A DNA stretch of 64,000 nucleotides, taken from Eudoraea adriatica DSM 19308 (lineage in GTDB: Bacteria; Bacteroidota; Bacteroidia; Flavobacteriales; Flavobacteriaceae). Shown piece by piece: positions 1 to 64,000 of the stretch (the stretch's first letter is position 1; each line of letters begins with the position of its first letter). The stretch covers positions 372,001 to 436,000 of the forward strand of contig NZ_KB907546.1 of assembly GCF_000382125.1 (NCBI RefSeq), given 5' to 3'. The notes below the pieces were generated by a model that saw only the letters and a list, made by a program, of their open reading frames with translations, was not told the DNA's origin and searched no databases. The position numbers and the translations under genes are program-made.

Positions 1-152
1 AAAGGGCATACAAAGGCCGCAATCACCCCCATGAGCAAAAAATGGCGGTTTACCCTGAAAAAGGTTTCCTTTTTTAGGAACGCCTGGTAAACCAAATAAA
101 AAAGTACGAGTATTCCCGAAGCTTTTAAAAGGTATATCATCAATGCATCCAT
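1..152 (-). CDS. BlaR1/MecR1-like M56 family sensor protein, N-terminus only
   Basis: The first 50 codons of a minus-strand gene that runs off the window's left edge. The visible part starts with a hydrophobic segment (MDALMIYLLKASGILVLFYL) followed by a charged loop and the start of a second membrane segment. This is how Bacteroidota M56 (BlaR1-type) membrane metallopeptidases begin. Its ATG directly abuts the stop codon of the BlaI-type repressor, so the two form an operon. In characterised BlaR1/BlaI pairs the membrane protein senses a cell-wall signal and causes repressor cleavage. The HExxH zinc site is outside the window, so the assignment rests on the N-terminus and the BlaI neighbour. 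Confidence 0.75.
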   Translation of the reverse strand, partial: MDALMIYLLKASGILVLFYLVYQAFLKKETFFRVNRHFLLMGVIAAFVCP

Positions 153-521
153 CTATTTTTCTTTTTCTATTAGTTGTATAATTTCCCTGAGTTCTTCAAT
201 GGATATCTTTTGCTCCTTTGCAAAAAAAGACACCATGCTTTTATAGGAATTATCGTAATAATCTGCAATGGTGTTAGATATAAAGCGTTTTCTGTAGTCT
301 TCCTTGGTAACCAAAGGGTAATAGCGGTGTGTGTTTCCAAATGCCTCATGCGAGACATACTTCTTTTCCTCCAGATTCCGAACTATTGTTGACAAAGTAT
401 TGTAATGAGGCTTATCGCCTTTTAATTCGGCCATGATCTCCTTTACAAATGCCTTTTCTAATCTCCAGAGGATCTTCATGATTTCCTCTTCCTTATTCGT
501 CAGTTTTTGCATCCTGTTCAT
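153..521 (-). CDS. BlaI/MecI/CopY-type transcriptional repressor
   Basis: A 122-residue protein with the winged-helix DNA-binding fold of the BlaI/MecI family in residues 1-80 (LTNKEEEIMKILWRLEKAFV, then the YNTLSTIVRNLEEKKYV recognition region). The C-terminal part, rich in helix formers, is the usual dimerisation and cleavage region. BlaI repressors block their own promoter until a BlaR1-type peptidase inactivates them; that partner follows without a gap. A start at residue 4 (position 512) leaves a more normal leader after the -7 element at 531-538 and matches the family's usual N-terminus. Two operator-like inverted repeats lie at 551-584. What it responds to, cell-wall stress or an antibiotic, cannot be told. 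Confidence 0.9.
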   Translation of the reverse strand: MNRMQKLTNKEEEIMKILWRLEKAFVKEIMAELKGDKPHYNTLSTIVRNLEEKKYVSHEAFGNTHRYYPLVTKEDYRKRFISNTIADYYDNSYKSMVSFFAKEQKISIEELREIIQLIEKEK

Positions 522-530
522 AGTTTAGAT

Positions 531-584
531 CAAACATATTACTAATAATTTAGTTAAACAACTATAAATCTAGTTATTTAACTA
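531..584 (-). promoter_or_regulatory. blaI promoter with two operator-like inverted repeats
   Basis: On the minus strand a -7 element TATGTTTG (531-538) is preceded by TTG (559-561) with a 20-base spacer, the Bacteroidota promoter form. Two 14-base inverted repeats lie upstream: TAGTTAAACAACTA (551-564), which contains the -33 TTG, and TAGTTATTTAACTA (571-584). Their starts are 20 bases apart, about two helical turns, as expected for two repressor dimers on one face. Autorepression by the BlaI-type protein is inferred. Confidence 0.65.
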
Positions 585-712
585 TAATTTAAGTTTATTG
601 GGTTTCATTCCTTTTGGAAGTAGAAATATGCAAATGCATAAAATGGAACTCGATTTACCAAATATGGGGTTATTTTAAATGAAATGCAGGGGCTGTTCCG
701 CAGCTATTCTAC

Positions 713-720
713 TATATTTG
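713..720 (+). promoter_or_regulatory. -7 promoter element of the CaCA exchanger gene
   Basis: TATATTTG matches TAnnTTTG and ends 14 bases before the ATG at 735. It supports that start over the ATG at 684, which would lie upstream of transcription initiation. Confidence 0.55.
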
Positions 721-734
721 CCAAAAGTTTTCAG

Positions 735-1673
735 ATGCTCAATTTGTTGTTTATCACAATTGGTTTGACTTTATTAATACTCGGAGGCAACTGGTTGTTA
801 AGGTCGGCTGTGGCCTTCTCCCTAAGACTGAATATATCCAGGATCATTATTGGCATGACCATAGTGTCCTTTGCAACTTCTGCACCTGAACTTATCGTAA
901 GCGTAAACGCAGCATTAGATGGTTTTCCGGATCTGGCGCTTAGTAATGTTGTAGGATCCAATATTGCCAATCTTGGCCTGGTGCTGGCAATTATTGTTCT
1001 TTTAGGAAGAATTGATGTCCGCAAGGCTTTTTATATAACAGACTGGCCGGTAATGATGGCTGCATCGCTTTTGTTTTTTGGATTTATATATTTTGATGGA
1101 ATTCTTCATCCTTATGAAGGGGCAATAATGGTATTATTTCTATTTCTGTTTCTGATATTTTTACTACGCTTTCAGAAAACAGCTGTGGTTGAGGAAGTCC
1201 ATGAGGACGACAGGCCACTACCCCTGTATAAGGCTGTTCTTTTTTTGGGGTTGGGTGGTATTGCACTATGGGGAGGGGCAGAATTGCTTGTGAAAGGTTC
1301 AGTAGGTTTGGCTACTTTTTATGAAGTAAGTGAACGGGTGATCGGGATAACAGTGGTTTCGGTAGGTACGAGTATCCCTGAACTGGCCGCCTCCGTTATT
1401 GCAATAATTAAAAAAGAAAAAGCAATTTCCTTAGGTAACTTAATTGGATCCAATATTTTTAATTTGCTGGCTGTTTTGGGTGTGACCTCAATGATAGCCC
1501 CAATTTATGTAATAGATCAGGGTCTTCTGAATAGCGACATATGGTGGATGCTAGGCATTTCGTTTGTTATTCTTCCCTTGGTATTCTTTCCAAAAGGATT
1601 GCGCCTTGGTTGGCGTGATGGAATTATATTGTTATCTCTGTATTCGGTCTTTTTGTACTTTACATTGTTTTAG
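735..1673 (+). CDS. CaCA family sodium/calcium antiporter
   Basis: A 312-residue inner-membrane cation antiporter that is hydrophobic throughout, with about ten membrane segments. The two alpha-repeats that define the Ca2+:cation antiporter family are visible: SFATSAPELIVS near residue 50 and SVGTSIPELAAS near residue 215, each followed by a GSNI(A/F)N segment (VVGSNIANLGLV, LIGSNIFNLLAV). Known members exchange Ca2+ for Na+ or H+. The start at 735 is chosen because it opens directly with a membrane helix and lies behind a -7 element; the longer reading from 684 adds 17 residues unlike the family. It is a single-gene unit. The ion transported cannot be read from sequence. Confidence 0.9.
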   Translation: MLNLLFITIGLTLLILGGNWLLRSAVAFSLRLNISRIIIGMTIVSFATSAPELIVSVNAALDGFPDLALSNVVGSNIANLGLVLAIIVLLGRIDVRKAFYITDWPVMMAASLLFFGFIYFDGILHPYEGAIMVLFLFLFLIFLLRFQKTAVVEEVHEDDRPLPLYKAVLFLGLGGIALWGGAELLVKGSVGLATFYEVSERVIGITVVSVGTSIPELAASVIAIIKKEKAISLGNLIGSNIFNLLAVLGVTSMIAPIYVIDQGLLNSDIWWMLGISFVILPLVFFPKGLRLGWRDGIILLSLYSVFLYFTLF

Positions 1674-1700
1674 ATTTAAGTCTAGACTATTTTTTGGCAA

Positions 1701-1732
1701 AAAAAAAACCGCCTTTAATTGCTTAAAGACGG
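1701..1732 (-). terminator. Rho-independent terminator of glnII
   Basis: Stem 1709-1718/1723-1732 with loop TTGC. Read on the minus strand it has a G-U pair in place of the single mismatch and is followed by nine U residues (plus-strand A-run 1700-1708). It lies 23 bases beyond the glnII stop and could also stop plus-strand transcription weakly. Confidence 0.8.
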
Positions 1733-1755
1733 CTTATTAAATATGATTTTGGAAA

Positions 1756-2790
1756 TTAGTTGGCTACAGCTTCAATATTTGCTGATTTTACAGTTTGGAT
1801 AATTCTACCTGCAATTTTATAAGGATCACCATTAGAAGCCGGTCTCCTGTCTTCCAGCCATCCTTTCCAGCCTTTTTCAACTGTTATGATCGGAATTCTG
1901 ATAGAAGCACCCCGGTCTGATACACCATAACTGAAATCTTTAATAGATGCTGTTTCGTGCAAGCCCGTAAGTCGTTCTTCATTAAAAGCACCATAAACTT
2001 CAATATGGTCAAGAGCCACTGGTCTGAAGGCCTCACAAATTCTTTCATAAATTTCTTTAGAACCACATGTTCTTAAAGTGGTATTCGAGAAGTTTGCGTG
2101 CATTCCACTACCATTCCAATCTCCTTTAACTGGTTTCGGGTGCAATTCAATATAATAGCCATATTTTTCAGTAAGACGATTCAATAGGTAACGAGCAACC
2201 CAAATTTCATCGCCAGCTTTTTTTGCGCCTTTGGCGAAACACTGAAATTCCCATTGTCCGGGTGCAACTTCCTGATTAATACCCTCAAAATTAATGCCTG
2301 CCGCAATACATAAATCCATATGCTCCTCTACAAATTCTCGTCCCCATGTATACCTTCCTCCTACAGAGCAGTAATATTTACCCTGTGGTCCGGGAAATCC
2401 ACCGCGTGGAAATCCAAGAGGTAAGTCTGTTTCGGTATCCATTAAAAAGTATTCCTGTTCAAATCCAAACCAGAAATCATTATCATCGTCATCAATTTGA
2501 GCTCTATGATTTGATGCGTGTGGTGTTCCATCGGCGTTTAATACTTCAGACATTACCAAAAACCCATTAGCTCTTTCAGGGTCCGGATAAATTGCCACTG
2601 GTTTCAACAGGCAATCTGAGGAGCCTCCCTCGGCCTGTTCGGTTGAAGACCCGTCAAAAGACCATATAGGGCAATCTTCCAATTTACCACTGAAGTCTTC
2701 TTCAATTTTGGTTTTGCTTCTCAATTCTTGTGTTGGTTCATGACCATCTAACCAAATGTATTCTAATTTTGTTTTGCTCATAATCTTCAA
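1756..2790 (-). CDS. glnII: Glutamine synthetase, type II (GlnII-like)
   Basis: Makes glutamine from glutamate, ammonia and ATP in the cytosol. At about 341-344 residues it has the short length of type II (eukaryote-like) synthetases rather than the about 470 of type I. Visible are WSFDGSSTEQAEGGSSD (beta-grasp to catalytic junction), the metal and glutamate site around INQEVAPGQWEFQ, and GDWNGSGMHANFS with the ATP-binding region after it. The start is probably the internal ATG at 2781 (MSKTKLEYIWLDG). It is divergent from a second, unrelated synthetase (GSIII) across a 200-base regulatory region. Its promoter shares two elements with glnK, which suggests nitrogen control. Type II enzymes are usually not adenylylated. 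Confidence 0.93.
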   Translation of the reverse strand: MKIMSKTKLEYIWLDGHEPTQELRSKTKIEEDFSGKLEDCPIWSFDGSSTEQAEGGSSDCLLKPVAIYPDPERANGFLVMSEVLNADGTPHASNHRAQIDDDDNDFWFGFEQEYFLMDTETDLPLGFPRGGFPGPQGKYYCSVGGRYTWGREFVEEHMDLCIAAGINFEGINQEVAPGQWEFQCFAKGAKKAGDEIWVARYLLNRLTEKYGYYIELHPKPVKGDWNGSGMHANFSNTTLRTCGSKEIYERICEAFRPVALDHIEVYGAFNEERLTGLHETASIKDFSYGVSDRGASIRIPIITVEKGWKGWLEDRRPASNGDPYKIAGRIIQTVKSANIEAVAN

Positions 2791-2816
2791 TGTTAATTTT
2801 TCATTTTTACGATTTC

Positions 2817-2964
2817 CAAAAATAAATTATTTTATAGATATCTATTAAAAATCAGGGGGTATTTATCAAAAAAAACGACATAATTATTAACACCCCTATT
2901 TTTTTGAGGGGATTTTGCAATATTTATATAAAATGACGATTATTCTATGAAATGTTTAATTTTG
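2817..2964. promoter_or_regulatory. Divergent nitrogen-type control region between glnII and GSIII
   Basis: The minus-strand -7 TATTTTTG for glnII is at 2817-2824 and the plus-strand -7 TAATTTTG for GSIII at 2957-2964. Between them are AGGGGGT (2854-2860) and the inverted repeat CCCCTATTTTTTTGAGGGG (2893-2911). Measured from the plus-strand CAAA edge of the glnII -7 box, AGGGGGT starts at offset 37 and CCCTATT at offset 77. Exactly the same two offsets occur upstream of glnK near 25.4 kb. The repeat lies about 46 bases before the GSIII -7 element, so one site could serve both genes. The binding protein is unknown. Confidence 0.65.
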
Positions 2965-2991
2965 TTTTAACTAAAGTCTAAAATATAGTAT

Positions 2992-5178
2992 ATGTCCATA
3001 ATAAGATTCAGTGCAGTAAAAGAAAGTTTTCAGCATAAACCACTTGTAATAACAGAAAACGGGCGGCGATCTGAGTTGTTCGGAACACATGTTTTCAATG
3101 AAGAAAAAATGCTGCAGTATCTCACGAAGGATGCTTATCTAAGTGTAAAAGAGGCCATTTTCTCAGGCTCAAAAATTGACAGAAAAATAGCCGATCAGGT
3201 CGCAGAAGCTATGAAAGCCTGGGCTATTTCTATGGGTGCAACGCATTACACCCATTGGTTTCAGCCCTTAACGGGTGCAACGGCGGAGAAGCACGATGCT
3301 TTTTTTGATCTGCTGGCAGACGGAAGAGCTGTTGAAAAATTTGGTGGTGCCCAGCTTGTGCAGCAAGAACCGGATGCTTCCAGTTTTCCCAGCGGGGGTA
3401 TACGCAATACTTTCGAAGCCAGAGGATATACCGCATGGGATCCTACTTCCCCTGCATTCATATATGGAACTACCCTCTGTATTCCAACTATTTTTGTCTC
3501 ATATACCGGAGAGGCACTTGATAATAAGGCACCCCTGTTGAGAGCCCTGCATGCTGTTGATCTAGCGGCTACAGCAGTAGCAAAATATTTTGATAAAAAT
3601 GTTGCCAAAGTTCAGGCAACACTGGGATGGGAACAAGAATATTTTCTTATAGACAAAGCACTTGCTGGTTCGCGCCCCGATCTGGTTCTTACAGGTCGCA
3701 CTCTGGTTGGGCACCTGGCGGCTAAGGGCCAACAGCTGGATGATCATTATTTTGGTGTTATCCCCATGCGGGCTATTAATTTTATGCGGGATCTTGAAAA
3801 GGAATGTACCCGGCTCGGAATTCCTGTCAAAACCCGGCATAATGAAGTAGCTCCAAATCAGTTTGAGCTGGCCCCGGTTTTTGAAGAAGCGAATTTGGCG
3901 GTTGATCATAATTTGCTATTGATGGATATTATGGAAAAAGTGGCCGACAGGCATAATTTTAAAGTACTTTTTCATGAAAAGCCCTTCTCAGGAATAAACG
4001 GATCCGGAAAACACAATAATTGGTCCCTTGCAACAGATACGGGGGTAAATCTGCTAAGCCCGGGTTCTACCCCCATGAAAAATCTGCAGTTCCTGACATT
4101 TTTTGTCAATACTATCAAAGCTGTTGACACTTATGAGGAGCTTCTAAGATCATCAATTGCTTCAGCCAGTAATGATTACAGGTTGGGCGCCAATGAGGCT
4201 CCGCCGGCCATTTTTTCAATCTTTGTGGGAACACAATTAAGCAATGTCCTGGATGAATTGGAAGGGGTGTCCCAGGGCAAGTTGTCACCGGAAGAGAAAA
4301 CAGAGTTAAAACTCAATGTAGTTGGGAAGATACCTGAGATATTGCTGGATAATACAGATAGAAATAGAACCTCGCCATTTGCTTTTACCGGGAATAAATT
4401 TGAGATGAGAGGAGTTGGTTCTAAAACCAATTGTGCAAAACCCATGACCATTCTTAATACTATTGTGGCGAAACAATTGAGGGAATTTAAAAAGGAAGTA
4501 GACGCTTTAATTGACAAAAAGAAATTAAAAAAGGACGAAGCAGTTTTCAATGTTTTGCGGGAATATATCAAATCATCTAAAAGAATTCGTTTTGACGGTG
4601 ATGGTTATAGCACAGATTGGGAGAAAGAAGCGAAAAAAAGGAAATTGAGTAATAACAAATCCACGCCTTCAGCAATTCAGGTAATGACGTCTAAAGAAAG
4701 TCTGGAACTTTTTAATGGCCTTGAGGTAATGAGTACCATAGAAGTTGAAGCGCGGCAGGAAGTTGAATTAGAGACCTATATTTTCCAGACCCAAATTGAA
4801 GGCAGGGTCTTTAATGATTTGGTATATAGTCATATTATTCCTTCAGCTATTGATTACCAAAACAAATTAATTAAAAATGTTTTGGGTTTAAAAGAGATTT
4901 ATGGCGCTGCTCATAAGAAATTATCCGAAGGACATCTCACACTGATTGAACAGATTGCGGAGCATATGGTGGAATTAAAAAAGAATACGGATGATATGAC
5001 CAACGCAAGAAGGGTGGCCAACAAATTAACGGATCTAAACAAAAAAGCTTTCGCTTATTGTGATAATGTTCGTCCTTATTTTGATAAAATCAGATATCAT
5101 TGCGATAAGTTAGAGCAACTTATTGATGATCAGTCCTGGCCATTGACCAAATACAGGGAACTATTGTTTATTAAATAA
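2992..5178 (+). CDS. glnN: Glutamine synthetase, type III (GlnN)
   Basis: A 728-residue GSIII, the large dodecameric glutamine synthetase common in Bacteroidota and cyanobacteria. Marks include the N-terminal GSIII region with FGTHVFNEEKM, ATHYTHWFQPLTG, GWEQEYFLIDK (metal site), TRHNEVAPNQFELAP, and FSGINGSGKHNNWSL (glutamate and ATP site). The C-terminal helical extension is complete to the stop. It opens behind TAATTTTG (2957-2964) and closes with a strong terminator. With GlnII, Amt and PII it gives the cell two unrelated ways to assimilate ammonia. The shared upstream region suggests expression linked to nitrogen status; which of the two dominates cannot be told. Confidence 0.96.
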   Translation: MSIIRFSAVKESFQHKPLVITENGRRSELFGTHVFNEEKMLQYLTKDAYLSVKEAIFSGSKIDRKIADQVAEAMKAWAISMGATHYTHWFQPLTGATAEKHDAFFDLLADGRAVEKFGGAQLVQQEPDASSFPSGGIRNTFEARGYTAWDPTSPAFIYGTTLCIPTIFVSYTGEALDNKAPLLRALHAVDLAATAVAKYFDKNVAKVQATLGWEQEYFLIDKALAGSRPDLVLTGRTLVGHLAAKGQQLDDHYFGVIPMRAINFMRDLEKECTRLGIPVKTRHNEVAPNQFELAPVFEEANLAVDHNLLLMDIMEKVADRHNFKVLFHEKPFSGINGSGKHNNWSLATDTGVNLLSPGSTPMKNLQFLTFFVNTIKAVDTYEELLRSSIASASNDYRLGANEAPPAIFSIFVGTQLSNVLDELEGVSQGKLSPEEKTELKLNVVGKIPEILLDNTDRNRTSPFAFTGNKFEMRGVGSKTNCAKPMTILNTIVAKQLREFKKEVDALIDKKKLKKDEAVFNVLREYIKSSKRIRFDGDGYSTDWEKEAKKRKLSNNKSTPSAIQVMTSKESLELFNGLEVMSTIEVEARQEVELETYIFQTQIEGRVFNDLVYSHIIPSAIDYQNKLIKNVLGLKEIYGAAHKKLSEGHLTLIEQIAEHMVELKKNTDDMTNARRVANKLTDLNKKAFAYCDNVRPYFDKIRYHCDKLEQLIDDQSWPLTKYRELLFIK

Positions 5179-5190
5179 GTAAATAATTAA

Positions 5191-5214
5191 AGCTCACTTT
5201 ATGTGGGCTTTTTT
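5191..5214 (+). terminator. Terminator of glnN
   Basis: Stem AGCTCAC (5191-5197) and GTGGGCT (5203-5209) with one G-U pair, loop TTTAT, then a run of T. It covers position 5201, so the next gene cannot reasonably start there. Confidence 0.85.
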
Positions 5215-5225
5215 ATGGTTTATGC

Positions 5226-5233
5226 TATTTTTG
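5226..5233 (+). promoter_or_regulatory. -7 promoter element of purM
   Basis: TATTTTTG matches TAnnTTTG, 15 bases before the ATG at 5249 and just behind the glnN terminator. Confidence 0.6.
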
Positions 5234-5248
5234 CGGAAACCAAAACCC

Positions 5249-6427
5249 ATGGATCCGTCTGCCAGCAAACGTTATGACCAAAGAGGAGTTTCAGCTTCTA
5301 AGGAAGACGTGCATAATGCCATAAAAAATATTGACAAAGGCTTGTTTCCAAATGCTTTTTGCAAGATTGTGGAGGATTATCTTACCAGGGATGAAGAATA
5401 CTGTTTGGTAATGCACGCGGATGGCGCGGGCACCAAATCTTCACTCGCTTATATGTATTGGAAAGAAACAGGCGATATGTCTGTTTGGAAAGGTATTGCC
5501 CAGGATGCATTGATCATGAACCTGGATGATCTTTTATGTGTTGGTGTAACAGATAATATCCTGCTATCCTCCACTATCGGGAGAAATAAAAACCTGATTC
5601 CCGGAGAGGTCATTTCTGCAATAATTAATGGTACCGAGGAATTAATAGAAGATTTGGCTAATCACGGAATCACAGTTTATTCAACAGGCGGTGAAACAGC
5701 CGATGTTGGGGATCTGGTGCGCACTATAATAGTTGATTCTACCGTTACAGCAAGGTTAAAAAGGGCTAATGTTATAGATAATGCCAATATTACCGCAGGG
5801 GATGTAATTGTTGGCCTGGCATCCTACGGACAGGCTACCTATGAGTCTGAATATAATGGCGGGATGGGCAGTAATGGCCTTACTTCTGCAAGGCATGATG
5901 TTTTTTCAAAATATTTGAGCACGAAATACCCGGAGAGCTATGACTCCCAGGTGCCTTCGGAACTGGTGTATTCAGGAAATGTTAAACTTACGGATGCTGT
6001 CCAGGATTCCCCTCTTGATGCAGGTAAACTTGTTTTGTCTCCAACCAGAACCTACGCACCCATAATTAAAAAAATTCTTCAGAAATACAATTCCAAAGAC
6101 ATTCATGGCATGGTGCATTGCAGTGGTGGGGCTCAGACCAAAGTCCTTCACTTCATCAAAGACCTGCATATTGTTAAAGATAACATGTTTGCGGTACCGC
6201 CATTATTTAAATTAATTCAGGAACAATCGGGAACAGATTGGAAAGAAATGTATCAGGTTTTTAATTGTGGTCATCGTATGGAACTTTATGTAAATGAAAG
6301 CATTGCGAAAGACCTGATAGAAATATCTCATGAGTTTAATGTAGATGCCCGGATTATAGGCCATGCAGAGGCAAATACCACGAAAAAACTAACGATTAGC
6401 AGCGAATACGGTACGTTTATCTATTAA
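5249..6427 (+). CDS. purM: Phosphoribosylformylglycinamidine cyclo-ligase (AIR synthase), Bacteroidota form
   Basis: A 392-residue PurM-type ATP-dependent enzyme that closes the imidazole ring of AIR in purine synthesis. Family marks are HADGAGTKSS (DGVGTK-type nucleotide loop, about residue 57), the dimer and active-site region VGVTDNILLSSTIGRN, GGETADVGDL, VGLASYG and LSPTRTYAPIIKKIL. It is longer than the E. coli enzyme (345), with an insertion after VGLASYG and GMVHCSGGAQTK where most enzymes read GMAHITGGG; both are typical of Bacteroidota sequences. The start at 5249 lies behind a -7 element; the longer reading from 5201 would begin inside the glnN terminator. It is a single-gene unit. 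Confidence 0.88.
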   Translation: MDPSASKRYDQRGVSASKEDVHNAIKNIDKGLFPNAFCKIVEDYLTRDEEYCLVMHADGAGTKSSLAYMYWKETGDMSVWKGIAQDALIMNLDDLLCVGVTDNILLSSTIGRNKNLIPGEVISAIINGTEELIEDLANHGITVYSTGGETADVGDLVRTIIVDSTVTARLKRANVIDNANITAGDVIVGLASYGQATYESEYNGGMGSNGLTSARHDVFSKYLSTKYPESYDSQVPSELVYSGNVKLTDAVQDSPLDAGKLVLSPTRTYAPIIKKILQKYNSKDIHGMVHCSGGAQTKVLHFIKDLHIVKDNMFAVPPLFKLIQEQSGTDWKEMYQVFNCGHRMELYVNESIAKDLIEISHEFNVDARIIGHAEANTTKKLTISSEYGTFIY

Positions 6428-6523
6428 GGTATACGATTCACTCTTTTACAGCGTTCTTTTTATAACAGTTTATAACCCGAATTCCGGGTGGAAATTACAA
6501 GTACAGTTAAAAAAATTTATGTT

Positions 6524-6955
6524 ATGGAGAGAAAGGAATTTTTACGAAGTCTTGGCGCAGGTGCAGCCTTTGCCTTAACTTTCCCTTGTATTCAAGGTTG
6601 TTCCAATGATGACGGAGATGTGGATATGAAGCCGGTTCCTACCGGAGTAGACTTCACCATCGACCTGAATTCACAGGAAGGCGCAGGTTTGCAGAATAAT
6701 GGCGACTTTATTTTAAAGAATAACGTAGTCGTAGTTAAAAATCTTGAAGGTAATTTTATAGCCGCAAGTCAGATATGCAGCCATCAGCAAACAGACCAGG
6801 TACGATTTTTTGATGATAATGGAGGAATTTTTCGTTGTTCTACCCATGGTTCGGTGTTTGATCAAAACGGGACCCCTTTAAATACAATTACGAGCAACCC
6901 GCTTAAAATTTTTAACACAGAACTAAACGGCAATATACTTCGTGTTTTTGAGTAA
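6524..6955 (+). CDS. Rieske [2Fe-2S] lipoprotein
   Basis: A 143-residue secreted protein. The N-terminus (RKEFLRSLGAGAAFALTF, then IQGC) is a lipoprotein signal with a Tat-like flavour. The Rieske cluster ligands are complete: Cys85-x-His87 (ICSHQ) and Cys105-x-x-His108 (CSTH), followed by the usual GSVFDQNG. Such proteins carry electrons at the cell envelope. It lies 140 bases before an ApbE flavin transferase in the same direction, so a small envelope redox unit is possible, but no oxidase or cytochrome partner is visible here. The upstream reading from GTG at 6488 adds 12 residues and would hide the signal peptide. Confidence 0.88.
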   Translation: MERKEFLRSLGAGAAFALTFPCIQGCSNDDGDVDMKPVPTGVDFTIDLNSQEGAGLQNNGDFILKNNVVVVKNLEGNFIAASQICSHQQTDQVRFFDDNGGIFRCSTHGSVFDQNGTPLNTITSNPLKIFNTELNGNILRVFE

Positions 6956-6984
6956 TTACGGATTAGCCATATAATGATATTTAC

Positions 6985-7095
6985 ATGAAAAGTTTGGCCC
7001 TGAATCTTTTCGTTTTTGCTTGTGTATTATGTTCTATTGCCAAGTACTCTAAATCCGTACGTCCAATATTTGCTCAACTAAAAAAAATACAGTAG
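6985..7095 (+). CDS. Candidate small membrane or secreted peptide (36 aa)
   Basis: An ATG-started frame of 36 codons between the Rieske and ApbE genes. Its stop TAG (7093-7095) is immediately followed by the GTG start of apbE. The N-terminal half is hydrophobic (MKSLALNLFVFACVLCSIAK), the rest basic (about +6 overall). The head-to-tail fit with apbE suggests translational coupling, which would help an mRNA with a weak GTG start. No family is recognised. It could equally be non-coding spacer. Confidence 0.4.
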   Translation: MKSLALNLFVFACVLCSIAKYSKSVRPIFAQLKKIQ

Positions 7096-8094
7096 GTGAA
7101 AGGTTTGGTAGTACTATTTCTTGGTATTCTAACCATGACTTCTTTTTGTGGTCAGGCGCAAAAGTATGTATCAGTAAAGAGGTCTCTGAAATTAATGGGC
7201 AGTACTTTTGAATTAACAGTAGTGGCTAATAATGAGGATATTGGATATATCAATTTACAAGAGGCTATTGCAGAGATCAAACGTATTGAAAACCTGATTT
7301 CTTCCTGGGATCCGGATTCAGAAACTTCAGAAATTAATCGAAATGCAGGCGTTAAACCGGTAAAAGTAAGTCTTGAGCTGTACAAATTAATAGAACGTTC
7401 TATTCAGATTTCTGAAATTACAAATGGAGCCTTTGATATTACAATAGCCGCCATGGAAGAGGTCTGGAAATTTGATGGATCCATGACTACCTTACCAACA
7501 CCGGAACAGATCCGCAGCGCAGTTTCCAAAGTAGGTTATAAAAAAATCGCCCTTAATAAAGCTGAAAATACGGTGTTTTTAACGGAGAAGGGGATGAAGA
7601 TTGGATTTGGGGCAATTGGCAAAGGCTATGCTGCAGATAAAGTCAGAGAATTATTGGTTTCCAAACAGGTTCCTGCCGGTATGATCAACGCCTCCGGAGA
7701 TATAACAACCTGGGGTACAAAGGCAACCGGAGAGAAATGGCTGATAGGCGTAGATCACCCGAGAAGAAATGGTAAAATATTTACCTGGCTTCCGTTAATA
7801 GAATCATCGGTATCCATTGCTGGTAATCCGGACAGATATGTGTCATTTAATGGAAAGAAATATGCGCATTACATCGATCCGGAATCGGGGTATCCAACTA
7901 CTGGCATTAGCAAGGTAACTGTACTTGCAAAAAGGGCCGAACTATGTGATGCACTGGCAACTGCCGTGTATATTTTAGGTAAGGAAAAAGGGATTTCTTT
8001 AATAAATCAGCTTGGGGATACTGAAGTAATAATTGTAGACAGGTTTAATCAGATGTTTAACAGCAACGGCATAATTCTGGATACCTTAGAATAA
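7096..8094 (+). CDS. apbE: FAD:protein FMN transferase (ApbE family)
   Basis: A 332-residue secreted ApbE. The family attaches FMN to a Thr or Ser of partner proteins outside the inner membrane, using FAD and Mg2+. Visible are GSTFELTV at the start of the domain, SSWDPDSETSEINRNAG, FDITIAAMEEVWKFDG, GFGAIGKGYAADKV, INASGDITTWG, DHPRR, and DALATAVYILG with the Mg2+-site Asp. The start is GTG at 7096: it opens a clear signal peptide (KGLVVLFLGILTMTSFCGQA, possibly lipidated at Cys18), while the internal ATG would cut that signal in half. It directly follows a 36-codon frame. The target flavoprotein is not in the window. Confidence 0.9.
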   Translation: MKGLVVLFLGILTMTSFCGQAQKYVSVKRSLKLMGSTFELTVVANNEDIGYINLQEAIAEIKRIENLISSWDPDSETSEINRNAGVKPVKVSLELYKLIERSIQISEITNGAFDITIAAMEEVWKFDGSMTTLPTPEQIRSAVSKVGYKKIALNKAENTVFLTEKGMKIGFGAIGKGYAADKVRELLVSKQVPAGMINASGDITTWGTKATGEKWLIGVDHPRRNGKIFTWLPLIESSVSIAGNPDRYVSFNGKKYAHYIDPESGYPTTGISKVTVLAKRAELCDALATAVYILGKEKGISLINQLGDTEVIIVDRFNQMFNSNGIILDTLE

Positions 8095-8183
8095 TTATTC
8101 TTGTCTGAATTTTACAAAATCTCCTTTATCTTACTATTTATGAGGTTCATATACCTTTAAAAATTTGTAAATTCGCATTCCTA

Positions 8184-8190
8184 AGAGGAG
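8184..8190 (+). promoter_or_regulatory. Strong Shine-Dalgarno-like site before prfA
   Basis: AGAGGAG ends five bases before the prfA ATG. Most genes in this window have no such sequence, as is usual in Flavobacteriaceae, so this one stands out. Confidence 0.55.
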
Positions 8191-8195
8191 ATTCA

Positions 8196-9272
8196 ATGTT
8201 AGATAAATTAAATATTGTAAAGCAGCGATTCGATGAGGTATCAGACCTCATAATTCAGCCTGATGTTATTGCGGATCAAAAGCGCTATATTCAGTTAAAT
8301 AAAGAATATAAGGATTTGCGGTTGCTCATTGAAAAAAGAGACTATTATATTGAGCTTACCAATAATATCAGGGAAGCGGAAGAAATTATTGCTGATGGTA
8401 GTGATTTAGAGATGGTTGAGATGGCTAAAATGCAACTGGAAGAGGCCAAAGAAGCCTTGCCACACCTGGAGGAGGAAATAAAGTTATTGTTAATTCCAAA
8501 AGATCCCGAGGATACGAAAAATGTGGTTATGGAAATACGTGCAGGTACAGGTGGAGATGAGGCCAGTATTTTTGCCGGAGATCTTTACCGAATGTATTCC
8601 AAGTATTGCGAGTCCAAAGGCTGGAAAACAAATATCATTGATTTGAGTGAAGGTACCAGCGGTGGATATAAAGAAATTCAATTTGAAGTTACCGGAGAAG
8701 ATGTATACGGGACATTGAAGTTTGAGGCAGGTGTTCATCGGGTGCAACGGGTACCTCAGACCGAAACGCAAGGCCGGGTTCACACCAGTGCAGCAACCGT
8801 GATGGTCTTGCCGGAAGCAGAAGATTTTGATGTGCATGTTGATCCCAAGGATGTACGTATTGACTATTTTTGTTCCTCAGGTCCGGGTGGTCAGTCCGTG
8901 AATACAACATACTCTGCAGTGCGGTTGACCCATATTCCTACAGGATTAGTTGCCCAGTGCCAGGATGAAAAATCGCAGCACAAGAATAAGGATAAGGCCT
9001 TCAAAGTTTTACGTTCCCGACTTTACGATATGGAATTGGCAAAAAAACAGGAAGAGGACGCAGCAAAAAGAAATTCACAGGTAAGCAGTGGAGATCGTTC
9101 CGCCAAGATTCGAACATATAACTATCCGCAGGGCAGGGTTACCGATCATAGGATAGGGCTTACACTCTACGATTTACAAAATATAATCAATGGGGATATT
9201 CAAAAGATTATTGATGAGTTGATGTTTGTTGAAAATACTGAAAAGTTAAAAGAAGCTTCGGAGATTTTTTAG
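8196..9272 (+). CDS. prfA: Peptide chain release factor 1
   Basis: A 358-residue RF1 that ends translation at UAA and UAG codons. The GGQ hydrolysis loop is intact ([12 protein letters not shown], near residue 230), and the stop-codon-reading PxT tripeptide is present as PQT in [18 protein letters not shown] (near residue 186), which marks RF1 rather than RF2. The C-terminal [21 protein letters not shown] block is normal. pyrF follows after eight bases, so the two are co-transcribed. Unlike its neighbours it has a strong Shine-Dalgarno-like sequence just upstream. Confidence 0.97.
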
Positions 9273-9280
9273 AAATCAGT

Positions 9281-10102
9281 ATGAAAATTGAACACTTAGT
9301 TGAGCAAATCCATAAAAAAGAATCCTTTCTCTGTATAGGACTGGATACGGACCTGGATAGAGTACCTGCACATCTCCTTAAAGAGGAGTCTCCCATTTTT
9401 TCATTTAACAAAGCAATAATTGATGCTACACACCATCTTTGTGTTGCCTATAAACCAAATGTTGCTTTTTATGAGGCTTATGGTGCAATGGGTTGGGAAG
9501 CCCTGCGAAAAACGATTGAATATCTTAATGACAATTACCCGGAACTTTTTACCATTGCCGATGCAAAACGAGGAGATATCGGGAATACTTCCTACAGATA
9601 CGCCAAAGCATTTTTTGAAGATTTGGATTTTGACTCCATTACCGTAGCACCCTATATGGGAAGAGATTCGGTTGAACCTTTTTTATCTTTCGACAATAAA
9701 CATACCATACTCCTGGCCCTGACTTCAAATGAGGGCGCTTATGATTTTCAAACAAAATTAGTTGGGGAAAAGACTTTGTATGAAGAAGTACTGAAGACCT
9801 CAAGATCTTACAAAAACTCTCAAAATCTAATGTACGTGGTTGGTGCAACCAAGGCGAGTTATTTAGCCGATATACGAAAGATAATCCCGGATAGTTTTCT
9901 ATTGGTACCGGGGGTAGGCGCACAGGGTGGAAGTCTGGAAGAAGTTTGTAAATATGGAATGAACAGAGATGTTGGGATATTGGTGAACTCTTCCAGGGGT
10001 ATTATCTATGCCTCATCCGGCAACAATTTCGAAACTATTGCGGCAGAAAAAGCTTCTGAATTACGTGATAAAATGGCGCTTGAACTCAAAAAAAGGGCTT
10101 AA
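9281..10102 (+). CDS. pyrF: Orotidine-5'-phosphate decarboxylase (type 2)
   Basis: A 273-residue enzyme that converts OMP to UMP, the last step of pyrimidine synthesis. The catalytic Asp-Lys-Asp region reads [13 protein letters not shown] near residue 95, and the phosphate-binding C-terminal loop reads [11 protein letters not shown]. The length and FIGLD-like opening ([13 protein letters not shown]) place it in the longer OMPdecase type 2 subgroup found in actinobacteria and Bacteroidota. It lies eight bases after prfA. The 3' end abuts the stop of a convergent small gene with no base between them. Confidence 0.95.
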
Positions 10103-10300
10103 TTAGGTAACAATATTTTCCAATACTTTTTTAAGCTTGCGTGCCTTTAATTCAAAAAACGCTGCAAGTTTATCATCCGAAGTTTTAAAATCCGATGCCT
10201 TGTTTAAAAAGTTCTGATACTGGTACTCAATTTGGGCCAAAGCCTGATGTCCACTCGTTATTGGAGTAATCGCTCCAACTTTACAATATTGATTATCCAT
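10103..10300 (-). CDS. Small conserved-looking cytosolic protein, unknown function
   Basis: A 65-residue protein, mainly helical and charged, with no membrane segment or signal. The C-terminal half (KLAAFFELKARKLKKVLENIV) looks like an amphipathic helix, so a small helical dimer is plausible. The start at 10300 is chosen because TATATTTG (minus strand, 10321-10328) lies 20 bases upstream, between this ATG and an earlier in-frame ATG at 10372. It is convergent with pyrF, stop codon to stop codon. I do not recognise the family. Confidence 0.6.
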   Translation of the reverse strand: MDNQYCKVGAITPITSGHQALAQIEYQYQNFLNKASDFKTSDDKLAAFFELKARKLKKVLENIVT

Positions 10301-10320
10301 AGTCACATTCTTTGTTCTTA

Positions 10321-10328
10321 CAAATATA
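10321..10328 (-). promoter_or_regulatory. -7 promoter element of the 65-residue protein gene
   Basis: CAAATATA on the plus strand reads TATATTTG on the minus strand, 20 bases before the ATG at 10300. Confidence 0.55.
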
Positions 10329-10543
10329 CGGCTTAAATGAAGGTTTGGATGTTGGTATATGCATGTATTCATCTAAAAATCAGGCGATATGTCTAATTTT
10401 TAACTAAATTGATGAATATAAGGCTCATAAATTTAGAAAAATTTAAAATCCCTGAAGTCTGACGATTAGAGATGGTTTCATAAGAACCAGGTTTAAAGCA
10501 CACAATAATTAGCTTATTTACAACTGTCCTAAAATACCTAAGC

Positions 10544-11050
10544 ATGAAATATTTTATAATAATTTTCTTTTTCCTGGCCACAGGGATTGGTGCATGGGCA
10601 CAATCTTCAAATTGTAATTGTTGTTCAGAAAATCATGACGATTTCGATTTTTGGGAAGGCAATTGGGAAGTGACCAATAAAGATGGAACAGATGCAGGTA
10701 AGAATACTATTATAAAAATACAAGACGGCTGCATTCTTATGGAAAATTGGATTAGCGCCAAAGGTCAATACACCGGCACCAGTTTAAACTTTTATAATGA
10801 TAAAACGAAACAATGGGAACAACTTTGGATAGATAATGCAGGAAGTCATTTAAAACTCACCGGGAAAAGAACAGGGAATCAAATGATTATGAAATCTTTA
10901 CCTTTTGAACATCAGGATGGAAAAAACTACGTTAATAAAATTACATGGACTCTGAACAAGGATGGAACTGTAAGACAACTCTGGGAAATCCTGCACAATG
11001 ATACTGTGTCAAATGTCGCTTTTGATGGTCTGTACCGGAAAGTGCAATGA
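10544..11050 (+). CDS. Secreted DUF1579-like protein
   Basis: A 168-residue exported protein with a signal peptide (KYFIIIFFFLATGIGAWAQ, cleavage after about residue 20). The mature part opens with a Cys cluster (SNCNCCSEN) and the FDFWEGNWEV motif that begins DUF1579-type lipocalin-like barrels, then alternating strands with many aromatic residues. Such small beta-barrels often bind a hydrophobic ligand, but no function is established. It is a single gene closed by a terminator. Confidence 0.75.
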   Translation: MKYFIIIFFFLATGIGAWAQSSNCNCCSENHDDFDFWEGNWEVTNKDGTDAGKNTIIKIQDGCILMENWISAKGQYTGTSLNFYNDKTKQWEQLWIDNAGSHLKLTGKRTGNQMIMKSLPFEHQDGKNYVNKITWTLNKDGTVRQLWEILHNDTVSNVAFDGLYRKVQ

Positions 11051-11073
11051 TATAATAAAAAAGTTGCGGGAAT

Positions 11074-11104
11074 AAAAAAACCGGCGCTCCCACCGGTTTT
11101 AAAC
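11074..11104 (+). terminator. Terminator after the DUF1579-like gene
   Basis: Stem AAACCGG (11078-11084) and CCGGTTT (11093-11099), loop CGCTCCCA, with T residues after it and A residues before it, so it may work in both directions. Confidence 0.75.
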
Positions 11105-11347
11105 TAACTAACTCAAAAAATACTAACTCAAATAATTCGTTTAAGGATATCTGCCGGATACTTCAGCAGAACTACAGGTTTTGAACATTGTAGTGACTTA
11201 CCTTCAAATTTTTAACGTTAAAATTTTCTGTTTATTGCAAGGATTTTAAGAATTTTTTAATTAATCTTCTGAATTACATACCATTTATTGCAGAGTGCTG
11301 TCAAGAAAAAGCAAACCATTTTTAAACTGAGAATACCTGAAATATAT
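11105..11347. other. Non-coding spacer
   Basis: 243 bases between the DUF1579-like and PfkB genes, tail to tail. ACTAACTCAAA occurs twice 15 bases apart (11107-11117 and 11122-11132). No convincing gene, RNA or promoter was found. Confidence 0.5.
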
Positions 11348-12313
11348 TTAATAGTGGTTGGAAATTAACTTTTCGGTTTCTTTTCTGTTTTTAAATACTT
11401 CAAAAGTCTTCCCCTGCGTACGTAATGCACCAAGCGTGTTTGCATATTGTGCGGCTTTAATGGGGTCTTTGAATAAAGAAAATCCATAGGCAAGTCCACC
11501 GGCAAAAGAATCCCCGCATCCTGTCGTGTCTATTACATCTTTCATGAAAACAGATTTTATAAATTTTTTCACTGTAGTAGTATCTTCCTTGTAATAGACA
11601 ACACAGCCTCTAGAATCCAAGGTCACATAAAAATAGGATACCCCTTTCGAGAGGACGTGTTCAGCCATTGCATCGATATGGTCCGTCTTATCTTCTTCAT
11701 AGCTGGTCATTTCTTCATATTCGTATTCGTTTTTAAACCAACACGCCTGGGACTCTTCGAGATTCATTTTTAAAACGTCTATAAAGGGTAGCCATTCATC
11801 CATGTCCACCCAGAATTTTCGATATCGATCTCCGGTCATGCTCATTGTGGTAGTAGGCCCATGGGCATCAAAAATTATTAAGCCTTTTTTATGTTCCTTA
11901 ATATGCCTGAGCGTACTAAGTGAAACTTCAAAGTCTGTTATGGGAACAAAAACATAGGCATCAATATCATCGGAATCCGGAAGGTCCTCAGGCAAAATGG
12001 GTTTCATGCAAGCCGTCTGCTTTTCTAATCTATTATTTTGATCTATAAACCTGAGTTCTATAATCGTCCCTCTGTCGTCCTTATAGCCAATATGAGTAGT
12101 ATCAATATTTGAATAAGGCTTAAATACTTCCAGAATAGCCTCATAATCCTTTTGATGTACGTGGGATATTGGTATTACCCTGCCATCATCCCCCAATAGT
12201 TTGGATAAAGCAATTACCGGGTGCGTCACACAGCCGTATTTGTGTATAACCTCTTCCTGATGCGTGTAAATAGTATCTCTGGGAATTGGCCCTAAAACTG
12301 CAATTTTAATCAT
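11348..12313 (-). CDS. PfkB family carbohydrate/nucleoside kinase
   Basis: A 321-residue ribokinase-type kinase. The second PfkB signature with the catalytic Asp and anion hole is clear: VIDTTGCGDSFAGGLAYG near residue 270. The first, Gly-rich motif is poorly kept (KYGCVTHPVIALSKLLG), as in adenosine-kinase-like members. The middle has an unusual acidic stretch (NEYEYEEMTSYEEDKTDH). The substrate, a sugar or nucleoside, cannot be told. The start is the ATG at 12313 (MIKIAVLGPIPRD), which begins at the first beta-strand; six extra residues from an upstream ATG are unlikely. It lies downstream of purU in the same direction with an 80-base gap. Confidence 0.85.
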   Translation of the reverse strand: MIKIAVLGPIPRDTIYTHQEEVIHKYGCVTHPVIALSKLLGDDGRVIPISHVHQKDYEAILEVFKPYSNIDTTHIGYKDDRGTIIELRFIDQNNRLEKQTACMKPILPEDLPDSDDIDAYVFVPITDFEVSLSTLRHIKEHKKGLIIFDAHGPTTTMSMTGDRYRKFWVDMDEWLPFIDVLKMNLEESQACWFKNEYEYEEMTSYEEDKTDHIDAMAEHVLSKGVSYFYVTLDSRGCVVYYKEDTTTVKKFIKSVFMKDVIDTTGCGDSFAGGLAYGFSLFKDPIKAAQYANTLGALRTQGKTFEVFKNRKETEKLISNHY

Positions 12314-12393
12314 AAGCCTATGCCTTTGCACATTAATATTTCGTTAATATACTAAATAATTAGCGGTGTAAAAAGGCCTTATTCCGGATGGAT

Positions 12394-13245
12394 TTATGAA
12401 AAGATCACCGTTTTATTATTATAAACCATGGTTTTTCTTTCTACATGAAGTTGTACCGCCCTTGACAGCACAATTTTTTCCAGATCGCGTCCTTTGGTAA
12501 TAAAGTCTTTTACTCTGTGGGAGTGAGATACCGTTGTAACATCTTGCTCAATTATTGGGCCGGCATCGAGGGCTTCCGTCACATAGTGGCTGGTTGCACC
12601 GATAATTTTTACACCACGCGCAAATGCAGCATGATAAGGTTTGGCTCCGGCAAAAGCCGGAAGGAAGGAATGGTGAATGTTGATGATTTTATTTGGAAAA
12701 TGATCTATGATTTTGCTGCTTAATATCTGCATATATCTGGCCAATACTATGAAATCTACATTATGAGATTTTAAGAGTTCTAATTGTTGCTTCTCTGCCG
12801 CTTCTTTGGTTTCTTTGGATACAGGTATTAGGTAGTAGGGAATTTCAAACTGATCGGCGATATGTCTGGCATCGTCATGATTGCTTAAGATGAAAGGGAT
12901 TTCCAGTGTCAATTCACCAGATTTATAGCGACTCAGGAGGTCATACAAACAATGGTTGTATTTGGATACAAAAATTGCCATTCGCGGTTTTAAATTTCCG
13001 GGATGAATGTTCCACTCCATGGCATAGGGGATAGCTAATTTTGAATCGAACTCTTGCTTGAACTTGGAAAATTCAAATTCGCTGTCCGTAAATTCACTTT
13101 CCAGGCGCATAAAGAAAACATTGAGCTCTTCATCAACATGCTGGTCCAGGTATACTATATTACCCCCATTGTTATGAATAAACCCGGTTATTGCGCTTAT
13201 TATTCCCGATTGATCCGGGCAGTGAATAAGAATTGTGTATCTCAA
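12394..13245 (-). CDS. purU: Formyltetrahydrofolate deformylase
   Basis: A 283-residue PurU that hydrolyses 10-formyl-THF to formate and THF. The N-terminal ACT domain (residues 1-80, ILIHCPDQSGIISAITGFIH) is the amino-acid-sensing part. The C-terminal formyltransferase fold carries VLARYMQILS, then NIHHSFLPAFAGAKPYHAA with the catalytic His, and HYVTEALDAGPIIEQDV with the catalytic Asp. In other bacteria it balances one-carbon units and supplies formate for purine synthesis. It is divergent from icmF. Confidence 0.95.
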   Translation of the reverse strand: MRYTILIHCPDQSGIISAITGFIHNNGGNIVYLDQHVDEELNVFFMRLESEFTDSEFEFSKFKQEFDSKLAIPYAMEWNIHPGNLKPRMAIFVSKYNHCLYDLLSRYKSGELTLEIPFILSNHDDARHIADQFEIPYYLIPVSKETKEAAEKQQLELLKSHNVDFIVLARYMQILSSKIIDHFPNKIINIHHSFLPAFAGAKPYHAAFARGVKIIGATSHYVTEALDAGPIIEQDVTTVSHSHRVKDFITKGRDLEKIVLSRAVQLHVERKTMVYNNKTVIFS

Positions 13246-13388
13246 AATAATGTATTTTAGCCCGTAAAATTATAATATTAGGAACCAAGGCTTATAAAAT
13301 CCGATAATTTTTATAAAATTCTGATTATAAGATGATATTTTTTGCATTTTCCTTAAATTGCTAACCTAAAATAGACCAAAAATTATCA

Positions 13389-16300
13389 ATGAAACAAGAA
13401 ATCGTCTATAAACCAAAGAATAAAATAAGAGTGGTTACTGCGGCTTCTCTGTTTGATGGTCATGATGCCGCCATCAATATCATGCGACGCATTATTCAGG
13501 CTACCGGTGTAGAGGTCATTCATTTGGGCCATGACAGAAGTGTAGATGAGGTCGTGAATTGCGCTATACAGGAAGATGTGAATGCCATTGCAATGACTTC
13601 ATATCAGGGAGGTCATAATGAATATTTTAGATATATGTTTGACCTTTTAAAAGAGCGTGGTGCTGGTCATATCAAGATATTTGGCGGTGGGGGAGGTGTA
13701 ATTCTGCCTGAAGAAATAGAATCCCTCATGAAATATGGAATAACCAGGATATATTCGCCAGACGATGGGCGCACAATGGGGTTGCAAGGAATGATAAACG
13801 ATCTTGTAAAGAAAAGTGATACTCCTGTTCCGCCTCTAAAATTGGATAAAGGAACTACCCTGATCAAGGCGCTAAAGAACAAACAGGCGGGGACAATAGC
13901 ACGGCTGATAAGTCTTGCTGAAAACAGGCCTTCCGAATTTGAAGAACTCTTTTCCAAAATTCGCGGTGAGAAAAATCAGGTCCCGGTGTTGGGCATAACA
14001 GGTACGGGTGGTTCCGGTAAATCTAGTTTGGTTGACGAGCTTGTGCGGCGTTTTTTAAGGGATTTTCCTAAGAAATCCATTGGGTTGGTATCTGTGGACC
14101 CTTCCAAAAGGAAAACCGGCGGTGCTCTTCTGGGAGACCGGATAAGAATGAATGCAATAAATGATGACAGGGTGTATATGCGCTCCCTGGCCACAAGACA
14201 ATCCAATTTGGCTTTATCCAAATATGTGAATGAGGCAGTTGAGGTATTGAAAACAGCCGGATTTGATCTTATTATTCTTGAAACTTCGGGCATTGGCCAG
14301 TCAGATACGGAAATAATTGAACATAGCGACGTATCCCTCTATGTTATGACTCCGGAATTTGGAGCTGCAACGCAACTCGAGAAAATTGATATGCTGGATT
14401 TTGCTGATCTGGTTGCGATAAATAAATTTGACAAAAGAGGGGCACTGGATGCTTTAAGAGATGTAAAGAAACAATATGTACGCAATCAGGGTTTATGGGA
14501 AGCAGATGATGATACATTGCCAATTTTTGGCACAATAGCCTCGCAATTTAATGATCCCGGCATGAACCGTTTATACAAAGCGGTAATGAGGCAATTAACT
14601 GAAAAGGCAAATGCTGATCTGGTTTCAACTTTAGTGGTCAGCAAGGAAATGGATGAGAAGGTATTTGTGGTTCCGCCTTCGAGGGTGCGATATCTTTCAG
14701 AGATTACCGAAAGTATTAATTCTTATGACACAAAAGTGTCTTGTCAGGTTGAAGTAGCCCAGCAATTATATGGAATTTATAAAACTATAGCAGGTCTTTG
14801 CAAGACTAAACCCGGTTTAAACAGTGCGGGAATAAAAGTTTCCGATTCAGATATGCCCGGGGAAGATGAAAAAGATAATTTAATTCAACTTCTATTGGTT
14901 GAATTTGACCGTGTAAAACTCAATTTGGACCCTTATAACTGGCAAATAATCCTTAATTGGAATAGTGTGGTCAAAAGATACAAAGACCCCTCCTATGTGT
15001 TTAAAGTAAGAGATAAGGAGATAAAAATAGACACGCACATTGAGTCATTATCCGGTCTTGCTATTCCCAAAGTAATTTTACCAAGATATAAAGCATGGGG
15101 AGATCTGCTTCAGTGGCGGCTGCAAGAGAATGTACCAGGGGAATTTCCCTATACTTCCGGACTTTACCCTTTTAAGAGGACCGGGGAAGACCCTACACGA
15201 ATGTTCGCCGGCGAAGGTGGACCAGAAAGAACCAACAGAAGGTTTCATTATGTAAGTCTCGATATGCCTGCGAAGAGACTGTCTACGGCATTCGATTCTG
15301 TGACACTTTATGGTAATGACCCGGATCACAGACCCGATATTTATGGGAAGATTGGTAATGCAGGAGTGTCTGTTTGCTGCCTGGATGATGCCAAAAAATT
15401 ATATTCCGGTTTTGATCTTAGTGATCCCATGACTTCAGTGAGCATGACCATAAACGGGCCTGCCCCAATGTTGCTCGGATACTTTATCAATGCCGCAATT
15501 GACCAAAACTGTGAGAAGTATATACATAAAAATGGACTCGAAAAAGAGGTGGAATCAAAAATTAAAACCTACTATGGCGGAAATTTAGAAAACAGACCAA
15601 AGTATGTGGGCAACCTGCCAGAAGGAAATAACGGTCTTGGACTTTTTTTGCTAGGCATAACCGGAGATGAAGTACTTGCACCTGAGGTTTACAACAGCAT
15701 TAAAAAAGAAACTTTAAAAACAATTCGCGGAACGGTCCAGGCAGATATCCTAAAAGAAGATCAGGCTCAGAATACCTGCATTTTTTCAACGGAATTTGCA
15801 TTAAGACTGATGGGTGATGTTCAGGAATATTTTATTCAGAATGAGGTAAGAAATTTTTATTCTGTTTCTATTTCGGGTTACCATATAGCAGAAGCCGGGG
15901 CGAATCCAATCACACAATTGGCGTTTACGCTTTCGAATGGTTTTACCTACGTTGAATATTACCTTAGCCGCGGCATGGATATTAATAAATTCGGGCCCAA
16001 CTTGTCGTTTTTCTTTTCCAATGGAATAGATCCGGAGTATGCAGTAATAGGAAGGGTTGCCAGGCGTATTTGGGCAAAAGCCATGAAAGAAAAATACGGC
16101 GCAGATTCCAGGGCTCAAATGTTAAAATATCATATTCAGACCTCAGGTCGGAGTTTGCATGCTCAGGAAATAGATTTTAATGATATAAGAACCACTTTGC
16201 AGGCACTTTATGCCATTTATGACAATTGTAATTCATTGCATACTAATGCATACGATGAGGCTATTACCACGCCAACAGAAGAATCTGTTCGAAGGGCAAT

Positions 16301-16826
16301 GGCAATACAATTGATTATCAACAAGGAACTTGGCCTTGCTAAAAATGAAAACCCGCTACAAGGGTCCTTCATTATTGAAGAACTGACAGATCTTGTGGAG
16401 GAGGCCGTTTTACTCGAATTTGACAGAATTACCGAGCGCGGAGGTGTTTTAGGTGCAATGGAAACCATGTATCAGCGCTCTAAAATACAGGAGGAAAGCA
16501 TGTATTACGAGACTTTGAAACACACCGGGGAATATCCAATAATTGGGGTAAACACTTTTTTGAGCTCTTCGGGATCTCCTACCATTCTTCCTGCCGAAGT
16601 TATTCGTGCTACTGACAAGGAAAAAGAGCAACAAATTGATACCTTAAATGGTTTACAATTAAGAAATAAGCAAATTGCCCAAAAACAATTAAAAGAACTT
16701 CAGGAAACGGCTATTGAGAATGAAAATATATTTGAAAAACTTATGGAGGTCACTAAATATTGTTCATTAGGAGAAATAACACATGCCTTGTTTGAAGTAG
16801 GAGGTCAATACAGAAGGAATATGTAA
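13389..16826 (+). CDS. icmF: Fused isobutyryl-CoA mutase-type protein with G-protein chaperone (IcmF)
   Basis: 1145 residues in the IcmF order: B12-binding domain (about 1-150, with [10 protein letters not shown] as the DxHxxG cobalamin motif), a MeaB-like GTPase (about 195-430, P-loop GTGGSGKSS, then [21 protein letters not shown]), a linker, and a mutase barrel (about 570-1145). The barrel shows [28 protein letters not shown] and [20 protein letters not shown]. The Phe and Gln placed as in IcmF, rather than the Tyr and Arg of methylmalonyl-CoA mutase, point to isobutyryl/butyryl-CoA or a close branched acyl-CoA as substrate. The GTPase part loads and guards adenosylcobalamin. It needs vitamin B12; no cobalamin genes are nearby. 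Confidence 0.93.
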
Positions 16827-16843
16827 TGTAATTGAGGTTGTCG

Positions 16844-16880
16844 GGGTATAATTTAATAAAGAAATCACTGAATTATGCCC
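16844..16880. terminator. Hairpin between convergent icmF and helical-bundle genes
   Basis: A 10-base stem (16844-16853 with 16871-16880, one wobble pair) around a 17-base loop. It has no clear T-run, so its strength as a terminator is doubtful. Confidence 0.35.
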
Positions 16881-16892
16881 GTTGCGACTGGT

Positions 16893-17330
16893 TTAATAAC
16901 CCATATAATCATTGAAACCCCAGTTTGAGCTACCACCGTTTTTGCCAATAGACTTCCTCCATTTTTTAAATGATCTTCTGAAGCTATGAATCTCTTTTCG
17001 AAGTAAATCCAGGTACTCTCTTTCTTTTAATCCATCATTTTCCAGCCCGTTACAATAAGAGATTATATTTCTTATCATAATGTTTATGAATGTAGCACTT
17101 TTCATCCGAACAGCATATGATTCGGTAGATTCTGCCTGTGCTATCTGTTGAGGGATCAAAATGGCGTCTGTGAGCAAAGAATCGGCAATATTGTCCCTTA
17201 AACTGTTAGATTGGTACAATTTTAGCAAGTCCTTGTTTTGAGAAACAAACGAGGCTATTTCCCTGCTCATAGAGCAGAGTTCCATTGCTTTTCTGTAAAC
17301 CGGCAAGGTTCTTAAATTATTGTAGGGCAT
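16893..17330 (-). CDS. Putative four-helix-bundle protein
   Basis: A 145-residue, all-helical, basic protein resembling the S23/IVP-like four-helix-bundle group, with LPVYRKAMELCSMSREIASF near the N-terminus and a Lys/Arg-rich tail (RRSFKKWRKSIGKNGG). No signal peptide or membrane segment. The ATG at 17330 is used; a TTG five codons earlier is possible. The role is unknown. It is convergent with icmF and divergent from an Lrp-type regulator. Confidence 0.6.
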   Translation of the reverse strand: MPYNNLRTLPVYRKAMELCSMSREIASFVSQNKDLLKLYQSNSLRDNIADSLLTDAILIPQQIAQAESTESYAVRMKSATFINIMIRNIISYCNGLENDGLKEREYLDLLRKEIHSFRRSFKKWRKSIGKNGGSSNWGFNDYMGY

Positions 17331-17449
17331 TTTCTCTTTTAGCAAAAATTCTAGAATAAAGTTACGTCCAATTTCCAGATAATATCTTTAAAATATAAAG
17401 CAAATTCGTATTTTAGCTATGAAAAAAGGGTTTTTAAATACATTTTACT

Positions 17450-17899
17450 TTGAATAACAAAATTGATGACTTAAACTGGCACATACTCAGACTCTTGCAG
17501 AAGAATTCAAGGTTGTCTTTGTCAAATATAGGAAGGGAAGTTGGCCTTACGCCACCAGCTGTGGCAGAGCGTGTCAAAAAAATGGAAGACCTTGGAATAC
17601 TCGAAGGTTTTAATGCAAAAGTATCTTATACCCTCGCAGGTTATCAGCTTAAGGCTATAATTACTTTAAGGGCATTTATGGGTAAACTTAAGCCTTTCCT
17701 TGAAATGGTTAAGACATTCGAAGAAGTAATTAATTGCTACCGGATTACGGGTGATGAGAATATTATTATGGAAGTGGTCCTGAAGGATCAGGCTCACCTG
17801 GAAAGGTTTATCGATGAACTTATCAGGTATGGGGAAACCAGGACACATATTATTCTGTCTGATATAGTTTCTGATGCACCGATAAAACGACTTAAATAA
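17450..17899 (+). CDS. Lrp/AsnC family transcriptional regulator
   Basis: A 149-residue feast/famine regulator. Residues 4-50 form the AsnC-type helix-turn-helix (DDLNWHILRLLQKNSRLSLS, then EVGLTPPAVAERVKKMEDLG). Residues 65-140 form the RAM ligand-binding and oligomerisation domain with CYRITGDENIIMEV. The start is TTG at 17450: the HTH begins at once after it and no in-frame ATG precedes it. A 12-codon ATG frame (17419-17457) overlaps the start in another frame. The effector is probably an amino acid, and the targets are unknown. Confidence 0.9.
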   Translation: MNNKIDDLNWHILRLLQKNSRLSLSNIGREVGLTPPAVAERVKKMEDLGILEGFNAKVSYTLAGYQLKAIITLRAFMGKLKPFLEMVKTFEEVINCYRITGDENIIMEVVLKDQAHLERFIDELIRYGETRTHIILSDIVSDAPIKRLK

Positions 17900-18144
17900 C
17901 ATTTGGCAGTATTGGAAAGTTGTAGAAAAAGACAACTCAATTCTAAGTGGTAATTGATTTATAATAAATAGTTTTGATTATTTGTTGATGCGGGATATAA
18001 TTACTTAAATTTAACTGTAGGTTGCAATGAGGTGGTATTTTCCATTGGTATTTATCGCTCAATCTTAAAAAGTTTTCAGTATCAGCTTTGAGGATTTCTT
18101 TTATTCTTAGTTATTTTGGCCGGGTTTTTGATTATTTCAGAAAT
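17900..18144. other. Spacer after the Lrp-type gene
   Basis: 245 bases with only a short hairpin near 17919-17938 (AGTTGT/ACAACT) that has no T-run. No gene or clear -7 element was found; the hydrolase-like gene's promoter is not obvious. Confidence 0.4.
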
Positions 18145-19569
18145 ATGAAGCGAGTTTTATTTCTTCTCTTATTTACAGTGCTGGCCTATACCGTCAGTTC
18201 ACAATCCAGACAGGCTGTGTTTAAGAAGGGAAGGATCATAGATTCTGTTCGAGTCAATGATTCAATCTCCGAAACATATAAATTATATCTTCCAACAAAC
18301 TTTGATGGCAAAGGTACATGGCCCATCGTATTTGTTTTTGACATGGATGGCAAAAACAACCAGGCTTTGAACGTATTTAAAACGGCCGCGGAAGAGCAAG
18401 GATATCTTCTTGCTTCCTCTAATGATATCAGGGATACAATTTCAATTTCTAAAAATATCCTGATAACCAGCAGGATGTTTCGTGAGGTTGCAGCGCTTTT
18501 TCCTATTAATACCAATAGGATTTATACTGCAGGTTTCACATCCGGCGCTAAGTTCGCAGCTGTTGTACCTTCTTTTATAAAAGAAGTTAGCGGGGTAATT
18601 TCTTGCGGCTCTTTTGTGCCAAGTGTTGAATTGTTAGATGAGAAAAATCCTTTTTACTTTATTGGAATTGTTGGTAATGAGGATTTTAATTATCCTCAAA
18701 TGTTGCAAGGCCGGGAATTACTCAATAAAATGAAATTCCCCAATGACCTAATGGTATTTAATGGAGGTGATAGATGGTCAGATTATACCCTTATAGACAA
18801 GGCATTAAAAAGCCTGACACTTTCTGCCATGGCCAAAGGAAATGTTGCGAAAGACAATGAGTTTGTCCTGGATAATTATCTCAAAAATATGCAGGAATAT
18901 ACTGGATTAAAAAGTTCAGGACAAAGTTTAATGGCATATAACCTCTTAAACGAAATTATTTCTATTTACAGGCCGCATTTGCAGGTTGATTCATTGCAGA
19001 ACGAAATTAAAATCCTTAAAAAATCTGGTACCTACAAGGCTCAAAAGCGAAATTTAAATAATGTACTTCTGCGGGAATCATTTATAATAGAGGATTATAA
19101 TTATAATTTAATTGAAGATTTGTCCACCCTTAATTACAACAATCTGGGATGGTGGAATTACCAGATGGAGGAACTTAAGAAATATGATAAAAAGCCGGAT
19201 CCTTTTGAAAGACAAATGGGCAAAAGGCTCCTGGGCTATCTCAATGCACTTATAGAGGATAATATAGATATTGAATTGGAATATCCTGTGGTTAATGACG
19301 AGGCGTTAAGCTTTCTTTGGATGTTGAAGACCATTACGGAGCCGAAGGCCTTTTCTTATTATTTAAAAATTATATCTGATAGTTCTAAATACGAAGACTT
19401 TGGTACGGCTTTATTTTACCTTGAAGAATTGTTGAAAAATGGATACAGGGACATAACGCAACTTTATTCACTGAAGCATACAGCACTATTGAGAATTATG
19501 CCGGAGTTTAATGCCATTGTAAATAAGTACTTTAAAGAATCTCGTTATGATGCCATTATTGAGGAATAA
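18145..19569 (+). CDS. Secreted alpha/beta-hydrolase-like protein with altered nucleophile motif
   Basis: 474 residues with a signal peptide (KRVLFLLLFTVLAYTVSSQS). Residues about 30-230 follow the plan of LpqC/PHB-depolymerase-like esterases: ETYKLYLPTNF, WPIVFVFDMDG, NRIYTAGFTSGAKFAAVVPS and the later GNEDFNYPQM. The usual GxSxG elbow reads GFTSG, so the nucleophile Ser position holds Thr. The C-terminal 240 residues are helical and match nothing I recognise. It is either a non-catalytic relative or an enzyme with a changed nucleophile. The ATG at 18145 is used because it opens the signal peptide. Its last 14 bases overlap the end of the convergent DJ-1 gene. Confidence 0.65.
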   Translation: MKRVLFLLLFTVLAYTVSSQSRQAVFKKGRIIDSVRVNDSISETYKLYLPTNFDGKGTWPIVFVFDMDGKNNQALNVFKTAAEEQGYLLASSNDIRDTISISKNILITSRMFREVAALFPINTNRIYTAGFTSGAKFAAVVPSFIKEVSGVISCGSFVPSVELLDEKNPFYFIGIVGNEDFNYPQMLQGRELLNKMKFPNDLMVFNGGDRWSDYTLIDKALKSLTLSAMAKGNVAKDNEFVLDNYLKNMQEYTGLKSSGQSLMAYNLLNEIISIYRPHLQVDSLQNEIKILKKSGTYKAQKRNLNNVLLRESFIIEDYNYNLIEDLSTLNYNNLGWWNYQMEELKKYDKKPDPFERQMGKRLLGYLNALIEDNIDIELEYPVVNDEALSFLWMLKTITEPKAFSYYLKIISDSSKYEDFGTALFYLEELLKNGYRDITQLYSLKHTALLRIMPEFNAIVNKYFKESRYDAIIEE

Positions 19570-20293
19570 ATTTCGGGAGTAAATCAAGGTCCCAATCAAT
19601 AACTAATCCTCTGGCAAGAGATTTGGTCACTTCTTTCCCATAGAGGTATTCACAAAGATATAGAGAAGCCTCGAAGCTTTTAGCCCCGCCTGCAGAGGTA
19701 ATGTATTTGCCGTCATGAACAAATAATACGCTATCCTTAACGTTGAGATGGGGAAACATCTGCTTGTACTTTTCAATATCACTTGGGAAAGTGGTTGAGG
19801 CAACTTTATTAAGCAGGCCTGCTTTTGCAAGAACAAAAGCACCGTCACAATGAGAGGTCATAAAGATCGCATTCTGGTCTACCATTTTTACAAAATTCAG
19901 CATGGCTGTATCTTTGAGATCCTTGCCCAGATGGTGCTCCGCACTGGGAATTACAAGGATATCTATAAGGGGAAGTGTGTCCTTGAGGTAATCAAAATCT
20001 GGTAATATTCGCAGACCCTCAAAAGTAGTAATCGGCTCTAATGTATTAGCCACTGTAAACGTGTTCATGGCCTTTATCCCTTTACGATATTTTGTATGTT
20101 GAAAAATATCATAGGGTGCTGTAAATTCTGTATTATATGTGCCTTCCATAATTAGGAAAGCAACATTGTAATTATCCGGATTTAGTCTGGTATTTCTTTT
20201 AAGCTCCGTTACAGAAGGTTCCAAAGGATTCTTTTTTTTATTGCATCCGGAAGTCAAACCAAAAAAAATCAATAGGATGGTGAAATATTTCAT
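19556..20293 (-). CDS. DJ-1/PfpI family lipoprotein
   Basis: A 245-residue lipoprotein (signal KYFTILLIFFGLTSGC, Cys17 lipidated) carrying a DJ-1/PfpI-type class I glutamine-amidotransferase-like domain. The nucleophile elbow reads FMTSHCDGAFVLAKAGLL, with Cys in the family position, and the domain opens NVAFLIMEGTYNTEFTAPYDIF. Most relatives of this AraC-like subgroup are cytosolic, so an envelope-anchored form is notable. The start at 20293 gives the lipoprotein signal; it lies five bases after the stop of the MFS gene, so the two are one operon. Function unknown. Confidence 0.82.
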   Translation of the reverse strand: MKYFTILLIFFGLTSGCNKKKNPLEPSVTELKRNTRLNPDNYNVAFLIMEGTYNTEFTAPYDIFQHTKYRKGIKAMNTFTVANTLEPITTFEGLRILPDFDYLKDTLPLIDILVIPSAEHHLGKDLKDTAMLNFVKMVDQNAIFMTSHCDGAFVLAKAGLLNKVASTTFPSDIEKYKQMFPHLNVKDSVLFVHDGKYITSAGGAKSFEASLYLCEYLYGKEVTKSLARGLVIDWDLDLLPKFIPQ

Positions 20294-20298
20294 AGATT

Positions 20299-21507
20299 TT
20301 AATTTCGGGTACTCTTTAGCAGCACTTTCTTTAACCATAAAAGTAATAAAATGCCGAGCAAACCTATAAAAGCTGCCAAATACCATGTAGTTTCATAACC
20401 AAGCCTTGCTATGGAAATCATTCCAGAATTATGCGCAAAAATATGAGCAATTGAAAAGGAAATACTATATAGAGCCATGTACTGGCCAGGTCTTCCCCTC
20501 CGGGCTCTATCCATGGCAAATGCATATGAAAATGGAAATGCGATCATTTCTCCCAGAGTCATTAATAGCATTCCTATTACAACTATACCCATCCATGTGC
20601 TAAAATTTAAGATTAGCAGACTTAAGGTGACAAGCATTAAGCCAATCATTACATGAGCTACTTTGGATAAAGACCTTGTTTCTAAAAACTTAATCAGGGG
20701 CATTTCAAAGATTACTATTAAAAAGCCGTTCATGGCCAAAAGCAGCCCTATCTGAGTTTCATTTAGCCCACGAACATCGCTATAATAAAGTGGAATTGTG
20801 GAAAAGTACTGAACAAATACGAATCCGAACAAAACCATCGAAACAATAAATATCCAATAAGGCACATCTTTGTATGCAGACAGTGGCATTTCATTTGGAA
20901 TACTTTCCTGAACTTTTGCTTTTTTAGGGTTAAGGAGCAGTAACAGTAGGATTCCGGCAGCTAGACAACTAAGGCCATCCACCCAAAACAATCCACTATA
21001 GCTTAAAGTAGCTATTATAAGCCCGCCAATAGCAGGGCCGGCAGAAAAACCAAGATTAATCGCTAGTCGAATGAGTGTTACCGATCTTGTTTTATTTTCA
21101 GGTTTGCTATAGGAGTTAAGCGCAACAAATGTTGCTGGTCTGAAAGCATCGGCGATAATCATCAATATAAAGATACCCCCACATATAGACCAAAAAGAAA
21201 CAAGATATTGAAGAATAATAAAAAGTATCCCGGTTAACATCAGACTTACCAGCATAACGCGATATGGACCAAAGAGATCTGTTAATTTACCACCCAGCCA
21301 GGCACCAATCAGGGACCCTAATCCAAAACAACTCATTATAATTCCTACATTTTCCAGTGTGAAGCCAAGATCCTGTGTAAGGTATAGCGACAAAAATGGG
21401 ATAACCATAGTCCCGGCCCTGTTTATAAGGGTAATTAAAGAGAGCCACCAAACTTCTTTGGATAAACCTTTAAATGAATTTATATAATTATTATAAATTG
21501 ACTGCAT
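20299..21507 (-). CDS. MFS transporter (DHA1-like)
   Basis: A 402-residue carrier with 12 predicted membrane segments. The MFS motif A loop between helices 2 and 3 reads GSLIGAWLGGKLTDLFGPYR, and helix 5 contains NLGFSAGPAIGGLI (motif C-like), which points to a drug:proton antiporter-type exporter. The substrate is unknown. It is first in a two-gene unit with the DJ-1 lipoprotein. A structured region ending in a terminator lies directly before its start codon, and no clear -7 element was found. Confidence 0.88.
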   Translation of the reverse strand: MQSIYNNYINSFKGLSKEVWWLSLITLINRAGTMVIPFLSLYLTQDLGFTLENVGIIMSCFGLGSLIGAWLGGKLTDLFGPYRVMLVSLMLTGILFIILQYLVSFWSICGGIFILMIIADAFRPATFVALNSYSKPENKTRSVTLIRLAINLGFSAGPAIGGLIIATLSYSGLFWVDGLSCLAAGILLLLLLNPKKAKVQESIPNEMPLSAYKDVPYWIFIVSMVLFGFVFVQYFSTIPLYYSDVRGLNETQIGLLLAMNGFLIVIFEMPLIKFLETRSLSKVAHVMIGLMLVTLSLLILNFSTWMGIVVIGMLLMTLGEMIAFPFSYAFAMDRARRGRPGQYMALYSISFSIAHIFAHNSGMISIARLGYETTWYLAAFIGLLGILLLLWLKKVLLKSTRN

Positions 21508-21521
21508 TAAGAGAAAATCAT

Positions 21522-21611
21522 AAAAAAGCCCGACATACCAGCCAGGCTATGACTTATTAAGTAGAATTGATTCTAAGCATGGCAAAGTCATTACCCCGGG
21601 AATGGTAATCC
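21522..21611 (-). promoter_or_regulatory. Structured leader with intrinsic terminator before the MFS gene
   Basis: Read on the minus strand towards the MFS gene, hairpins occur in series: ATTACC/GGTAAT (21604-21609 with 21590-21595), ATGACTT/AAGTCAT (21585-21591 with 21549-21555) enclosing TAGAAT/ATTCTA, then GCCTG/CGGGC (21543-21547 with 21528-21532) followed by six T. The T-run ends 14 bases before the ATG. A terminator placed just ahead of a start codon suggests attenuation. The alternative is the tail of a lost upstream gene. Confidence 0.45.
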
Positions 21612-21689
21612 TTTTACAGTCCTTAATATCAATAAACTTTTCATAGTCATTTCTTGAAAAGTAAAAGTATGATAAAAAAGGAGATATTG

Positions 21690-21697
21690 TATTTTTG
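21690..21697 (+). promoter_or_regulatory. -7 promoter element of the DUF1684 gene
   Basis: TATTTTTG, 16 bases before the ATG at 21714. Confidence 0.55.
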
Positions 21698-21713
21698 AAC
21701 GAAATATGCAGTT

Positions 21714-22370
21714 ATGAAAAAAAATATATTATTTGGACTGATTTGTTTATTTGTTTGCACTTTGGGCTGTGCAGATAAACGTAAATATCACGATGCAAAA
21801 AGCTCAGATATAAAAACAGATAATTCAGAGCTGGTTAATGAGATTTTAATGTTTCAAGAAAAGCTCAATGAAGAATTTGAAAACCCTGAGACTTCTCCCT
21901 TACCCGACAGATATCGTAAGGATTTTGAAGGTCTGGATTTCTTTCAGCCCGATACTTCATTTAGGGTAATGGCTACCTTGCAAAGAACAATGGATGCCAT
22001 ACCTTTTATGATGCCTACCACTACGGAGCGCCTTTCTGAAGAAGTGGTATTCGGGATCGTTCATTTTACTTTAAATGGAATTAAATATAGTCTTGAAGTG
22101 TATCAAAACCTTGAATTGAAAGAAACTGAAGGGTACGAAGATTACCTCTTTCTACCTTTTTTAGATAACACAAACGGTGAAGAGACCTATGCCGGAGGCC
22201 GGTATCTTGATTTGGAAATCCCTGAAGGAAATTCAATTGTTATTGATTTCAACAGGGCTTATAATCCATATTGCGTTTATAATAAGAAGTATTCTTGTCC
22301 TATAGTTCCAAAAAGAAATTTCCTGAATACCAAAATTACCGCAGGGGTTAAAAGTTTTAAAACGCAATAA
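21714..22370 (+). CDS. DUF1684 family lipoprotein
   Basis: A 218-residue lipoprotein (signal KKNILFGLICLFVCTLGC, Cys19 lipidated). The DUF1684 core is clear at the C-terminus: FLPFLDNTNGEETYAGGRYL, then IDFNRAYNPYCVYNKKYSCP. These two Cys and the surrounding aromatic residues are the most conserved part of the family. The function of the family is not established. It is a single gene between a -7 element and a perfect terminator hairpin, divergent from the MFS gene. Confidence 0.88.
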   Translation: MKKNILFGLICLFVCTLGCADKRKYHDAKSSDIKTDNSELVNEILMFQEKLNEEFENPETSPLPDRYRKDFEGLDFFQPDTSFRVMATLQRTMDAIPFMMPTTTERLSEEVVFGIVHFTLNGIKYSLEVYQNLELKETEGYEDYLFLPFLDNTNGEETYAGGRYLDLEIPEGNSIVIDFNRAYNPYCVYNKKYSCPIVPKRNFLNTKITAGVKSFKTQ

Positions 22371-22378
22371 AATAAATT

Positions 22379-22415
22379 GGCCCTGATGTATTACCACCAG
22401 GGCCGGCATTTATTT
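22379..22415. terminator. Bidirectional terminator between DUF1684 and porin genes
   Basis: A perfect 7-base stem GGCCCTG (22379-22385) and CAGGGCC (22398-22404), loop of 12 bases, with T-rich sequence after it and A-rich sequence before it. It serves both convergent genes. Confidence 0.75.
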
Positions 22416-22443
22416 AACTAAACAAAACCAAACTAATTTTTTG

Positions 22444-23613
22444 CTAGAAGGCAAATACAGCAGCTAGCAGGAATGAAGACAAGTTTTTAGATGTTTCTAA
22501 ATCTTTATTTACAAATAAAAATGAATCATCTGAAGCGTTGTCAAATCTTATTTCCGGAATCAACCTAAGATATTTGCCAATTGTAACATTTCCTGAAAGG
22601 GTGACAGCGAATACGCTGGAATCTTCAACTCCGGTGCCAATGGCGCCAAAATCACCAATTTCTTCAAAATATTCACCTCTTAAACCAAGGGCAAAGGTCT
22701 CAGAAAAAGTATATTGTGGATATAATGCAACACCGTAGAACCCAAGATCCTCTGGCGTATCTTCATCAAATCCAACATCCCCGGTATCCTGATAGGTGGC
22801 ATTAATTCCCAAATAAAAGTCTTCTCCAATATTAAATCCACCTGTATAATCTATCTGAAAAAGTGCCTGAATGTCCGGTTCTACAATGACTCCATCATTG
22901 AGAATTTTGTCGGCCCCCTGTTTTCCGTACAAAAAGTTAAGATATTGACCTGCATAACCAAGCTGGGCTCCAAAACTTAAATCGCTTTGCCTGGCCGAAG
23001 ATGTAAAATCAGTCTGATTCAAAATGGCTACCATAGCCGACCAGTCGTTTCCTAAATCAAAATCTGCTTTCAGACCACTGTGGGAAAACGGGCCGTAGGA
23101 GAACATATAAGAAGTGCTATAGTTAAAGTTTGCTACAGGTGAAATAACTTCATACCCCAAAAATGTGTTAAAGTTTCCTAAGGTAAGAGTCACTTTATCA
23201 CTAACATTCCAGTACACATACAACTGGTTCACAATGCTGGTAGGTCCTGAATCATTAAATACGGCATCCTCGCCTCTTGGTCCAAATACGAGGTCAGCGA
23301 CAAAACCTACTTTTTTGCCTTCGTATCCTGCTATTAGATTAACCATACCTATTGAAAAACCGTTATCATTAGCAAATGATGTGCCGGGTGCACTTGGAGA
23401 TATTTCGCCTATTTCCGTCCCACCTTCTACAATTGGCACTACACTGTTTAATCCGTTGAAATTAGTACGATAATACGCATCTACAGAACCACTAAAAGAG
23501 ATTTTCTTTTTTTCTTCTTCCTCTTCTTCCTGAGCAAAAGTGGCCGTTCCCAGCGCTAGCAATGCTAAAAGTAAAAGATTTTTTATGTAACTTGTATTTT
23601 TAAATGTTTTCAT
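22444..23613 (-). CDS. Outer-membrane beta-barrel porin (OmpL-like, porin-2 type)
   Basis: A 389-residue protein with a signal peptide (NLLLLALLALGTATFAQ) and an acidic run of Glu after it. The mature part has alternating strands throughout (SFSGSVDAYYRTNFNG, NLIAGYEGKKVGFVADLVFG, GLRGEYFEEI) and ends in Phe (LLAAVFAF), as outer-membrane barrels do. It resembles the porin-2/OmpL-like family seen in Bacteroidota. It follows amt in the same direction with a 121-base gap that holds a strong hairpin and no -7 element, so it is probably partly co-transcribed with glnK-amt. A role in uptake of nitrogen compounds is inferred only from that position. Confidence 0.85.
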   Translation of the reverse strand: MKTFKNTSYIKNLLLLALLALGTATFAQEEEEEEKKKISFSGSVDAYYRTNFNGLNSVVPIVEGGTEIGEISPSAPGTSFANDNGFSIGMVNLIAGYEGKKVGFVADLVFGPRGEDAVFNDSGPTSIVNQLYVYWNVSDKVTLTLGNFNTFLGYEVISPVANFNYSTSYMFSYGPFSHSGLKADFDLGNDWSAMVAILNQTDFTSSARQSDLSFGAQLGYAGQYLNFLYGKQGADKILNDGVIVEPDIQALFQIDYTGGFNIGEDFYLGINATYQDTGDVGFDEDTPEDLGFYGVALYPQYTFSETFALGLRGEYFEEIGDFGAIGTGVEDSSVFAVTLSGNVTIGKYLRLIPEIRFDNASDDSFLFVNKDLETSKNLSSFLLAAVFAF

Positions 23614-23687
23614 AATTCAATGTTTTAGTTTCCTGTAAGGGAGAACGTTAAATGATGTATAAATTGATTTATTTGAAAATGTTTTAT

Positions 23688-23715
23688 AACGGAGCGTTCT
23701 GCCAAACGCTCCGTT
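23688..23715. terminator. Perfect hairpin between amt and porin
   Basis: An 11-base perfect stem AACGGAGCGTT (23688-23698) and AACGCTCCGTT (23705-23715) with a six-base loop. After it on the minus strand comes ATAAAACATTTTC rather than a pure T-run, so it is more likely a partial terminator or an RNA-stabilising element that lowers porin expression relative to amt. Confidence 0.6.
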
Positions 23716-23734
23716 AACCTTTATAGCTTAAATA

Positions 23735-24988
23735 TTAATGTTGATTCATTCTAAAGTCGGCATAAGCGTCCATTCCGTGTTCCGCCAGGTCCAGCCCATC
23801 TATTTCTTCTTCTTTTGGAACTCTTATTCCTATTGTTTTCTTAAGAGCAAAAATGACTATGAAGGCCGAGATACAACAAAATGCGCCAACTGCGGCTACG
23901 CCGGTTAATTGATAGATAAACTGCTGGCCTCCGGCAAGATCTCCGAATATTCCAACAGCCAGTGTTCCCCAGATTCCACATATAAGGTGAACGGTAACTG
24001 CTCCTACAGGATCATCCAACCGAATCCTGTCAATAAAGGCTACACCCAGTACTATTATTACACCGGCAATAAGACCTATAATTACGGCCTCTGTAGGTGA
24101 CATTAGATCCGCCCCTGCTGTAATCCCTACCAGACCCCCCAAAATTCCGTTGAGGAACATGGTTAGGTCCATATTCTTATACATAATGGTAGATAACGCT
24201 GCGGCTCCAACACCACCGGCAGCAGCAGCCAGACAAGTAGTTACAAGTACCAGTGATGTAGTAGCTGGGTCTGCAGATAATACAGAACCACCATTAAAGC
24301 CAAACCAGCCTAACCATAGGATTAAGACCCCCGCTGTTGCCATTGGGATACTATGGCCTGGGATAGCCTTAGGTTCGCCATCTTTACCAAATTTGCCTAT
24401 TCTGGCTCCCAAAAGGTAAATTGCTATTAATGCTCCCCATCCTCCGACGGAATGTACCAAAGTAGATCCTGCAAAATCATAAAAACCTCCATCATCTCCT
24501 CCTAGTGTAGAAAGGAATCCGCCTCCCCATTGCCAGGAACCGGCTATAGGATATATTAGACCTACATAAATGATTGTAAAAATCATAAACGGACCTATTT
24601 TAATACGCTCTGCAACAGCACCTGAAACTATAGTAGCTGCTGTGGCTGCAAACATTCCCTGGAACAGAAAATCTGTCCACCAGGTATAACCTCCATCTGC
24701 ATATTCGGGAGTCATCCCGTTATCCGGGGCGTCAATACCAAATCCTGCAAATTCGAAAATACCCATGGATCCTTCTTCAAATCCGGGATACATCAAATTA
24801 AAACCACCTATATAATACAAGAGTAGTCCTACGGTGATTATAAAGATATTTTTAAAAAGAATATTGATTGTGTTTTTTTGTCTGGTGAGGCCAATTTCTA
24901 AAAAGGCGAACCCCGTATGCATGAAAAATACAAGGGCGGTACATACCATCATCCAAACATTATTAGCTGTAAATAATCCTGCTTCCAT
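23735..24988 (-). CDS. amt: Ammonium transporter
   Basis: A 417-residue Amt/MEP/Rh channel with 11 membrane helices. The pore histidine pair is visible: FAGSTLVHSVGGWGAL (first His) and GAVTVHLICGIWGTLAVG (second His). The recruitment-site region WTDFLFQGMFAATAATIVSGAVAERI is typical. It carries ammonium into the cell when supply is low and is gated by PII. The gene follows glnK by 27 bases. It feeds the two glutamine synthetases encoded near 2-5 kb. Confidence 0.97.
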   Translation of the reverse strand: MEAGLFTANNVWMMVCTALVFFMHTGFAFLEIGLTRQKNTINILFKNIFIITVGLLLYYIGGFNLMYPGFEEGSMGIFEFAGFGIDAPDNGMTPEYADGGYTWWTDFLFQGMFAATAATIVSGAVAERIKIGPFMIFTIIYVGLIYPIAGSWQWGGGFLSTLGGDDGGFYDFAGSTLVHSVGGWGALIAIYLLGARIGKFGKDGEPKAIPGHSIPMATAGVLILWLGWFGFNGGSVLSADPATTSLVLVTTCLAAAAGGVGAAALSTIMYKNMDLTMFLNGILGGLVGITAGADLMSPTEAVIIGLIAGVIIVLGVAFIDRIRLDDPVGAVTVHLICGIWGTLAVGIFGDLAGGQQFIYQLTGVAAVGAFCCISAFIVIFALKKTIGIRVPKEEEIDGLDLAEHGMDAYADFRMNQH

Positions 24989-25015
24989 TTCTTTTAAGTA
25001 TTAGTTAGTTACTTT

Positions 25016-25354
25016 TTAGTTAATTCCGGCGTGGCCGTTTTCTTTGGTTCGAATTCTGTAGGCCTGCAGCACATCGGAAACAAAGATTTTGCCGTCCCCT
25101 ACATTTCCTGTATAAGCGGCTTCCAATACTGTGTTCACGGTTCTTTCCAGAAATTCGTCGGATACTACTATTTCGAGATACCTTCTCTGGATGTCTGTAG
25201 TACTGTATGAAATACCACGATAGACATGACCTTGTTTTTCATTTCCAACTCCAGTTACATCCCAGTAACTAAAGAAATTTACCTCAATTTCATGAAGTGC
25301 GTTTTTCACGTCATCAAATTTGGATTTCCTGATAATTGCTTCAACTTTTTTCAT
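25016..25354 (-). CDS. glnK: PII nitrogen regulatory protein (GlnK-type)
   Basis: A 112-residue PII trimer subunit that senses ATP/ADP and 2-oxoglutarate. It opens KKVEAIIRKSKFDDVKNAL, ends with VGDGKIFVSDVLQAYRIRTKENG (B- and C-loop ligand sites), and has a short, unusual T-loop (GVGNEKQGHVYRGISYSTTD). YRG, with the Tyr that is uridylylated in enteric bacteria, is kept. Location directly before amt is the usual arrangement for GlnK, which binds and blocks Amt. No uridylyltransferase gene is in the window. Its promoter shares two spaced elements with that of glnII. Confidence 0.95.
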   Translation of the reverse strand: MKKVEAIIRKSKFDDVKNALHEIEVNFFSYWDVTGVGNEKQGHVYRGISYSTTDIQRRYLEIVVSDEFLERTVNTVLEAAYTGNVGDGKIFVSDVLQAYRIRTKENGHAGIN

Positions 25355-25379
25355 TTGTTAAGTTTATTGTTGATCGGCG

Positions 25380-25475
25380 CAAATATATATTAAATAAATT
25401 AAGACCCTAAAAAAAGAGGGGGTGGTTTGGTAATTTTTATACTTATTATAATTTGACCCTATTATTTTTAAGGGT
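25380..25475 (-). promoter_or_regulatory. glnK-amt promoter with nitrogen-type elements
   Basis: The minus-strand -7 TATATTTG is at 25380-25387. Upstream lie AGGGGGT (25417-25423), preceded by CCCT (25405-25408), and an inverted repeat CCCTATTATTTTTAAGGG (25457-25474). From the plus-strand CAAA edge, AGGGGGT is at offset 37 and CCCTATT at offset 77, exactly as upstream of glnII. The two boxes are 40 bases apart, close to four helical turns. Confidence 0.65.
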
Positions 25476-25635
25476 ATGATATTAAAAACATAAATAATTA
25501 TGTATATGATGATTTTGTGAGGAAGTATTAACTTTAGTTGTAGGAAAGTGTTAAACCGATCCATTTTTTTGAAACAGACCAGGGGTGGAATATCTGACTA
25601 ATAAGGATAAAACAGTGTGTTGAAAACAGGAATTT

Positions 25636-26007
25636 CTATAATAATCTGGAAAGCCAAAGGCCCACTACCACTGCGAGAATACCAACCGCAATACTACTAA
25701 GGGTGTAAAAAGAAAACTGTAGTATTTGACCGGATTGAAGTAGACCATGGTTCTCGAGTGTAAATGCAGAAAAAGTAGTAAATCCTCCGCAGAACCCTGT
25801 CGAAAGGATCAGGATTTGATCTTTTGAAAGAAGATTCCCTTTCATTGATGCGCCCAGAATAAAACCAATTAATAGACAGCCAATAATATTGACTATAAAG
25901 GTGCCGAGGAAAAAATTATGAAAATAATCGTTGAAAGTTTTACCAATAATAAAACGAAGAAAGCTACCAAACCCACCTCCAATAAAAACAAGTAAAAATT
26001 GTTTCAT
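25636..26007 (-). CDS. crcB: Fluoride exporter FluC/CrcB
   Basis: A 123-residue fluoride channel subunit with four membrane segments. The signature GFCGGFTTFSAFTLENHGLL (about residues 71-90) holds the pore Phe and polar-track residues, and the opening GGGFGSFLRFIIGK is typical. Members form antiparallel dimers that let toxic fluoride out. It lies 17 bases after the stop of a 59-residue membrane protein gene and probably shares its promoter. No fluoride riboswitch-like sequence was seen upstream. Confidence 0.95.
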   Translation of the reverse strand: MKQFLLVFIGGGFGSFLRFIIGKTFNDYFHNFFLGTFIVNIIGCLLIGFILGASMKGNLLSKDQILILSTGFCGGFTTFSAFTLENHGLLQSGQILQFSFYTLSSIAVGILAVVVGLWLSRLL

Positions 26008-26024
26008 ACCCTAAAGGTAAAAAA

Positions 26025-26204
26025 CTAAATTGCTTTTTTGTACTTGGCTGAATCTAAATCCAGAGGATAAATTTTAGTTAAGGATTCCTTCGAAATACTT
26101 TTCCTCAACTTGCTTACTCCCTGTCTGCTATTTGCTACACTAAAGAATAAGAGAGCAGCATTAAATAAGACTAGAACAATAAAAATGGTTAAAAAAGTGG
26201 TCAT
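26025..26204 (-). CDS. Small single-span membrane protein (59 aa)
   Basis: An ATG-started frame of 59 codons. Residues 2-22 are one long hydrophobic helix (TTFLTIFIVLVLFNAALLFF), followed by SVANSR and a basic, soluble tail of about 35 residues. A -7 element TAATTTTG (minus strand, 26233-26240) lies 29 bases before the ATG, and crcB follows after 17 bases, so it is the first gene of a two-gene unit. Its N-terminal pattern resembles that of a 27-residue frame at 42195-42278. No named family is recognised. Confidence 0.7.
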   Translation of the reverse strand: MTTFLTIFIVLVLFNAALLFFSVANSRQGVSKLRKSISKESLTKIYPLDLDSAKYKKAI

Positions 26205-26232
26205 TTTAAAATTGTGATATAATAGGTTAACG

Positions 26233-26240
26233 CAAAATTA
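26233..26240 (-). promoter_or_regulatory. -7 promoter element of the small membrane protein-crcB unit
   Basis: Minus-strand TAATTTTG, 29 bases before the ATG at 26204. Confidence 0.5.
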
Positions 26241-26320
26241 CGTCTTTTCTTGTATTATACGAATCAAATGCCAAGTTTGTTGTCAATCACCATATTTTTG
26301 TTGTGTTGGCAGTAATTACG

Positions 26321-26515
26321 TCAATTTTTGAGAATATACTTAATAGCGAACAGGAATATTATGAATATAACAAACACTATGCCCACCCATTTTACACCTC
26401 TGTAATTTTTAGCATGAAGATCCTTGTCTTTGCGATAAGAAAATATCAGGATCAATGTGAATAACAAAATAAAAACTATGGCAAATATTACTTGTCCGGT
26501 GCTAAACATATTCAT
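26321..26515 (-). CDS. Small membrane protein with two spans (64 aa)
   Basis: 64 residues: a first hydrophobic helix (VIFAIVFILLFTLILIFS), a basic loop (YRKDKDLHAKNYRG), then a second helix (WVGIVFVIFIIFLFAI) and a short basic end. Start at residue 1 or 3. The minus-strand -7 TAGTTTTG (26526-26533) lies just upstream. It is divergent from the MazG-like gene with 31 bases between the start codons. The family looks common in Flavobacteriaceae but has no known role. Confidence 0.75.
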   Translation of the reverse strand: MNMFSTGQVIFAIVFILLFTLILIFSYRKDKDLHAKNYRGVKWVGIVFVIFIIFLFAIKYILKN

Positions 26516-26525
26516 TATTTTTATG

Positions 26526-26533
26526 CAAAACTA
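26526..26533 (-). promoter_or_regulatory. -7 promoter element of the two-span membrane protein gene
   Basis: CAAAACTA on the plus strand (TAGTTTTG on the minus strand), 10 bases before the first ATG and 16 before the second. Confidence 0.45.
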
Positions 26534-26546
26534 AAACAAAATACTC

Positions 26547-26933
26547 ATGAAAAAGAAAATTGCTTCTGTTGAACTTTTTCATAGATCTTTTGGCCTTGGA
26601 GTATCGCACTCCATGAAAGCAGATCTTGGTACAGCTAAAAATAAACTTCGGTTTAACCTTATGGATGAGGAGAATAAAGAGTATTTGGAGGCGGCACAAA
26701 ATAATGATCTGGCTGAGGTAGCAGATGCTTTGGGAGATATGCTTTATATTCTTTGCGGTACAATTCTAGAACACGGTATGCAGCATAAAATAGAAGAGGT
26801 GTTTGAAGAAATACAGCGCAGCAATATGAGCAAACTGGGAAAAGATGGCAAACCTATATACAGGGATGACGGCAAAGTATTAAAAGGACCTGAATATTTT
26901 AAGCCAAATATTCAGGCCATTCTTGATAAATAA
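26547..26933 (+). CDS. MazG-like nucleotide pyrophosphohydrolase
   Basis: A 128-residue all-alpha NTP pyrophosphohydrolase-like protein. The metal-binding acidic helices are visible: NLMDEENKEYLEAA (residues about 37-50) and DLAEVADALGDMLYILCGT (about 54-72), in the ExxE..ExxD pattern of the MazG/HisE superfamily. The C-terminal GKDGKPIYRDDGKVLKGPEY is typical of the Bacteroidota subgroup sometimes described as phosphoribosyl-ATP pyrophosphohydrolase-like. It probably removes a non-canonical or surplus nucleotide; the substrate is unknown. Confidence 0.85.
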   Translation: MKKKIASVELFHRSFGLGVSHSMKADLGTAKNKLRFNLMDEENKEYLEAAQNNDLAEVADALGDMLYILCGTILEHGMQHKIEEVFEEIQRSNMSKLGKDGKPIYRDDGKVLKGPEYFKPNIQAILDK

Positions 26934-26978
26934 TACAGACCTTAATATACTGTCTGTATTTTTAATTTTTTTAAGGGA

Positions 26979-28046
26979 TTACTGAACCCTATACCTCCAG
27001 CCAAATTTATCTTCAGCCTTGTTATATTGTATATCCAGTAAGTGTTGCTTCAGGATGGTTGCATAGGATTTTTCAACTTTAGGCAACTCAAAACGGTCTC
27101 CTTTATAACCGAAGCCCAAAATCGGATTAATCACCGCGGCCGTTCCACTGCCAAACATTTCCTTAAGAGTCTTGTTCTTAATTCCCTCAACCAGCTCAGA
27201 AACTTTTATAGGTCGTATTTCAACTTCAATGCCCAAGTCTTTGGCCAGTTCAATGATGCTTTTTCTGGTTATACCATCCAATATTCTATCCCCGGTGGGG
27301 CAGGTAATTAATTTGTTGTCGAGTCGTATGAAGATATTCATGGTACCTGCTTCTTCAATATACTCATGTGTATTTGCATCTGTCCAAACCACTTGTTGAA
27401 ATCCTTCTTCCTTTGCCAGGTTTGTTGGATAAAATTGCCCTGCATAATTACCTGCTGCTTTGGTGAATCCAAATCCACCATCTGCAGCCCGGCTAAATTT
27501 TTCAGCAATTTTTACTCTCACCTCACCTCCGTAATAGGATTGCGCAGGAGAACAAATGATAATAAATTTAAATTCTTCAGAGGGGGAAGCAATAATTCCC
27601 GCCTGGGTTGCAATAACGAAAGGGCGGATGTACAAAGAATTGCCCAAGCCCGGTTTAATCCACTTTTCATCTAACTGTAAAAGCTTCTTAAGACCTTCAA
27701 AAAAGTACTCCTCGGGAAACTCTGGCATTGCAAGTCGTACACTCGACTTATTTATTCGTTTGAAATTCTCTTCTGGCCTGAATAACCATACACCTCCCTG
27801 ATCATCCCTGTACGCTTTCATTCCCTCAAAAACCGCCTGGCCATAATGAAACACTCTGGAAGAAGGCTCCATTTGCAAAGGTTGATAAGGAATTATTTTA
27901 GGAGTTTCCCATGCGCCATTTTTGTAATCACAGACAAACATGTGATCTGTGAAATATGCACCAAAAGGAAGATGATCAAAATCAACCTGACTAATCCTGG
28001 AAGTTTTTACCTTCTCAACTATCAGGTTTTTTACTTCTGTATCCAT
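26979..28046 (-). CDS. ilvE: Branched-chain amino acid aminotransferase
   Basis: A 355-residue class IV PLP aminotransferase for the last step of Val, Leu and Ile synthesis. It shows the BCAT pattern MEPSSRVFHYGQAVFEGMKAYR, NSLYIRPFVIATQ, and GFGFTKAAGNYAGQF with the PLP-binding Lys, then EEAGTMNIFI and TRKSIIELAKDLG. The start is the ATG at 28046 (MDTEVKNLIVEKVKTSRISQ), the family's usual N-terminus; reading from 28133 adds 29 unrelated residues. It is convergent with the MazG-like gene and divergent from the DUF4920 lipoprotein gene. Confidence 0.95.
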   Translation of the reverse strand: MDTEVKNLIVEKVKTSRISQVDFDHLPFGAYFTDHMFVCDYKNGAWETPKIIPYQPLQMEPSSRVFHYGQAVFEGMKAYRDDQGGVWLFRPEENFKRINKSSVRLAMPEFPEEYFFEGLKKLLQLDEKWIKPGLGNSLYIRPFVIATQAGIIASPSEEFKFIIICSPAQSYYGGEVRVKIAEKFSRAADGGFGFTKAAGNYAGQFYPTNLAKEEGFQQVVWTDANTHEYIEEAGTMNIFIRLDNKLITCPTGDRILDGITRKSIIELAKDLGIEVEIRPIKVSELVEGIKNKTLKEMFGSGTAAVINPILGFGYKGDRFELPKVEKSYATILKQHLLDIQYNKAEDKFGWRYRVQ

Positions 28047-28154
28047 TGAAATCGCTTTTTCTAGGATTAAAATTAAACAATTATCACCTTTAATGACTTC
28101 TTTTTTCGAGGAAAAATCACCAGTTTTGCCCATGAATCATAAATATTATTAATA

Positions 28155-28658
28155 ATGAAAAGTTTTAACATTATACTTGTATTATTAGTACTGTTAACGG
28201 GTTGCAAGAATCAACAAAAGCCATCCGGTGAAAAAGAAAATGTTCCGGGCGCGGTAAATTATGCTTCCTATGGGAGGACTATTAAGCACGAGGGTGCTAT
28301 CGACAGCAAAGAAATGTCAGTTAAATTTGAGTCGCTTTCAGATGCAGATACTCTGCAGGCCAAGTTTTCAGCAACCGTTGTGGATGTTTGTAAAGCTAAA
28401 GGTTGCTGGATGAAGTTGAATTTAAATAATGGAGAGGAAGCAATGGTGAAGTTTAAAGATTATGGTTTTTTTGTACCTAAGGATATTGAGGGAAGGGAGG
28501 TAATTGTAAATGGAATTGCTTTTGTTGCCAGCATGAGCGTTGCTGACCAAAAGCACTATGCCAAAGATGCCGGCCAATCACAGGAAGCTATTGCACAGAT
28601 TAAGGAGCCCAAAGTAACTTTTGAATTTGTGGCAGATGGGGTACTAATAGAACAATAA
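28155..28658 (+). CDS. DUF4920 family lipoprotein
   Basis: A 167-residue lipoprotein (signal KSFNIILVLLVLLTGC, Cys17 lipidated). The DUF4920 core is seen in SATVVDVCKAKGCWMKLNLN, with a CxxxxCW pair, and in VKFKDYGFFVPKDIEGREVI. The fold resembles small OB-like barrels; the paired Cys could bind a metal. No role is established. The mnmD-like gene begins one base after its stop, so the two are co-transcribed. Confidence 0.87.
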   Translation: MKSFNIILVLLVLLTGCKNQQKPSGEKENVPGAVNYASYGRTIKHEGAIDSKEMSVKFESLSDADTLQAKFSATVVDVCKAKGCWMKLNLNNGEEAMVKFKDYGFFVPKDIEGREVIVNGIAFVASMSVADQKHYAKDAGQSQEAIAQIKEPKVTFEFVADGVLIEQ

Positions 28659-28659
28659 G

Positions 28660-29322
28660 TTGAAAAGAAATATAATTACCACGGGGGATGGTTCTAAAAC
28701 CATTCAAATACAGGATTGGGAGGAACAATATCACTCGGTTCATGGGGCTGTAAATGAGGCTTATCATGTATTTATTGATAAAGGTTTGGAATACCATACC
28801 AATAAGGCCATACGCATTTTGGAAATTGGTTTTGGATCTGGTCTTAACGCCCTGATAACCCTGATAGAGTCCGGAAAGAATGGCAGAGTTGTAGATTATA
28901 CCGGTATTGAGGCTTATCCGGTATCTATTGAAGAAGTATTACAGTTGGAGTATATTGAAACTTTAAATGCGGAGGCTTATAGAAAGCAATTTTTTGAAAT
29001 GCACAAGTGCGCCTGGGGAATCAAAACAAAACTTACATCTCATTTTACATTTCTAAAGCAAAAAAAGGACTTTCAGGAAATTTCTGATACCAGTCTTTAC
29101 GACCTGATATATTTTGATGCGTTTGGCGCCAGGGTACAACCGGAACTTTGGACAGAAATAGTTTTTGATAAAATGTATAAAGCTCTTTCTGCAAATGGTG
29201 TTTTGGTAACCTATGCAGCTAAAGGAAGTGTCAGAAGAGCGATGCAATCCGTTGGTTTTGTTGTTGAACGCCTGCCCGGTCCACCGGGTAAGAGGGAAAT
29301 GCTCAGGGCACTCAAAGTATAA
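28660..29322 (+). CDS. mnmD: tRNA 5-methylaminomethyl-2-thiouridine methyltransferase (MnmD type)
   Basis: A 220-residue SAM-dependent methyltransferase of the DUF752/MnmC1 group, which completes mnm5s2U at the wobble base of certain tRNAs. Visible are the SAM site RILEIGFGSGLNALIT, IYFDAFGARVQPELWT, TYAAKGSVRRAMQSVGF and the hallmark LPGPPGKREMLRA. The FAD-dependent MnmC2 half of E. coli MnmC is absent, so it is the stand-alone MnmD form. The start is TTG at 28660, one base after the DUF4920 stop; no in-frame ATG precedes the first conserved strand. It is probably translated by re-initiation. Confidence 0.92.
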   Translation: MKRNIITTGDGSKTIQIQDWEEQYHSVHGAVNEAYHVFIDKGLEYHTNKAIRILEIGFGSGLNALITLIESGKNGRVVDYTGIEAYPVSIEEVLQLEYIETLNAEAYRKQFFEMHKCAWGIKTKLTSHFTFLKQKKDFQEISDTSLYDLIYFDAFGARVQPELWTEIVFDKMYKALSANGVLVTYAAKGSVRRAMQSVGFVVERLPGPPGKREMLRALKV

Positions 29323-29427
29323 GGAGAATCTAATTTCAACTATAATTTGTAGCGGATATTGTTAAATCGAAATTAAACCTGATTGCTACGGGATTAAAAA
29401 CCAATATCTTTAGCCCAAAATTATGCG

Positions 29428-30387
29428 ATGAAAGTTTTAATTACCGGGGCAACCGGGTTAATTGGCCAAGCCATAACCGACTTATGTAGTGAGAAAGGAA
29501 TTTCAGTAAATTATCTTACAACTGATAGAACCAAAATAAAAAACGAAGTCAATTACCGGGGGTTTTATTGGCAGCCAAAAAATAATGAAATAGATGTAAA
29601 ATGCTTTGAAGGGGTTACTGCTATTATAAATTTGGCAGGGACTAACATTGCCAGAAGATGGACGAAACCTAATAAAGAGATAATTCTATCGAGCAGGACA
29701 GACAGTTTAAAGACACTGTATAATGCACTCAAAAATCTAAATTACCAAGAACGAATATCCTTCATTTCAGCATCTGCCATAGGAATCTATCCCAATTCCT
29801 TGTCTGATTTTTATACCGAAGAAGAAACAAATGTAGATGCAAGTTTTTTAGGAGATGTTTCTGCGATTTGGGAGAGCGAAACTGATAAATTTCAGGAACT
29901 CAATTGTAACGTTGCCAAAATTCGCATAGGTCTTGTTCTCTCTGCAGAAGGAGGAGCCCTGCCAAATATGGCGAATGCCGTAAAAAAGTTTATGGGGGCT
30001 TCATTTGGTTCAGGAGAACAATGGCAATCCTGGATACATGTAAATGATATTGCCCGTATGTTCCTGTTTGCCCTTGAAAACAATTTGTCTGGTGTTTACA
30101 ACGGTGTAGCGCCAAATCCTGTTACGAATAAGAAAATGGTCAAAGAATTGGCCAAGGTCCTTAAGAAACCTTTGTTTTTGCCTGATATTCCACAATTTGC
30201 ATTGAGACTTATCCTGGGTGAAATGTCTTACCTTTTATTAGCCAGTCAACGTGTGAGCAGTAAAAAAATAGAGAAAGAAGGCTTTATTTTTCAATTTAAT
30301 AATATTTGCAGCGCATTGGAAAATATATATTCTGAGGAAGTTAAAAAGGATAATACAGACGATGTTTTGTCCGGGGAATATGTATAG
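29428..30387 (+). CDS. TIGR01777-type NAD(P)-dependent epimerase/SDR protein
   Basis: 319 residues. The N-terminal Rossmann motif ITGATGLIGQAITDLC binds NAD(P). It has INLAGTNIARRWTKPNKEII, SRTDSLKTLYNAL and SASAIGIYP, which together with the C-terminal DUF1731-like segment (KKPLFLPDIPQFALRLILGEMS) identify the SDR39U1/YfcH family. The usual active-site YxxxK is replaced by YTEEE-type sequence, as in many relatives. Substrate unknown. Single gene. Confidence 0.9.
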   Translation: MKVLITGATGLIGQAITDLCSEKGISVNYLTTDRTKIKNEVNYRGFYWQPKNNEIDVKCFEGVTAIINLAGTNIARRWTKPNKEIILSSRTDSLKTLYNALKNLNYQERISFISASAIGIYPNSLSDFYTEEETNVDASFLGDVSAIWESETDKFQELNCNVAKIRIGLVLSAEGGALPNMANAVKKFMGASFGSGEQWQSWIHVNDIARMFLFALENNLSGVYNGVAPNPVTNKKMVKELAKVLKKPLFLPDIPQFALRLILGEMSYLLLASQRVSSKKIEKEGFIFQFNNICSALENIYSEEVKKDNTDDVLSGEYV

Positions 30388-30456
30388 ATTTTAAAATGGC
30401 GATAAGTAGCTTCTCTTTTAGCATCCTGCGTTAAGGGTGTTTTTTTTTGTGACATT

Positions 30457-30488
30457 TTGACATTTTTAAAGAATTGGCAGTACTTTTG
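30457..30488 (+). promoter_or_regulatory. grpE-dnaJ promoter
   Basis: TTG (30457-30459) and TACTTTTG (30481-30488) with a 21-base spacer form a full Bacteroidota -33/-7 promoter, 36 bases before the grpE ATG. A direct repeat GACATTTT occurs at the -33 region (30451-30458 and 30459-30466) and could be a control site. Confidence 0.65.
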
Positions 30489-30524
30489 CCATCCTAATTT
30501 GAGGTTTATAAAAATCAAGACTAA

Positions 30525-31097
30525 ATGAATAAAAAAGATAAGTCAGACGAGATAAATGAAATGATCCCGGAAGAGCAGGTAATTGAGGAAATGAAGGACG
30601 AGCAGGATTTGGAGTCAGATCCGAATGGGCAACAAGAGGAGATGAAATCTAAAGAGGAGCAGTTACAGGAAGATCTGGAGAAAGAAAAAGACAAGTTTTT
30701 GAGGCTATTTGCGGAGTTTGAAAATTACAAAAAACGTACTACCAAGGAGCGTATGGACCTTTTTAAAACTGCCGGACAGGAGGTAATAGTAGCGCTGTTG
30801 CCAATCATGGATGATTTTGACAGAGCTCTTAAAGAGATCTCCAAGTCGTCTGATAAGGAATTATTTAAAGGTGTCGATCTTATCAGCGGCAAATTAAGAG
30901 AAACACTTAAGGCCAAAGGTTTACAAGAAATAACCATTAAGAAAGGCGATGCTTTTGATGCTGAAGTCCACGATGCAATTACCCAGATTCCTGCCCCAGA
31001 TAAAAAATTAAAAGGTAAAATCATAGATGTTGTGGAGAAGGGGTTTAAGCTTGGAGATAAAATTATACGACATCCAAAAGTGGTTGTTGGAAATTAA
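30525..31097 (+). CDS. grpE: Nucleotide exchange factor GrpE
   Basis: A 190-residue co-chaperone that releases ADP from DnaK. An acidic N-terminal tail and long coiled coil (about 45-90, rich in Glu/Lys) lead to LRLFAEFENYKKRTTKERMD and the beta domain with GDAFDAEVHDAITQIPAPD, GKIIDVVEKGFKLGDKIIRH and PKVVV. It is complete. dnaJ follows after 15 bases. dnaK is not in the window. Confidence 0.97.
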   Translation: MNKKDKSDEINEMIPEEQVIEEMKDEQDLESDPNGQQEEMKSKEEQLQEDLEKEKDKFLRLFAEFENYKKRTTKERMDLFKTAGQEVIVALLPIMDDFDRALKEISKSSDKELFKGVDLISGKLRETLKAKGLQEITIKKGDAFDAEVHDAITQIPAPDKKLKGKIIDVVEKGFKLGDKIIRHPKVVVGN

Positions 31098-31112
31098 ACA
31101 TAAAAAAGACTT

Positions 31113-32228
31113 ATGAAGCAGGATTTCTATGAAATATTGGGTATTTCCAAAAATGCCACAGCAACCGAAATCAAAAAAGCATATCGGAAGAAAGCGATAG
31201 AATTTCACCCGGATAAAAACCCGGGAGACGCGGAGGCAGAAGAAATGTTTAAAAAGGCGGCTGAGGCGTATGAAGTTTTGAGTGATCCTGATAAGAAAGC
31301 CAGATACGATCAATATGGGCATGCTGCGTTTGAAGGCGGTGGCTTTGGTGGTGGAGGTATGAATATGGAGGATATCTTTAGCCAATTTGGGGATATTTTC
31401 GGCAGTGCATTCGGTGGTGGCGGCTTTGGAGGTTTTGGTGGCTTCAGTGGTGGTCAGCGCAGGATGAAAGGCAGTAATTTAAGAATCAGGGTAAGCTTAA
31501 CCCTTGAGGAAATTGCTCATGGTGTTGAGAAAAAGGTTAAGGTGAAACGTAAAAAGCAGGCAGCCGGTGTTACCTACAAGACATGTGCAACCTGTAACGG
31601 TGCAGGGCAGGTGACCAAAATTACCAACACAATTCTGGGTAGGATGCAAACGGCGGCCACCTGCAATAGTTGCGGTGGAAGTGGTCAGATAATAGATAAA
31701 AGACCAAATGATGCGGATGCGCAGGGCCTAAAGATAGTTGAAGAGACAGTATCTATAAAAATACCACCGGGCGTGGAGCAGGGCATGCAGCTAAAAGTAT
31801 CCGGTAAGGGTAATGAAGCCCCGGGTAATGGAATTGCAGGGGATTTACTGGTTGCAATAGAAACCAAAGAGCATCCTACTTTAAAGCGGGAAGGAGATAA
31901 TCTCCATTATGATTTATACATAAGTATTTCGGATGCCATTTTAGGCACCTCAAAAGAGATTGATACGGTAACAGGGCAAGTTCGCATTAAATTAGAGGCG
32001 GGAATTCAATCCGGGAAGATTCTGAGATTGAGAGGAAAAGGGATTACCAGCATTAACGGCTATGGAACAGGAGATCTTTTGGTCCATGTGAATGTATGGA
32101 CACCAAAGGAACTTAATAAGGAGCAACGCGATTTTTTTGAAAAGATGCGAAATAACGAGAACTTTGAACCCAGGCCTGAAAAATCGGATAAATCCTTTTT
32201 CGAAAAAGTAAAAGATATGTTCTCTTAG
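31113..32228 (+). CDS. dnaJ: Chaperone DnaJ with a reduced zinc-finger region
   Basis: 371 residues. The J domain (1-70) has the HPD motif (IEFHPDKNPGD) that stimulates DnaK. A Gly/Phe region follows (about 75-115), then the zinc region and two C-terminal substrate domains. The zinc region has only two CxxCxGxG motifs, CATCNGAG and CNSCGGSG, not the four of E. coli DnaJ: the first and last repeats are gone, so one zinc site remains. This appears to be normal for Flavobacteriaceae rather than damage, since the flanking segments are intact (GRMQTAATC, EETVSIKIPPGVEQGMQLK). It is second in the grpE operon. Confidence 0.96.
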   Translation: MKQDFYEILGISKNATATEIKKAYRKKAIEFHPDKNPGDAEAEEMFKKAAEAYEVLSDPDKKARYDQYGHAAFEGGGFGGGGMNMEDIFSQFGDIFGSAFGGGGFGGFGGFSGGQRRMKGSNLRIRVSLTLEEIAHGVEKKVKVKRKKQAAGVTYKTCATCNGAGQVTKITNTILGRMQTAATCNSCGGSGQIIDKRPNDADAQGLKIVEETVSIKIPPGVEQGMQLKVSGKGNEAPGNGIAGDLLVAIETKEHPTLKREGDNLHYDLYISISDAILGTSKEIDTVTGQVRIKLEAGIQSGKILRLRGKGITSINGYGTGDLLVHVNVWTPKELNKEQRDFFEKMRNNENFEPRPEKSDKSFFEKVKDMFS

Positions 32229-32239
32229 CGAATTAAACT

Positions 32240-32268
32240 TTGCCTTTTAAATAAAAAACGTATATTTG
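32240..32268 (+). promoter_or_regulatory. Promoter directly after dnaJ
   Basis: TTG (32240-32242) and a perfect -7 element TATATTTG (32261-32268) with an 18-base spacer, within 40 bases of the dnaJ stop. No protein gene starts soon after it; a two-hairpin sequence does. Confidence 0.55.
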
Positions 32269-32270
32269 AT

Positions 32271-32357
32271 TTAATATTGGGAAACCGATATTAATTTTCT
32301 TTTTCATAGCAATTTTTTTCCCATCCTTAATCTTTTTAAGGGTGGGTTTTGTTTTTT
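32271..32357 (+). ncRNA. Candidate small RNA with 5' GNRA hairpin and terminator
   Basis: Right after the -7 element is a 10-base stem TTAATATTGG/CCGATATTAA (32271-32280 and 32285-32294, one wobble) closed by a GAAA tetraloop. A 25-base single-stranded T-rich linker follows, then a 9-base terminator stem CCCATCCTT/AAGGGTGGG (32320-32328 and 32338-32346) and TTTTGTTTTTT. The predicted transcript is about 85 bases. The second hairpin also serves as the dnaJ terminator, so an alternative is that all of this is dnaJ 3' UTR. It matches no RNA family I recognise. Confidence 0.5.
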
Positions 32358-32599
32358 ATACCATCTTTACACCCTAAATCATTAAGGCTGAAAACAAAAT
32401 AGCCTGGTTTACAGAACCATTTTAATGCATTTCTATATCTTTGAATCCTATAAAAAGTGATGATTACAGACTCCGAATTCTGAATTAAACACTATTGGAA
32501 AAGTTTTAATTGGAATTTGCCTTATTTGATCTGTCTTAATTCAATACATCGTTTGAAAATTTCACAGATGCATTCAAATTATAAAAAAATATAGCCTGC
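32358..32599. other. Upstream region of the ABC exporter operon
   Basis: 242 bases of AT-rich sequence between the terminator after dnaJ and the ABC gene. No convincing frame or perfect -7 element was seen. Confidence 0.4.
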
Positions 32600-33535
32600 A
32601 TGAAAAATATCCTAGTTGCCAGAAATGTTACTAAAAAATTTGGCAACCAAATTGCGCTTAATAATGTTTCACTGGAAATACCGCGGAATTGTATTTATGG
32701 GTTATTAGGTCCTAATGGTGCCGGCAAAACAACCTTGATCAGGATTATAAATCAAATTACCTATCCTGATTCCGGCGAAGTGTTGTTTAATGGAGAGTTA
32801 CTGCAGCCCCATCATATCGCTCAGATTGGTTACCTTCCTGAAGAGAGGGGTCTTTACAAAAGCATGAAAGTAGGCGAGCAGGCCTTGTATCTTGCACAGC
32901 TTAAAGGATTGAGCAAATCTGATGCAAATCAAAGGCTTAGGTATTGGTTTGATAAGCTGGATATAGGCGATTGGTGGAACAGAAAAATTCAGGAGCTCTC
33001 AAAAGGGATGGCGCAAAAAATTCAGTTTATTGTTACAGTTTTGCATGAACCTAAACTCTTGATTTTTGATGAGCCGTTTAGTGGTTTTGACCCTATTAAT
33101 GCCAATATAATAAAAGATGAGATTATAAAACTTAAGGAAAAAGGGACTTCGATAATATTTTCAACGCACAGAATGGAATCTGTTGAAGAATTATGCGAAT
33201 ATATTGCTCTGCTGCACAATGCGGAAAAGATTTTGGACGGTAAGCTTGAAGATATCAAAAAAAGGTACAAGAACAATATTTTTAGAGTTGGTCTGGAATT
33301 AGAAAATGGAGAAAATTTTTTAAACCTGATTTCAGATAAATTCGATATAACCGAATCAACATATGATATTCGGAAAAAGCAACTGGACTTTACAGTTCAA
33401 TTACCATCGGATGACACCAGGAATTTTTTATCAATATTATCAGCAGAAGCGAGCATAAATAATTTTGTGGAAACTATCCCTACAGCGAATGAGATATTTA
33501 TTCAAACCGTACAAAACAAAAATGCCCATGAATAA
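32600..33535 (+). CDS. ABC-2 exporter ATP-binding subunit (NatA-like)
   Basis: A 311-residue ABC ATPase: Walker A GLLGPNGAGKTTLIRI (residues about 34-49), signature IQELSKGMAQKIQ (a variant of LSGGQ), Walker B KLLIFDEPFSG and switch His in FSTHRMES. The last 90 residues form a small extra domain typical of NatA/DrrA-type exporters. It pairs with the permease gene, which overlaps its stop by eight bases. The substrate is unknown; NatAB exports Na+ in Bacillus, but that cannot be assumed here. Confidence 0.92.
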   Translation: MKNILVARNVTKKFGNQIALNNVSLEIPRNCIYGLLGPNGAGKTTLIRIINQITYPDSGEVLFNGELLQPHHIAQIGYLPEERGLYKSMKVGEQALYLAQLKGLSKSDANQRLRYWFDKLDIGDWWNRKIQELSKGMAQKIQFIVTVLHEPKLLIFDEPFSGFDPINANIIKDEIIKLKEKGTSIIFSTHRMESVEELCEYIALLHNAEKILDGKLEDIKKRYKNNIFRVGLELENGENFLNLISDKFDITESTYDIRKKQLDFTVQLPSDDTRNFLSILSAEASINNFVETIPTANEIFIQTVQNKNAHE

Positions 33536-34865
33536 ATTGTCTTTAATCATAAAGCGGGAATACCTGGCCAAAGTCCGTAATAAATCATTTGTGATTATGA
33601 CTTTTCTAAGTCCTATTCTGATGGTTGCCATGATTGTACTTATCGCTTATCTGACCAAGGTTAATGATAGTCAGAAAAGAATAATTGCTGTATTTAATGA
33701 AAGCGATTATTTCTCTACTGATTTCAATACCACTGAAAGAACCTCCTTTGTTTTTTTTAAAAGGATATCATTGCAGGCGGCAAAAGATTCTACACTTAGT
33801 CTCGGTTTTTCGGGCCTCTTGCATATTCCTATTGGGAGCGACCTTGAAGAAGTAACCCAAAATTCCTTCTTCTATTCGAAGGAACCGCCGAATTCTACTC
33901 TTCTCGACCCTTTGGAAAATATTTTCGAGGAACGTTTAAGACAAAGAAGACTAATAGATATTGGGGTTTCAACAGAGGAATTTACCACAATAAATAATAG
34001 CTTCGAAATTAATATAGCCACTTTTGAAGGAGAGCAAAATTTAAAGGGCATAAACGAAATGAAAGCCTTTGTAGGGGGTGGATTTGGTTATTTGATAATG
34101 ATGTTTATCATAATTTATGGTGGTTTTGTGATGCGCAGTGTTATTGAGGAGAAAACGAGTCGTATTATTGAAGTAATTATCTCATCCGTAAAACCATTTC
34201 AATTAATGTTGGGTAAAATTATTGGAACATCCTTAGCAGGAATAACACAATTTTCAATCTGGATAGTATCTGCTTCCTTACTCTTATTCGTAATATTTTT
34301 GGTTTCCGGAATAGATCTTACCGGAATTAGCGATCAATCTGCTATGGTGTCCAATCCGATGAGCACTATTTCTCCGATGCCGCAAACAACAGACGCCATG
34401 CAATTGTATGCACTCGAATTTTTGCAAATTCCATGGTTTTTACTTATTTCTTTGTTTTTGGTATATTTTGTGCTCGGCTACTTAATATACAGTTCAATTT
34501 ATGCAGCCATTGGCGCAGCAGTGGATAATGAGACAGATACTCAGCAATTTATTTTTCCAATAATATTGCCGTTAATGCTGGCCATTTATGTTGGATTCTT
34601 CTCTGTATTTAGCAATCCGCATGGTCCTATTGCCGTTGCCTTTTCCCTTTTCCCATTTACTTCTCCCATTGTAATGCTTATGCGGTTGCCAGGTGGAATA
34701 GGAGAAGGAGGTGTTCCGCTCTGGCAAATTATTATATCTATTGTACTTTTAATTGTAACTTTTGTTGGAATTGTATGGCTCGCCGCAAAAATATACCGTG
34801 TGGGTATTTTAATGTATGGGAAAAAACCAACCTATAGGGAATTATATAAATGGCTCAAATACTGA
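33528..34865 (+). CDS. ABC-2 exporter permease (NatB-like)
   Basis: 445 residues with the NatB/ABC-2 layout: helix 1 near residues 17-40 (FVIMTFLSPILMVAMIVLIA), a large extracytoplasmic domain of about 150 residues, then five helices. The coupling segment IEEKTSRIIEVIISSVKPFQ is the family's best-kept motif. The start overlaps the ATPase stop (ATGAATAA at 33528; an ATG two codons earlier at 33522 is also possible), so the genes are translationally coupled. It is second in a five-gene run. Confidence 0.9.
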   Translation: MNKLSLIIKREYLAKVRNKSFVIMTFLSPILMVAMIVLIAYLTKVNDSQKRIIAVFNESDYFSTDFNTTERTSFVFFKRISLQAAKDSTLSLGFSGLLHIPIGSDLEEVTQNSFFYSKEPPNSTLLDPLENIFEERLRQRRLIDIGVSTEEFTTINNSFEINIATFEGEQNLKGINEMKAFVGGGFGYLIMMFIIIYGGFVMRSVIEEKTSRIIEVIISSVKPFQLMLGKIIGTSLAGITQFSIWIVSASLLLFVIFLVSGIDLTGISDQSAMVSNPMSTISPMPQTTDAMQLYALEFLQIPWFLLISLFLVYFVLGYLIYSSIYAAIGAAVDNETDTQQFIFPIILPLMLAIYVGFFSVFSNPHGPIAVAFSLFPFTSPIVMLMRLPGGIGEGGVPLWQIIISIVLLIVTFVGIVWLAAKIYRVGILMYGKKPTYRELYKWLKY

Positions 34866-35755
34866 ACATGCTGGCACAAGAAGAAGACAACGTAAAGAAG
34901 TTCCTTAAGGAAGATGTATGGGATTCCATTAATGAGTTTTTAAATTGGGGACTTCATCTGGGAGAAGAAGGTGAGAATTCCATTCATATAACCATTGGGC
35001 TGCTAATACTTCTGATTATAGCTTTCATTGCAACCGATTTTGTTTTAAAAACGATAAGGAGATTATATACAAATAAAATGGAAGGTGATGATAAGCTAAA
35101 GTTTATTAGCATCTTTAAGTTTATCAAGTATTTTGTTTATCTGTTGGTAATCCTCCTTACTCTGAGAGCCGGTGGTGTAGATATAACACTTCTTATTACT
35201 GCATCAGCAGCGTTATTTGTTGGACTTGGACTTGCGCTTCAGGATCTGTTCCAGGATATTATAGGTGGTATTTTCATTATAACAGATAAATCCGTTCAGG
35301 TTGGAGATATTGTAGAGACTGAGGGTAAGGTGGGCAAGATAGTTGAAATTAAATTGAGAACTACCAGGGCTATTACCCGGGATGACAGGGTCATAATTAT
35401 CCCAAATCACAAATTTATGAAGGATATTGTTTATAACTATACCCAAAATAATGAAACTACAAGAGAAGAAATACGAGTTCAGGTGGCTTATGGCAGCAAT
35501 GTGGATTTGGTTACAGAAATATTGATTTCAAGCCTGAATTCCAATATTAGAGTTTTGAAAGATCCGTTGCCATTTGTGCTTTTTGATGATTTTGGGGAAT
35601 CTGGTCTTTCATTTTCGCTGCATTTTTATATCAATGAAACTTTTCTTGCGTTAAAGGTAAAAAGTGAAATTCGATATGTTATAGATGCGGAGTTTCGCAA
35701 AAACAATATCACTATCCCGTTTCCACAACGAGATGTGCATTTATTTAAAAAGTAA
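34850..35755 (+). CDS. Mechanosensitive channel, MscS family
   Basis: 301 residues with about three membrane segments and an MscS core. The pore-lining helix reads SAALFVGLGLALQDLFQDII, followed by the beta domain signature DKSVQVGDIVETEGKVGKIVEI, RTTRAITRDDRVIIIPNHKF and NYTQN. It releases solutes when membrane tension rises after osmotic downshock. Its first ATG overlaps the end of the permease gene by 16 bases; a second ATG at 34868 would give no overlap. Third in the operon. Confidence 0.94.
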   Translation: MAQILNMLAQEEDNVKKFLKEDVWDSINEFLNWGLHLGEEGENSIHITIGLLILLIIAFIATDFVLKTIRRLYTNKMEGDDKLKFISIFKFIKYFVYLLVILLTLRAGGVDITLLITASAALFVGLGLALQDLFQDIIGGIFIITDKSVQVGDIVETEGKVGKIVEIKLRTTRAITRDDRVIIIPNHKFMKDIVYNYTQNNETTREEIRVQVAYGSNVDLVTEILISSLNSNIRVLKDPLPFVLFDDFGESGLSFSLHFYINETFLALKVKSEIRYVIDAEFRKNNITIPFPQRDVHLFKK

Positions 35756-35806
35756 TTATTAATTCCTTGATTAAAATGATTTTATGGGAGAAGCGTTCTC
35801 GGTGAT

Positions 35807-36685
35807 ATGATCAGGTATGTATTACTTTTTGCTTTTATACTTTTGGTAAACGAAATTTGTTTTGCTCAAAGTACTGATATATTAAGGGTTGAATATACTT
35901 CTATTCCTAAGAGGGATTCGGGTACCAACGCATCACGTTACCGAATTCTGCTAAATGTTCCGGTTAAAGTAGGTTTTGATAAATATCTTGTGCTCGGAGG
36001 TGAGTTTAGTCATATAGATTTTGAAATCACCAAAGAATATCCATTTGATTCCAGTGAGTTAAATACACTTTATGTAATTGATTTTAATGTTGGTTATATC
36101 TTTAAATTTAATGAAGATTGGCGATTTGTTGGTATTGTGACTCCAAGAATCGCTTCTAATTTGGTAAATGGCCTGCAGGGAGATGATTTCTTATTAAACC
36201 TTACTGCAACTATGTGGAAGGAGAAAAAGAATATTGATAAGCCATTTAGATTGTTATTGGGACTTACCTATAACAGTACGACAGGTCTTCCTTTTCCTCT
36301 GCCGCTTATTAACTATCACAAACGGTTTCACAGGTCGTGGTCATATTCTCTTGGTATTCCCAGAACAGATTTTAGATATCACATCAGAGATAAACATACA
36401 TTACAAATGGCATTATTTTTGGATGGTTACTTTGTAAATGTCCAAAATGATATTCTTTTGCCGGATGGTGAGTTCGGATCCTCCATTTCACTCTCAGCTA
36501 TTATTATGGCTGTAGGCTACCAGTATAATATAAGCAAACGAATGTCTTTTTATGGAATTGGGGGAGTTACTTTGAACCAGCGGGGATTGCTTAGAAATGA
36601 TGAGAGGGAAAAAGTCTATACCTTAAATGAAAAAAATGCCGGGGGCATATACTGGAAAGCAGGATTTAAAATTTCAATTTTTTAA
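35807..36685 (+). CDS. Outer-membrane beta-barrel protein (DUF6268-like)
   Basis: 292 residues with a signal peptide (RYVLLFAFILLVNEICFAQ). The mature part is all alternating beta strands (YRILLNVPVKVGFDKYLVLGGEFSH, FNVGYIFKFNEDWRFVGIVTPRI) and ends in an aromatic residue (FKISIF), as outer-membrane barrels do. It resembles the DUF6268 family; no function is established. Between mscS and the response regulator gene with gaps of 51 and 15 bases, it is part of the same operon. Confidence 0.78.
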   Translation: MIRYVLLFAFILLVNEICFAQSTDILRVEYTSIPKRDSGTNASRYRILLNVPVKVGFDKYLVLGGEFSHIDFEITKEYPFDSSELNTLYVIDFNVGYIFKFNEDWRFVGIVTPRIASNLVNGLQGDDFLLNLTATMWKEKKNIDKPFRLLLGLTYNSTTGLPFPLPLINYHKRFHRSWSYSLGIPRTDFRYHIRDKHTLQMALFLDGYFVNVQNDILLPDGEFGSSISLSAIIMAVGYQYNISKRMSFYGIGGVTLNQRGLLRNDEREKVYTLNEKNAGGIYWKAGFKISIF

Positions 36686-36700
36686 TATAAAATTAAAAGC

Positions 36701-37864
36701 ATGTCAAAAATACTGGTTATTGAAGATGAAGCAGCCATCCGCAGGGTTTTGGTTAAAATTCTGTCCGAAGAAAGTGAAACGTATGAAGTAGATGAAGCAG
36801 AGGATGGTTCGCAGGGTTTGGAGATGATAAAAAAAACAGACTATGACCTGGCACTTTGTGATATAAAAATGCCAAAAATGGATGGTGTTGAAGTCCTGCA
36901 GAATGCTAAAAAAATCAGGCCGGAAATACCCTTTATAATGATTTCAGGACATGGAGATTTGGATACAGCCGTAAATACAATGAGGTTAGGAGCATTTGAC
37001 TACATCTCCAAGCCACCCGATCTAAACAGGCTTCTTACAACAGTAAGGAATGCCCTCGATAAAAAAGAACTTGTCAAAGAAAACAAGATCTTAAAGAAGA
37101 AGGTAAGTAAGGGTTATAAAATGATCGGGCAAAGTAAGGAAATAATTGCAATCAAGGACATGATAGATAAGGTAGCGCCAACGGACGCAAGGGTTTTAAT
37201 TACGGGTTCAAATGGCACCGGTAAGGAACTTGTGGCTCATTGGCTTCATGAAAAGAGTGATCGCAGTGACGGTCCTTTTATTGAAGTAAATTGTGCGGCA
37301 ATACCTTCGGAATTAATAGAAAGTGAATTGTTTGGTCACGTAAAAGGTGCTTTCACATCTGCAGTAAGAGATAGGGCAGGTAAATTTGAAGCAGCCAACA
37401 AGGGTACTATCTTTTTGGATGAAATAGGAGATATGAGTCTTTCGGCTCAGGCTAAAGTCCTTAGAGCATTGCAGGAAAGTAAAATTTCAAGAGTAGGTAC
37501 GGATAAAGATATTAAAGTTGATGTTCGTGTAATTGCTGCAACTAACAAAGATCTTCAACGGGAAATAGCCGATGGAAAATTTAGAGAAGACCTGTATCAT
37601 CGGTTAGCTGTAATCCTCATAAATGTACCTTCACTAAATGATCGAAGGGAAGATATTCCACTCCTGATAGATCATTTTGCCTCCATAATCACCTCCGAAC
37701 AAGGTGTGGTAACTAAAAAGTTTACCAAAAAAGCACTGGATCTATTAAAAAGTTATGATTGGACAGGAAATATTCGCGAATTAAGAAATGTTGTGGAACG
37801 CCTTATTATACTTGGTGGTAACGAAATTACTGAAGAAGATGTAAACCTTTTTGCAAGTAAATAA
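36701..37864 (+). CDS. Sigma-54-type response regulator lacking the DNA-binding domain
   Basis: 387 residues. Residues 1-120 are a receiver domain with phospho-Asp in LALCDIKMPKMDG and Lys in DYISKPP. Residues about 143-380 are an AAA+ domain: Walker A TGSNGTGKE, Walker B GTIFLDEIGDMS, and the Arg finger region FREDLYHRLAV. The sigma-54 contact loop reads GAFTSA, not GAFTGA. The protein ends at VNLFASK right after the AAA+ domain; the Fis-type helix-turn-helix of NtrC (about 60 more residues) is absent. No kinase gene is adjacent. It may act from solution on sigma-54, as FlgR-type proteins do, or work without DNA contact. Confidence 0.9.
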   Translation: MSKILVIEDEAAIRRVLVKILSEESETYEVDEAEDGSQGLEMIKKTDYDLALCDIKMPKMDGVEVLQNAKKIRPEIPFIMISGHGDLDTAVNTMRLGAFDYISKPPDLNRLLTTVRNALDKKELVKENKILKKKVSKGYKMIGQSKEIIAIKDMIDKVAPTDARVLITGSNGTGKELVAHWLHEKSDRSDGPFIEVNCAAIPSELIESELFGHVKGAFTSAVRDRAGKFEAANKGTIFLDEIGDMSLSAQAKVLRALQESKISRVGTDKDIKVDVRVIAATNKDLQREIADGKFREDLYHRLAVILINVPSLNDRREDIPLLIDHFASIITSEQGVVTKKFTKKALDLLKSYDWTGNIRELRNVVERLIILGGNEITEEDVNLFASK

Positions 37865-37908
37865 TGGGTTTGGCTTTTGCAGGCAAAAGCTCTGAAATTC
37901 TTTTTATG

Positions 37909-38601
37909 TTATTTGTTACAATCCTTTAGTTTGTCCAGCGCGATTGCAGTAATTTGTTTGGTTCTTAAATTGTAATACTTTTTTGCTTCTGTAAGTTGTG
38001 GTTTTAGAAGTTCCTGTTCACAATGTTCATAAATTTTACTTGCAAATTCATAGGCCTCTTTGCATTCTACGCTGTTTACTACTTCGTTAAGAGAATTTTG
38101 ATAATTTACTAGCGAGAGATCAATTTTTCTTTCTAAATCTTTTCCCACAGGCATTACCATGCTTAATTTTTCTTTTTCAGCCGTTTTTGTATTCATTGCC
38201 AACATATCATTGGCATACATACTTCCTGCGTGTTCATCATGATCTCTGATTGCCTCAAGGCTTCCCATAGAATTATCCAATGCCCGTGTTAAGAGAATTT
38301 TCACACCGTTTAATGAGGCAACCCTGGTAGCCTTCTTGAGATTATCCAGTCCCTCATAAATGCTCTCTTTAGCGTAGTCACATCCGCAGGCTTCTATTTG
38401 TGCTCTGGATTTTTCAATAGCATTAAGTGCCTTGTATGCAAAGTAGCGCGAAGTATTTATGTCTTCCGCGGCTAGTGCCTGTTCTGTCTGGGATTTGATG
38501 TATCCTATATTCGATCCTGCGTAATCACAAGCCTTACTCAAATCAAAGGAAGACATTGAGAATAGCATAAGGAATAATAGCATGGCTGGTAAGACCTTCA
38601 T
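37909..38601 (-). CDS. Secreted helical protein, unknown function
   Basis: 230 residues: a signal peptide (KVLPAMLLFLMLFSMSSF), then a helical mature part with spaced Cys residues (KACDYAG, EACGCDYAKE, VECKEAYEF, EHCEQELL) that could form disulfides. It looks like repeated helical hairpins of about 60 residues (SRYFAYKALNAIEKSRAQIE, SIYEGLDNLKKATRVASLNG). No family is recognised. It is convergent with the response regulator gene. Confidence 0.65.
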   Translation of the reverse strand: MKVLPAMLLFLMLFSMSSFDLSKACDYAGSNIGYIKSQTEQALAAEDINTSRYFAYKALNAIEKSRAQIEACGCDYAKESIYEGLDNLKKATRVASLNGVKILLTRALDNSMGSLEAIRDHDEHAGSMYANDMLAMNTKTAEKEKLSMVMPVGKDLERKIDLSLVNYQNSLNEVVNSVECKEAYEFASKIYEHCEQELLKPQLTEAKKYYNLRTKQITAIALDKLKDCNK

Positions 38602-38789
38602 AGCTTAAAGTATTGATTATGTAAAATTTAGGCATGGTAAAGATATAGAGCAACTCTCCCGTGACCTTATTTATTCGTTTAATTGCCAAGTCTTTACCGA
38701 TTAAAGGGCGAATGGTACATTATTAAGGATAAAAGGTTTTTTTAAATTAGAGCCTTTCGCAGGACAACAAAATATTATATATTCAGCAT

Positions 38790-39671
38790 ATGAAGAATAT
38801 AGATATTGGCGAATACAAGATTGTGTCTGATTTAAAATTAGCAAATCAGAATACTTCAGAAAATCTTGACAGTACGGATAAAGAACTCAAAAAGAAACTG
38901 GAAAAATTACGTGAGGATTTAGGTGATTTTCAAAATAAGCTATACGCGCACGGTAAATATGCCGTGCTTATTTGCTTTCAGGGCATGGATACCTCTGGCA
39001 AGGATAGCCTTATACGTGAAGTGTTTAAAGACTGCAATGTAAGAGGCGTAGTTGTCCATAGTTTTAAAGTGCCTACCGAACTTGAACTTGACCATGATTA
39101 TATCTGGAGACACTATATTGCACTCCCACCCAAAGGAAAGTTTGGCGTATTTAACAGAACGCATTATGAGAATGTATTGGTGACCAAGGTTCACCCCGAA
39201 TATATTTTAAACGAGAACATCCCAAATATAAATTCAGTTGCGGATATTGATGAATTATTCTGGGAAAAACGTTACGAACAAATTAATAACTTCGAGCGTC
39301 ATATTACAGAAAATGGAACCCTGATTTTTAAATTCTTTTTAAATATTTCTAAAGAGGAGCAAAGACAGAGACTATTGAGGAGACTGCGTTTGCAGGAAAA
39401 AAATTGGAAATTTTCCCCCGGTGATTTAAAAGAACGTAATCTTTGGGATAATTATCAGCAATGTTATGAGGAAGCTATCAATAAGACATCTAAACCAAAT
39501 GCTCCATGGTTTGTTATTCCTGCAGATAACAAGAGGGCTTCAAGGTTGATAGTTGCTACTATTCTACTGGAATCGTTAAAAAAATACAAAGATATTGAGG
39601 AACCAGAACTTGATGATAAAATAAAGGTTAATATTGAACTCTATAAATCCCAATTGGAAAAAGAAAAATGA
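38790..39671 (+). CDS. Polyphosphate kinase 2 family protein
   Basis: A 293-residue PPK2 that transfers phosphate between polyphosphate and nucleotides. Walker A reads FQGMDTSGKDSLIREVF (about residues 63-79), followed by RGVVVHSFKVPTELELDHDY and KFGVFNRTHYENVLVTKVHPE; Walker B-like Asp/Glu lie in the family positions, and the lid region LRRLRLQEKNWKFSPGDLKER is basic. It resembles the class that phosphorylates AMP or ADP from polyP. It overlaps the next gene by four bases (ATGA), so they are coupled. Confidence 0.93.
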   Translation: MKNIDIGEYKIVSDLKLANQNTSENLDSTDKELKKKLEKLREDLGDFQNKLYAHGKYAVLICFQGMDTSGKDSLIREVFKDCNVRGVVVHSFKVPTELELDHDYIWRHYIALPPKGKFGVFNRTHYENVLVTKVHPEYILNENIPNINSVADIDELFWEKRYEQINNFERHITENGTLIFKFFLNISKEEQRQRLLRRLRLQEKNWKFSPGDLKERNLWDNYQQCYEEAINKTSKPNAPWFVIPADNKRASRLIVATILLESLKKYKDIEEPELDDKIKVNIELYKSQLEKEK

Positions 39672-41065
39672 AATATATAGGCTTACTTCTTATACTATTG
39701 GCTGGACCAATATGGTCGCAAACAGACGATAAAGAGCAGTTAAAAGCAATTTATAACGCTTCGCTTGCACAAGGGAAGGCTTATAATTGGTTAAATTACT
39801 TGTCCAATCAGATTGGAGGCCGGCTCACAGGTTCTGTACAGGCGGAACAGGCCGTGGAGTATACCAAACAAAAATTGGATTCGCTTGGACTGGACCGCGT
39901 GTGGTTGCAACCCGTAGTTGTTCCCAAATGGGTCAGAGGAGTACCTGAATTTGCCTATATTGAAAGTAAACCTGGAATTACGAATAATGTACCTATTTGT
40001 GCATTGGGAGGATCTGTTGCAACGCCTTCAGCAGGTATCAAAGCGAATGTCATTGAAGTAAATGGAATTGAGGAATTAGAGAAACTGGGCCGCAATAAGA
40101 TTGAAGGTAAAATTGTCTTTTACAACAAACCCATGGATCCGCGGCATATTAATACACATGAAGCTTATTCCGCTTCTGTCAATCAAAGGTCTTCTGGAGC
40201 AAAAGAAGCATCAAATTACGGCGCTGTGGGGATTATTGTGCGTTCCATGAACCTTCGGCTTGACGATTACCCTCATGCGGGAGGGATGAGCTATGGGGAT
40301 ACACCCTTAAATGAAAGAATACCGGCTGCGGCAATTAGTACCAATGGGGCAGAATTACTAAGCACGACCTTAAAACTTAATCCTGAAATAAAATTTTATT
40401 TTAAACAAAACTGCAGGCAACTTCAGGATGTTAAATCGCACAATGTCATCGGAGAGATAAAAGGGAGTGTATATCCCGATGAAATAATTTTGGTTGGAGG
40501 CCACCTGGATTCCTGGGATCTTGGTGATGGCTCACATGATGATGGCGCCGGATGCGTTCAAAGTATGGAAGTTCTTCGTTTACTGAAGTTAACTGGATAT
40601 GTTCCGCAACGAACAATCCGTGTGGTGCTTTTTATGAATGAAGAGAACGGATTGAAGGGTGCAAAGACTTATGCTGAGATTGCTACAAATAAAAAAGAAA
40701 ATCATGTATTTGCTCTGGAAAGCGATTCAGGAGGCTTTACACCCAGAGGTTTTTCTTTTGACTGTCCTGAAACTGATTTTGCTAAAATTTTACTTTGGAA
40801 ACCCCTTTTTGAACCGTATTACATTCATTTGTTTGAGCAAGGAGAAAGTGGAGCCGATATTGAACCTTTAAAAAATGACCAGATAGTTCTTGCCGGATTG
40901 CTGCCGGACTCTCAGCGGTATTTTGACCATCATCATTCGGAGATTGATACATTTGAACATATTAATAAACGCGAACTGGAACTTGGTGCTGCTACTATGG
41001 CCAGTTTGGTATATCTAATTGACAAATATGGCACAGCTTCTGAAAATACAGGAGCAGATAAATAA
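39668..41065 (+). CDS. Secreted M28 family metallopeptidase
   Basis: 465 residues with a signal peptide (KYIGLLLILLAGPIWSQ). A protease-associated-type insert (about 120-270) precedes the zinc peptidase domain. The zinc and catalytic residues are in place: GGHLDSWDLGDGSHDDGAG (His, Asp and bridging Asp), MNEENGLKGA (catalytic Glu), ESDSGG, and YFDHHHSEIDTFEHI (last His). It resembles carboxypeptidase Q/aminopeptidase-type M28 enzymes and should act in the periplasm or outside. The link to the preceding PPK2 is only the ATGA overlap. Confidence 0.93.
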   Translation: MKYIGLLLILLAGPIWSQTDDKEQLKAIYNASLAQGKAYNWLNYLSNQIGGRLTGSVQAEQAVEYTKQKLDSLGLDRVWLQPVVVPKWVRGVPEFAYIESKPGITNNVPICALGGSVATPSAGIKANVIEVNGIEELEKLGRNKIEGKIVFYNKPMDPRHINTHEAYSASVNQRSSGAKEASNYGAVGIIVRSMNLRLDDYPHAGGMSYGDTPLNERIPAAAISTNGAELLSTTLKLNPEIKFYFKQNCRQLQDVKSHNVIGEIKGSVYPDEIILVGGHLDSWDLGDGSHDDGAGCVQSMEVLRLLKLTGYVPQRTIRVVLFMNEENGLKGAKTYAEIATNKKENHVFALESDSGGFTPRGFSFDCPETDFAKILLWKPLFEPYYIHLFEQGESGADIEPLKNDQIVLAGLLPDSQRYFDHHHSEIDTFEHINKRELELGAATMASLVYLIDKYGTASENTGADK

Positions 41066-41172
41066 TACCTTCCTGCTATTCAATAATACTGTAACAAAGG
41101 CTATAGATAATATAAAATAAAAGCCTGTCCGTATAAATTTATTACCTTTGCAGCTTATTAAAAAAAAGAGAT

Positions 41173-42105
41173 ATGCAAGACGGAATTTACGCCAAATTCA
41201 ATACTTCTAAAGGAGAAATAACAGTAAAATTAACGCACGATAAGACCCCCGGTACGGTAGGTAATTTTGTGGCACTGGCAGAAGGAACCATGGAAAATTC
41301 GGCCAAACCAAAAAACACCCCCTATTATGATGGATTAAGCTTTCACAGGGTAATCCCGGATTTTATGATCCAGGGTGGTTGTCCACAAGGAACCGGGACA
41401 GGGGATCCAGGATATAAATTTGATGATGAGTTTCACCCTGACCTTAAACATTCGGGCCCCGGAGTACTCTCTATGGCAAATGCTGGTCCTGGCACCAATG
41501 GAAGTCAGTTCTTTATTACGCATGTTGCTACACCATGGTTGGATAACAAGCATACTGTTTTTGGTAAAGTTGTTGAAGGACAAAATGTTGTTGATGAAAT
41601 TGATCAGGGAGATTTAATAAACGATCTTGAGATTCTGAGAATAGGAAACGATGCAGAATCCTGGAATGCGGTTGAAGCGTTTACGACTTTTGAAAGCTCC
41701 CGTGAATTAAGATTACAAGAAGAAAAAAATAAAGCTGAGGCAGAATTGGATAAAGTGGCAGCCGGATTTGATAAAACAAATACGGGGCTTCGTTATAAAA
41801 TTCTAAAAAAGGGAAGCGGTAATCAGGCCCAAAAGGGAAATACTGTATCTGTTCATTACGAAGGTTCGTTGACTAACGGACAAATATTTGATTCTTCCTA
41901 TCAACGTAACCAACCCATAGACTTTCAATTAGGCATCGGACAGGTAATACCGGGCTGGGATGAAGGTATTAGTCTATTAAAAGTTGGTGATAAGGCCCGT
42001 TTTGTAATTCCATCTGAACTTGGTTACGGCAGTGCGGGTGCCGGCGGTGTAATCCCTCCAAACGCCACCCTGATTTTTGATGTGGAATTAATGGGGGTTA
42101 AATAA
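41173..42105 (+). CDS. Dual peptidyl-prolyl isomerase: cyclophilin fused to FKBP
   Basis: 310 residues. Residues 1-165 are a cyclophilin ([18 protein letters not shown] with the catalytic Arg, [20 protein letters not shown], and [16 protein letters not shown]). A helical linker of about 35 residues ([20 protein letters not shown]) joins it to an FKBP domain (about 205-310: [58 protein letters not shown]). Both active sites look complete. There is no signal peptide, so it is cytosolic. Fusions of this order are known from flavobacteria as dual-family immunophilins. It ends in a strong terminator. Confidence 0.95.
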
Positions 42106-42162
42106 GGTTCTTAGTTCAATAAAAATAAAAGAAGGGGAGACCCGGAATAATAGTAATTACAG

Positions 42163-42196
42163 AAAACTTCTTTCATAATTTTGGAAGAAGTTTTTT
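42163..42196 (+). terminator. Terminator of the dual isomerase gene
   Basis: A 10-base perfect stem AAAACTTCTT (42163-42172) and AAGAAGTTTT (42185-42194), loop of 12 bases, followed by T. It overlaps the last codon of a small convergent frame. Confidence 0.85.
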
Positions 42197-42278
42197 ATTT
42201 GGCCTTATTGGCACTAAAAACAATAAGAATTAAATTGATAGCCAATAATAGGAACAGGATTATAAAAAAAACAGACAT
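42195..42278 (-). CDS. Candidate tiny single-span membrane protein (27 aa)
   Basis: An ATG-started frame of 27 codons that is one hydrophobic helix (SVFFIILFLLLAINLILIVF) ending in SANKAK. Its pattern (M-x2-F-x2-I, a central Asn at residue 15, Leu at 18, FS at 21-22, basic end) matches the first 27 residues of the membrane protein at 26025-26204. That similarity, and the close fit of its stop to the opposing terminator, argue that it is real. No clear -7 element was found upstream, so expression is uncertain. Confidence 0.45.
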   Translation of the reverse strand: MSVFFIILFLLLAINLILIVFSANKAK

Positions 42279-42627
42279 AACAATTAATTAGGTTATTTTG
42301 CGGGGATACTTTCTTAGTTATATAACACCTTGGCGGCTATAAACCCTACTTATCAGTTACTTAAAAAAGTAATTCCAGAAGTTGTCTATAAAAGGGGGGA
42401 ATATTGGTTTGTGCTATATATCGGTAAAATTAAGGAAGGTTTGATAAAAGACCAAGCTTAGGCCCTATTAAATTTAAAATTTTGTTAGCCAAAATATTTG
42501 GCATTTCTATTGAAGTTATCTAAAACTATTTGGTGACCATTTAAACTCATATTCTTATTTTGTAAACAAAGAACTTTTCTTAGATCAAAAAGGCTTTGAT
42601 TAATGTCTTACAGGAAATCGAATTCAT
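42279..42627. other. Long spacer with one short orphan frame
   Basis: About 350 AT-rich bases. A TTG-started frame of 43 codons (42330-42461) has protein-like composition (LLKKVIPEVVYKRGEYWFVL) but no promoter, no ATG and no family. Nothing else was seen. Confidence 0.35.
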
Positions 42628-42635
42628 TATTTTTG
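42628..42635 (+). promoter_or_regulatory. -7 promoter element very close to the YfiT-like gene
   Basis: TATTTTTG ends five bases before the ATG at 42641. If used, the mRNA would start at or next to the start codon. Confidence 0.4.
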
Positions 42636-42640
42636 ACAAT

Positions 42641-43189
42641 ATGGAGAATATAAGACTTGAAGAATTACGTTACCCCATCGGTAAGTTTGAACTGCCTTCT
42701 TCAATTTCGGAAGATCAAATTGCAGAATGGATTGGTGTTTTGGAACATTTCCCAGCCAGATTGGAGGCGCTGGTAAAGGAGCTGTCCGCTACTCAGCTGG
42801 AGACCCGGTACAGGCCGGGTGGTTGGACTGTACGTCAACTTATTCATCATGTTGCAGATAGTCACCATAATAGTTATATCCGTTTTAAGTGGGCATTAAC
42901 CGAAGAAACTCCTATTATTAAACCTTATCTTGAGAAGAAATGGGCAGAACTTTTTGATGCCAGGACTGCTCCGGTAGAATTATCACTAAATCATCTCAGT
43001 GCAGTTCATGCCAAATTGGTGTATTTGCTGAAAGGACTTAATTCTGAAGATTTAAAACTAACTTTTATACATCCCGAGAGTAATGAGCCTACATCAATTG
43101 AAGAAAATATAGGCCGATATGTATGGCATGGAAACCATCATTATGCTCATATCAAAAATCTTACAATAAGAGAGGGCTGGAATTCATAA
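42641..43189 (+). CDS. YfiT-type DinB-superfamily metal-dependent protein
   Basis: A 182-residue four-helix DinB/YfiT protein. It opens with LRYPIGKFELPSSISEDQIA, the YfiT N-terminus, and has the three metal-binding His: RQLIHHVADSHHNS, and near the C-terminus YVWHGNHHYAHI. Relatives are Zn2+-dependent thiol S-transferases using bacillithiol, a thiol found in many Bacteroidota; others are called putative metal hydrolases. The start at 42641 fits the family; reading from 42596 adds 15 residues unlike it. Single gene. Confidence 0.9.
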   Translation: MENIRLEELRYPIGKFELPSSISEDQIAEWIGVLEHFPARLEALVKELSATQLETRYRPGGWTVRQLIHHVADSHHNSYIRFKWALTEETPIIKPYLEKKWAELFDARTAPVELSLNHLSAVHAKLVYLLKGLNSEDLKLTFIHPESNEPTSIEENIGRYVWHGNHHYAHIKNLTIREGWNS

Positions 43190-43205
43190 TGCAGGGGCAA
43201 AAAAA

Positions 43206-43757
43206 TCAATTGAAAACTACCTGAGAATTCTGGGGCTTTACTTTTTTATAAAGTATGTACATTGGTTTTTGTTTTTCTAAAACCTGATCAAATTTCAATT
43301 TCTTTTCCCGAATTATATGATATCCGTTTTTAAGATAGAAATTCAATGCTGCTCCTTTTTGCATTGTTTCCAACCATATTAGCTGCCTGTTAGCTTTCAG
43401 ACAGTATGTTTCAACCCAGCGTAATGCAAAACTTCCAATCCCTTTGCCGGAGAATTTATGTAAGATATATATTTTTTCAAGTAAGACGACTTCCTTCGAA
43501 GCATGAGATGCTATTGGGGCATCTTTTATCAGTTTAAGAATGCCAACTGCGGTATTTTCATGATAAATCAGCCAAAGGGATACTGAATTATCCTTCAATT
43601 CATCTTTAACGACATCTATGGTAAAACTTTTTTCAATGTACGGAGCCGGATCATTATTTTGCCATAAATGCAAATAGTGCTCTTTGTATGCCTTTGTTCC
43701 CAGCTTGCAGTAAAGCCGGCAGGTTTTGTTTGATACCTCTTCTATTTTTATTTCCAT
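43206..43757 (-). CDS. GNAT family N-acetyltransferase
   Basis: 183 residues with the GNAT fold. The acetyl-CoA loop reads LEKIYILHKFSGKGIGSFAL (a Q/RxxGxG/A-type motif), followed by WLETMQKGAALNFYLKNGYHI, the usual motif B. The substrate is unknown. The start at 43757 overlaps the stop of the redoxin gene by ten bases; an ATG four codons earlier also exists. The two genes form an operon. Confidence 0.88.
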   Translation of the reverse strand: MEIKIEEVSNKTCRLYCKLGTKAYKEHYLHLWQNNDPAPYIEKSFTIDVVKDELKDNSVSLWLIYHENTAVGILKLIKDAPIASHASKEVVLLEKIYILHKFSGKGIGSFALRWVETYCLKANRQLIWLETMQKGAALNFYLKNGYHIIREKKLKFDQVLEKQKPMYILYKKVKPQNSQVVFN

Positions 43758-44302
43758 TTTATGTTGCAACCTATGCTGGGTTTTTGAACCGGATTTATGG
43801 GTTCATTGTTTACCAATGACTCTATAGCATTTCTTAGATCCAATCCGGTCAAAGGGATATCATTTCCTGGTCTGGAGTCGTCTAATTGTCCTCTGTAAAC
43901 TAGTTTTAGGTTGCTATCAAAAAGATAAAAATCCGGTGTGCAAGCGGCCTCATATGCCCTCGCCACCTCTTGTGTTTCATCAAATAAATACGGAAAACTG
44001 TATTTTTCCTGCAATGCAGTTTGTTTCATCAGGTCTGGGGAATCCTGAGGGTAATTTACTATGTCATTACTTGAAATTGCTATAAAGGCTATTCCCTGAG
44101 ACTGATAAGCAGCTGCCAGTTCTGTTATTTTAGAATTTACATGTTTAACAAACGGACAATGATTGCAGATGAACATGATCAGTGTTCCTTTTTTACCTTT
44201 TATTTTCTGAAGACTGACACTTTTGCCGCTTATGGTATCCGGTAAATTAAAATTAGGGGCAATTGTGCCCAAGGGCAGCATGTTGCTTGGTGTTCTTGCC
44301 AT
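43748..44302 (-). CDS. Thioredoxin-like redoxin (AhpC/TSA-type)
   Basis: A 184-residue cytosolic thioredoxin-fold protein. It opens PLGTIAPNFNLPDTISGKSV and has an active-site CxxC as MFICNHCPFVKHV (about residues 46-49), then AISSNDIVNYPQDSPD and TPDFYLFDSNLKLVYRG with the cis-Pro. It belongs to the redoxin subgroup with CNHCPFV, common in marine bacteria and thought to reduce disulfides or peroxides. No signal peptide. The GNAT gene is translationally coupled behind it. Confidence 0.9.
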   Translation of the reverse strand: MARTPSNMLPLGTIAPNFNLPDTISGKSVSLQKIKGKKGTLIMFICNHCPFVKHVNSKITELAAAYQSQGIAFIAISSNDIVNYPQDSPDLMKQTALQEKYSFPYLFDETQEVARAYEAACTPDFYLFDSNLKLVYRGQLDDSRPGNDIPLTGLDLRNAIESLVNNEPINPVQKPSIGCNIKWK

Positions 44303-44645
44303 CTTATGAAGGATTTCTATTAAACAGCATTAAAGTTAGCAGTTAATATTTAAATAAAAAATAAGTTCACAAACCCTTTTTGTTCTAATTATTAACTGCC
44401 AGACAGCCTCATGGATGGAGCCCCGGAGAATTTAGGAATTAAACTTTCTATAATATTGTTCCAAAGTAAATTGTGTTCATCAAGAATTTATTTGTACCGC
44501 ACCAAAAGGCCCTGAAATTAGTATTTTCCGTAAATAATAACCCAGATCCATTGATTGTTGTGCAAAACCTAAATAGGAGAAGATAAAAAGGAGGGTGTAG
44601 GTGGTTATTCTTATATTTTGAGCTGAGTTGAATGTGTTAGGGGAT
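44303..44645. other. Long spacer upstream of the redoxin gene
   Basis: About 340 bases. It holds a perfect 10-base inverted repeat, GCAGTTAATA (44339-44348) and TATTAACTGC (44390-44399), 36 to 97 bases before the redoxin start, which could be an operator or RNA stem. A 34-codon frame at 44411-44515 looks like chance. No RNA gene was recognised. Confidence 0.4.
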
Positions 44646-44676
44646 AAAAAAAAACGACCTTTGAAAACAAAGATCG
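44646..44676 (-). terminator. Terminator of the DUF3276 gene
   Basis: Minus-strand stem CGATCTTTG/CAAAGGTCG (44668-44676 with 44655-44663, one G-U pair), loop of four, followed by nine U. Confidence 0.85.
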
Positions 44677-44701
44677 TTTATAAGATTGTGTGATTTTTAA
44701 A

Positions 44702-45073
44702 TCAGATATCCTCAAAATCCAAATCTGTGAAACTATCAGTAGAAGAAATTTCTCCGTTCTCACTGGGCTCTACCTTTTTAAAGTCCTTTTGATGTCTTTC
44801 CGAGATAACTTCATGTCCTTTTTCATCAATTATATAATCCATCATTTCTTCCATGATTTCCCTAAAGGATTGAAAATCTTCTTTGTAGAGATATATTTTG
44901 TGCTTCTTGTAATGGAAGGAGCCATCATCATGTGTAAATTTTTTACTCTCCGTAATCGTCAGATAATAATCCCCTGCCTTCGTACTTCTTACATCAAAAA
45001 AATAAGTCCTTCTCCCAGCTCTTAAAACTTTTGAGAAAATTTCTTCCTGATCCATTAAATCTTTACTACTCAT
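44702..45073 (-). CDS. DUF3276/PUR-alpha-like nucleic acid-binding protein
   Basis: A 123-residue protein of the Bacteroidota DUF3276 family, which has the PUR repeat fold of Pur-alpha. The PUR strand pattern is seen in IFSKVLRAGRRTYFFDVR, GDYYLTITESKKF and HKIYLYKEDFQSFREIMEEMMDYI. The C-terminal tail is acidic (FTDLDFEDI). The family binds single-stranded DNA or RNA in studied relatives; a general RNA-binding role is likely but unproved. Single gene with its own terminator. Confidence 0.88.
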   Translation of the reverse strand: MSSKDLMDQEEIFSKVLRAGRRTYFFDVRSTKAGDYYLTITESKKFTHDDGSFHYKKHKIYLYKEDFQSFREIMEEMMDYIIDEKGHEVISERHQKDFKKVEPSENGEISSTDSFTDLDFEDI

Positions 45074-45151
45074 TTGTCCTATATCTAGTTAGTTACTATG
45101 CCTAAAATATCTTCAAAAATGTAAAAAAAAAGCTTATCCAGCAACATTTTA

Positions 45152-46906
45152 CTAGATTTCTTTCGCTGAAAGTTGATTGAGATATAGTTCCTTGTAGTAA
45201 CCGTCTATTTCTATCAATTGATTGTGTGTGCCTTCCTGGAGGACCTTTCCGTCTTCCAGCACTATTATCTTATCTGCATTTTTAGCCGAAGAAACACGAT
45301 GACTTACGATTAGTGTGGTTCGCAAATGTGAAGCAAGTTTCAGGTTGTGTAATATTTCTTCTTCAGTCTCGGTGTCCACGGCAGAAAGGCAATCATCGAA
45401 TAAATATACCCTGGGGTCTTTTAGTAAGGCTCTGGCAATTGAAATACGCTGTTTTTGACCTCCACTAAGGGTAATTCCCCTTTCGCCAAGAATGGTTTCA
45501 TACTTTTTAGAAAAGCCCATGATGTTTTCATGTACTGCAGCTTTTCTGGCAACTTCCAAAATTTCATTATCCGCAGCATCCTCCTTGCCAAATTTGATGT
45601 TATTTTTAATAGTGTCAGAAAACAGAAATGCGTCTTGAGGAACAGCACCTATTGCTGCCCTAAGACTATTCAAGTTCAATCTCCGAATCGGGACATTGTC
45701 AATTAATATTTCCCCTGATGTTACGTCATACAATCTGGCAATAAGATCCAGAATAGTAGATTTCCCTGAACCCGTTTTTCCTATTATTGCAACCGTTTCC
45801 CCTTCCTTAATAGTGAAAGATATATTTTTAAGCGCGGTAATATTTGTGTCTTCATATGTAAATGTAACATCCTTAAACTCAATGGAGCCCTTGATAGGGG
45901 TTTCTTCAATTACCTCATTACTTATCGCTGGCTGTTCTTTTAAAAACTCATTTATCCTTTTTTGCGAAGCCTCCGCACGTTGTACAATAGAAGTTAACCA
46001 TCCTACAACAGCTACCGGCCATGTCAGCATATTTACATATAGTATGAATTCGGCGATGGTGCCAATAGATGAGATTTCCCCATTAATATATTGTTTCCCT
46101 CCTACATAGATTACAAAAATATTACTGATTCCAATTAACAGGATCATCAATGGAAAAAACCAGGCGTTAACTTTCGCCAAATCCATGCTTTTCTCTTTTC
46201 CTTCATTTGCAAGAGCGATAACTTCATTATTTATCTGGGGTTCCAGGTTATACGCTTTTATTACGGATACCCCCGAAAATGATTCCTGGGCAAAGGTTGA
46301 TAGGGTAGAAAGATATTCCTGAACTTTGGTACTTCGTTTATGAATAATTTTACTTATTTGATAGATTAGGACAGAGAGAATTGGCAAGGGTAATAAAGAA
46401 TAAAATGCAATTGTCGGAGCCTTGATAAACATCAGGGGTATAAGACAAACGAATAAGGTAAGTGTCTGAATACCATACATAATTGCAGGGCCGGTATAAA
46501 GCCTCACCTGCCCAACATCCTCACTTATTCTGTTCATAAGATCCCCGGTACGGTTCTTTTTATAAAAATTCAGACTTAAAAGTTGGTAATGATCAAAGAC
46601 TTCATTTTTTAAATCGAATTCAATATATCTTGAGACATTTATTATGGTTTGCCGCATTAAAAAAGTAAAGAATCCTGACAGTAAGGCCGCACCAACAATG
46701 ATCAGGATGTATTCCAAAAGCAAATCCCTGGCCTGCGGCTCTGCAATTTCTGAAGCCACGAAATTTTCAACAACCTCAATTGATTTTTTAACATAGGAAG
46801 GCATCACCAATTGAAAAATCCTGGCTATTATGGTGATAATGATGCCTATGAATAATTTAAGCCAATATTTTTTGAAGTATTTATCTAAGTGCCTGAGTTC
46901 TTTCAT
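45152..46906 (-). CDS. MsbA-like ABC transporter (membrane and ATPase domains fused)
   Basis: 584 residues. Six membrane helices lie in residues 1-310, followed by an ABC ATPase with Walker A IIGKTGSGKSTILDL, Q-loop AVPQDAF, signature ITLSGGQKQRIS, Walker B VYLFDDCLSAVD and switch His in IVSHRVSS. It forms a homodimer. The type exports lipids, peptides or drugs; the Asp after Walker B replaces the usual catalytic Glu (DD instead of DE), so this site may be weakly hydrolytic. A full promoter lies upstream, back to back with that of nusB. Confidence 0.92.
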   Translation of the reverse strand: MKELRHLDKYFKKYWLKLFIGIIITIIARIFQLVMPSYVKKSIEVVENFVASEIAEPQARDLLLEYILIIVGAALLSGFFTFLMRQTIINVSRYIEFDLKNEVFDHYQLLSLNFYKKNRTGDLMNRISEDVGQVRLYTGPAIMYGIQTLTLFVCLIPLMFIKAPTIAFYSLLPLPILSVLIYQISKIIHKRSTKVQEYLSTLSTFAQESFSGVSVIKAYNLEPQINNEVIALANEGKEKSMDLAKVNAWFFPLMILLIGISNIFVIYVGGKQYINGEISSIGTIAEFILYVNMLTWPVAVVGWLTSIVQRAEASQKRINEFLKEQPAISNEVIEETPIKGSIEFKDVTFTYEDTNITALKNISFTIKEGETVAIIGKTGSGKSTILDLIARLYDVTSGEILIDNVPIRRLNLNSLRAAIGAVPQDAFLFSDTIKNNIKFGKEDAADNEILEVARKAAVHENIMGFSKKYETILGERGITLSGGQKQRISIARALLKDPRVYLFDDCLSAVDTETEEEILHNLKLASHLRTTLIVSHRVSSAKNADKIIVLEDGKVLQEGTHNQLIEIDGYYKELYLNQLSAKEI

Positions 46907-46945
46907 TAAAATGGCTGGTAATGCAAATTGTTTTTAAGAGATGGA

Positions 46946-46974
46946 CAAATATAGCGGATTGGCCACAAAACAAA
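46946..46974 (-). promoter_or_regulatory. Promoter of the MsbA-like gene
   Basis: Minus-strand TTTG (46971-46974) and TATATTTG (46946-46953), 17-base spacer, 39 bases before the ATG. Confidence 0.6.
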
Positions 46975-47010
46975 TGTTATAAAACTGATAAGATAAATTG
47001 AGAATTAGGT

Positions 47011-47038
47011 TTGGATTTAAAATAGATTAGTATTTTTG
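47011..47038 (+). promoter_or_regulatory. Promoter of nusB-DUF1573-yajC
   Basis: TTG (47011-47013) and TATTTTTG (47031-47038), 17-base spacer, 40 bases before the nusB ATG. Confidence 0.6.
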
Positions 47039-47078
47039 CGACGTTTCGTATTTCTAATTTAACACAAGGTTCTTTAAA

Positions 47079-48026
47079 ATGCTTACACGAAGGCAAATCA
47101 GGGTAAAAGTGATGCAATGCATTTATGCCTTAACTTTATCCCACGATGAATCTTTAGAAAAACAGAAAAAATTTCTCCGGGTAAGTATCGATAATACTTA
47201 TATTCTCTATCTCCTTGTTTTAAGTCTTTTAATAGAACTTCACAAAATGGAGGAAAATTTCATTAGATTATCTTCTAAAAAATATTTGAATGAAAATGAC
47301 GAAAAATATCCGGATAAAAGAAAGTTCCTAAACAATGCGGTTCTTAGTCAAATTGTGAATAATTCAATGCTGCAAAATGAATTGGTAAAAAGGAAATTGA
47401 ATAACTGGGATCTGCACCAGGACTATGTAAAAATAGTATTTAATGAAATAAAAAATAGCGAACTATTCAACCTATATATGCTTAAGAATGAAAGCAGCTA
47501 TGAAGAAGATAAAAATTTTATCGCAAACCTTTTTAAGGAGGTTATTGCTCCCAATGAAAGGATATACGAATATTTTGAGGATGATAAATTAACCTGGGTA
47601 GATGACATACCCCTTGTGAATACCTTTGTTTTAAAGCAATTGAGGAAGGTAAATAAGGAATTTAGTCATTCCTACTTTTTGCCTAAACTTTTAAAGGACG
47701 CGGATGATATGATCTTCGCAGATCAATTGTTGACAAAAACACTCCTAAATGATAAAAAATTTGAAGGAGAGATTCAATTAAAAACACCCAACTGGGATAA
47801 AGATAGAATTGCAGATATAGATGCTATTCTTTTAAAGATGGCCATTTGTGAACTGACGGGTTTCGCATCCATACCCGAGCGGGTAACCATAAATGAGTAT
47901 CTGGAAATCGCCAAAGAGTATTCTACACCAAAGAGCAGCATCTTTATTAATGGTATATTGGATAAATTAGTAAAAGAATACAGGATTAGCGGAAAATTGA
48001 AAAAAACAGGTAGAGGATTATTATAA
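47079..48026 (+). CDS. nusB: Transcription antitermination factor NusB, extended form
   Basis: 315 residues, more than twice the 139 of E. coli NusB. The N-terminal helix is normal (LTRRQIRVKVMQCIYAL), then about 150 residues of lineage-specific helical sequence precede the classical C-terminal half (DRIADIDAILLKMAICELTG, IPERVTINEYLEIAKEYSTP, IFINGILDKLV). NusB with NusE binds BoxA of rRNA leaders to prevent premature termination. The extended form looks normal for Bacteroidota. It is first of three genes with DUF1573 and yajC. Confidence 0.93.
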   Translation: MLTRRQIRVKVMQCIYALTLSHDESLEKQKKFLRVSIDNTYILYLLVLSLLIELHKMEENFIRLSSKKYLNENDEKYPDKRKFLNNAVLSQIVNNSMLQNELVKRKLNNWDLHQDYVKIVFNEIKNSELFNLYMLKNESSYEEDKNFIANLFKEVIAPNERIYEYFEDDKLTWVDDIPLVNTFVLKQLRKVNKEFSHSYFLPKLLKDADDMIFADQLLTKTLLNDKKFEGEIQLKTPNWDKDRIADIDAILLKMAICELTGFASIPERVTINEYLEIAKEYSTPKSSIFINGILDKLVKEYRISGKLKKTGRGLL

Positions 48027-48072
48027 ACAAATATTCCTTAATTTTGCATGCGAATATTAAACTAAAATTATA

Positions 48073-48552
48073 ATGAAAAGACTATTTATTGCTCTCGGTT
48101 TAACCACGGCCTTATTGTTTGGCTCATGCAAGGAGAATGCCTCCAGCAAAGTAAATACTGCTAATGTTGAAGTGGCAGCAGAAAGAGATTTGCAGGCAAA
48201 AAAACTGCCTGTAATGAAATTTGATAAATCGGAACATGATTTCGGTACAATTGCACAGGGTACTCCTCAGGAGACTATCTTCTCTTTTACAAATACAGGT
48301 AACGCGCCTTTAATTATTACAAATGCAACCAGTAGTTGCGGCTGTACAGTGCCGAACCCTCCTAAAGATCCTATTGCTCCTGGCGAAAAAGGTGAACTTA
48401 TGGTGAAGTTTAATGGCTCTGGTCAAAATCAGGTTACCAAGACTATTACCGTATTGGCTAATACGGAAAAAGGACAGGAAATTTTAAGAATTAAAGCATT
48501 TGTTAATCCAAAAGGCAGTGGACCTTCAGCAGCGCTGGGCCCTGTTAATTAA
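48073..48552 (+). CDS. DUF1573 family lipoprotein
   Basis: 159 residues: lipoprotein signal (KRLFIALGLTTALLFGSC, Cys19 lipidated), a short linker, then one Ig-like DUF1573 domain (KFDKSEHDFGTIAQGTPQET, FTNTGNAPLIITNATSSCGC, APGEKGELMVKFN). The SSCGCT motif with a Cys pair is characteristic. Function unknown; the location between nusB and yajC is common in flavobacteria. Confidence 0.92.
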   Translation: MKRLFIALGLTTALLFGSCKENASSKVNTANVEVAAERDLQAKKLPVMKFDKSEHDFGTIAQGTPQETIFSFTNTGNAPLIITNATSSCGCTVPNPPKDPIAPGEKGELMVKFNGSGQNQVTKTITVLANTEKGQEILRIKAFVNPKGSGPSAALGPVN

Positions 48553-48577
48553 GTAGCACAAAACTCAGCACAAAATT

Positions 48578-48868
48578 ATGGGTGATATAGGACAATTTCT
48601 TCCAATGATACTCATCTTTGCCGTGGCATATTTTTTTATGATACGTCCACAGATGAAGCGACAAAAGGATGAAAAAAAGTTTGCAGCAGCATTGAAGAAA
48701 GGGGATAAAATAGTAACTAAAAGTGGCTTGCATGGAAAAGTCGTGGATTTAAATGATAAGGATTTTTCCTGTATTATCGAGACCATGGCCGGAAGACTAA
48801 AATTTGACAGATCCGCCATTTCTATGGAAATGAGTTCCAAATTGAATGCACCCCCCAAGGAAAAGTAG
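48578..48868 (+). CDS. yajC: Preprotein translocase accessory subunit YajC
   Basis: 96 residues: one membrane helix near the N-terminus (FLPMILIFAVAYFFMIRPQM), then a basic stretch and a small cytosolic domain (ALKKGDKIVTKSGLHGKVVD). YajC joins SecDF in the Sec holotranslocon. It is last in the nusB unit, 25 bases after DUF1573, with a terminator behind. In many relatives coaE follows; here it does not. Confidence 0.94.
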   Translation: MGDIGQFLPMILIFAVAYFFMIRPQMKRQKDEKKFAAALKKGDKIVTKSGLHGKVVDLNDKDFSCIIETMAGRLKFDRSAISMEMSSKLNAPPKEK

Positions 48869-48893
48869 AATTAAATGAGTATGCATTATAAAG

Positions 48894-48919
48894 CACCGGT
48901 CCACACCGGTGTTTTTTTT
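48894..48919 (+). terminator. Terminator of nusB-DUF1573-yajC
   Basis: Stem CACCGG (48894-48899) and CCGGTG (48906-48911), loop of six, then eight T. Confidence 0.85.
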
Positions 48920-48973
48920 GGTCTGATAATTAGCTGAAAATCTGTATATTCAGCTTTTCAATAATTCATTACT

Positions 48974-50320
48974 ATGAACACTAACAGAAGAAAATTTATC
49001 AAAAACAGTTCTTTGTTTCTTTTAGGATCAAGTTCCTCTTTCCTGTTTCCAGCTGAATTACTTGCGTCTATCCGAAAAAGAGTAGGGGCTAACGATCAGA
49101 TTAATGTAGGATTGATTGGATGTAACGGTATGGGCTTCAGCAACCTCCTTTCTCTTTTGAAAATTAGCGAAGTTAATGTAATTGCACTGTGTGATGTGGA
49201 TGAAAATGTACTTGCCCGCCGAACTTCTGAACTTGATAAGGCAGGTATTAATAAACCTAAGTGGTATAAGGATTACAGAGAGTTACTAAACGATAAAGAT
49301 ATTGATTTTGTGGTTATAGGAACCCCGGATCACTGGCATTGTCTTCAATTAACCGATGCATTGGCTGCGGGAAAAGATGTGTATTGTGAAAAGCCCATAG
49401 CTAATTCCATGCAGGAATGTGAAATTATGCTAAACACTGTTGAAAAAAGTAATCGTATAGTGCAGATAGGGCAATGGCAGCGCAGTCAGCCTCATTTTGT
49501 GGATGCGATTAATTTTGTGCATTCCGGCAAACTTGGCGAAATACGTTTGGCAAAAGCCTGGGCCTATCAGGGATGGATGAAACCGGTTCCCATTCTTGCG
49601 GACGAGAATATCCCGGCAGGAGTAGATTACGATATGTGGTTGGGACCAGCACCAAAGCGCCCTTTTAATGCTAACAGGTTTCATTTTAATTTCAGGTGGT
49701 TTTGGGATTATGCTGGTGGTCTTATGACAGATTGGGGGGTCCATTTAATTGATTATGCCCTTTACGGAATGAAAGCAGGAACACCAAAATCTGTAATGGC
49801 CCTTGGCGGAAAATTCGCATATCCCGATGATGCTTCAGAAACGCCGGATTCCTTGCAAGCGGTTTTTGAATATGATGATTTTTCCATTCTCTGGGAACAT
49901 GCCACGGGTATCGATGGAGGAAATTATGGAAGAAATCACGGAATAGCTTTTATAGGGAATAATGGCACTTTGGTTCTGGATAGGGGCGGATGGGAAGTAA
50001 TCCCTGAAAAGGAATTTCAGGGGTGGGGCAAGGAAGGCATTCCGCGAATGGAAGCACTGCCCTTACAACAAAACCAGGGAAGCGGATTGGATTTGCATAC
50101 TAAAAACTTTATAGAAGCTGTTAAAAGCAGGGATCCCGGCAACCTCAATGCGCCTATTAAAGTAGGTTATGACGCCGCGATGGTATCACATATGGGAAAT
50201 GTTGCCTACAAATCCGGGAACAGGGTTTATTGGGATGCCAATAGTGCAAGATTTACGGATAAGACGGCTAATGAAATTATGATGGCATCCTATAACAATG
50301 GCTGGAAATTACCAAAATAA
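48974..50320 (+). CDS. Gfo/Idh/MocA family oxidoreductase, Tat-exported
   Basis: 448 residues. The N-terminus is a twin-arginine signal (NRRKFIKNSSLFLLGSSSSF). The NAD(P) Rossmann domain follows (INVGLIGCNGMGFSNLLSLL), with VIGTPDHWHCLQLTDAL and the catalytic EKP motif in VYCEKPIANSMQE. The C-terminal domain contains FRWFWDYAGGLMTDWGVHLIDY. Tat-exported members of this type are common in Bacteroidota and often act on sugars in the periplasm with a tightly bound cofactor. The substrate is unknown; no polysaccharide locus adjoins it. Confidence 0.9.
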   Translation: MNTNRRKFIKNSSLFLLGSSSSFLFPAELLASIRKRVGANDQINVGLIGCNGMGFSNLLSLLKISEVNVIALCDVDENVLARRTSELDKAGINKPKWYKDYRELLNDKDIDFVVIGTPDHWHCLQLTDALAAGKDVYCEKPIANSMQECEIMLNTVEKSNRIVQIGQWQRSQPHFVDAINFVHSGKLGEIRLAKAWAYQGWMKPVPILADENIPAGVDYDMWLGPAPKRPFNANRFHFNFRWFWDYAGGLMTDWGVHLIDYALYGMKAGTPKSVMALGGKFAYPDDASETPDSLQAVFEYDDFSILWEHATGIDGGNYGRNHGIAFIGNNGTLVLDRGGWEVIPEKEFQGWGKEGIPRMEALPLQQNQGSGLDLHTKNFIEAVKSRDPGNLNAPIKVGYDAAMVSHMGNVAYKSGNRVYWDANSARFTDKTANEIMMASYNNGWKLPK

Positions 50321-50392
50321 GAACTAAGGGTAGAATTAAAATAGATTTTACACAAGATTTGAGCCAAAGAGTTAAAGGAATAAGGGATAAAT

Positions 50393-50983
50393 TTATTTGT
50401 ATTTATCATACAACCCTATCCCTTTAGAAATCATTGGAATGATTTTCTGAAGTCTGGATTCCTTTGTCTTTTGTTGTTTTGCTTCGGCAATATGCTCGCA
50501 ATAAACCCTTTGCTTATATGGCGCCAGCATGTTGAATTGCTCATTCAGTCTGTTGTCTTCTGCTAAAACATCTTTTAATAATTTAGGAATAATGACTTCT
50601 TTGCTGACGGATGGCCTTAGTTTTAAACCTTTTTTTTCATTTTCTATGGCTTCCTCAATATAATTAAGAATTCCTGCTTCATCTATATCACTTAGCGCCC
50701 TTAATTTCCAATGTCTCATGGATTTTGTTTTGCCTTCCTGTGCATTTTTCAATACGCCTTTGGGATCGCTGAGAAAAACTCCGTTGAAGAACCAAATACC
50801 GAAATGGCTTTTAAAAGCCATTATTCCCAAAACATTTTTATTGTCAATTGTATAGACCGGAGCGCCCCATTTAAGAGTTTCAACCAATTCTGTTTTTAAT
50901 ACTATTTGCCTTAATTGCCCTATTCCTTCTTTGAATTTTTGATTTTTGGAATAATACGCATCTATTTTATCTTCTAGTTCCAT
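50393..50983 (-). CDS. YdeI/OmpD-associated family protein (DUF1801 plus YdeI domains)
   Basis: 196 residues. The N-terminal DUF1801 domain (residues about 1-110) reads IGQLRQIVLKTELVETLKWG, then APVYTIDNKNVLGIMAFKSH and FLSDP. The C-terminal OmdA/YdeI part (AEDNRLNEQFNMLAPYKQRV, then HIAEAKQQKTKESRLQKII) is complete. The family is poorly understood; one member was found in an outer-membrane protein screen. The start at 50983 lies eight bases after the pepT stop; reading from 51016 would add 11 residues and overlap pepT. Second in the pepT operon. Confidence 0.87.
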   Translation of the reverse strand: MELEDKIDAYYSKNQKFKEGIGQLRQIVLKTELVETLKWGAPVYTIDNKNVLGIMAFKSHFGIWFFNGVFLSDPKGVLKNAQEGKTKSMRHWKLRALSDIDEAGILNYIEEAIENEKKGLKLRPSVSKEVIIPKLLKDVLAEDNRLNEQFNMLAPYKQRVYCEHIAEAKQQKTKESRLQKIIPMISKGIGLYDKYK

Positions 50984-50991
50984 ACTTCTGA

Positions 50992-52215
50992 TTATCTGCT
51001 GGCTACAAGCTCGCAAATTTTCACAATAACAGCAACAGCCTTTTGCATGCTTTCAACCGGTACGTATTCATACTTTCCATGAAAATTATGTCCGCCGGCA
51101 AAAATGTTGGGACAGGGGAGCCCCATATAACTTAATTGTGATCCATCGGTACCACCCCGGATTGGTTTTATAATTGGTTCTATACCCAGTTTTTCCATGG
51201 CTTCTTTGGCAATATCAACGACATGAAAAACAGGTTCTATCTTCTGTCTCATATTAAAATACTGATCTTTTATCTCCACAGATAAATAATCTCCATGCCG
51301 TTCGTTGAGATCATGCACAATATTCTTTAGCATCTTTTTTCTGCTTTCGAATAAAGATTTATCATGATCCCTGATTATGAGTTCCAGTTCTGCTTTTTCT
51401 ATTTCCCCCTTCAGGTGGTTTATATGAAAAAATCCTTCCCGGCCATCTGTGTGTTCCGGTACTTCTTTTTCAGGTAATAAACTCATGAATTCGTTGATAA
51501 GACTAATCGCATTTACCATTTTTCCCTTAGCGTATCCGGGATGAACACTTTTTCCTGTAGCCGTAACTTTTGCCTCGGCTGCATTAAAATTCTCATACTC
51601 CAATTCTCCTACCTGGCTTCCGTCTATGGTATAAGCCCATTCCGCATTAAATCTTTTGACATCAAATTTATGAGCTCCCCGACCTATCTCTTCATCCGGC
51701 GTAAAACCAATACGGATAGGGCCATGTTTAATTTCGGGGTGCTGGATAAGGTACTCCATCGCCGTCATGATTTCAGTTATTCCGGCTTTGTCATCTGCTC
51801 CAAGTAGGGTTGTGCCATCTGTTACAATAAGGGTTTGACCTTTGTAAAGAAGTAAATCATCAAAATAATCAGGGGAAAGCACAATGTTTTTTTCTTTATT
51901 CAGGAGGATGTCTTTTCCATCATAATTGTAAATCAAACGCGGGTTTACATTAGTTCCCGTAAAATCCGGACTTGTATCAAAATGCGAAATAAAGCCAATA
52001 ACAGGAACCTCTTTGCCAATATTTGATGGTAGGGTTGCCATAATATAGCTGTTCGCATCAATAGAAACATCCTCGAGACCAATTTGTTTTAATTCTTCTA
52101 CAAGTTTATTGGCAAGAACCCATTGTTTTTCCGTACTCGGCGTACTATCTGAATTGGGATCACTCTGGGTATCTATGGTAACATAGCTGATAAAACGGTC
52201 GATCATTTTTTGCAT
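50992..52215 (-). CDS. pepT: Peptidase T (tripeptidase)
   Basis: A 407-residue M20B zinc tripeptidase that frees the N-terminal residue of tripeptides in the cytosol. It has [30 protein letters not shown] (zinc His and Asp), [19 protein letters not shown] (bridging Asp), [16 protein letters not shown] (catalytic Glu), and [20 protein letters not shown] and [11 protein letters not shown] (last zinc His). A -7 element lies 16 bases before the start. First of two genes. Confidence 0.96.
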
Positions 52216-52231
52216 ACTAATAAGTTTATAT

Positions 52232-52239
52232 CAAAATTA
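52232..52239 (-). promoter_or_regulatory. -7 promoter element of pepT
   Basis: Minus-strand TAATTTTG, 16 bases before the ATG. Confidence 0.5.
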
Positions 52240-52319
52240 CAATATTACTTCAAAGCCTGAAACAGCATATGGATTGTTTGTGCAGATGGTTTATATAATT
52301 GAATCAACGCCGTTTTTAA

Positions 52320-52442
52320 TTGGTCTGGGAGACCAAATCAATTCGGTATTGGCGGTAGATTATTAATTGTAAGAGTAAACTTCAACTTAAATTGAAGAAA
52401 TAAAGTATATTATTGAAAAGCGACCATTTTTGGTAGCTTTTT
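52320..52442 (+). ncRNA. Possible structured RNA or 5' leader
   Basis: Three hairpins in series: TTGGTCT-GGG-AGACCAA (52320-52336), CTTCAA/TTGAAG (52380-52397), and AAAAGC-ACC/GGT-GCTTTT (52416-52441, one internal mismatch) ending in T residues. The last is terminator-like. No protein gene ends just before, so this may be a small RNA or a leader of the secreted protein at 52538. No perfect -7 element was found. Confidence 0.3.
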
Positions 52443-52537
52443 GATTAATTCTGATAAAATTGAAAGAAGTATAATTTTTGTTAAAAAATATAGTTTATAT
52501 AGAAGTTTATTTTGTAACCCACTAATGGAATAAAATT

Positions 52538-52975
52538 ATGAAATTGAATTACTGTGTTCCTTTACTGATTTTTTTTGTCTTCTTCACAGGTTTTGGCCAA
52601 ACCGCAGACTGCACTTTGGGTATTGGCGGCAAGGATACGGAAACGATAATTAAAGTGTTTCAGCTTAGTGCCGAGCAGTTAGTGCAAATGGAAGGCTGGA
52701 TTCTGGAATTAAAAAAATCCAATGAAAAAATCGAGGAGCAAATAAATCATCTTTTAGATGATCATCCACAGAGCAATGAAGAAGAATTACAAACCTTAGC
52801 TGAAAAGTTTAAAGTTTTGCGAACAGAAATTATAACTAATTCTAAAATATGCGATCAAAAATTAGTGGGTATATTTAATGAAAATCAGTACAAGAGGTAC
52901 ATTGCCTTATGCGAGGAGGCCGTGCGAATACCATTAACCGGTTTAAGTTCCAAAGATGAAACTTCACCGGAGTAA
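52538..52975 (+). CDS. Secreted helical protein, unknown function
   Basis: 145 residues: signal peptide (KLNYCVPLLIFFVFFTGFGQ), then a charged helical mature part that looks like one long antiparallel coiled coil (LSAEQLVQMEGWILELKKSN, EEELQTLAEKFKVLRTEI) with three Cys (ADCTLG, KICDQK, ALCEEA). It resembles periplasmic Spy/LTxxQ-like helical proteins in outline, but the motif itself is not present. Unknown role. Confidence 0.65.
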   Translation: MKLNYCVPLLIFFVFFTGFGQTADCTLGIGGKDTETIIKVFQLSAEQLVQMEGWILELKKSNEKIEEQINHLLDDHPQSNEEELQTLAEKFKVLRTEIITNSKICDQKLVGIFNENQYKRYIALCEEAVRIPLTGLSSKDETSPE

Positions 52976-53036
52976 TTTTAACATTTGAGATAATACGAAA
53001 TAGTTTTTTAGAGCATGTTAACCTGATTGAAGTTTG

Positions 53037-53044
53037 TATTTTTG
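53037..53044 (+). promoter_or_regulatory. -7 promoter element of pyrD
   Basis: TATTTTTG, 19 bases before the ATG at 53064. Confidence 0.55.
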
Positions 53045-53063
53045 AACAAACTTATTCCAGATA

Positions 53064-54101
53064 ATGTACAAGTTCCTTATCAGACCACTTCTTTTCCTTT
53101 TGGACCCGGAAAAAGTGCATCACCTGTCATTTACACTTATAAAATTAACATCAAAAATTGGATTTGCAGCTGTCTTCAGATCGCTTTATCAGGTAAATGA
53201 TAAACGATTGGAAAGAGAGTTATTCGGGATAAAATTTAAAAATCCGGTTGGTCTTGCAGCTGGTTTTGACAAGGATGCCAGGCTATATAATGAACTCTCA
53301 AATTTTGGGTTTGGTTTTATTGAAATAGGTACTGTTACGCCAAAACCCCAGTCGGGTAATCCAAAAAAAAGGCTTTTCAGATTAAAAGCAGATAAGGCAA
53401 TTATAAACAGGATGGGCTTCAATAATCTCGGTGTTTTTGAAGCTGTTGAAAATTTAAAGAAAAAGCACAATGTCATTATAGGCGGTAATATTGGTAAGAA
53501 CAAAATCACGCCAAATCATCTGGCGACCAAAGATTATTTAATATGTTTTGAAGCCCTTTTTGATTATGTCGACTATTTTGTGGTAAATGTAAGTTCTCCA
53601 AATACTCCCGGCTTGCGGGAATTACAGGATAAGGAGCCTCTTACTGCCCTTTTGACGGATTTAAAACGTGAGAATAATAGGAAGGCGCAAAAGATGGCCG
53701 TTAGTGAGAAACCAATCCTTCTAAAAATCGCCCCTGATCTTACGAATGATCAATTATTGGATATAATTGAAATTGTTAAGGAAACCGGGATTTCAGGTAT
53801 TATTGCCACCAATACAACCATTGCCCGCGACAATCTGATGTCTGATAGTGTACTCGCGGAAGAAAAAGGCGGATTAAGCGGTAAACCTCTTGCAAATAAA
53901 AGTACGGAGGTTATTAGATTTCTTTCTGAAAAAAGTAATAAGGCGTTTCCAATAATTGGGGTGGGTGGTATTCATTCTGCTGAGGATGCTCTGGAAAAAC
54001 TGGATGCAGGTGCAGATTTAATACAGTTGTGGACAGGTTTTGTCTATGAAGGGCCCGCTTTGGTAAAAAGGATAAATAAGGCCATTCTGAATCAATCCTA
54101 A
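53064..54101 (+). CDS. pyrD: Dihydroorotate dehydrogenase (quinone), class 2
   Basis: A 345-residue FMN enzyme that oxidises dihydroorotate to orotate and passes electrons to the membrane quinone pool. The N-terminal amphipathic helices for membrane docking are present ([20 protein letters not shown]). Then come [47 protein letters not shown], the active-site loop with Ser in [16 protein letters not shown], and [20 protein letters not shown]. Complete. With pyrF elsewhere in the window it serves UMP synthesis. Confidence 0.97.
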
Positions 54102-54162
54102 GTGTCAGTAAATTTCAATAAAATACTAAAGGGTTACCTTAACCTAAAAAAGAATGTCCCAA

Positions 54163-54585
54163 CTATTTGGTCCAGTAATCAACTACCAATACATCATCTA
54201 CAGAGGGCCCGATAAGACTCACAAACGCCTGGTGATCCGGATGTGGTAAATATATAGCACGATCTTCTTCACTTTTGAAACTTACAAAAAAGCAATGGGT
54301 AAAACCTTTATCCAGTCCTTCCGGACTATTGTTCAACCCCCATTCAAAATCCAGGATTTCAGGTATTTTTTCCGCTAAATCACCAAAAGCCTTTTCGAAA
54401 GATTTTAATTGTTCAGCAGATGCTTCTTCCTTAAACTTAAAAAGGACCACATGTCTTAAAACGCTGTCCTTGGCATTAAGCAGTTCCGTTTTGGTCTGAT
54501 TTGGTTTTTTCTCCATTTTTAATGCTGCAAAGCTAATTGATGCCAGGCCTAGTACTACTAACATCAAAAGTAATTTGGTTTTCAT
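54163..54585 (-). CDS. Secreted Dabb (stress-responsive A/B barrel) protein
   Basis: 140 residues: signal peptide (KTKLLLMLVVLGLASISFA), linker, then one Dabb domain of about 95 residues beginning LRHVVLFKFKEEASAEQLKS and containing FEWGLNNSPEGLDKGFTHCF-type sequence and YLPHPDHQAFV. Family members form dimeric ferredoxin-like barrels of unclear role. Convergent with pyrD and divergent from the LysE gene. Confidence 0.9.
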   Translation of the reverse strand: MKTKLLLMLVVLGLASISFAALKMEKKPNQTKTELLNAKDSVLRHVVLFKFKEEASAEQLKSFEKAFGDLAEKIPEILDFEWGLNNSPEGLDKGFTHCFFVSFKSEEDRAIYLPHPDHQAFVSLIGPSVDDVLVVDYWTK

Positions 54586-54660
54586 AAATAAAATTTTTGT
54601 AAGATAAAGAAAAGCAGGAAACTTTTGTATTTTAAACCATGATTCTCTTAAATTGTTAAT

Positions 54661-55287
54661 TTGAACTACGAAATACTTTCTGCCTTTATCCTGGCAACAT
54701 CCGCCCTTGCCATTTCACCCGGACCCGATAATATTTTTGTTTTAACACAAAGTATAGCCAATGGCACAAAATATGGTCTTTCAACCACTGCCGGATTAAT
54801 AAGCGGCTGTATAGTCCATACTACATTGCTTGCATTCGGTGTCTCAGCGTTGATTAAGGAAAATGACCGGGTTTTTTTTATTATTAAGTTATTTGGCGCC
54901 ATCTATTTGTTGTTCCTGGCTTATAAAGTATACCGTAGCAAGGCTCATATTACAATAGCTGATACAGAGATTCCAAAAAAGTCTTTAGGCCAATTATACA
55001 GACAGGGTTTTACTATGAATGTGCTAAATCCGAAGGTCACTGTTTTCTTCCTTGCTTTTTTTCCCGGATTTCTGTTCAGTGAAGATTTGAACACGGTAAT
55101 TCAATTTTATGTTCTCGGTTTGCTATTTATGATTGTAACATTCTTTATTTTTTCTTCAATTGCATTGCTATCAGGGGCAATTGCTGCACAAATTAAAAGG
55201 CATTCGGGGATAGAAGTATTTCTCAAATGGTTACAAATTGTTGTCTTTATTGGTATTGCCCTGTTCCTGTTATTTTCGGATAATTAG
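54661..55287 (+). CDS. LysE/RhtB family amino acid exporter
   Basis: 208 residues with six membrane helices. The signature is complete: ATSALAISPGPDNIFVLTQS, then ANGTKYGLSTTAGLISGCIV, and GFTMNVLNPKVTVFFLAFFP. Members export amino acids, homoserine lactones or similar metabolites; the substrate is unknown. The start is TTG at 54661, since no in-frame ATG comes before the first helix. HMG-CoA lyase-like gene follows 31 bases after with its own -7 element. Confidence 0.9.
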   Translation: MNYEILSAFILATSALAISPGPDNIFVLTQSIANGTKYGLSTTAGLISGCIVHTTLLAFGVSALIKENDRVFFIIKLFGAIYLLFLAYKVYRSKAHITIADTEIPKKSLGQLYRQGFTMNVLNPKVTVFFLAFFPGFLFSEDLNTVIQFYVLGLLFMIVTFFIFSSIALLSGAIAAQIKRHSGIEVFLKWLQIVVFIGIALFLLFSDN

Positions 55288-55290
55288 TGC

Positions 55291-55298
55291 TAATTTTG
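55291..55298 (+). promoter_or_regulatory. -7 promoter element of the HMG-CoA lyase-like gene
   Basis: TAATTTTG, 20 bases before the ATG at 55319. It supports that start over the reading from 55238, which would lie inside the LysE gene. Confidence 0.6.
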
Positions 55299-55318
55299 GT
55301 AAATACGAGATTAGCCAT

Positions 55319-56182
55319 ATGCCCGAGAAAGTGAAGATTATTGAATGCCCCAGAGATGCTATGCAAGGCATTAAAAGCTTTATACCCACAGAGAGGAAAA
55401 TAGCTTACATACAATCATTGCTGGGTTGTGGCTTTGATACAATAGATTTTGGCAGTTTTGTATCTCCAAGGGCCATACCGCAAATGGCAGATACAGCTGA
55501 AGTACTTTCCAACCTGGATCTTACCAATTCAAAGAGCAAGTTATTGGCTATTGTTGCTAATGTTCGCGGCGCAAATGAAGCAAGTTTGCACCATAACATT
55601 GATTATTTGGGATATCCTTTTTCGATCTCCGAAAATTTTCAAATGCGGAATACCCACAAAACAATTGCACAGTCAATAAATATATTGTCCGACATTCTGG
55701 AAATAGCACAGGCAACCAATAAAGAGGTAGTTACCTATGTTTCTATGGGATTTGGAAATCCATACGGTGATCCATGGAGTGTGGAAGTTGTCGGAGAATG
55801 GACGGAAAAATTAGCTGAGATGGGAGCCAGGATACTGTCCTTATCGGATACCGTTGGATCTTCCACACCTGAAGATATCAGTTACCTATTTACCCATTTG
55901 ATTCCTAAATACCCTCAGGTAGAATTTGGGGCCCATTTGCATACTACCCCGGGCAAATGGCACGAAAAAATAGATGCGGCGTATAAAGCAGGCTGTCGCA
56001 GGTTTGATGGTGCTATTAAAGGTTTTGGAGGCTGTCCAATGGCCAGAGATGAATTAACAGGAAATATGCCTACAGAAAAAATGTTGTCCTATTTTACTGA
56101 AAATAAAGTAGATACCGGAGTTCAGTGGATGGTCTTCGAAGCAGCATATAATAAGGCCTCTGAACTGTTTTCAAGTTATTAG
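55319..56182 (+). CDS. Hydroxymethylglutaryl-CoA lyase-like enzyme
   Basis: A 287-residue DRE-TIM metallolyase. The catalytic Arg-Asp pair is in KIIECPRDAMQGIKSF, the metal His pair in FGAHLHTTPGKW, and the active-site Cys in IKGFGGCPMARDELTGN. It should cleave HMG-CoA to acetoacetate and acetyl-CoA in leucine breakdown, or a related acyl-CoA. It opens at the ATG behind a -7 element. No other leucine-degradation genes are adjacent, so the exact substrate is inferred from family only. Confidence 0.9.
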   Translation: MPEKVKIIECPRDAMQGIKSFIPTERKIAYIQSLLGCGFDTIDFGSFVSPRAIPQMADTAEVLSNLDLTNSKSKLLAIVANVRGANEASLHHNIDYLGYPFSISENFQMRNTHKTIAQSINILSDILEIAQATNKEVVTYVSMGFGNPYGDPWSVEVVGEWTEKLAEMGARILSLSDTVGSSTPEDISYLFTHLIPKYPQVEFGAHLHTTPGKWHEKIDAAYKAGCRRFDGAIKGFGGCPMARDELTGNMPTEKMLSYFTENKVDTGVQWMVFEAAYNKASELFSSY

Positions 56183-56236
56183 CAGAGCTAATCTAATGCA
56201 ATTCCTAAAGCAAAATATAAAACGCTTTTATCCTTT

Positions 56237-58468
56237 CTAATATCTTAAAAGGACACCAATAGAGGCCCCGAAAGGATGTCCGGGGCGCAAACCGGCCGGC
56301 ACACGGGATACTGCATATGTCTCATCCAACAAATTAATGATTCTTCCATTGATACTTAAATGATCATTCAGATGGTACTTTGCTGAAAAATCTATTATAA
56401 AACTCGAGGGTACTGATTCATTAGCGGGTATACTTCCTATTCCGGCTTTGGTTCTAAAGGCGCCATTAAATCTTCCGCTGAGATTGAGCTCATAAGAAGG
56501 ATGTTCTAAAGAAATCAGGGTATTAAACTGATGTTCGGGGATATAAGGCATTTCATCACCCTTGGTAACTTCTCCCCATATATCATTCGGGCTATCAAAA
56601 CTACTTTGGAATTCTGCATGGGTATACGTATAGGCAAAAGTTATGGGAAGTCTTAGTTTCTTGTGATTGTTCAGGGCATTATAATTTAATAATACCTCTA
56701 ATCCTGTTACATCTACTTCACCCGCGTTAAACTGTTCCAAACTTCCGGTACCTCCGGTAGCAGCCAGATCACTACCTAAAAGATTGCTATAGTCATTATA
56801 GAATCCTATCAACTCTCCGGAAAAGTTTCCCATTGCAAACCGGGAACCCAGCTCATAGTTTATACTTTCTTCGGGCTTTTCACCTTCTTTACTGGTTGGT
56901 GGTGAAAATCCTTTGTGAACACCGCCAAAAATCGAGATCTGGTTGAAATTATAATTCAAACCCATCCCGGGAATCCAGACGTTTACCTGGTTTTCGCGGG
57001 TGGAGAGCTCAATTTCCTGTCGAGAGACGTCATTCTTGCCATAGTCTTTTCGCCCCAGAGAAATAGACTCATATCTTAATCCGGGTGTAATGGTGAGGTT
57101 TCTGTATTTAAGCTTATATAACATATAAGCCGAGAATGCACTGGCATCGCTAATCCGATTCGCATCAGTACCTGGTGTGCCTGCGGTAGTCAGGTTCATA
57201 ATACCATTATTAATTCCGTAACCATCAACCCATTGAAATCTGTCTTCTTCATCTACATGAAAACGAGCGCCCAACTCCAGATCATGAAAAGTGTTATCCC
57301 CACTCCAATGGTAATCAAATTTGGTTTGAATACCTTGTGAAACATATTTTCTATTATTGGCTTTTACTAACAGGGCATCGGCTCCTTCATCCTGGTTGCC
57401 GGCAATAACATTATAATATTCTTCATTGGTTAAAGGGTCTTCAAGAATATTTGCAATGCTTCTGCGGTCTCCATTTAATGTTACTGCATCCAGTTTGTAC
57501 CAGTTTCTGCTAAATCCATTGTAATAAGCTGTAGTGGTGATATTAAAATAATCGCTGAAATCTATGACATAGGTGGCCTGCATCTGGATATGATCATTAG
57601 TCATCTGATCTTGCTGAGAACCGGCATATCTCCTGAATGGGGATATTTCAAAATCGTTATCCGTAAGCCCAACATAAGTTTCATTGGACTCCTCATCGGA
57701 ATATTGAAATTTCATATCCAGTATATGTTTTAGTTTGGCTGTTGGAGATGAATTAAATCTGAATTTAGCCAAAATATCGTTCTTGTCAAATCCTGTATTA
57801 CCACCATTATCTAACTTTTTAAAGCCATCAGAATTGAAGTTCAAATATTCAATAATATATCCAAAACGCTCTTTACTGTCTCCTAATTTTAACTGTAGCT
57901 CTCCGCTATTGTAATTGCCATAATTTGCCAAAAGAGATGCATGAAAAGTATCAGGGATGGCCGAGGAAATCATATTTATTGCTCCACCGGTAGTAAAGGG
58001 CCCATATTGTACCTGGCTGCTTCCTTTTAGAATTTCTACTGCCTGCATACGGGCTATTGAAGGAAAATAATAAGCAGCCGGAGCACTGTAGGGAGCAGGT
58101 GCTATTAGTACTGCATCTTCCATCAAAGTAATCTTGGCGCTCCTTTCGGGAGAGGTACCCCTCAAACTAATATTTGGGCGTAGTCCAAAGCCGTCTTCTT
58201 CAACAAGAGTTACTCCTGGTACAGATCGTAAAACACGATTAATATCCGTATAATTATACTTTAGTAATTCTGGTTGTGATACATAGGAGGCAGCTCCGGT
58301 TCGGTTCCTCGCCTGAAATTTGCTGCCCAGTATTACATTGGCAGCTAATACTACTTCATCTAGTTTTATCAGGTTAGAATCCTTGGCCTGAGTAATAAGG
58401 CGTGTTGATTGCCCATAGGATAGATTCAAAAAAACACCAAGGAATAAAAGGGAAATATAGCTCTTCAT
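56237..58468 (-). CDS. TonB-dependent receptor, FecA-like
   Basis: 743 residues: signal peptide (KSYISLLFLGVFLNLSYGQ), plug domain (about 35-160) with YTDINRVLRSVPGVTLVEED, LRPNISLRGTSPERSAKITL and LIAPAPYSAPAAYYFP, then a 22-strand barrel ending with an aromatic residue (GVLLRY). The plug closely follows FecA-type ferric-citrate receptors. No N-terminal signalling extension and no FecIR genes are present, so it is a simple transporter. An inverted repeat TTATTTA-GAT-TAAATAA upstream may be an iron-responsive operator. Substrate probably a ferric complex. Confidence 0.9.
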   Translation of the reverse strand: MKSYISLLFLGVFLNLSYGQSTRLITQAKDSNLIKLDEVVLAANVILGSKFQARNRTGAASYVSQPELLKYNYTDINRVLRSVPGVTLVEEDGFGLRPNISLRGTSPERSAKITLMEDAVLIAPAPYSAPAAYYFPSIARMQAVEILKGSSQVQYGPFTTGGAINMISSAIPDTFHASLLANYGNYNSGELQLKLGDSKERFGYIIEYLNFNSDGFKKLDNGGNTGFDKNDILAKFRFNSSPTAKLKHILDMKFQYSDEESNETYVGLTDNDFEISPFRRYAGSQQDQMTNDHIQMQATYVIDFSDYFNITTTAYYNGFSRNWYKLDAVTLNGDRRSIANILEDPLTNEEYYNVIAGNQDEGADALLVKANNRKYVSQGIQTKFDYHWSGDNTFHDLELGARFHVDEEDRFQWVDGYGINNGIMNLTTAGTPGTDANRISDASAFSAYMLYKLKYRNLTITPGLRYESISLGRKDYGKNDVSRQEIELSTRENQVNVWIPGMGLNYNFNQISIFGGVHKGFSPPTSKEGEKPEESINYELGSRFAMGNFSGELIGFYNDYSNLLGSDLAATGGTGSLEQFNAGEVDVTGLEVLLNYNALNNHKKLRLPITFAYTYTHAEFQSSFDSPNDIWGEVTKGDEMPYIPEHQFNTLISLEHPSYELNLSGRFNGAFRTKAGIGSIPANESVPSSFIIDFSAKYHLNDHLSINGRIINLLDETYAVSRVPAGLRPGHPFGASIGVLLRY

Positions 58469-58509
58469 TTTATTTAGACTAATTATAAATAGCGTTATAA
58501 CAGAGCTTT

Positions 58510-58559
58510 CAAAAGTAAGAACAAAATCTATAAAATAAAAGATTATTTAGATTAAATAA
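58510..58559 (-). promoter_or_regulatory. Promoter and operator-like repeat of the TonB receptor gene
   Basis: Minus-strand -7 TACTTTTG (58510-58517), 41 bases before the ATG. Upstream, at the -33 region, is a perfect 7-3-7 inverted repeat TTATTTA-GAT-TAAATAA (58543-58559), well placed for a repressor such as Fur or a DtxR-type protein. That identity is inferred. Confidence 0.5.
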
Positions 58560-58665
58560 AAATAAAAAGAAGTATGTTTTTCATATTGAGAGAGTTGTGA
58601 AAACAGACAAATTACGTCATTGAATAAATTGACACGCTACAAAAAATTCTTCCGGTAAAAAAGTG

Positions 58666-58673
58666 TATATTTG
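58666..58673 (+). promoter_or_regulatory. -7 promoter element of guaB
   Basis: TATATTTG, 23 bases before the ATG. Confidence 0.6.
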
Positions 58674-58696
58674 CACGCAATTAATCCTTAATTGCC

Positions 58697-60169
58697 ATGG
58701 AAGCTCATCTTAATAAAATTCTTGGAGAAGGCCTCACCTACGATGACGTACTCCTTGTTCCTGCCTTTTCTGAAATTTTGCCCAGAGAAGTAAATATTCA
58801 AACAAAGTTTACGAAAAATATTACTATTAATATTCCGATTGTTTCGGCCGCGATGGATACTGTGACTGAATCCAGAATGGCTATTGCCATTGCGCGCGAG
58901 GGTGGCATTGGCGTCTTACACAAGAACATGACCATTGAACAGCAGGCAATTAAAGTTCGAAAAGTCAAAAGGGCGGAAAGCGGAATGATTTTAGATCCGG
59001 TAACACTGCATCTCGACGCTTTGGTAGGAGATGCTAAAGCCAGTATGCGCGAGCATAGTATAGGCGGTATACCCATTGTTGATAAAAATCAAAAGCTAAT
59101 TGGCATAGTAACCAACAGGGATCTTAGGTTTGAAAAGGATAATAGCCGGCCAATTGCTGAGGTGATGACAAAATCGAATCTTGTTACCGTAGCTGAGGGT
59201 ACTTCCCTGGAACAGGCAGAAGGCATTCTTCAGACCAATAAAATTGAAAAACTACCGGTCGTGGATAGTTCGAATAAACTTGTTGGCCTTATTACGTTTC
59301 GCGATATTACCAAGCTAACTCAAAAGCCGGTTGCAAACAAAGACCAATATGGCAGGTTAAGAGTAGCTGCTGCTATAGGGGTTACCCCGGATGCTCTGGA
59401 AAGGACAGATGCTTTGGTAACAGCAGGAGTTGATGCTGTAGTCATCGATACTGCCCATGGCCATACAAAGGGCGTAGTTAATATACTTAAAGATGTAAAG
59501 AAAAGATTCCCTCAACTCGATGTCATTGTCGGTAATATTGCCACGGCGGATGCTGCCAGGTATTTAGTTGAGGCGGGAGCTGACGCCGTAAAAGTAGGAA
59601 TAGGGCCCGGTTCAATTTGTACAACCAGAGTGGTGGCAGGTGTCGGATTTCCGCAATTCTCAGCGGTACTGGAAGTTGCCGCAGCCATTAAGGGTAGCGG
59701 TGTTCCGGTAATAGCGGATGGTGGGATACGCTATACGGGCGATATTCCAAAAGCCATTGCGGCTGGTGCAGACTGCGTAATGCTGGGGTCTTTATTGGCA
59801 GGCACCAAAGAATCACCGGGAGAGACAATAATTTACGAAGGCCGAAAATTTAAATCCTATAGAGGTATGGGATCCGTGGAGGCTATGAAGGAGGGAAGTA
59901 AGGACCGGTATTTTCAGGATGTGGAAGATGATATTAACAAACTTGTCCCCGAAGGTATTGTTGGTCGAGTTCCCTATAAAGGAGAACTATTTGAAAGTAT
60001 ACACCAGTTTGTTGGAGGACTAAGGGCCGGTATGGGTTATTGTGGCGCCAGGGATATAGACACTTTAAAAGAAACGGGAAAATTTGTCAAGATTACTTCC
60101 AGCGGCATTAATGAGGGCCATCCTCATGATGTAACCATTACAAAAGAATCTCCGAACTACAGCAGGTAA
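58697..60169 (+). CDS. guaB: IMP dehydrogenase
   Basis: A 490-residue enzyme that oxidises IMP to XMP, the committed step of GMP synthesis. The barrel opens [20 protein letters not shown]. Two CBS domains (about 90-210) sense nucleotides ([40 protein letters not shown]). The catalytic loop [20 protein letters not shown] holds the active-site Cys, and the flap Arg-Tyr reads [12 protein letters not shown]. Complete. Its stop is one base from the stop of the convergent thioredoxin-like gene. Confidence 0.97.
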
Positions 60170-60170
60170 A

Positions 60171-60704
60171 CTATTTTACGTTCCCACTATAGGTTTTCCA
60201 GTCTTTTTCCAGGTAGATATTATCTCCGAAGTATCGGGCAATATTTAAAAAGGGATCCGGTTTTTGATATCCGGGTACAGGAGACAGCATATTAAGTTGT
60301 TCATCCATGAATACTACTGTCGGATAGCTCAAGCGACCTTGCAGCAAAGCTGCAGCTAACTCGTGATAACCTCTTTTGCCGGAAGGAACATATTTATAGG
60401 TCTTACCTTTAAAATCTATAGGTTCTTTACCTTCCCCATCCAGCTTAACCATATAAAAGTTATTGGTCATGTATTCTGCCACTTCAGCATTCTGAAAGGT
60501 GTCTTTGTCCATTTTCTTACACCAGCCGCACCAATCGGTATAGACATCGATAAATATTTTCTTTGGATTCTTGTCGGTTGCAGCCAGGTTTGTAGCTTCA
60601 TCCCAGCTAAGCCAATTAACTTCCTGGGCATTTGATGCAAAAGTTAATAAACCAACAATAGCTAAAAGGATGGGCTTAGAAAATGAAGGGGACTTAAATT
60701 TCAT
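60171..60704 (-). CDS. Exported thioredoxin-like protein
   Basis: 177 residues: signal peptide (LLAIVGLLTFASNAQ), then a thioredoxin fold with active site DVYTDWCGWCKKMDKDTF (CxxC about residues 59-62), NNFYMVKLDGEGKEPIDF, and cis-Pro in GRLSYPTVVFMDE. The CGWC form is typical of DUF255/SoxW-like and DsbD-fed thioredoxins in the periplasm. It may reduce disulfides there. A minus-strand -7 TAGTTTTG lies 36 bases upstream. Confidence 0.9.
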   Translation of the reverse strand: MKFKSPSFSKPILLAIVGLLTFASNAQEVNWLSWDEATNLAATDKNPKKIFIDVYTDWCGWCKKMDKDTFQNAEVAEYMTNNFYMVKLDGEGKEPIDFKGKTYKYVPSGKRGYHELAAALLQGRLSYPTVVFMDEQLNMLSPVPGYQKPDPFLNIARYFGDNIYLEKDWKTYSGNVK

Positions 60705-60740
60705 AAGTTTCGATTTGAGTTATTAGTCCAATTATTGTAC

Positions 60741-60748
60741 CAAAACTA
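60741..60748 (-). promoter_or_regulatory. -7 promoter element of the exported thioredoxin gene
   Basis: CAAAACTA on the plus strand reads TAGTTTTG on the minus strand, 36 bases before the ATG. Confidence 0.5.
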
Positions 60749-60765
60749 ACGAAATTTCTGCGGGT

Positions 60766-62007
60766 TTATTTCACCGCCACTTTCTGATTTTTGGTTTCAA
60801 ACAAATCTTTAACATCAATTTGGTTCCTAATAAGATCATCAAAAGATTCTCTTTCCCGTATTAACAGAGATTTGCCTTGATACCAAAGGACTTCAGCTGG
60901 TCTGTATCTGGAATTGTAATTACTGGCCATGGTAAAGCAATATGCTCCGGCGTTTTTAAAACAAAGGATGTCCCCTTCTGTAATTTCATTTATTCTCCTG
61001 TTATTAGCAAAAGTATCCGTTTCGCAAATATAACCTACCACGGAATAATAGCGTTCCCTTCCCTTAGGATTGGAGATGTTAATTATCTGATGATTTGCAC
61101 CATATAGCATGGGCCGTATCAGATGGTTAAAACCCGAATCCACACTGGCAAAAACAGTAGAAGTAGTCTGTTTTACAACGTTTACCTTAGCCAAAAAGTA
61201 ACCGGCTTCACTTACAAGAAATTTTCCGGGTTCAAATGCCAGAGTCAGTTCTTTTCCATACCCTTCACAAAATTCATTGAATCTTTTACTTAATTTTTCC
61301 CCCAGTTCCTCAATATTGGTCTCTATATCTCCATTTTTATAGGGAACTTTAAAGCCGCTGCCAAAATCTATAAAATCCAACTCTTTAAAATTTTTGGCCG
61401 TTTCAAATAGAATTTCCGATGCATACAAAAACACATCGATATCCAGGATATCACTTCCCGTATGCATGTGTATGCCATTTATTTTCATTTTGGTTAATTC
61501 TACTATCCGCAACAAATGGGGAATTTGATGGATGCTGACACCAAATTTCGAATCAATGTGCCCCACGGATATATTAGAATTACCTCCGGCCATTACATGG
61601 GGGTTTATCCTGATACACACGGGTATATCGGGATGGGTGCTTCCGAATTGCTCGAGAATAGAAAGATTATCAATATTTATTCGCACCCCTAAAGCTGCTG
61701 CCGCTTCTATTTCTTCTAAGGAAACTCCGTTGGGCGTATAAATGATTGATTCAGGCTTGAAACCAGCAAGCAGGCCTAGTTTTACCTCTTGAATGGACAC
61801 GGTGTCCAAACCACTCCCAAGCTTGTTCATTAATTTCAGAATAGCGAGATTGGAAAGTGCCTTAGCTGCGTAATTTAGTTTTAAGTTTTTAACCGTACTA
61901 AAGGCATTAGTCAGCCTGTTGAATTGAGATATTATCTTTTCAGCATCGTAAACATATACAGGATTGCCATGTTCTTGTGTAATGTTCAGGAGATCGGAAT
62001 ACTTCAT
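60766..62007 (-). CDS. lysA: Diaminopimelate decarboxylase
   Basis: A 413-residue PLP decarboxylase of fold III that makes lysine from meso-diaminopimelate. The PLP Lys lies in LKLNYAAKALSNLAILKLM, followed by GLDTVSIQEVKLGL, HMHTGSDI, the Gly-rich phosphate site FIDFGSGFKVPY, EPGKFLVSEAGYFLAKVN, and in the C-terminal barrel VGYICETDTFANNR and FKNAGAYCFTMASNYNSRYR with the active-site Cys-Glu-x-x-Asp. Complete. Single gene behind a -7 element. Confidence 0.96.
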   Translation of the reverse strand: MKYSDLLNITQEHGNPVYVYDAEKIISQFNRLTNAFSTVKNLKLNYAAKALSNLAILKLMNKLGSGLDTVSIQEVKLGLLAGFKPESIIYTPNGVSLEEIEAAAALGVRINIDNLSILEQFGSTHPDIPVCIRINPHVMAGGNSNISVGHIDSKFGVSIHQIPHLLRIVELTKMKINGIHMHTGSDILDIDVFLYASEILFETAKNFKELDFIDFGSGFKVPYKNGDIETNIEELGEKLSKRFNEFCEGYGKELTLAFEPGKFLVSEAGYFLAKVNVVKQTTSTVFASVDSGFNHLIRPMLYGANHQIINISNPKGRERYYSVVGYICETDTFANNRRINEITEGDILCFKNAGAYCFTMASNYNSRYRPAEVLWYQGKSLLIRERESFDDLIRNQIDVKDLFETKNQKVAVK

Positions 62008-62026
62008 CTTTAACCTGGGTTTTGAG

Positions 62027-62034
62027 CAAAACTA
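62027..62034 (-). promoter_or_regulatory. -7 promoter element of lysA
   Basis: CAAAACTA on the plus strand reads TAGTTTTG on the minus strand, 19 bases before the ATG. Confidence 0.55.
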
Positions 62035-62172
62035 AAATACTTCGGTAGAATGTACAAAATAAAGTACAGATTAATTATAAATAAAACAATTAGTTATAAA
62101 TATAACAATATTAACTCATAGGCTATTTGTGACTATGGCGTGCCCTTTGTATTTTTAGAAAAAAGTTTTGCT

Positions 62173-62811
62173 ATGAAGTTACCTTTTTTCCCCTTGCAAT
62201 CCGTATTTTTTCCGGGCGAAAAAGTACCGCTGCACATCTTTGAGGAACGGTATAAACAACTTATCAATGATTGTCGCAGGGAGGCCATCACTTTTGGAAT
62301 ACCGGTGTATATTAACGATAACATTGCCTATGGCACCGAGGTTCAGCTGATGGAAGTTGTTAACACTTATGAAAGTGGGGCTATGGATGTGGTATGCGTT
62401 GCCAGACAGATTTTCAAGGTCATTTCCTTTGATAATACAATGAATGACAGATTATATTCGGGCGGCGAAGTAGAATTTATCGATATTATTAATGACGGTG
62501 AAGTATCTGCCAAACGAGAAGTGCTTAATAAACTCAAGGAGTTATATCAATTAATGGAAGTGCCTTTTGCGCCTATTGAAATAGAAATGTTCAATAGTTA
62601 TACGCTTGCGCACAAAATGGGTCTTTCCTTTGAACAGGAATACGAACTATTGCAGTTGGCAAGTGAAAAAGAACGTTTGCAGTTTATCATGAATCATTTA
62701 ATGGTAACTATTCAGGTACTCAATGAAGTTAATAGAACTAAATTACTTATTGAATTAAATGGTCATTTCAAGAATTTTGATCCGTTAGATTTTAAAGCCT
62801 TTAAAATTTGA
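62173..62811 (+). CDS. LON substrate-binding domain protein
   Basis: A 212-residue protein with only the Lon N-terminal (PUA-like LAN) domain. It opens LPFFPLQSVFFPGEKVPLHI, FEERYKQLINDCR, then GTEVQLMEVVNTYESGAMDV and VARQIFKVISF. The AAA+ and protease parts of Lon are absent. A helical C-terminal section (EYELLQLASEKERLQFIMNH) resembles that seen in Lon N-domains. It probably binds substrates or peptides; no enzyme activity is expected. The ATG at 62173 is used, as family proteins begin there. Confidence 0.88.
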   Translation: MKLPFFPLQSVFFPGEKVPLHIFEERYKQLINDCRREAITFGIPVYINDNIAYGTEVQLMEVVNTYESGAMDVVCVARQIFKVISFDNTMNDRLYSGGEVEFIDIINDGEVSAKREVLNKLKELYQLMEVPFAPIEIEMFNSYTLAHKMGLSFEQEYELLQLASEKERLQFIMNHLMVTIQVLNEVNRTKLLIELNGHFKNFDPLDFKAFKI

Positions 62812-62935
62812 GGTTTAATGCCTGCTAAATGCCAGTTTCTGTCCGGCTACAAATACTGCTATTCAAATATTTCCGGATTGTTAAAAAGATTAAGTCCAAT
62901 TTGTTGTTTTATTAGGGTAAATGCGGTCGGTTTCC

Positions 62936-62943
62936 TATTTTTG
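62936..62943 (+). promoter_or_regulatory. -7 promoter element of sucC
   Basis: TATTTTTG, 25 bases before the ATG. Confidence 0.6.
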
Positions 62944-62968
62944 CCTCTTAACGAACATAAATTATAAT

Positions 62969-64000
62969 ATGAATCTTCACGAATACCAGGGAAAAGAAAT
63001 TTTAGCAAGTTTTGGAGTTCGAATTCAACGGGGTCTCGTAGCCCATAATCCAAAGGAAGCGGTAGATGTTGCAAAGCAGCTTACACAAGAAACCGGTACG
63101 GAATGGTTTGTGATAAAGGCGCAGGTTCATGCCGGTGGAAGAGGTAAAGGCGGAGGTGTAAAGCTGGCAAAAAATTTAAAAGAGGTAGAGGAGATTTCAG
63201 GTAATATCATAGGAATGAATTTGATTACTCCTCAAACTTCAGCGGAGGGTAAAAAAGTTCATCAGGTACTTATTGCGGAAGATGTCTATTATCCGGGAGA
63301 AAGTGAAACCAGTGAGTTTTATATGTCGGTTTTATTGAATAGAGCCAGTGGAAAAAATATGATAATGTACTCTACAGAAGGAGGCATGGATATTGAAGAA
63401 GTAGCGGATAAAACACCACATCTGATTTTTACTGAGGAAATTGAACCTGCAGTAGGATTATTGCCATTCCAGGCCAGGAAGATTGCTTTTAACCTGGGTT
63501 TATCCGGAATTGCGTTTAAAGAAATGACCAAATTCGTGACGGCATTATACAAGGCCTATGAACAAAGTGATTCTAATTTGTTTGAAATAAATCCCGTACT
63601 TAAAACTTCGGACAATTTGATATTGGCCGTTGATGCTAAGGTCTCTATCGATGATAACTCCCTATACAGGAGGAAGCAATATGCCGAAATGAGGGATTTG
63701 CGTGAAGAAAGCCCTATTGAAGTTGAAGCACGCGCTGTAGGATTGAATTACGTAGATCTTGATGGAAACGTAGGCTGCATGGTAAATGGTGCCGGATTGG
63801 CAATGGCTACAATGGATCTGATCAAAATGGCAGGAGGTGAACCGGCTAACTTTCTGGATGTTGGAGGAACTGCAGATGCGAAAAGAGTGGAAGAGGCATT
63901 TCGAATTATTTTAAAGGATTCTGCGGTAAAGGCTATTCTGATCAATATTTTTGGTGGTATTGTAAGATGCGACCGGGTAGCTCAGGGGGTGGTAGATGCA
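62969..64000 (+). CDS. sucC: Succinyl-CoA synthetase beta subunit, cut by the window end
   Basis: 344 codons of a gene usually about 390-400 long; the rest lies beyond the right edge. It starts MNLHEYQGKEILASFGV, the standard SucC N-terminus. The ATP-grasp domain shows FVIKAQVHAGGRGKGGGVKL and LFEINPVL, and the ligase domain YVDLDGNVGCMVNGAGLAMA, then PANFLDVGGTADAKRVEEAF and INIFGGIVRCD. With SucD it makes ATP or GTP from succinyl-CoA in the citric acid cycle. Confidence 0.96.
   Translation, partial: MNLHEYQGKEILASFGVRIQRGLVAHNPKEAVDVAKQLTQETGTEWFVIKAQVHAGGRGKGGGVKLAKNLKEVEEISGNIIGMNLITPQTSAEGKKVHQVLIAEDVYYPGESETSEFYMSVLLNRASGKNMIMYSTEGGMDIEEVADKTPHLIFTEEIEPAVGLLPFQARKIAFNLGLSGIAFKEMTKFVTALYKAYEQSDSNLFEINPVLKTSDNLILAVDAKVSIDDNSLYRRKQYAEMRDLREESPIEVEARAVGLNYVDLDGNVGCMVNGAGLAMATMDLIKMAGGEPANFLDVGGTADAKRVEEAFRIILKDSAVKAILINIFGGIVRCDRVAQGVVDA

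Follow-up and report, generated by a model that had tools for sequence, protein, structure and literature searches.

Twin palindromic sites upstream of nitrogen-assimilation genes in Bacteroidota, the probable operator of a putative and probably activating regulator

General nitrogen control is a known kind of regulation, and several described systems are close enough for comparison. NtcA of cyanobacteria is a Crp-type protein that recognizes GTA-N8-TAC and acts as an activator near -35 before glnA, glnB, amt, and the nitrate/nitrite genes. GlnR and TnrA of Firmicutes bind TGTNAN7TNACA and control glutamine synthetase, P-II/amt, and gltAB, and NtrC of Proteobacteria, which functions with sigma-54, binds GCACC-N5-GGTGC in distant enhancers of -24/-12 promoters. 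Besides these nitrogen regulators, the type-2 sites of Rrf2/IscR proteins are characterized by CC...GG arms.

In the present study, we analyzed a window of 64,000 nucleotides from Eudoraea adriatica DSM 19308, in which the promoters of glnII and glnK carry the same pair of elements. Counted from the plus-strand CAAA edge, which a sequence check placed at 2817 for glnII and 25380 for glnK, both promoters have AGGGGGT at offset 37 and CCCTATT at offset 77; the positions and equal offsets claimed in an earlier note on this DNA were exact base for base. The note had described two different elements, and the two-element architecture common to both promoters stands, but the elements are copies of one palindrome, since a second inverted repeat, ACCCTAAAAAAAGAGGGGGT at 25404-25423, has AGGGGGT of glnK as its right arm. 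The glnK promoter has two full copies (25404-25423 and 25456-25475). The glnII promoter has a full distal copy (2893-2911) and a degenerate proximal copy reduced to its outer arm (2854-2860). The distance of 40 bases, or four helical turns, was an edge-to-edge measure; from C-run start to C-run start, the copies are 52 bp apart in both promoters, which is near five turns and preserves the proposed location of the two sites on one DNA face. The assignment of both genes to ammonium assimilation agrees with Pfam, which identified a type II glutamine synthetase and a P-II protein in addition to a type III glutamine synthetase and an Amt protein. The features are listed below, with sites and boxes as read from the sequence.

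1756 to 2781, minus strand: glnII, type II glutamine synthetase, a target (Pfam Gln-synt_N/C on the open reading frame 1756-2790; ATG at 2781 read from the sequence)
2817 to 2824, minus strand: -7 box of glnII, TATTTTTG (TAnnTTTG); TA..TTT is (nearly) invariant in 33 aligned promoters
2854 to 2860, no strand: proximal site of glnII, outer arm only (ACCCCCT on the minus strand)
2893 to 2911, no strand: distal palindrome of glnII/glnN, CCCCTATTTTTTTGAGGGG, between the divergent genes
2992 to 5178, plus strand: glnN, type III glutamine synthetase, divergent from glnII and sharing its operator region (Pfam GSIII_N)
22444 to 23613, minus strand: BBP2-type porin, at the end of the glnK-amtB-porin run (Pfam BBP2)
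23735 to 24988, minus strand: amtB, ammonium transporter (Pfam)
25016 to 25354, minus strand: glnK, P-II signal protein, at the head of the target run (Pfam)
25380 to 25387, minus strand: -7 box of glnK, TATATTTG (also from the 33-promoter alignment)
25404 to 25423, no strand: proximal palindrome of glnK, ACCCTAAAAAAAGAGGGGGT
25456 to 25475, no strand: distal palindrome of glnK, ACCCTATTATTTTTAAGGGT

These sites resemble those of NtcA in that a palindrome is located near -35 of a housekeeping-type promoter and precedes the same kind of targets, but they differ in having the form ACCCC-N9..11-GGGGT and in being usually paired five turns apart; the arms in the aligned promoters are CCC(C)/GGG(G) and do not conform to GTA-N8-TAC. 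A palindrome with an A/T-rich middle and like targets are shared with GlnR/TnrA, the sites of which, in contrast, have no CCCC/GGGG arms and no fixed twin spacing. The aligned promoters do not conform to TGTNAN7TNACA; as in GlnR/TnrA systems, a small MerR protein (~109 aa) without a ligand domain is present in the genome. The same class of target genes and two in-phase sites are also found with NtrC/sigma-54, whereas the sites here adjoin a TAnnTTTG box, which lies at a fixed distance and has an invariant TTT in the 33 aligned promoters, which in this respect do not look like -24/-12 promoters. To the extent that the target genes and the TAnnTTTG box indicate it, the proposal of a nitrogen-linked Bacteroidota regulator with a site looking unlike that of sigma-54/NtrC appears to be correct. 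Rrf2/IscR type-2 sites have similar CC...GG arms at about the same separation; however, an Rrf2 protein is missing in some of the site-bearing genomes here, one of which is 100% complete (G018).

The window alone, without conservation in relatives, gives suggestive support for the twin element. First-order shuffles of the two regions contain the dual element, loosely defined, in 0.05% (glnII region) and 0.6% (glnK region) of cases, but since it occurs by chance at a mean of 1.73 per shuffled window, and since one further loose match is present in the window itself near 56591, inside an open reading frame, the evidence from this stretch is no more than suggestive. The plain palindrome CCCT-N8..10-AGGG is not enriched genome-wide (110 matches per strand vs 108 in the control), and, therefore, only the twin arrangement is informative.

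Among relatives, 60 genomes were searched for glnK and glnII, and 30 loci of each were read. Both palindromes are present at the same distance directly upstream in 16 of the 30 glnK loci, a count of sites visible by eye, and in several of the other 14 the upstream stretch is the coding sequence of the preceding gene. For glnII, a fixed rule found the distal palindrome together with the outer arm of the proximal site in 18 of 29 readable loci; among the remainder, one is degenerate (L060) and ten have no sites, and the thirtieth (L073) was unreadable. The glnII promoters without sites belong to G011, G013, G029, and seven order-level relatives, and glnN promoters without sites to G031, G032, and G158. 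Across sites, spacer, and -7 box, 33 promoters align, L060 and L017 (with a site overlapping the start codon) having been excluded, and a sequence-only model, R1, was built from this alignment. Two strong loci were detected by R1 in the 3.9 Mb genome of E. adriatica, with E=5e-20 for glnK and E=5e-17 for glnII; other matches below 0.002 are the reverse strand of these two places, and a third distinct place follows only at E=0.005.

Within the family, 138 of 199 genomes (137 of 198 genera) have R1 matches at E<=1e-5, and absence from orthologous promoters, named beforehand as a result that would speak against the twin element, is refuted by this count together with those for glnK and glnII. The family count is a lower bound, as shown by a re-search that took in 51 of the 61 genomes missed by R1, 34 of which have glnN, and the site criterion, applied to 180 bp, found sites in 30 of these 34 promoters (4.3 in shuffles). 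The four without such sites are those of G158 (no site seen), G196 (the stretch looks coding), G126 (runs farther upstream), and G198. A further 20 glnN promoters, including those of order-level relatives, yielded 17 with sites (2.3 expected), the exceptions being G031, G032, and G059. The sites precede glnN itself in other genomes where no glnII adjoins, and half-sites in either orientation precede some glnN genes.

In a set of 20 R1 match regions, fetched with a preference for unusual loci, one region precedes gltB and one ald, two genes named from their N-terminal sequences, and the other 18 are upstream of glnII/glnN, of glnN by itself, or of a glnK/porin/amt run. Over 395 genomes of the phylum, R1 has matches in 22, among which 20 belong to the same family (E. 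adriatica included); beyond the family, one order-level match precedes amt and one class-level match is located between nirB-like and cobA-like genes. In Flavobacterium-like genomes, R1 matches also occur before a second type of amt and between urtA-like and ureA-like genes (all of these names are readings of protein sequences). In E. adriatica itself, ald is a third target, with a weaker copy and C-runs 53 bp apart; this site was picked from weak R1 rows, at E=0.05 and ranked below several rows without the arrangement, and among the weak rows read (L080, L081, L082, L085, and L086), L086 (ald) alone has the arrangement.

We also scanned 84,980 species genomes with the pattern ACCCC-N9..11-GGGGT-N28..36-ACCCC-N-W8, which includes neither a gene nor a -7 box; as its design was based on sites observed earlier upstream of nitrogen genes, the scan is blind to genes and not to the motif. 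At least 119 stretches were found, and the matches listed comprise 107 from Bacteroidota, ten from other named phyla, and two unclassified; flanking genes were called by comparison with reference proteins. Among these matches listed, 104 of the 107 Bacteroidota stretches have a nitrogen-assimilation gene directly downstream that reads away from the site, as do none of the ten from other named phyla and one of the two unclassified (glnN). Equal frequency before unrelated genes, the other result named beforehand as speaking against the twin element, is not what these matches show. By gene, the 104 consist of glnK alone (27), glnN alone (26), gltB with a porin (16), glnII with glnN (12), ald (11), a porin alone (4), glnII alone (2), a second amt (2), glnK with gltB (2), gltB alone (1), and nirB (1). 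The Bacteroidota exceptions among the matches listed are L406, L419, and L372, a cut locus with neighbors that match the surroundings of glnK. Hosts outside Flavobacteriales in the same matches include Bacteroides, Carboxylicivirga, Hymenobacter, Pontibacter, and Saprospiraceae, with named gut hosts such as Bacteroides cellulosilyticus and B. clarus. The search in Flavobacteriaceae that the earlier note had proposed accordingly found the sites, and their reach is wider than anticipated, extending to ald, gltB, amt, nirB, and probably urt/ure, as well as to other Bacteroidota.

Regarding the geometry, the pattern allowed C-run spacings of 47-57 bp, and the 105 nitrogen-gene sites among the matches listed (104 from Bacteroidota and one unclassified) are distributed over 51 (7 sites), 52 (34), 53 (45), 54 (15), and 55 bp (4), with 79 of the 105 at 52 or 53 bp; the spacings of the other 14 stretches are scattered from 48 to 56 bp. 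In the same matches there are 135 promoter directions, 99 with a -7 box, and where a proximal site is followed by TAnnTTT[GA], the TTT of the nearest such box starts 38-39 bases past the C-run start in 46 of these 99, a fraction that reaches 23 of 26 in glnK directions. When the Bacteroidota -7 box is placed as usual, the centers of the palindromes are estimated to lie near -37 and -89, and the proximal site is estimated to cover the -33 region of the TAnnTTTG promoter. A reading of the sequence found no TTTG at -33 in the glnII and glnK promoters of the window.

Taken together, the sites appear with high probability to constitute the twin operator of a Bacteroidota nitrogen-assimilation regulon, bound by a putative sequence-specific protein that is probably an activator. 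What was observed are the sites with their geometry, conservation, and target genes, and from this we infer protein binding, one regulator for all targets, activation, and an answer to nitrogen status, the last being suggested by the set of target genes. A sequence-specific protein, most likely in the form of dimers or a larger assembly, would bind both palindromes, the consensus being ACCCC, 9-11 A/T-rich bases, and GGGGT, and because the C-runs are 51-55 bp, or five helical turns, apart, both bound units would face the same side of the DNA. The proximal unit would occupy the position of the -33 element of the housekeeping-type TAnnTTTG promoter; since glnII and glnK have no TTTG at -33, the protein most likely replaces this contact and recruits RNA polymerase, and the distal unit may add cooperativity. 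Activator layouts of comparable form are known from tandem CRP sites and NtcA. The predicted regulon comprises glnK-amtB-porin, glnN, glnII, gltB, amt, ald, nirB, and probably urt/ure. The half-sites that precede some glnN genes in either orientation suggest that a single arm may be sufficient, and they argue against a strict dimer model, which leaves them unexplained. In Prevotella ruminicola, glnK, amtB, and asnB were reported to be higher with ample ammonium rather than under scarcity (PMC5552732), and the putative regulator may, therefore, respond in either direction.

A repressor acting on the same twin operator is a possible reading, although a clearly less likely one. Dimers at both sites, 52 bp apart, would bind jointly or bend the DNA and block -33 until the nitrogen status changes; the overlap of the proximal site with the -33 place fits this, and two in-phase operators are a repressor layout as well. 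However, the glnII and glnK promoters, lacking TTTG at -33, look in need of help, and the state of glnII, in which the distal palindrome is intact and the proximal one reduced to its outer arm, is what may be expected of an activator that touches the polymerase.

We incline, with less assurance than for the operator itself, toward an old general nitrogen regulator of Bacteroidota's own that acts through the twin operator from marine flavobacteria to gut Bacteroides and may be the small MerR protein or another conserved protein. Full-text searches of the open literature (without subscription papers and preprints), judged by the titles and abstracts of the matches listed, found no general nitrogen regulator of Bacteroidota and no such operator, in agreement with the earlier note, which knew of no described operator of this form; the operator and regulon are new as far as the literature was searched. 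In the main text of a 2025 paper on the regulatory network of B. thetaiotaomicron, none of the words nitrogen, glutamine, glnN, gltB, and amtB occurs (PMC12596196). If the reading is true, Bacteroidota, a phylum that is dominant both in the gut and in the coastal ocean, would possess a counterpart of NtrC, NtcA, and GlnR of other phyla for the control of ammonium assimilation. With the operator given exactly, along with its geometry and its targets in named species, a single DNA fragment may serve to capture the regulator, and the regulon may be predicted in other genomes.

The small MerR protein (~109 aa, G000:C2:41371-41697, L434:372-698) may be the regulator, as a Bacteroidota counterpart of GlnR/TnrA, but we consider this identification unlikely. 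It is present in 57 of 60 relatives, being missing in G007 (60% complete), G008 (82% complete), and G051 (0.3 Mb), and in 50 of 51 further genomes, which makes it available in every genome with observed sites apart from the incomplete G007, a distribution that suits a widespread regulon; PF13411 in any form is present in 59 of the 60. Its size and the palindromic operator are reminiscent of GlnR/TnrA. Within the family, 5 of 6 site-less genomes lack the wing Asn (GNR) vs 7 of 63 site-bearing ones (Fisher p=0.0004), a comparison in which the wing position was chosen after looking, 22 of 98 rows were excluded because their site status was undecided, and G198, G126, and G059 were entered as site-bearing by eye despite failing the glnN site criterion. 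On the other hand, the protein also occurs in site-less genomes; seven order-level genomes with site-less glnII promoters keep GNR, and p becomes 0.027 when they are counted. A test that took the tree into account had two independent pairs and no power. In the six loci read, it lies between an M23-peptidase-like and a LemA-like gene, and these neighbors, with a TPM-like gene, suggest envelope work, and its closest solved structures are general MerR proteins, with GlnR/TnrA matching weakly (E 0.03-0.44).

Similarly doubtful is the proposal that the regulator is an Lrp/AsnC protein with the helix AAIHQRLRKLE, the gene for which lies close to ald in relatives of the Muricauda/Maribacter type. It recurs in 11 of the 119 loci among the matches listed, at a median of ~3 kb from the site, but does not adjoin the other targets. 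The other recurrent neighbors in these loci, Cur-like (5) and BlaI-like (6) genes, likewise offer no convincing partner, and inspection by eye showed no regulator gene next to the nirB site in G601 or the urea cluster in G373. Crp-type proteins are weakened as candidates: the Crp-type HTH PF13545 is present in 53 of 60 genomes and absent from the site-bearing G045 (92% complete), which speaks against them, and it is also absent from five genomes with site-less glnN or glnII promoters (G013, G032, G041, G043, and G054), which points the other way. A Crp-type gene that resembles the carbon regulator Cur/BT4338 adjoins glnN in Bacteroides (L370:347-1045 and L371:5421-6119), and genes for carbon and nitrogen control may thus be neighbors there. 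The published site of Cur/BT4338, wwwTATGTTnTAnAACATAwww, belongs to carbon-limitation targets, and Cur/BT4338 was rejected since this site differs, in a comparison by eye, from those before Bacteroides glnN (PMC3878776, PMC6989115). Rrf2 was also rejected, with no match in the site-bearing G018 (100% complete), G045, G055, and G057.

It is very improbable that the regulator is the Lrp/AsnC protein encoded in the window between glnII and glnK (17450-17899); this Pfam Lrp/AsnC protein lies inside the glnII-glnK block in 10 of 10 genera, which were selected for linkage, but it was rejected because the single-contig genomes G023 and G034, with strong sites, have no match at E<=1e-20, and neither do G017, G019, and G025. 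Equally improbable is the explanation that the repeats form RNA hairpins (terminators or leaders) rather than protein operators: GC arms with an A/T loop resemble terminators, but the repeats are upstream of the -7 box, 12 of the 107 Bacteroidota sites among the matches listed lie between divergent glnII and glnN and 16 of 107 between divergent gltB and porin genes, where nothing ends, and a fixed spacing of 51-55 bp and a fixed distance to the -7 box are meaningless for a terminator.

Aside from the operator, the surroundings of its targets show several recurrent features. A BBP2/OmpL-like porin accompanies glnK and amtB, and in many genera it directly follows the operator, frequently with gltB diverging on the other side; it may form a pore in the outer membrane for ammonium or small solutes. 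The block of 20-30 kb from glnII to glnK, at 1756-28133 of the window, contains prfA, pyrF, an Lrp/AsnC gene, and a porin, and its gene content and order are largely kept in ten other genera, picked for glnII-glnK linkage. A CrcB (fluoride channel) gene is located upstream of glnK at 25636-26007, as it is in 10 of 10 linked genera, and a CrcB-like protein recurs in 25 of the 119 loci among the matches listed from the gene-blind scan. The window also encodes a protein of 1145 aa (13389-16826) in which B12-binding, MeaB-type GTPase, and methylmalonyl-CoA mutase domains are joined, as they are in fused IcmF mutases. A second, distant P-II-like protein, with 28% identity to glnK, is encoded elsewhere in the E. 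adriatica genome (G000:C2:52324-52638).
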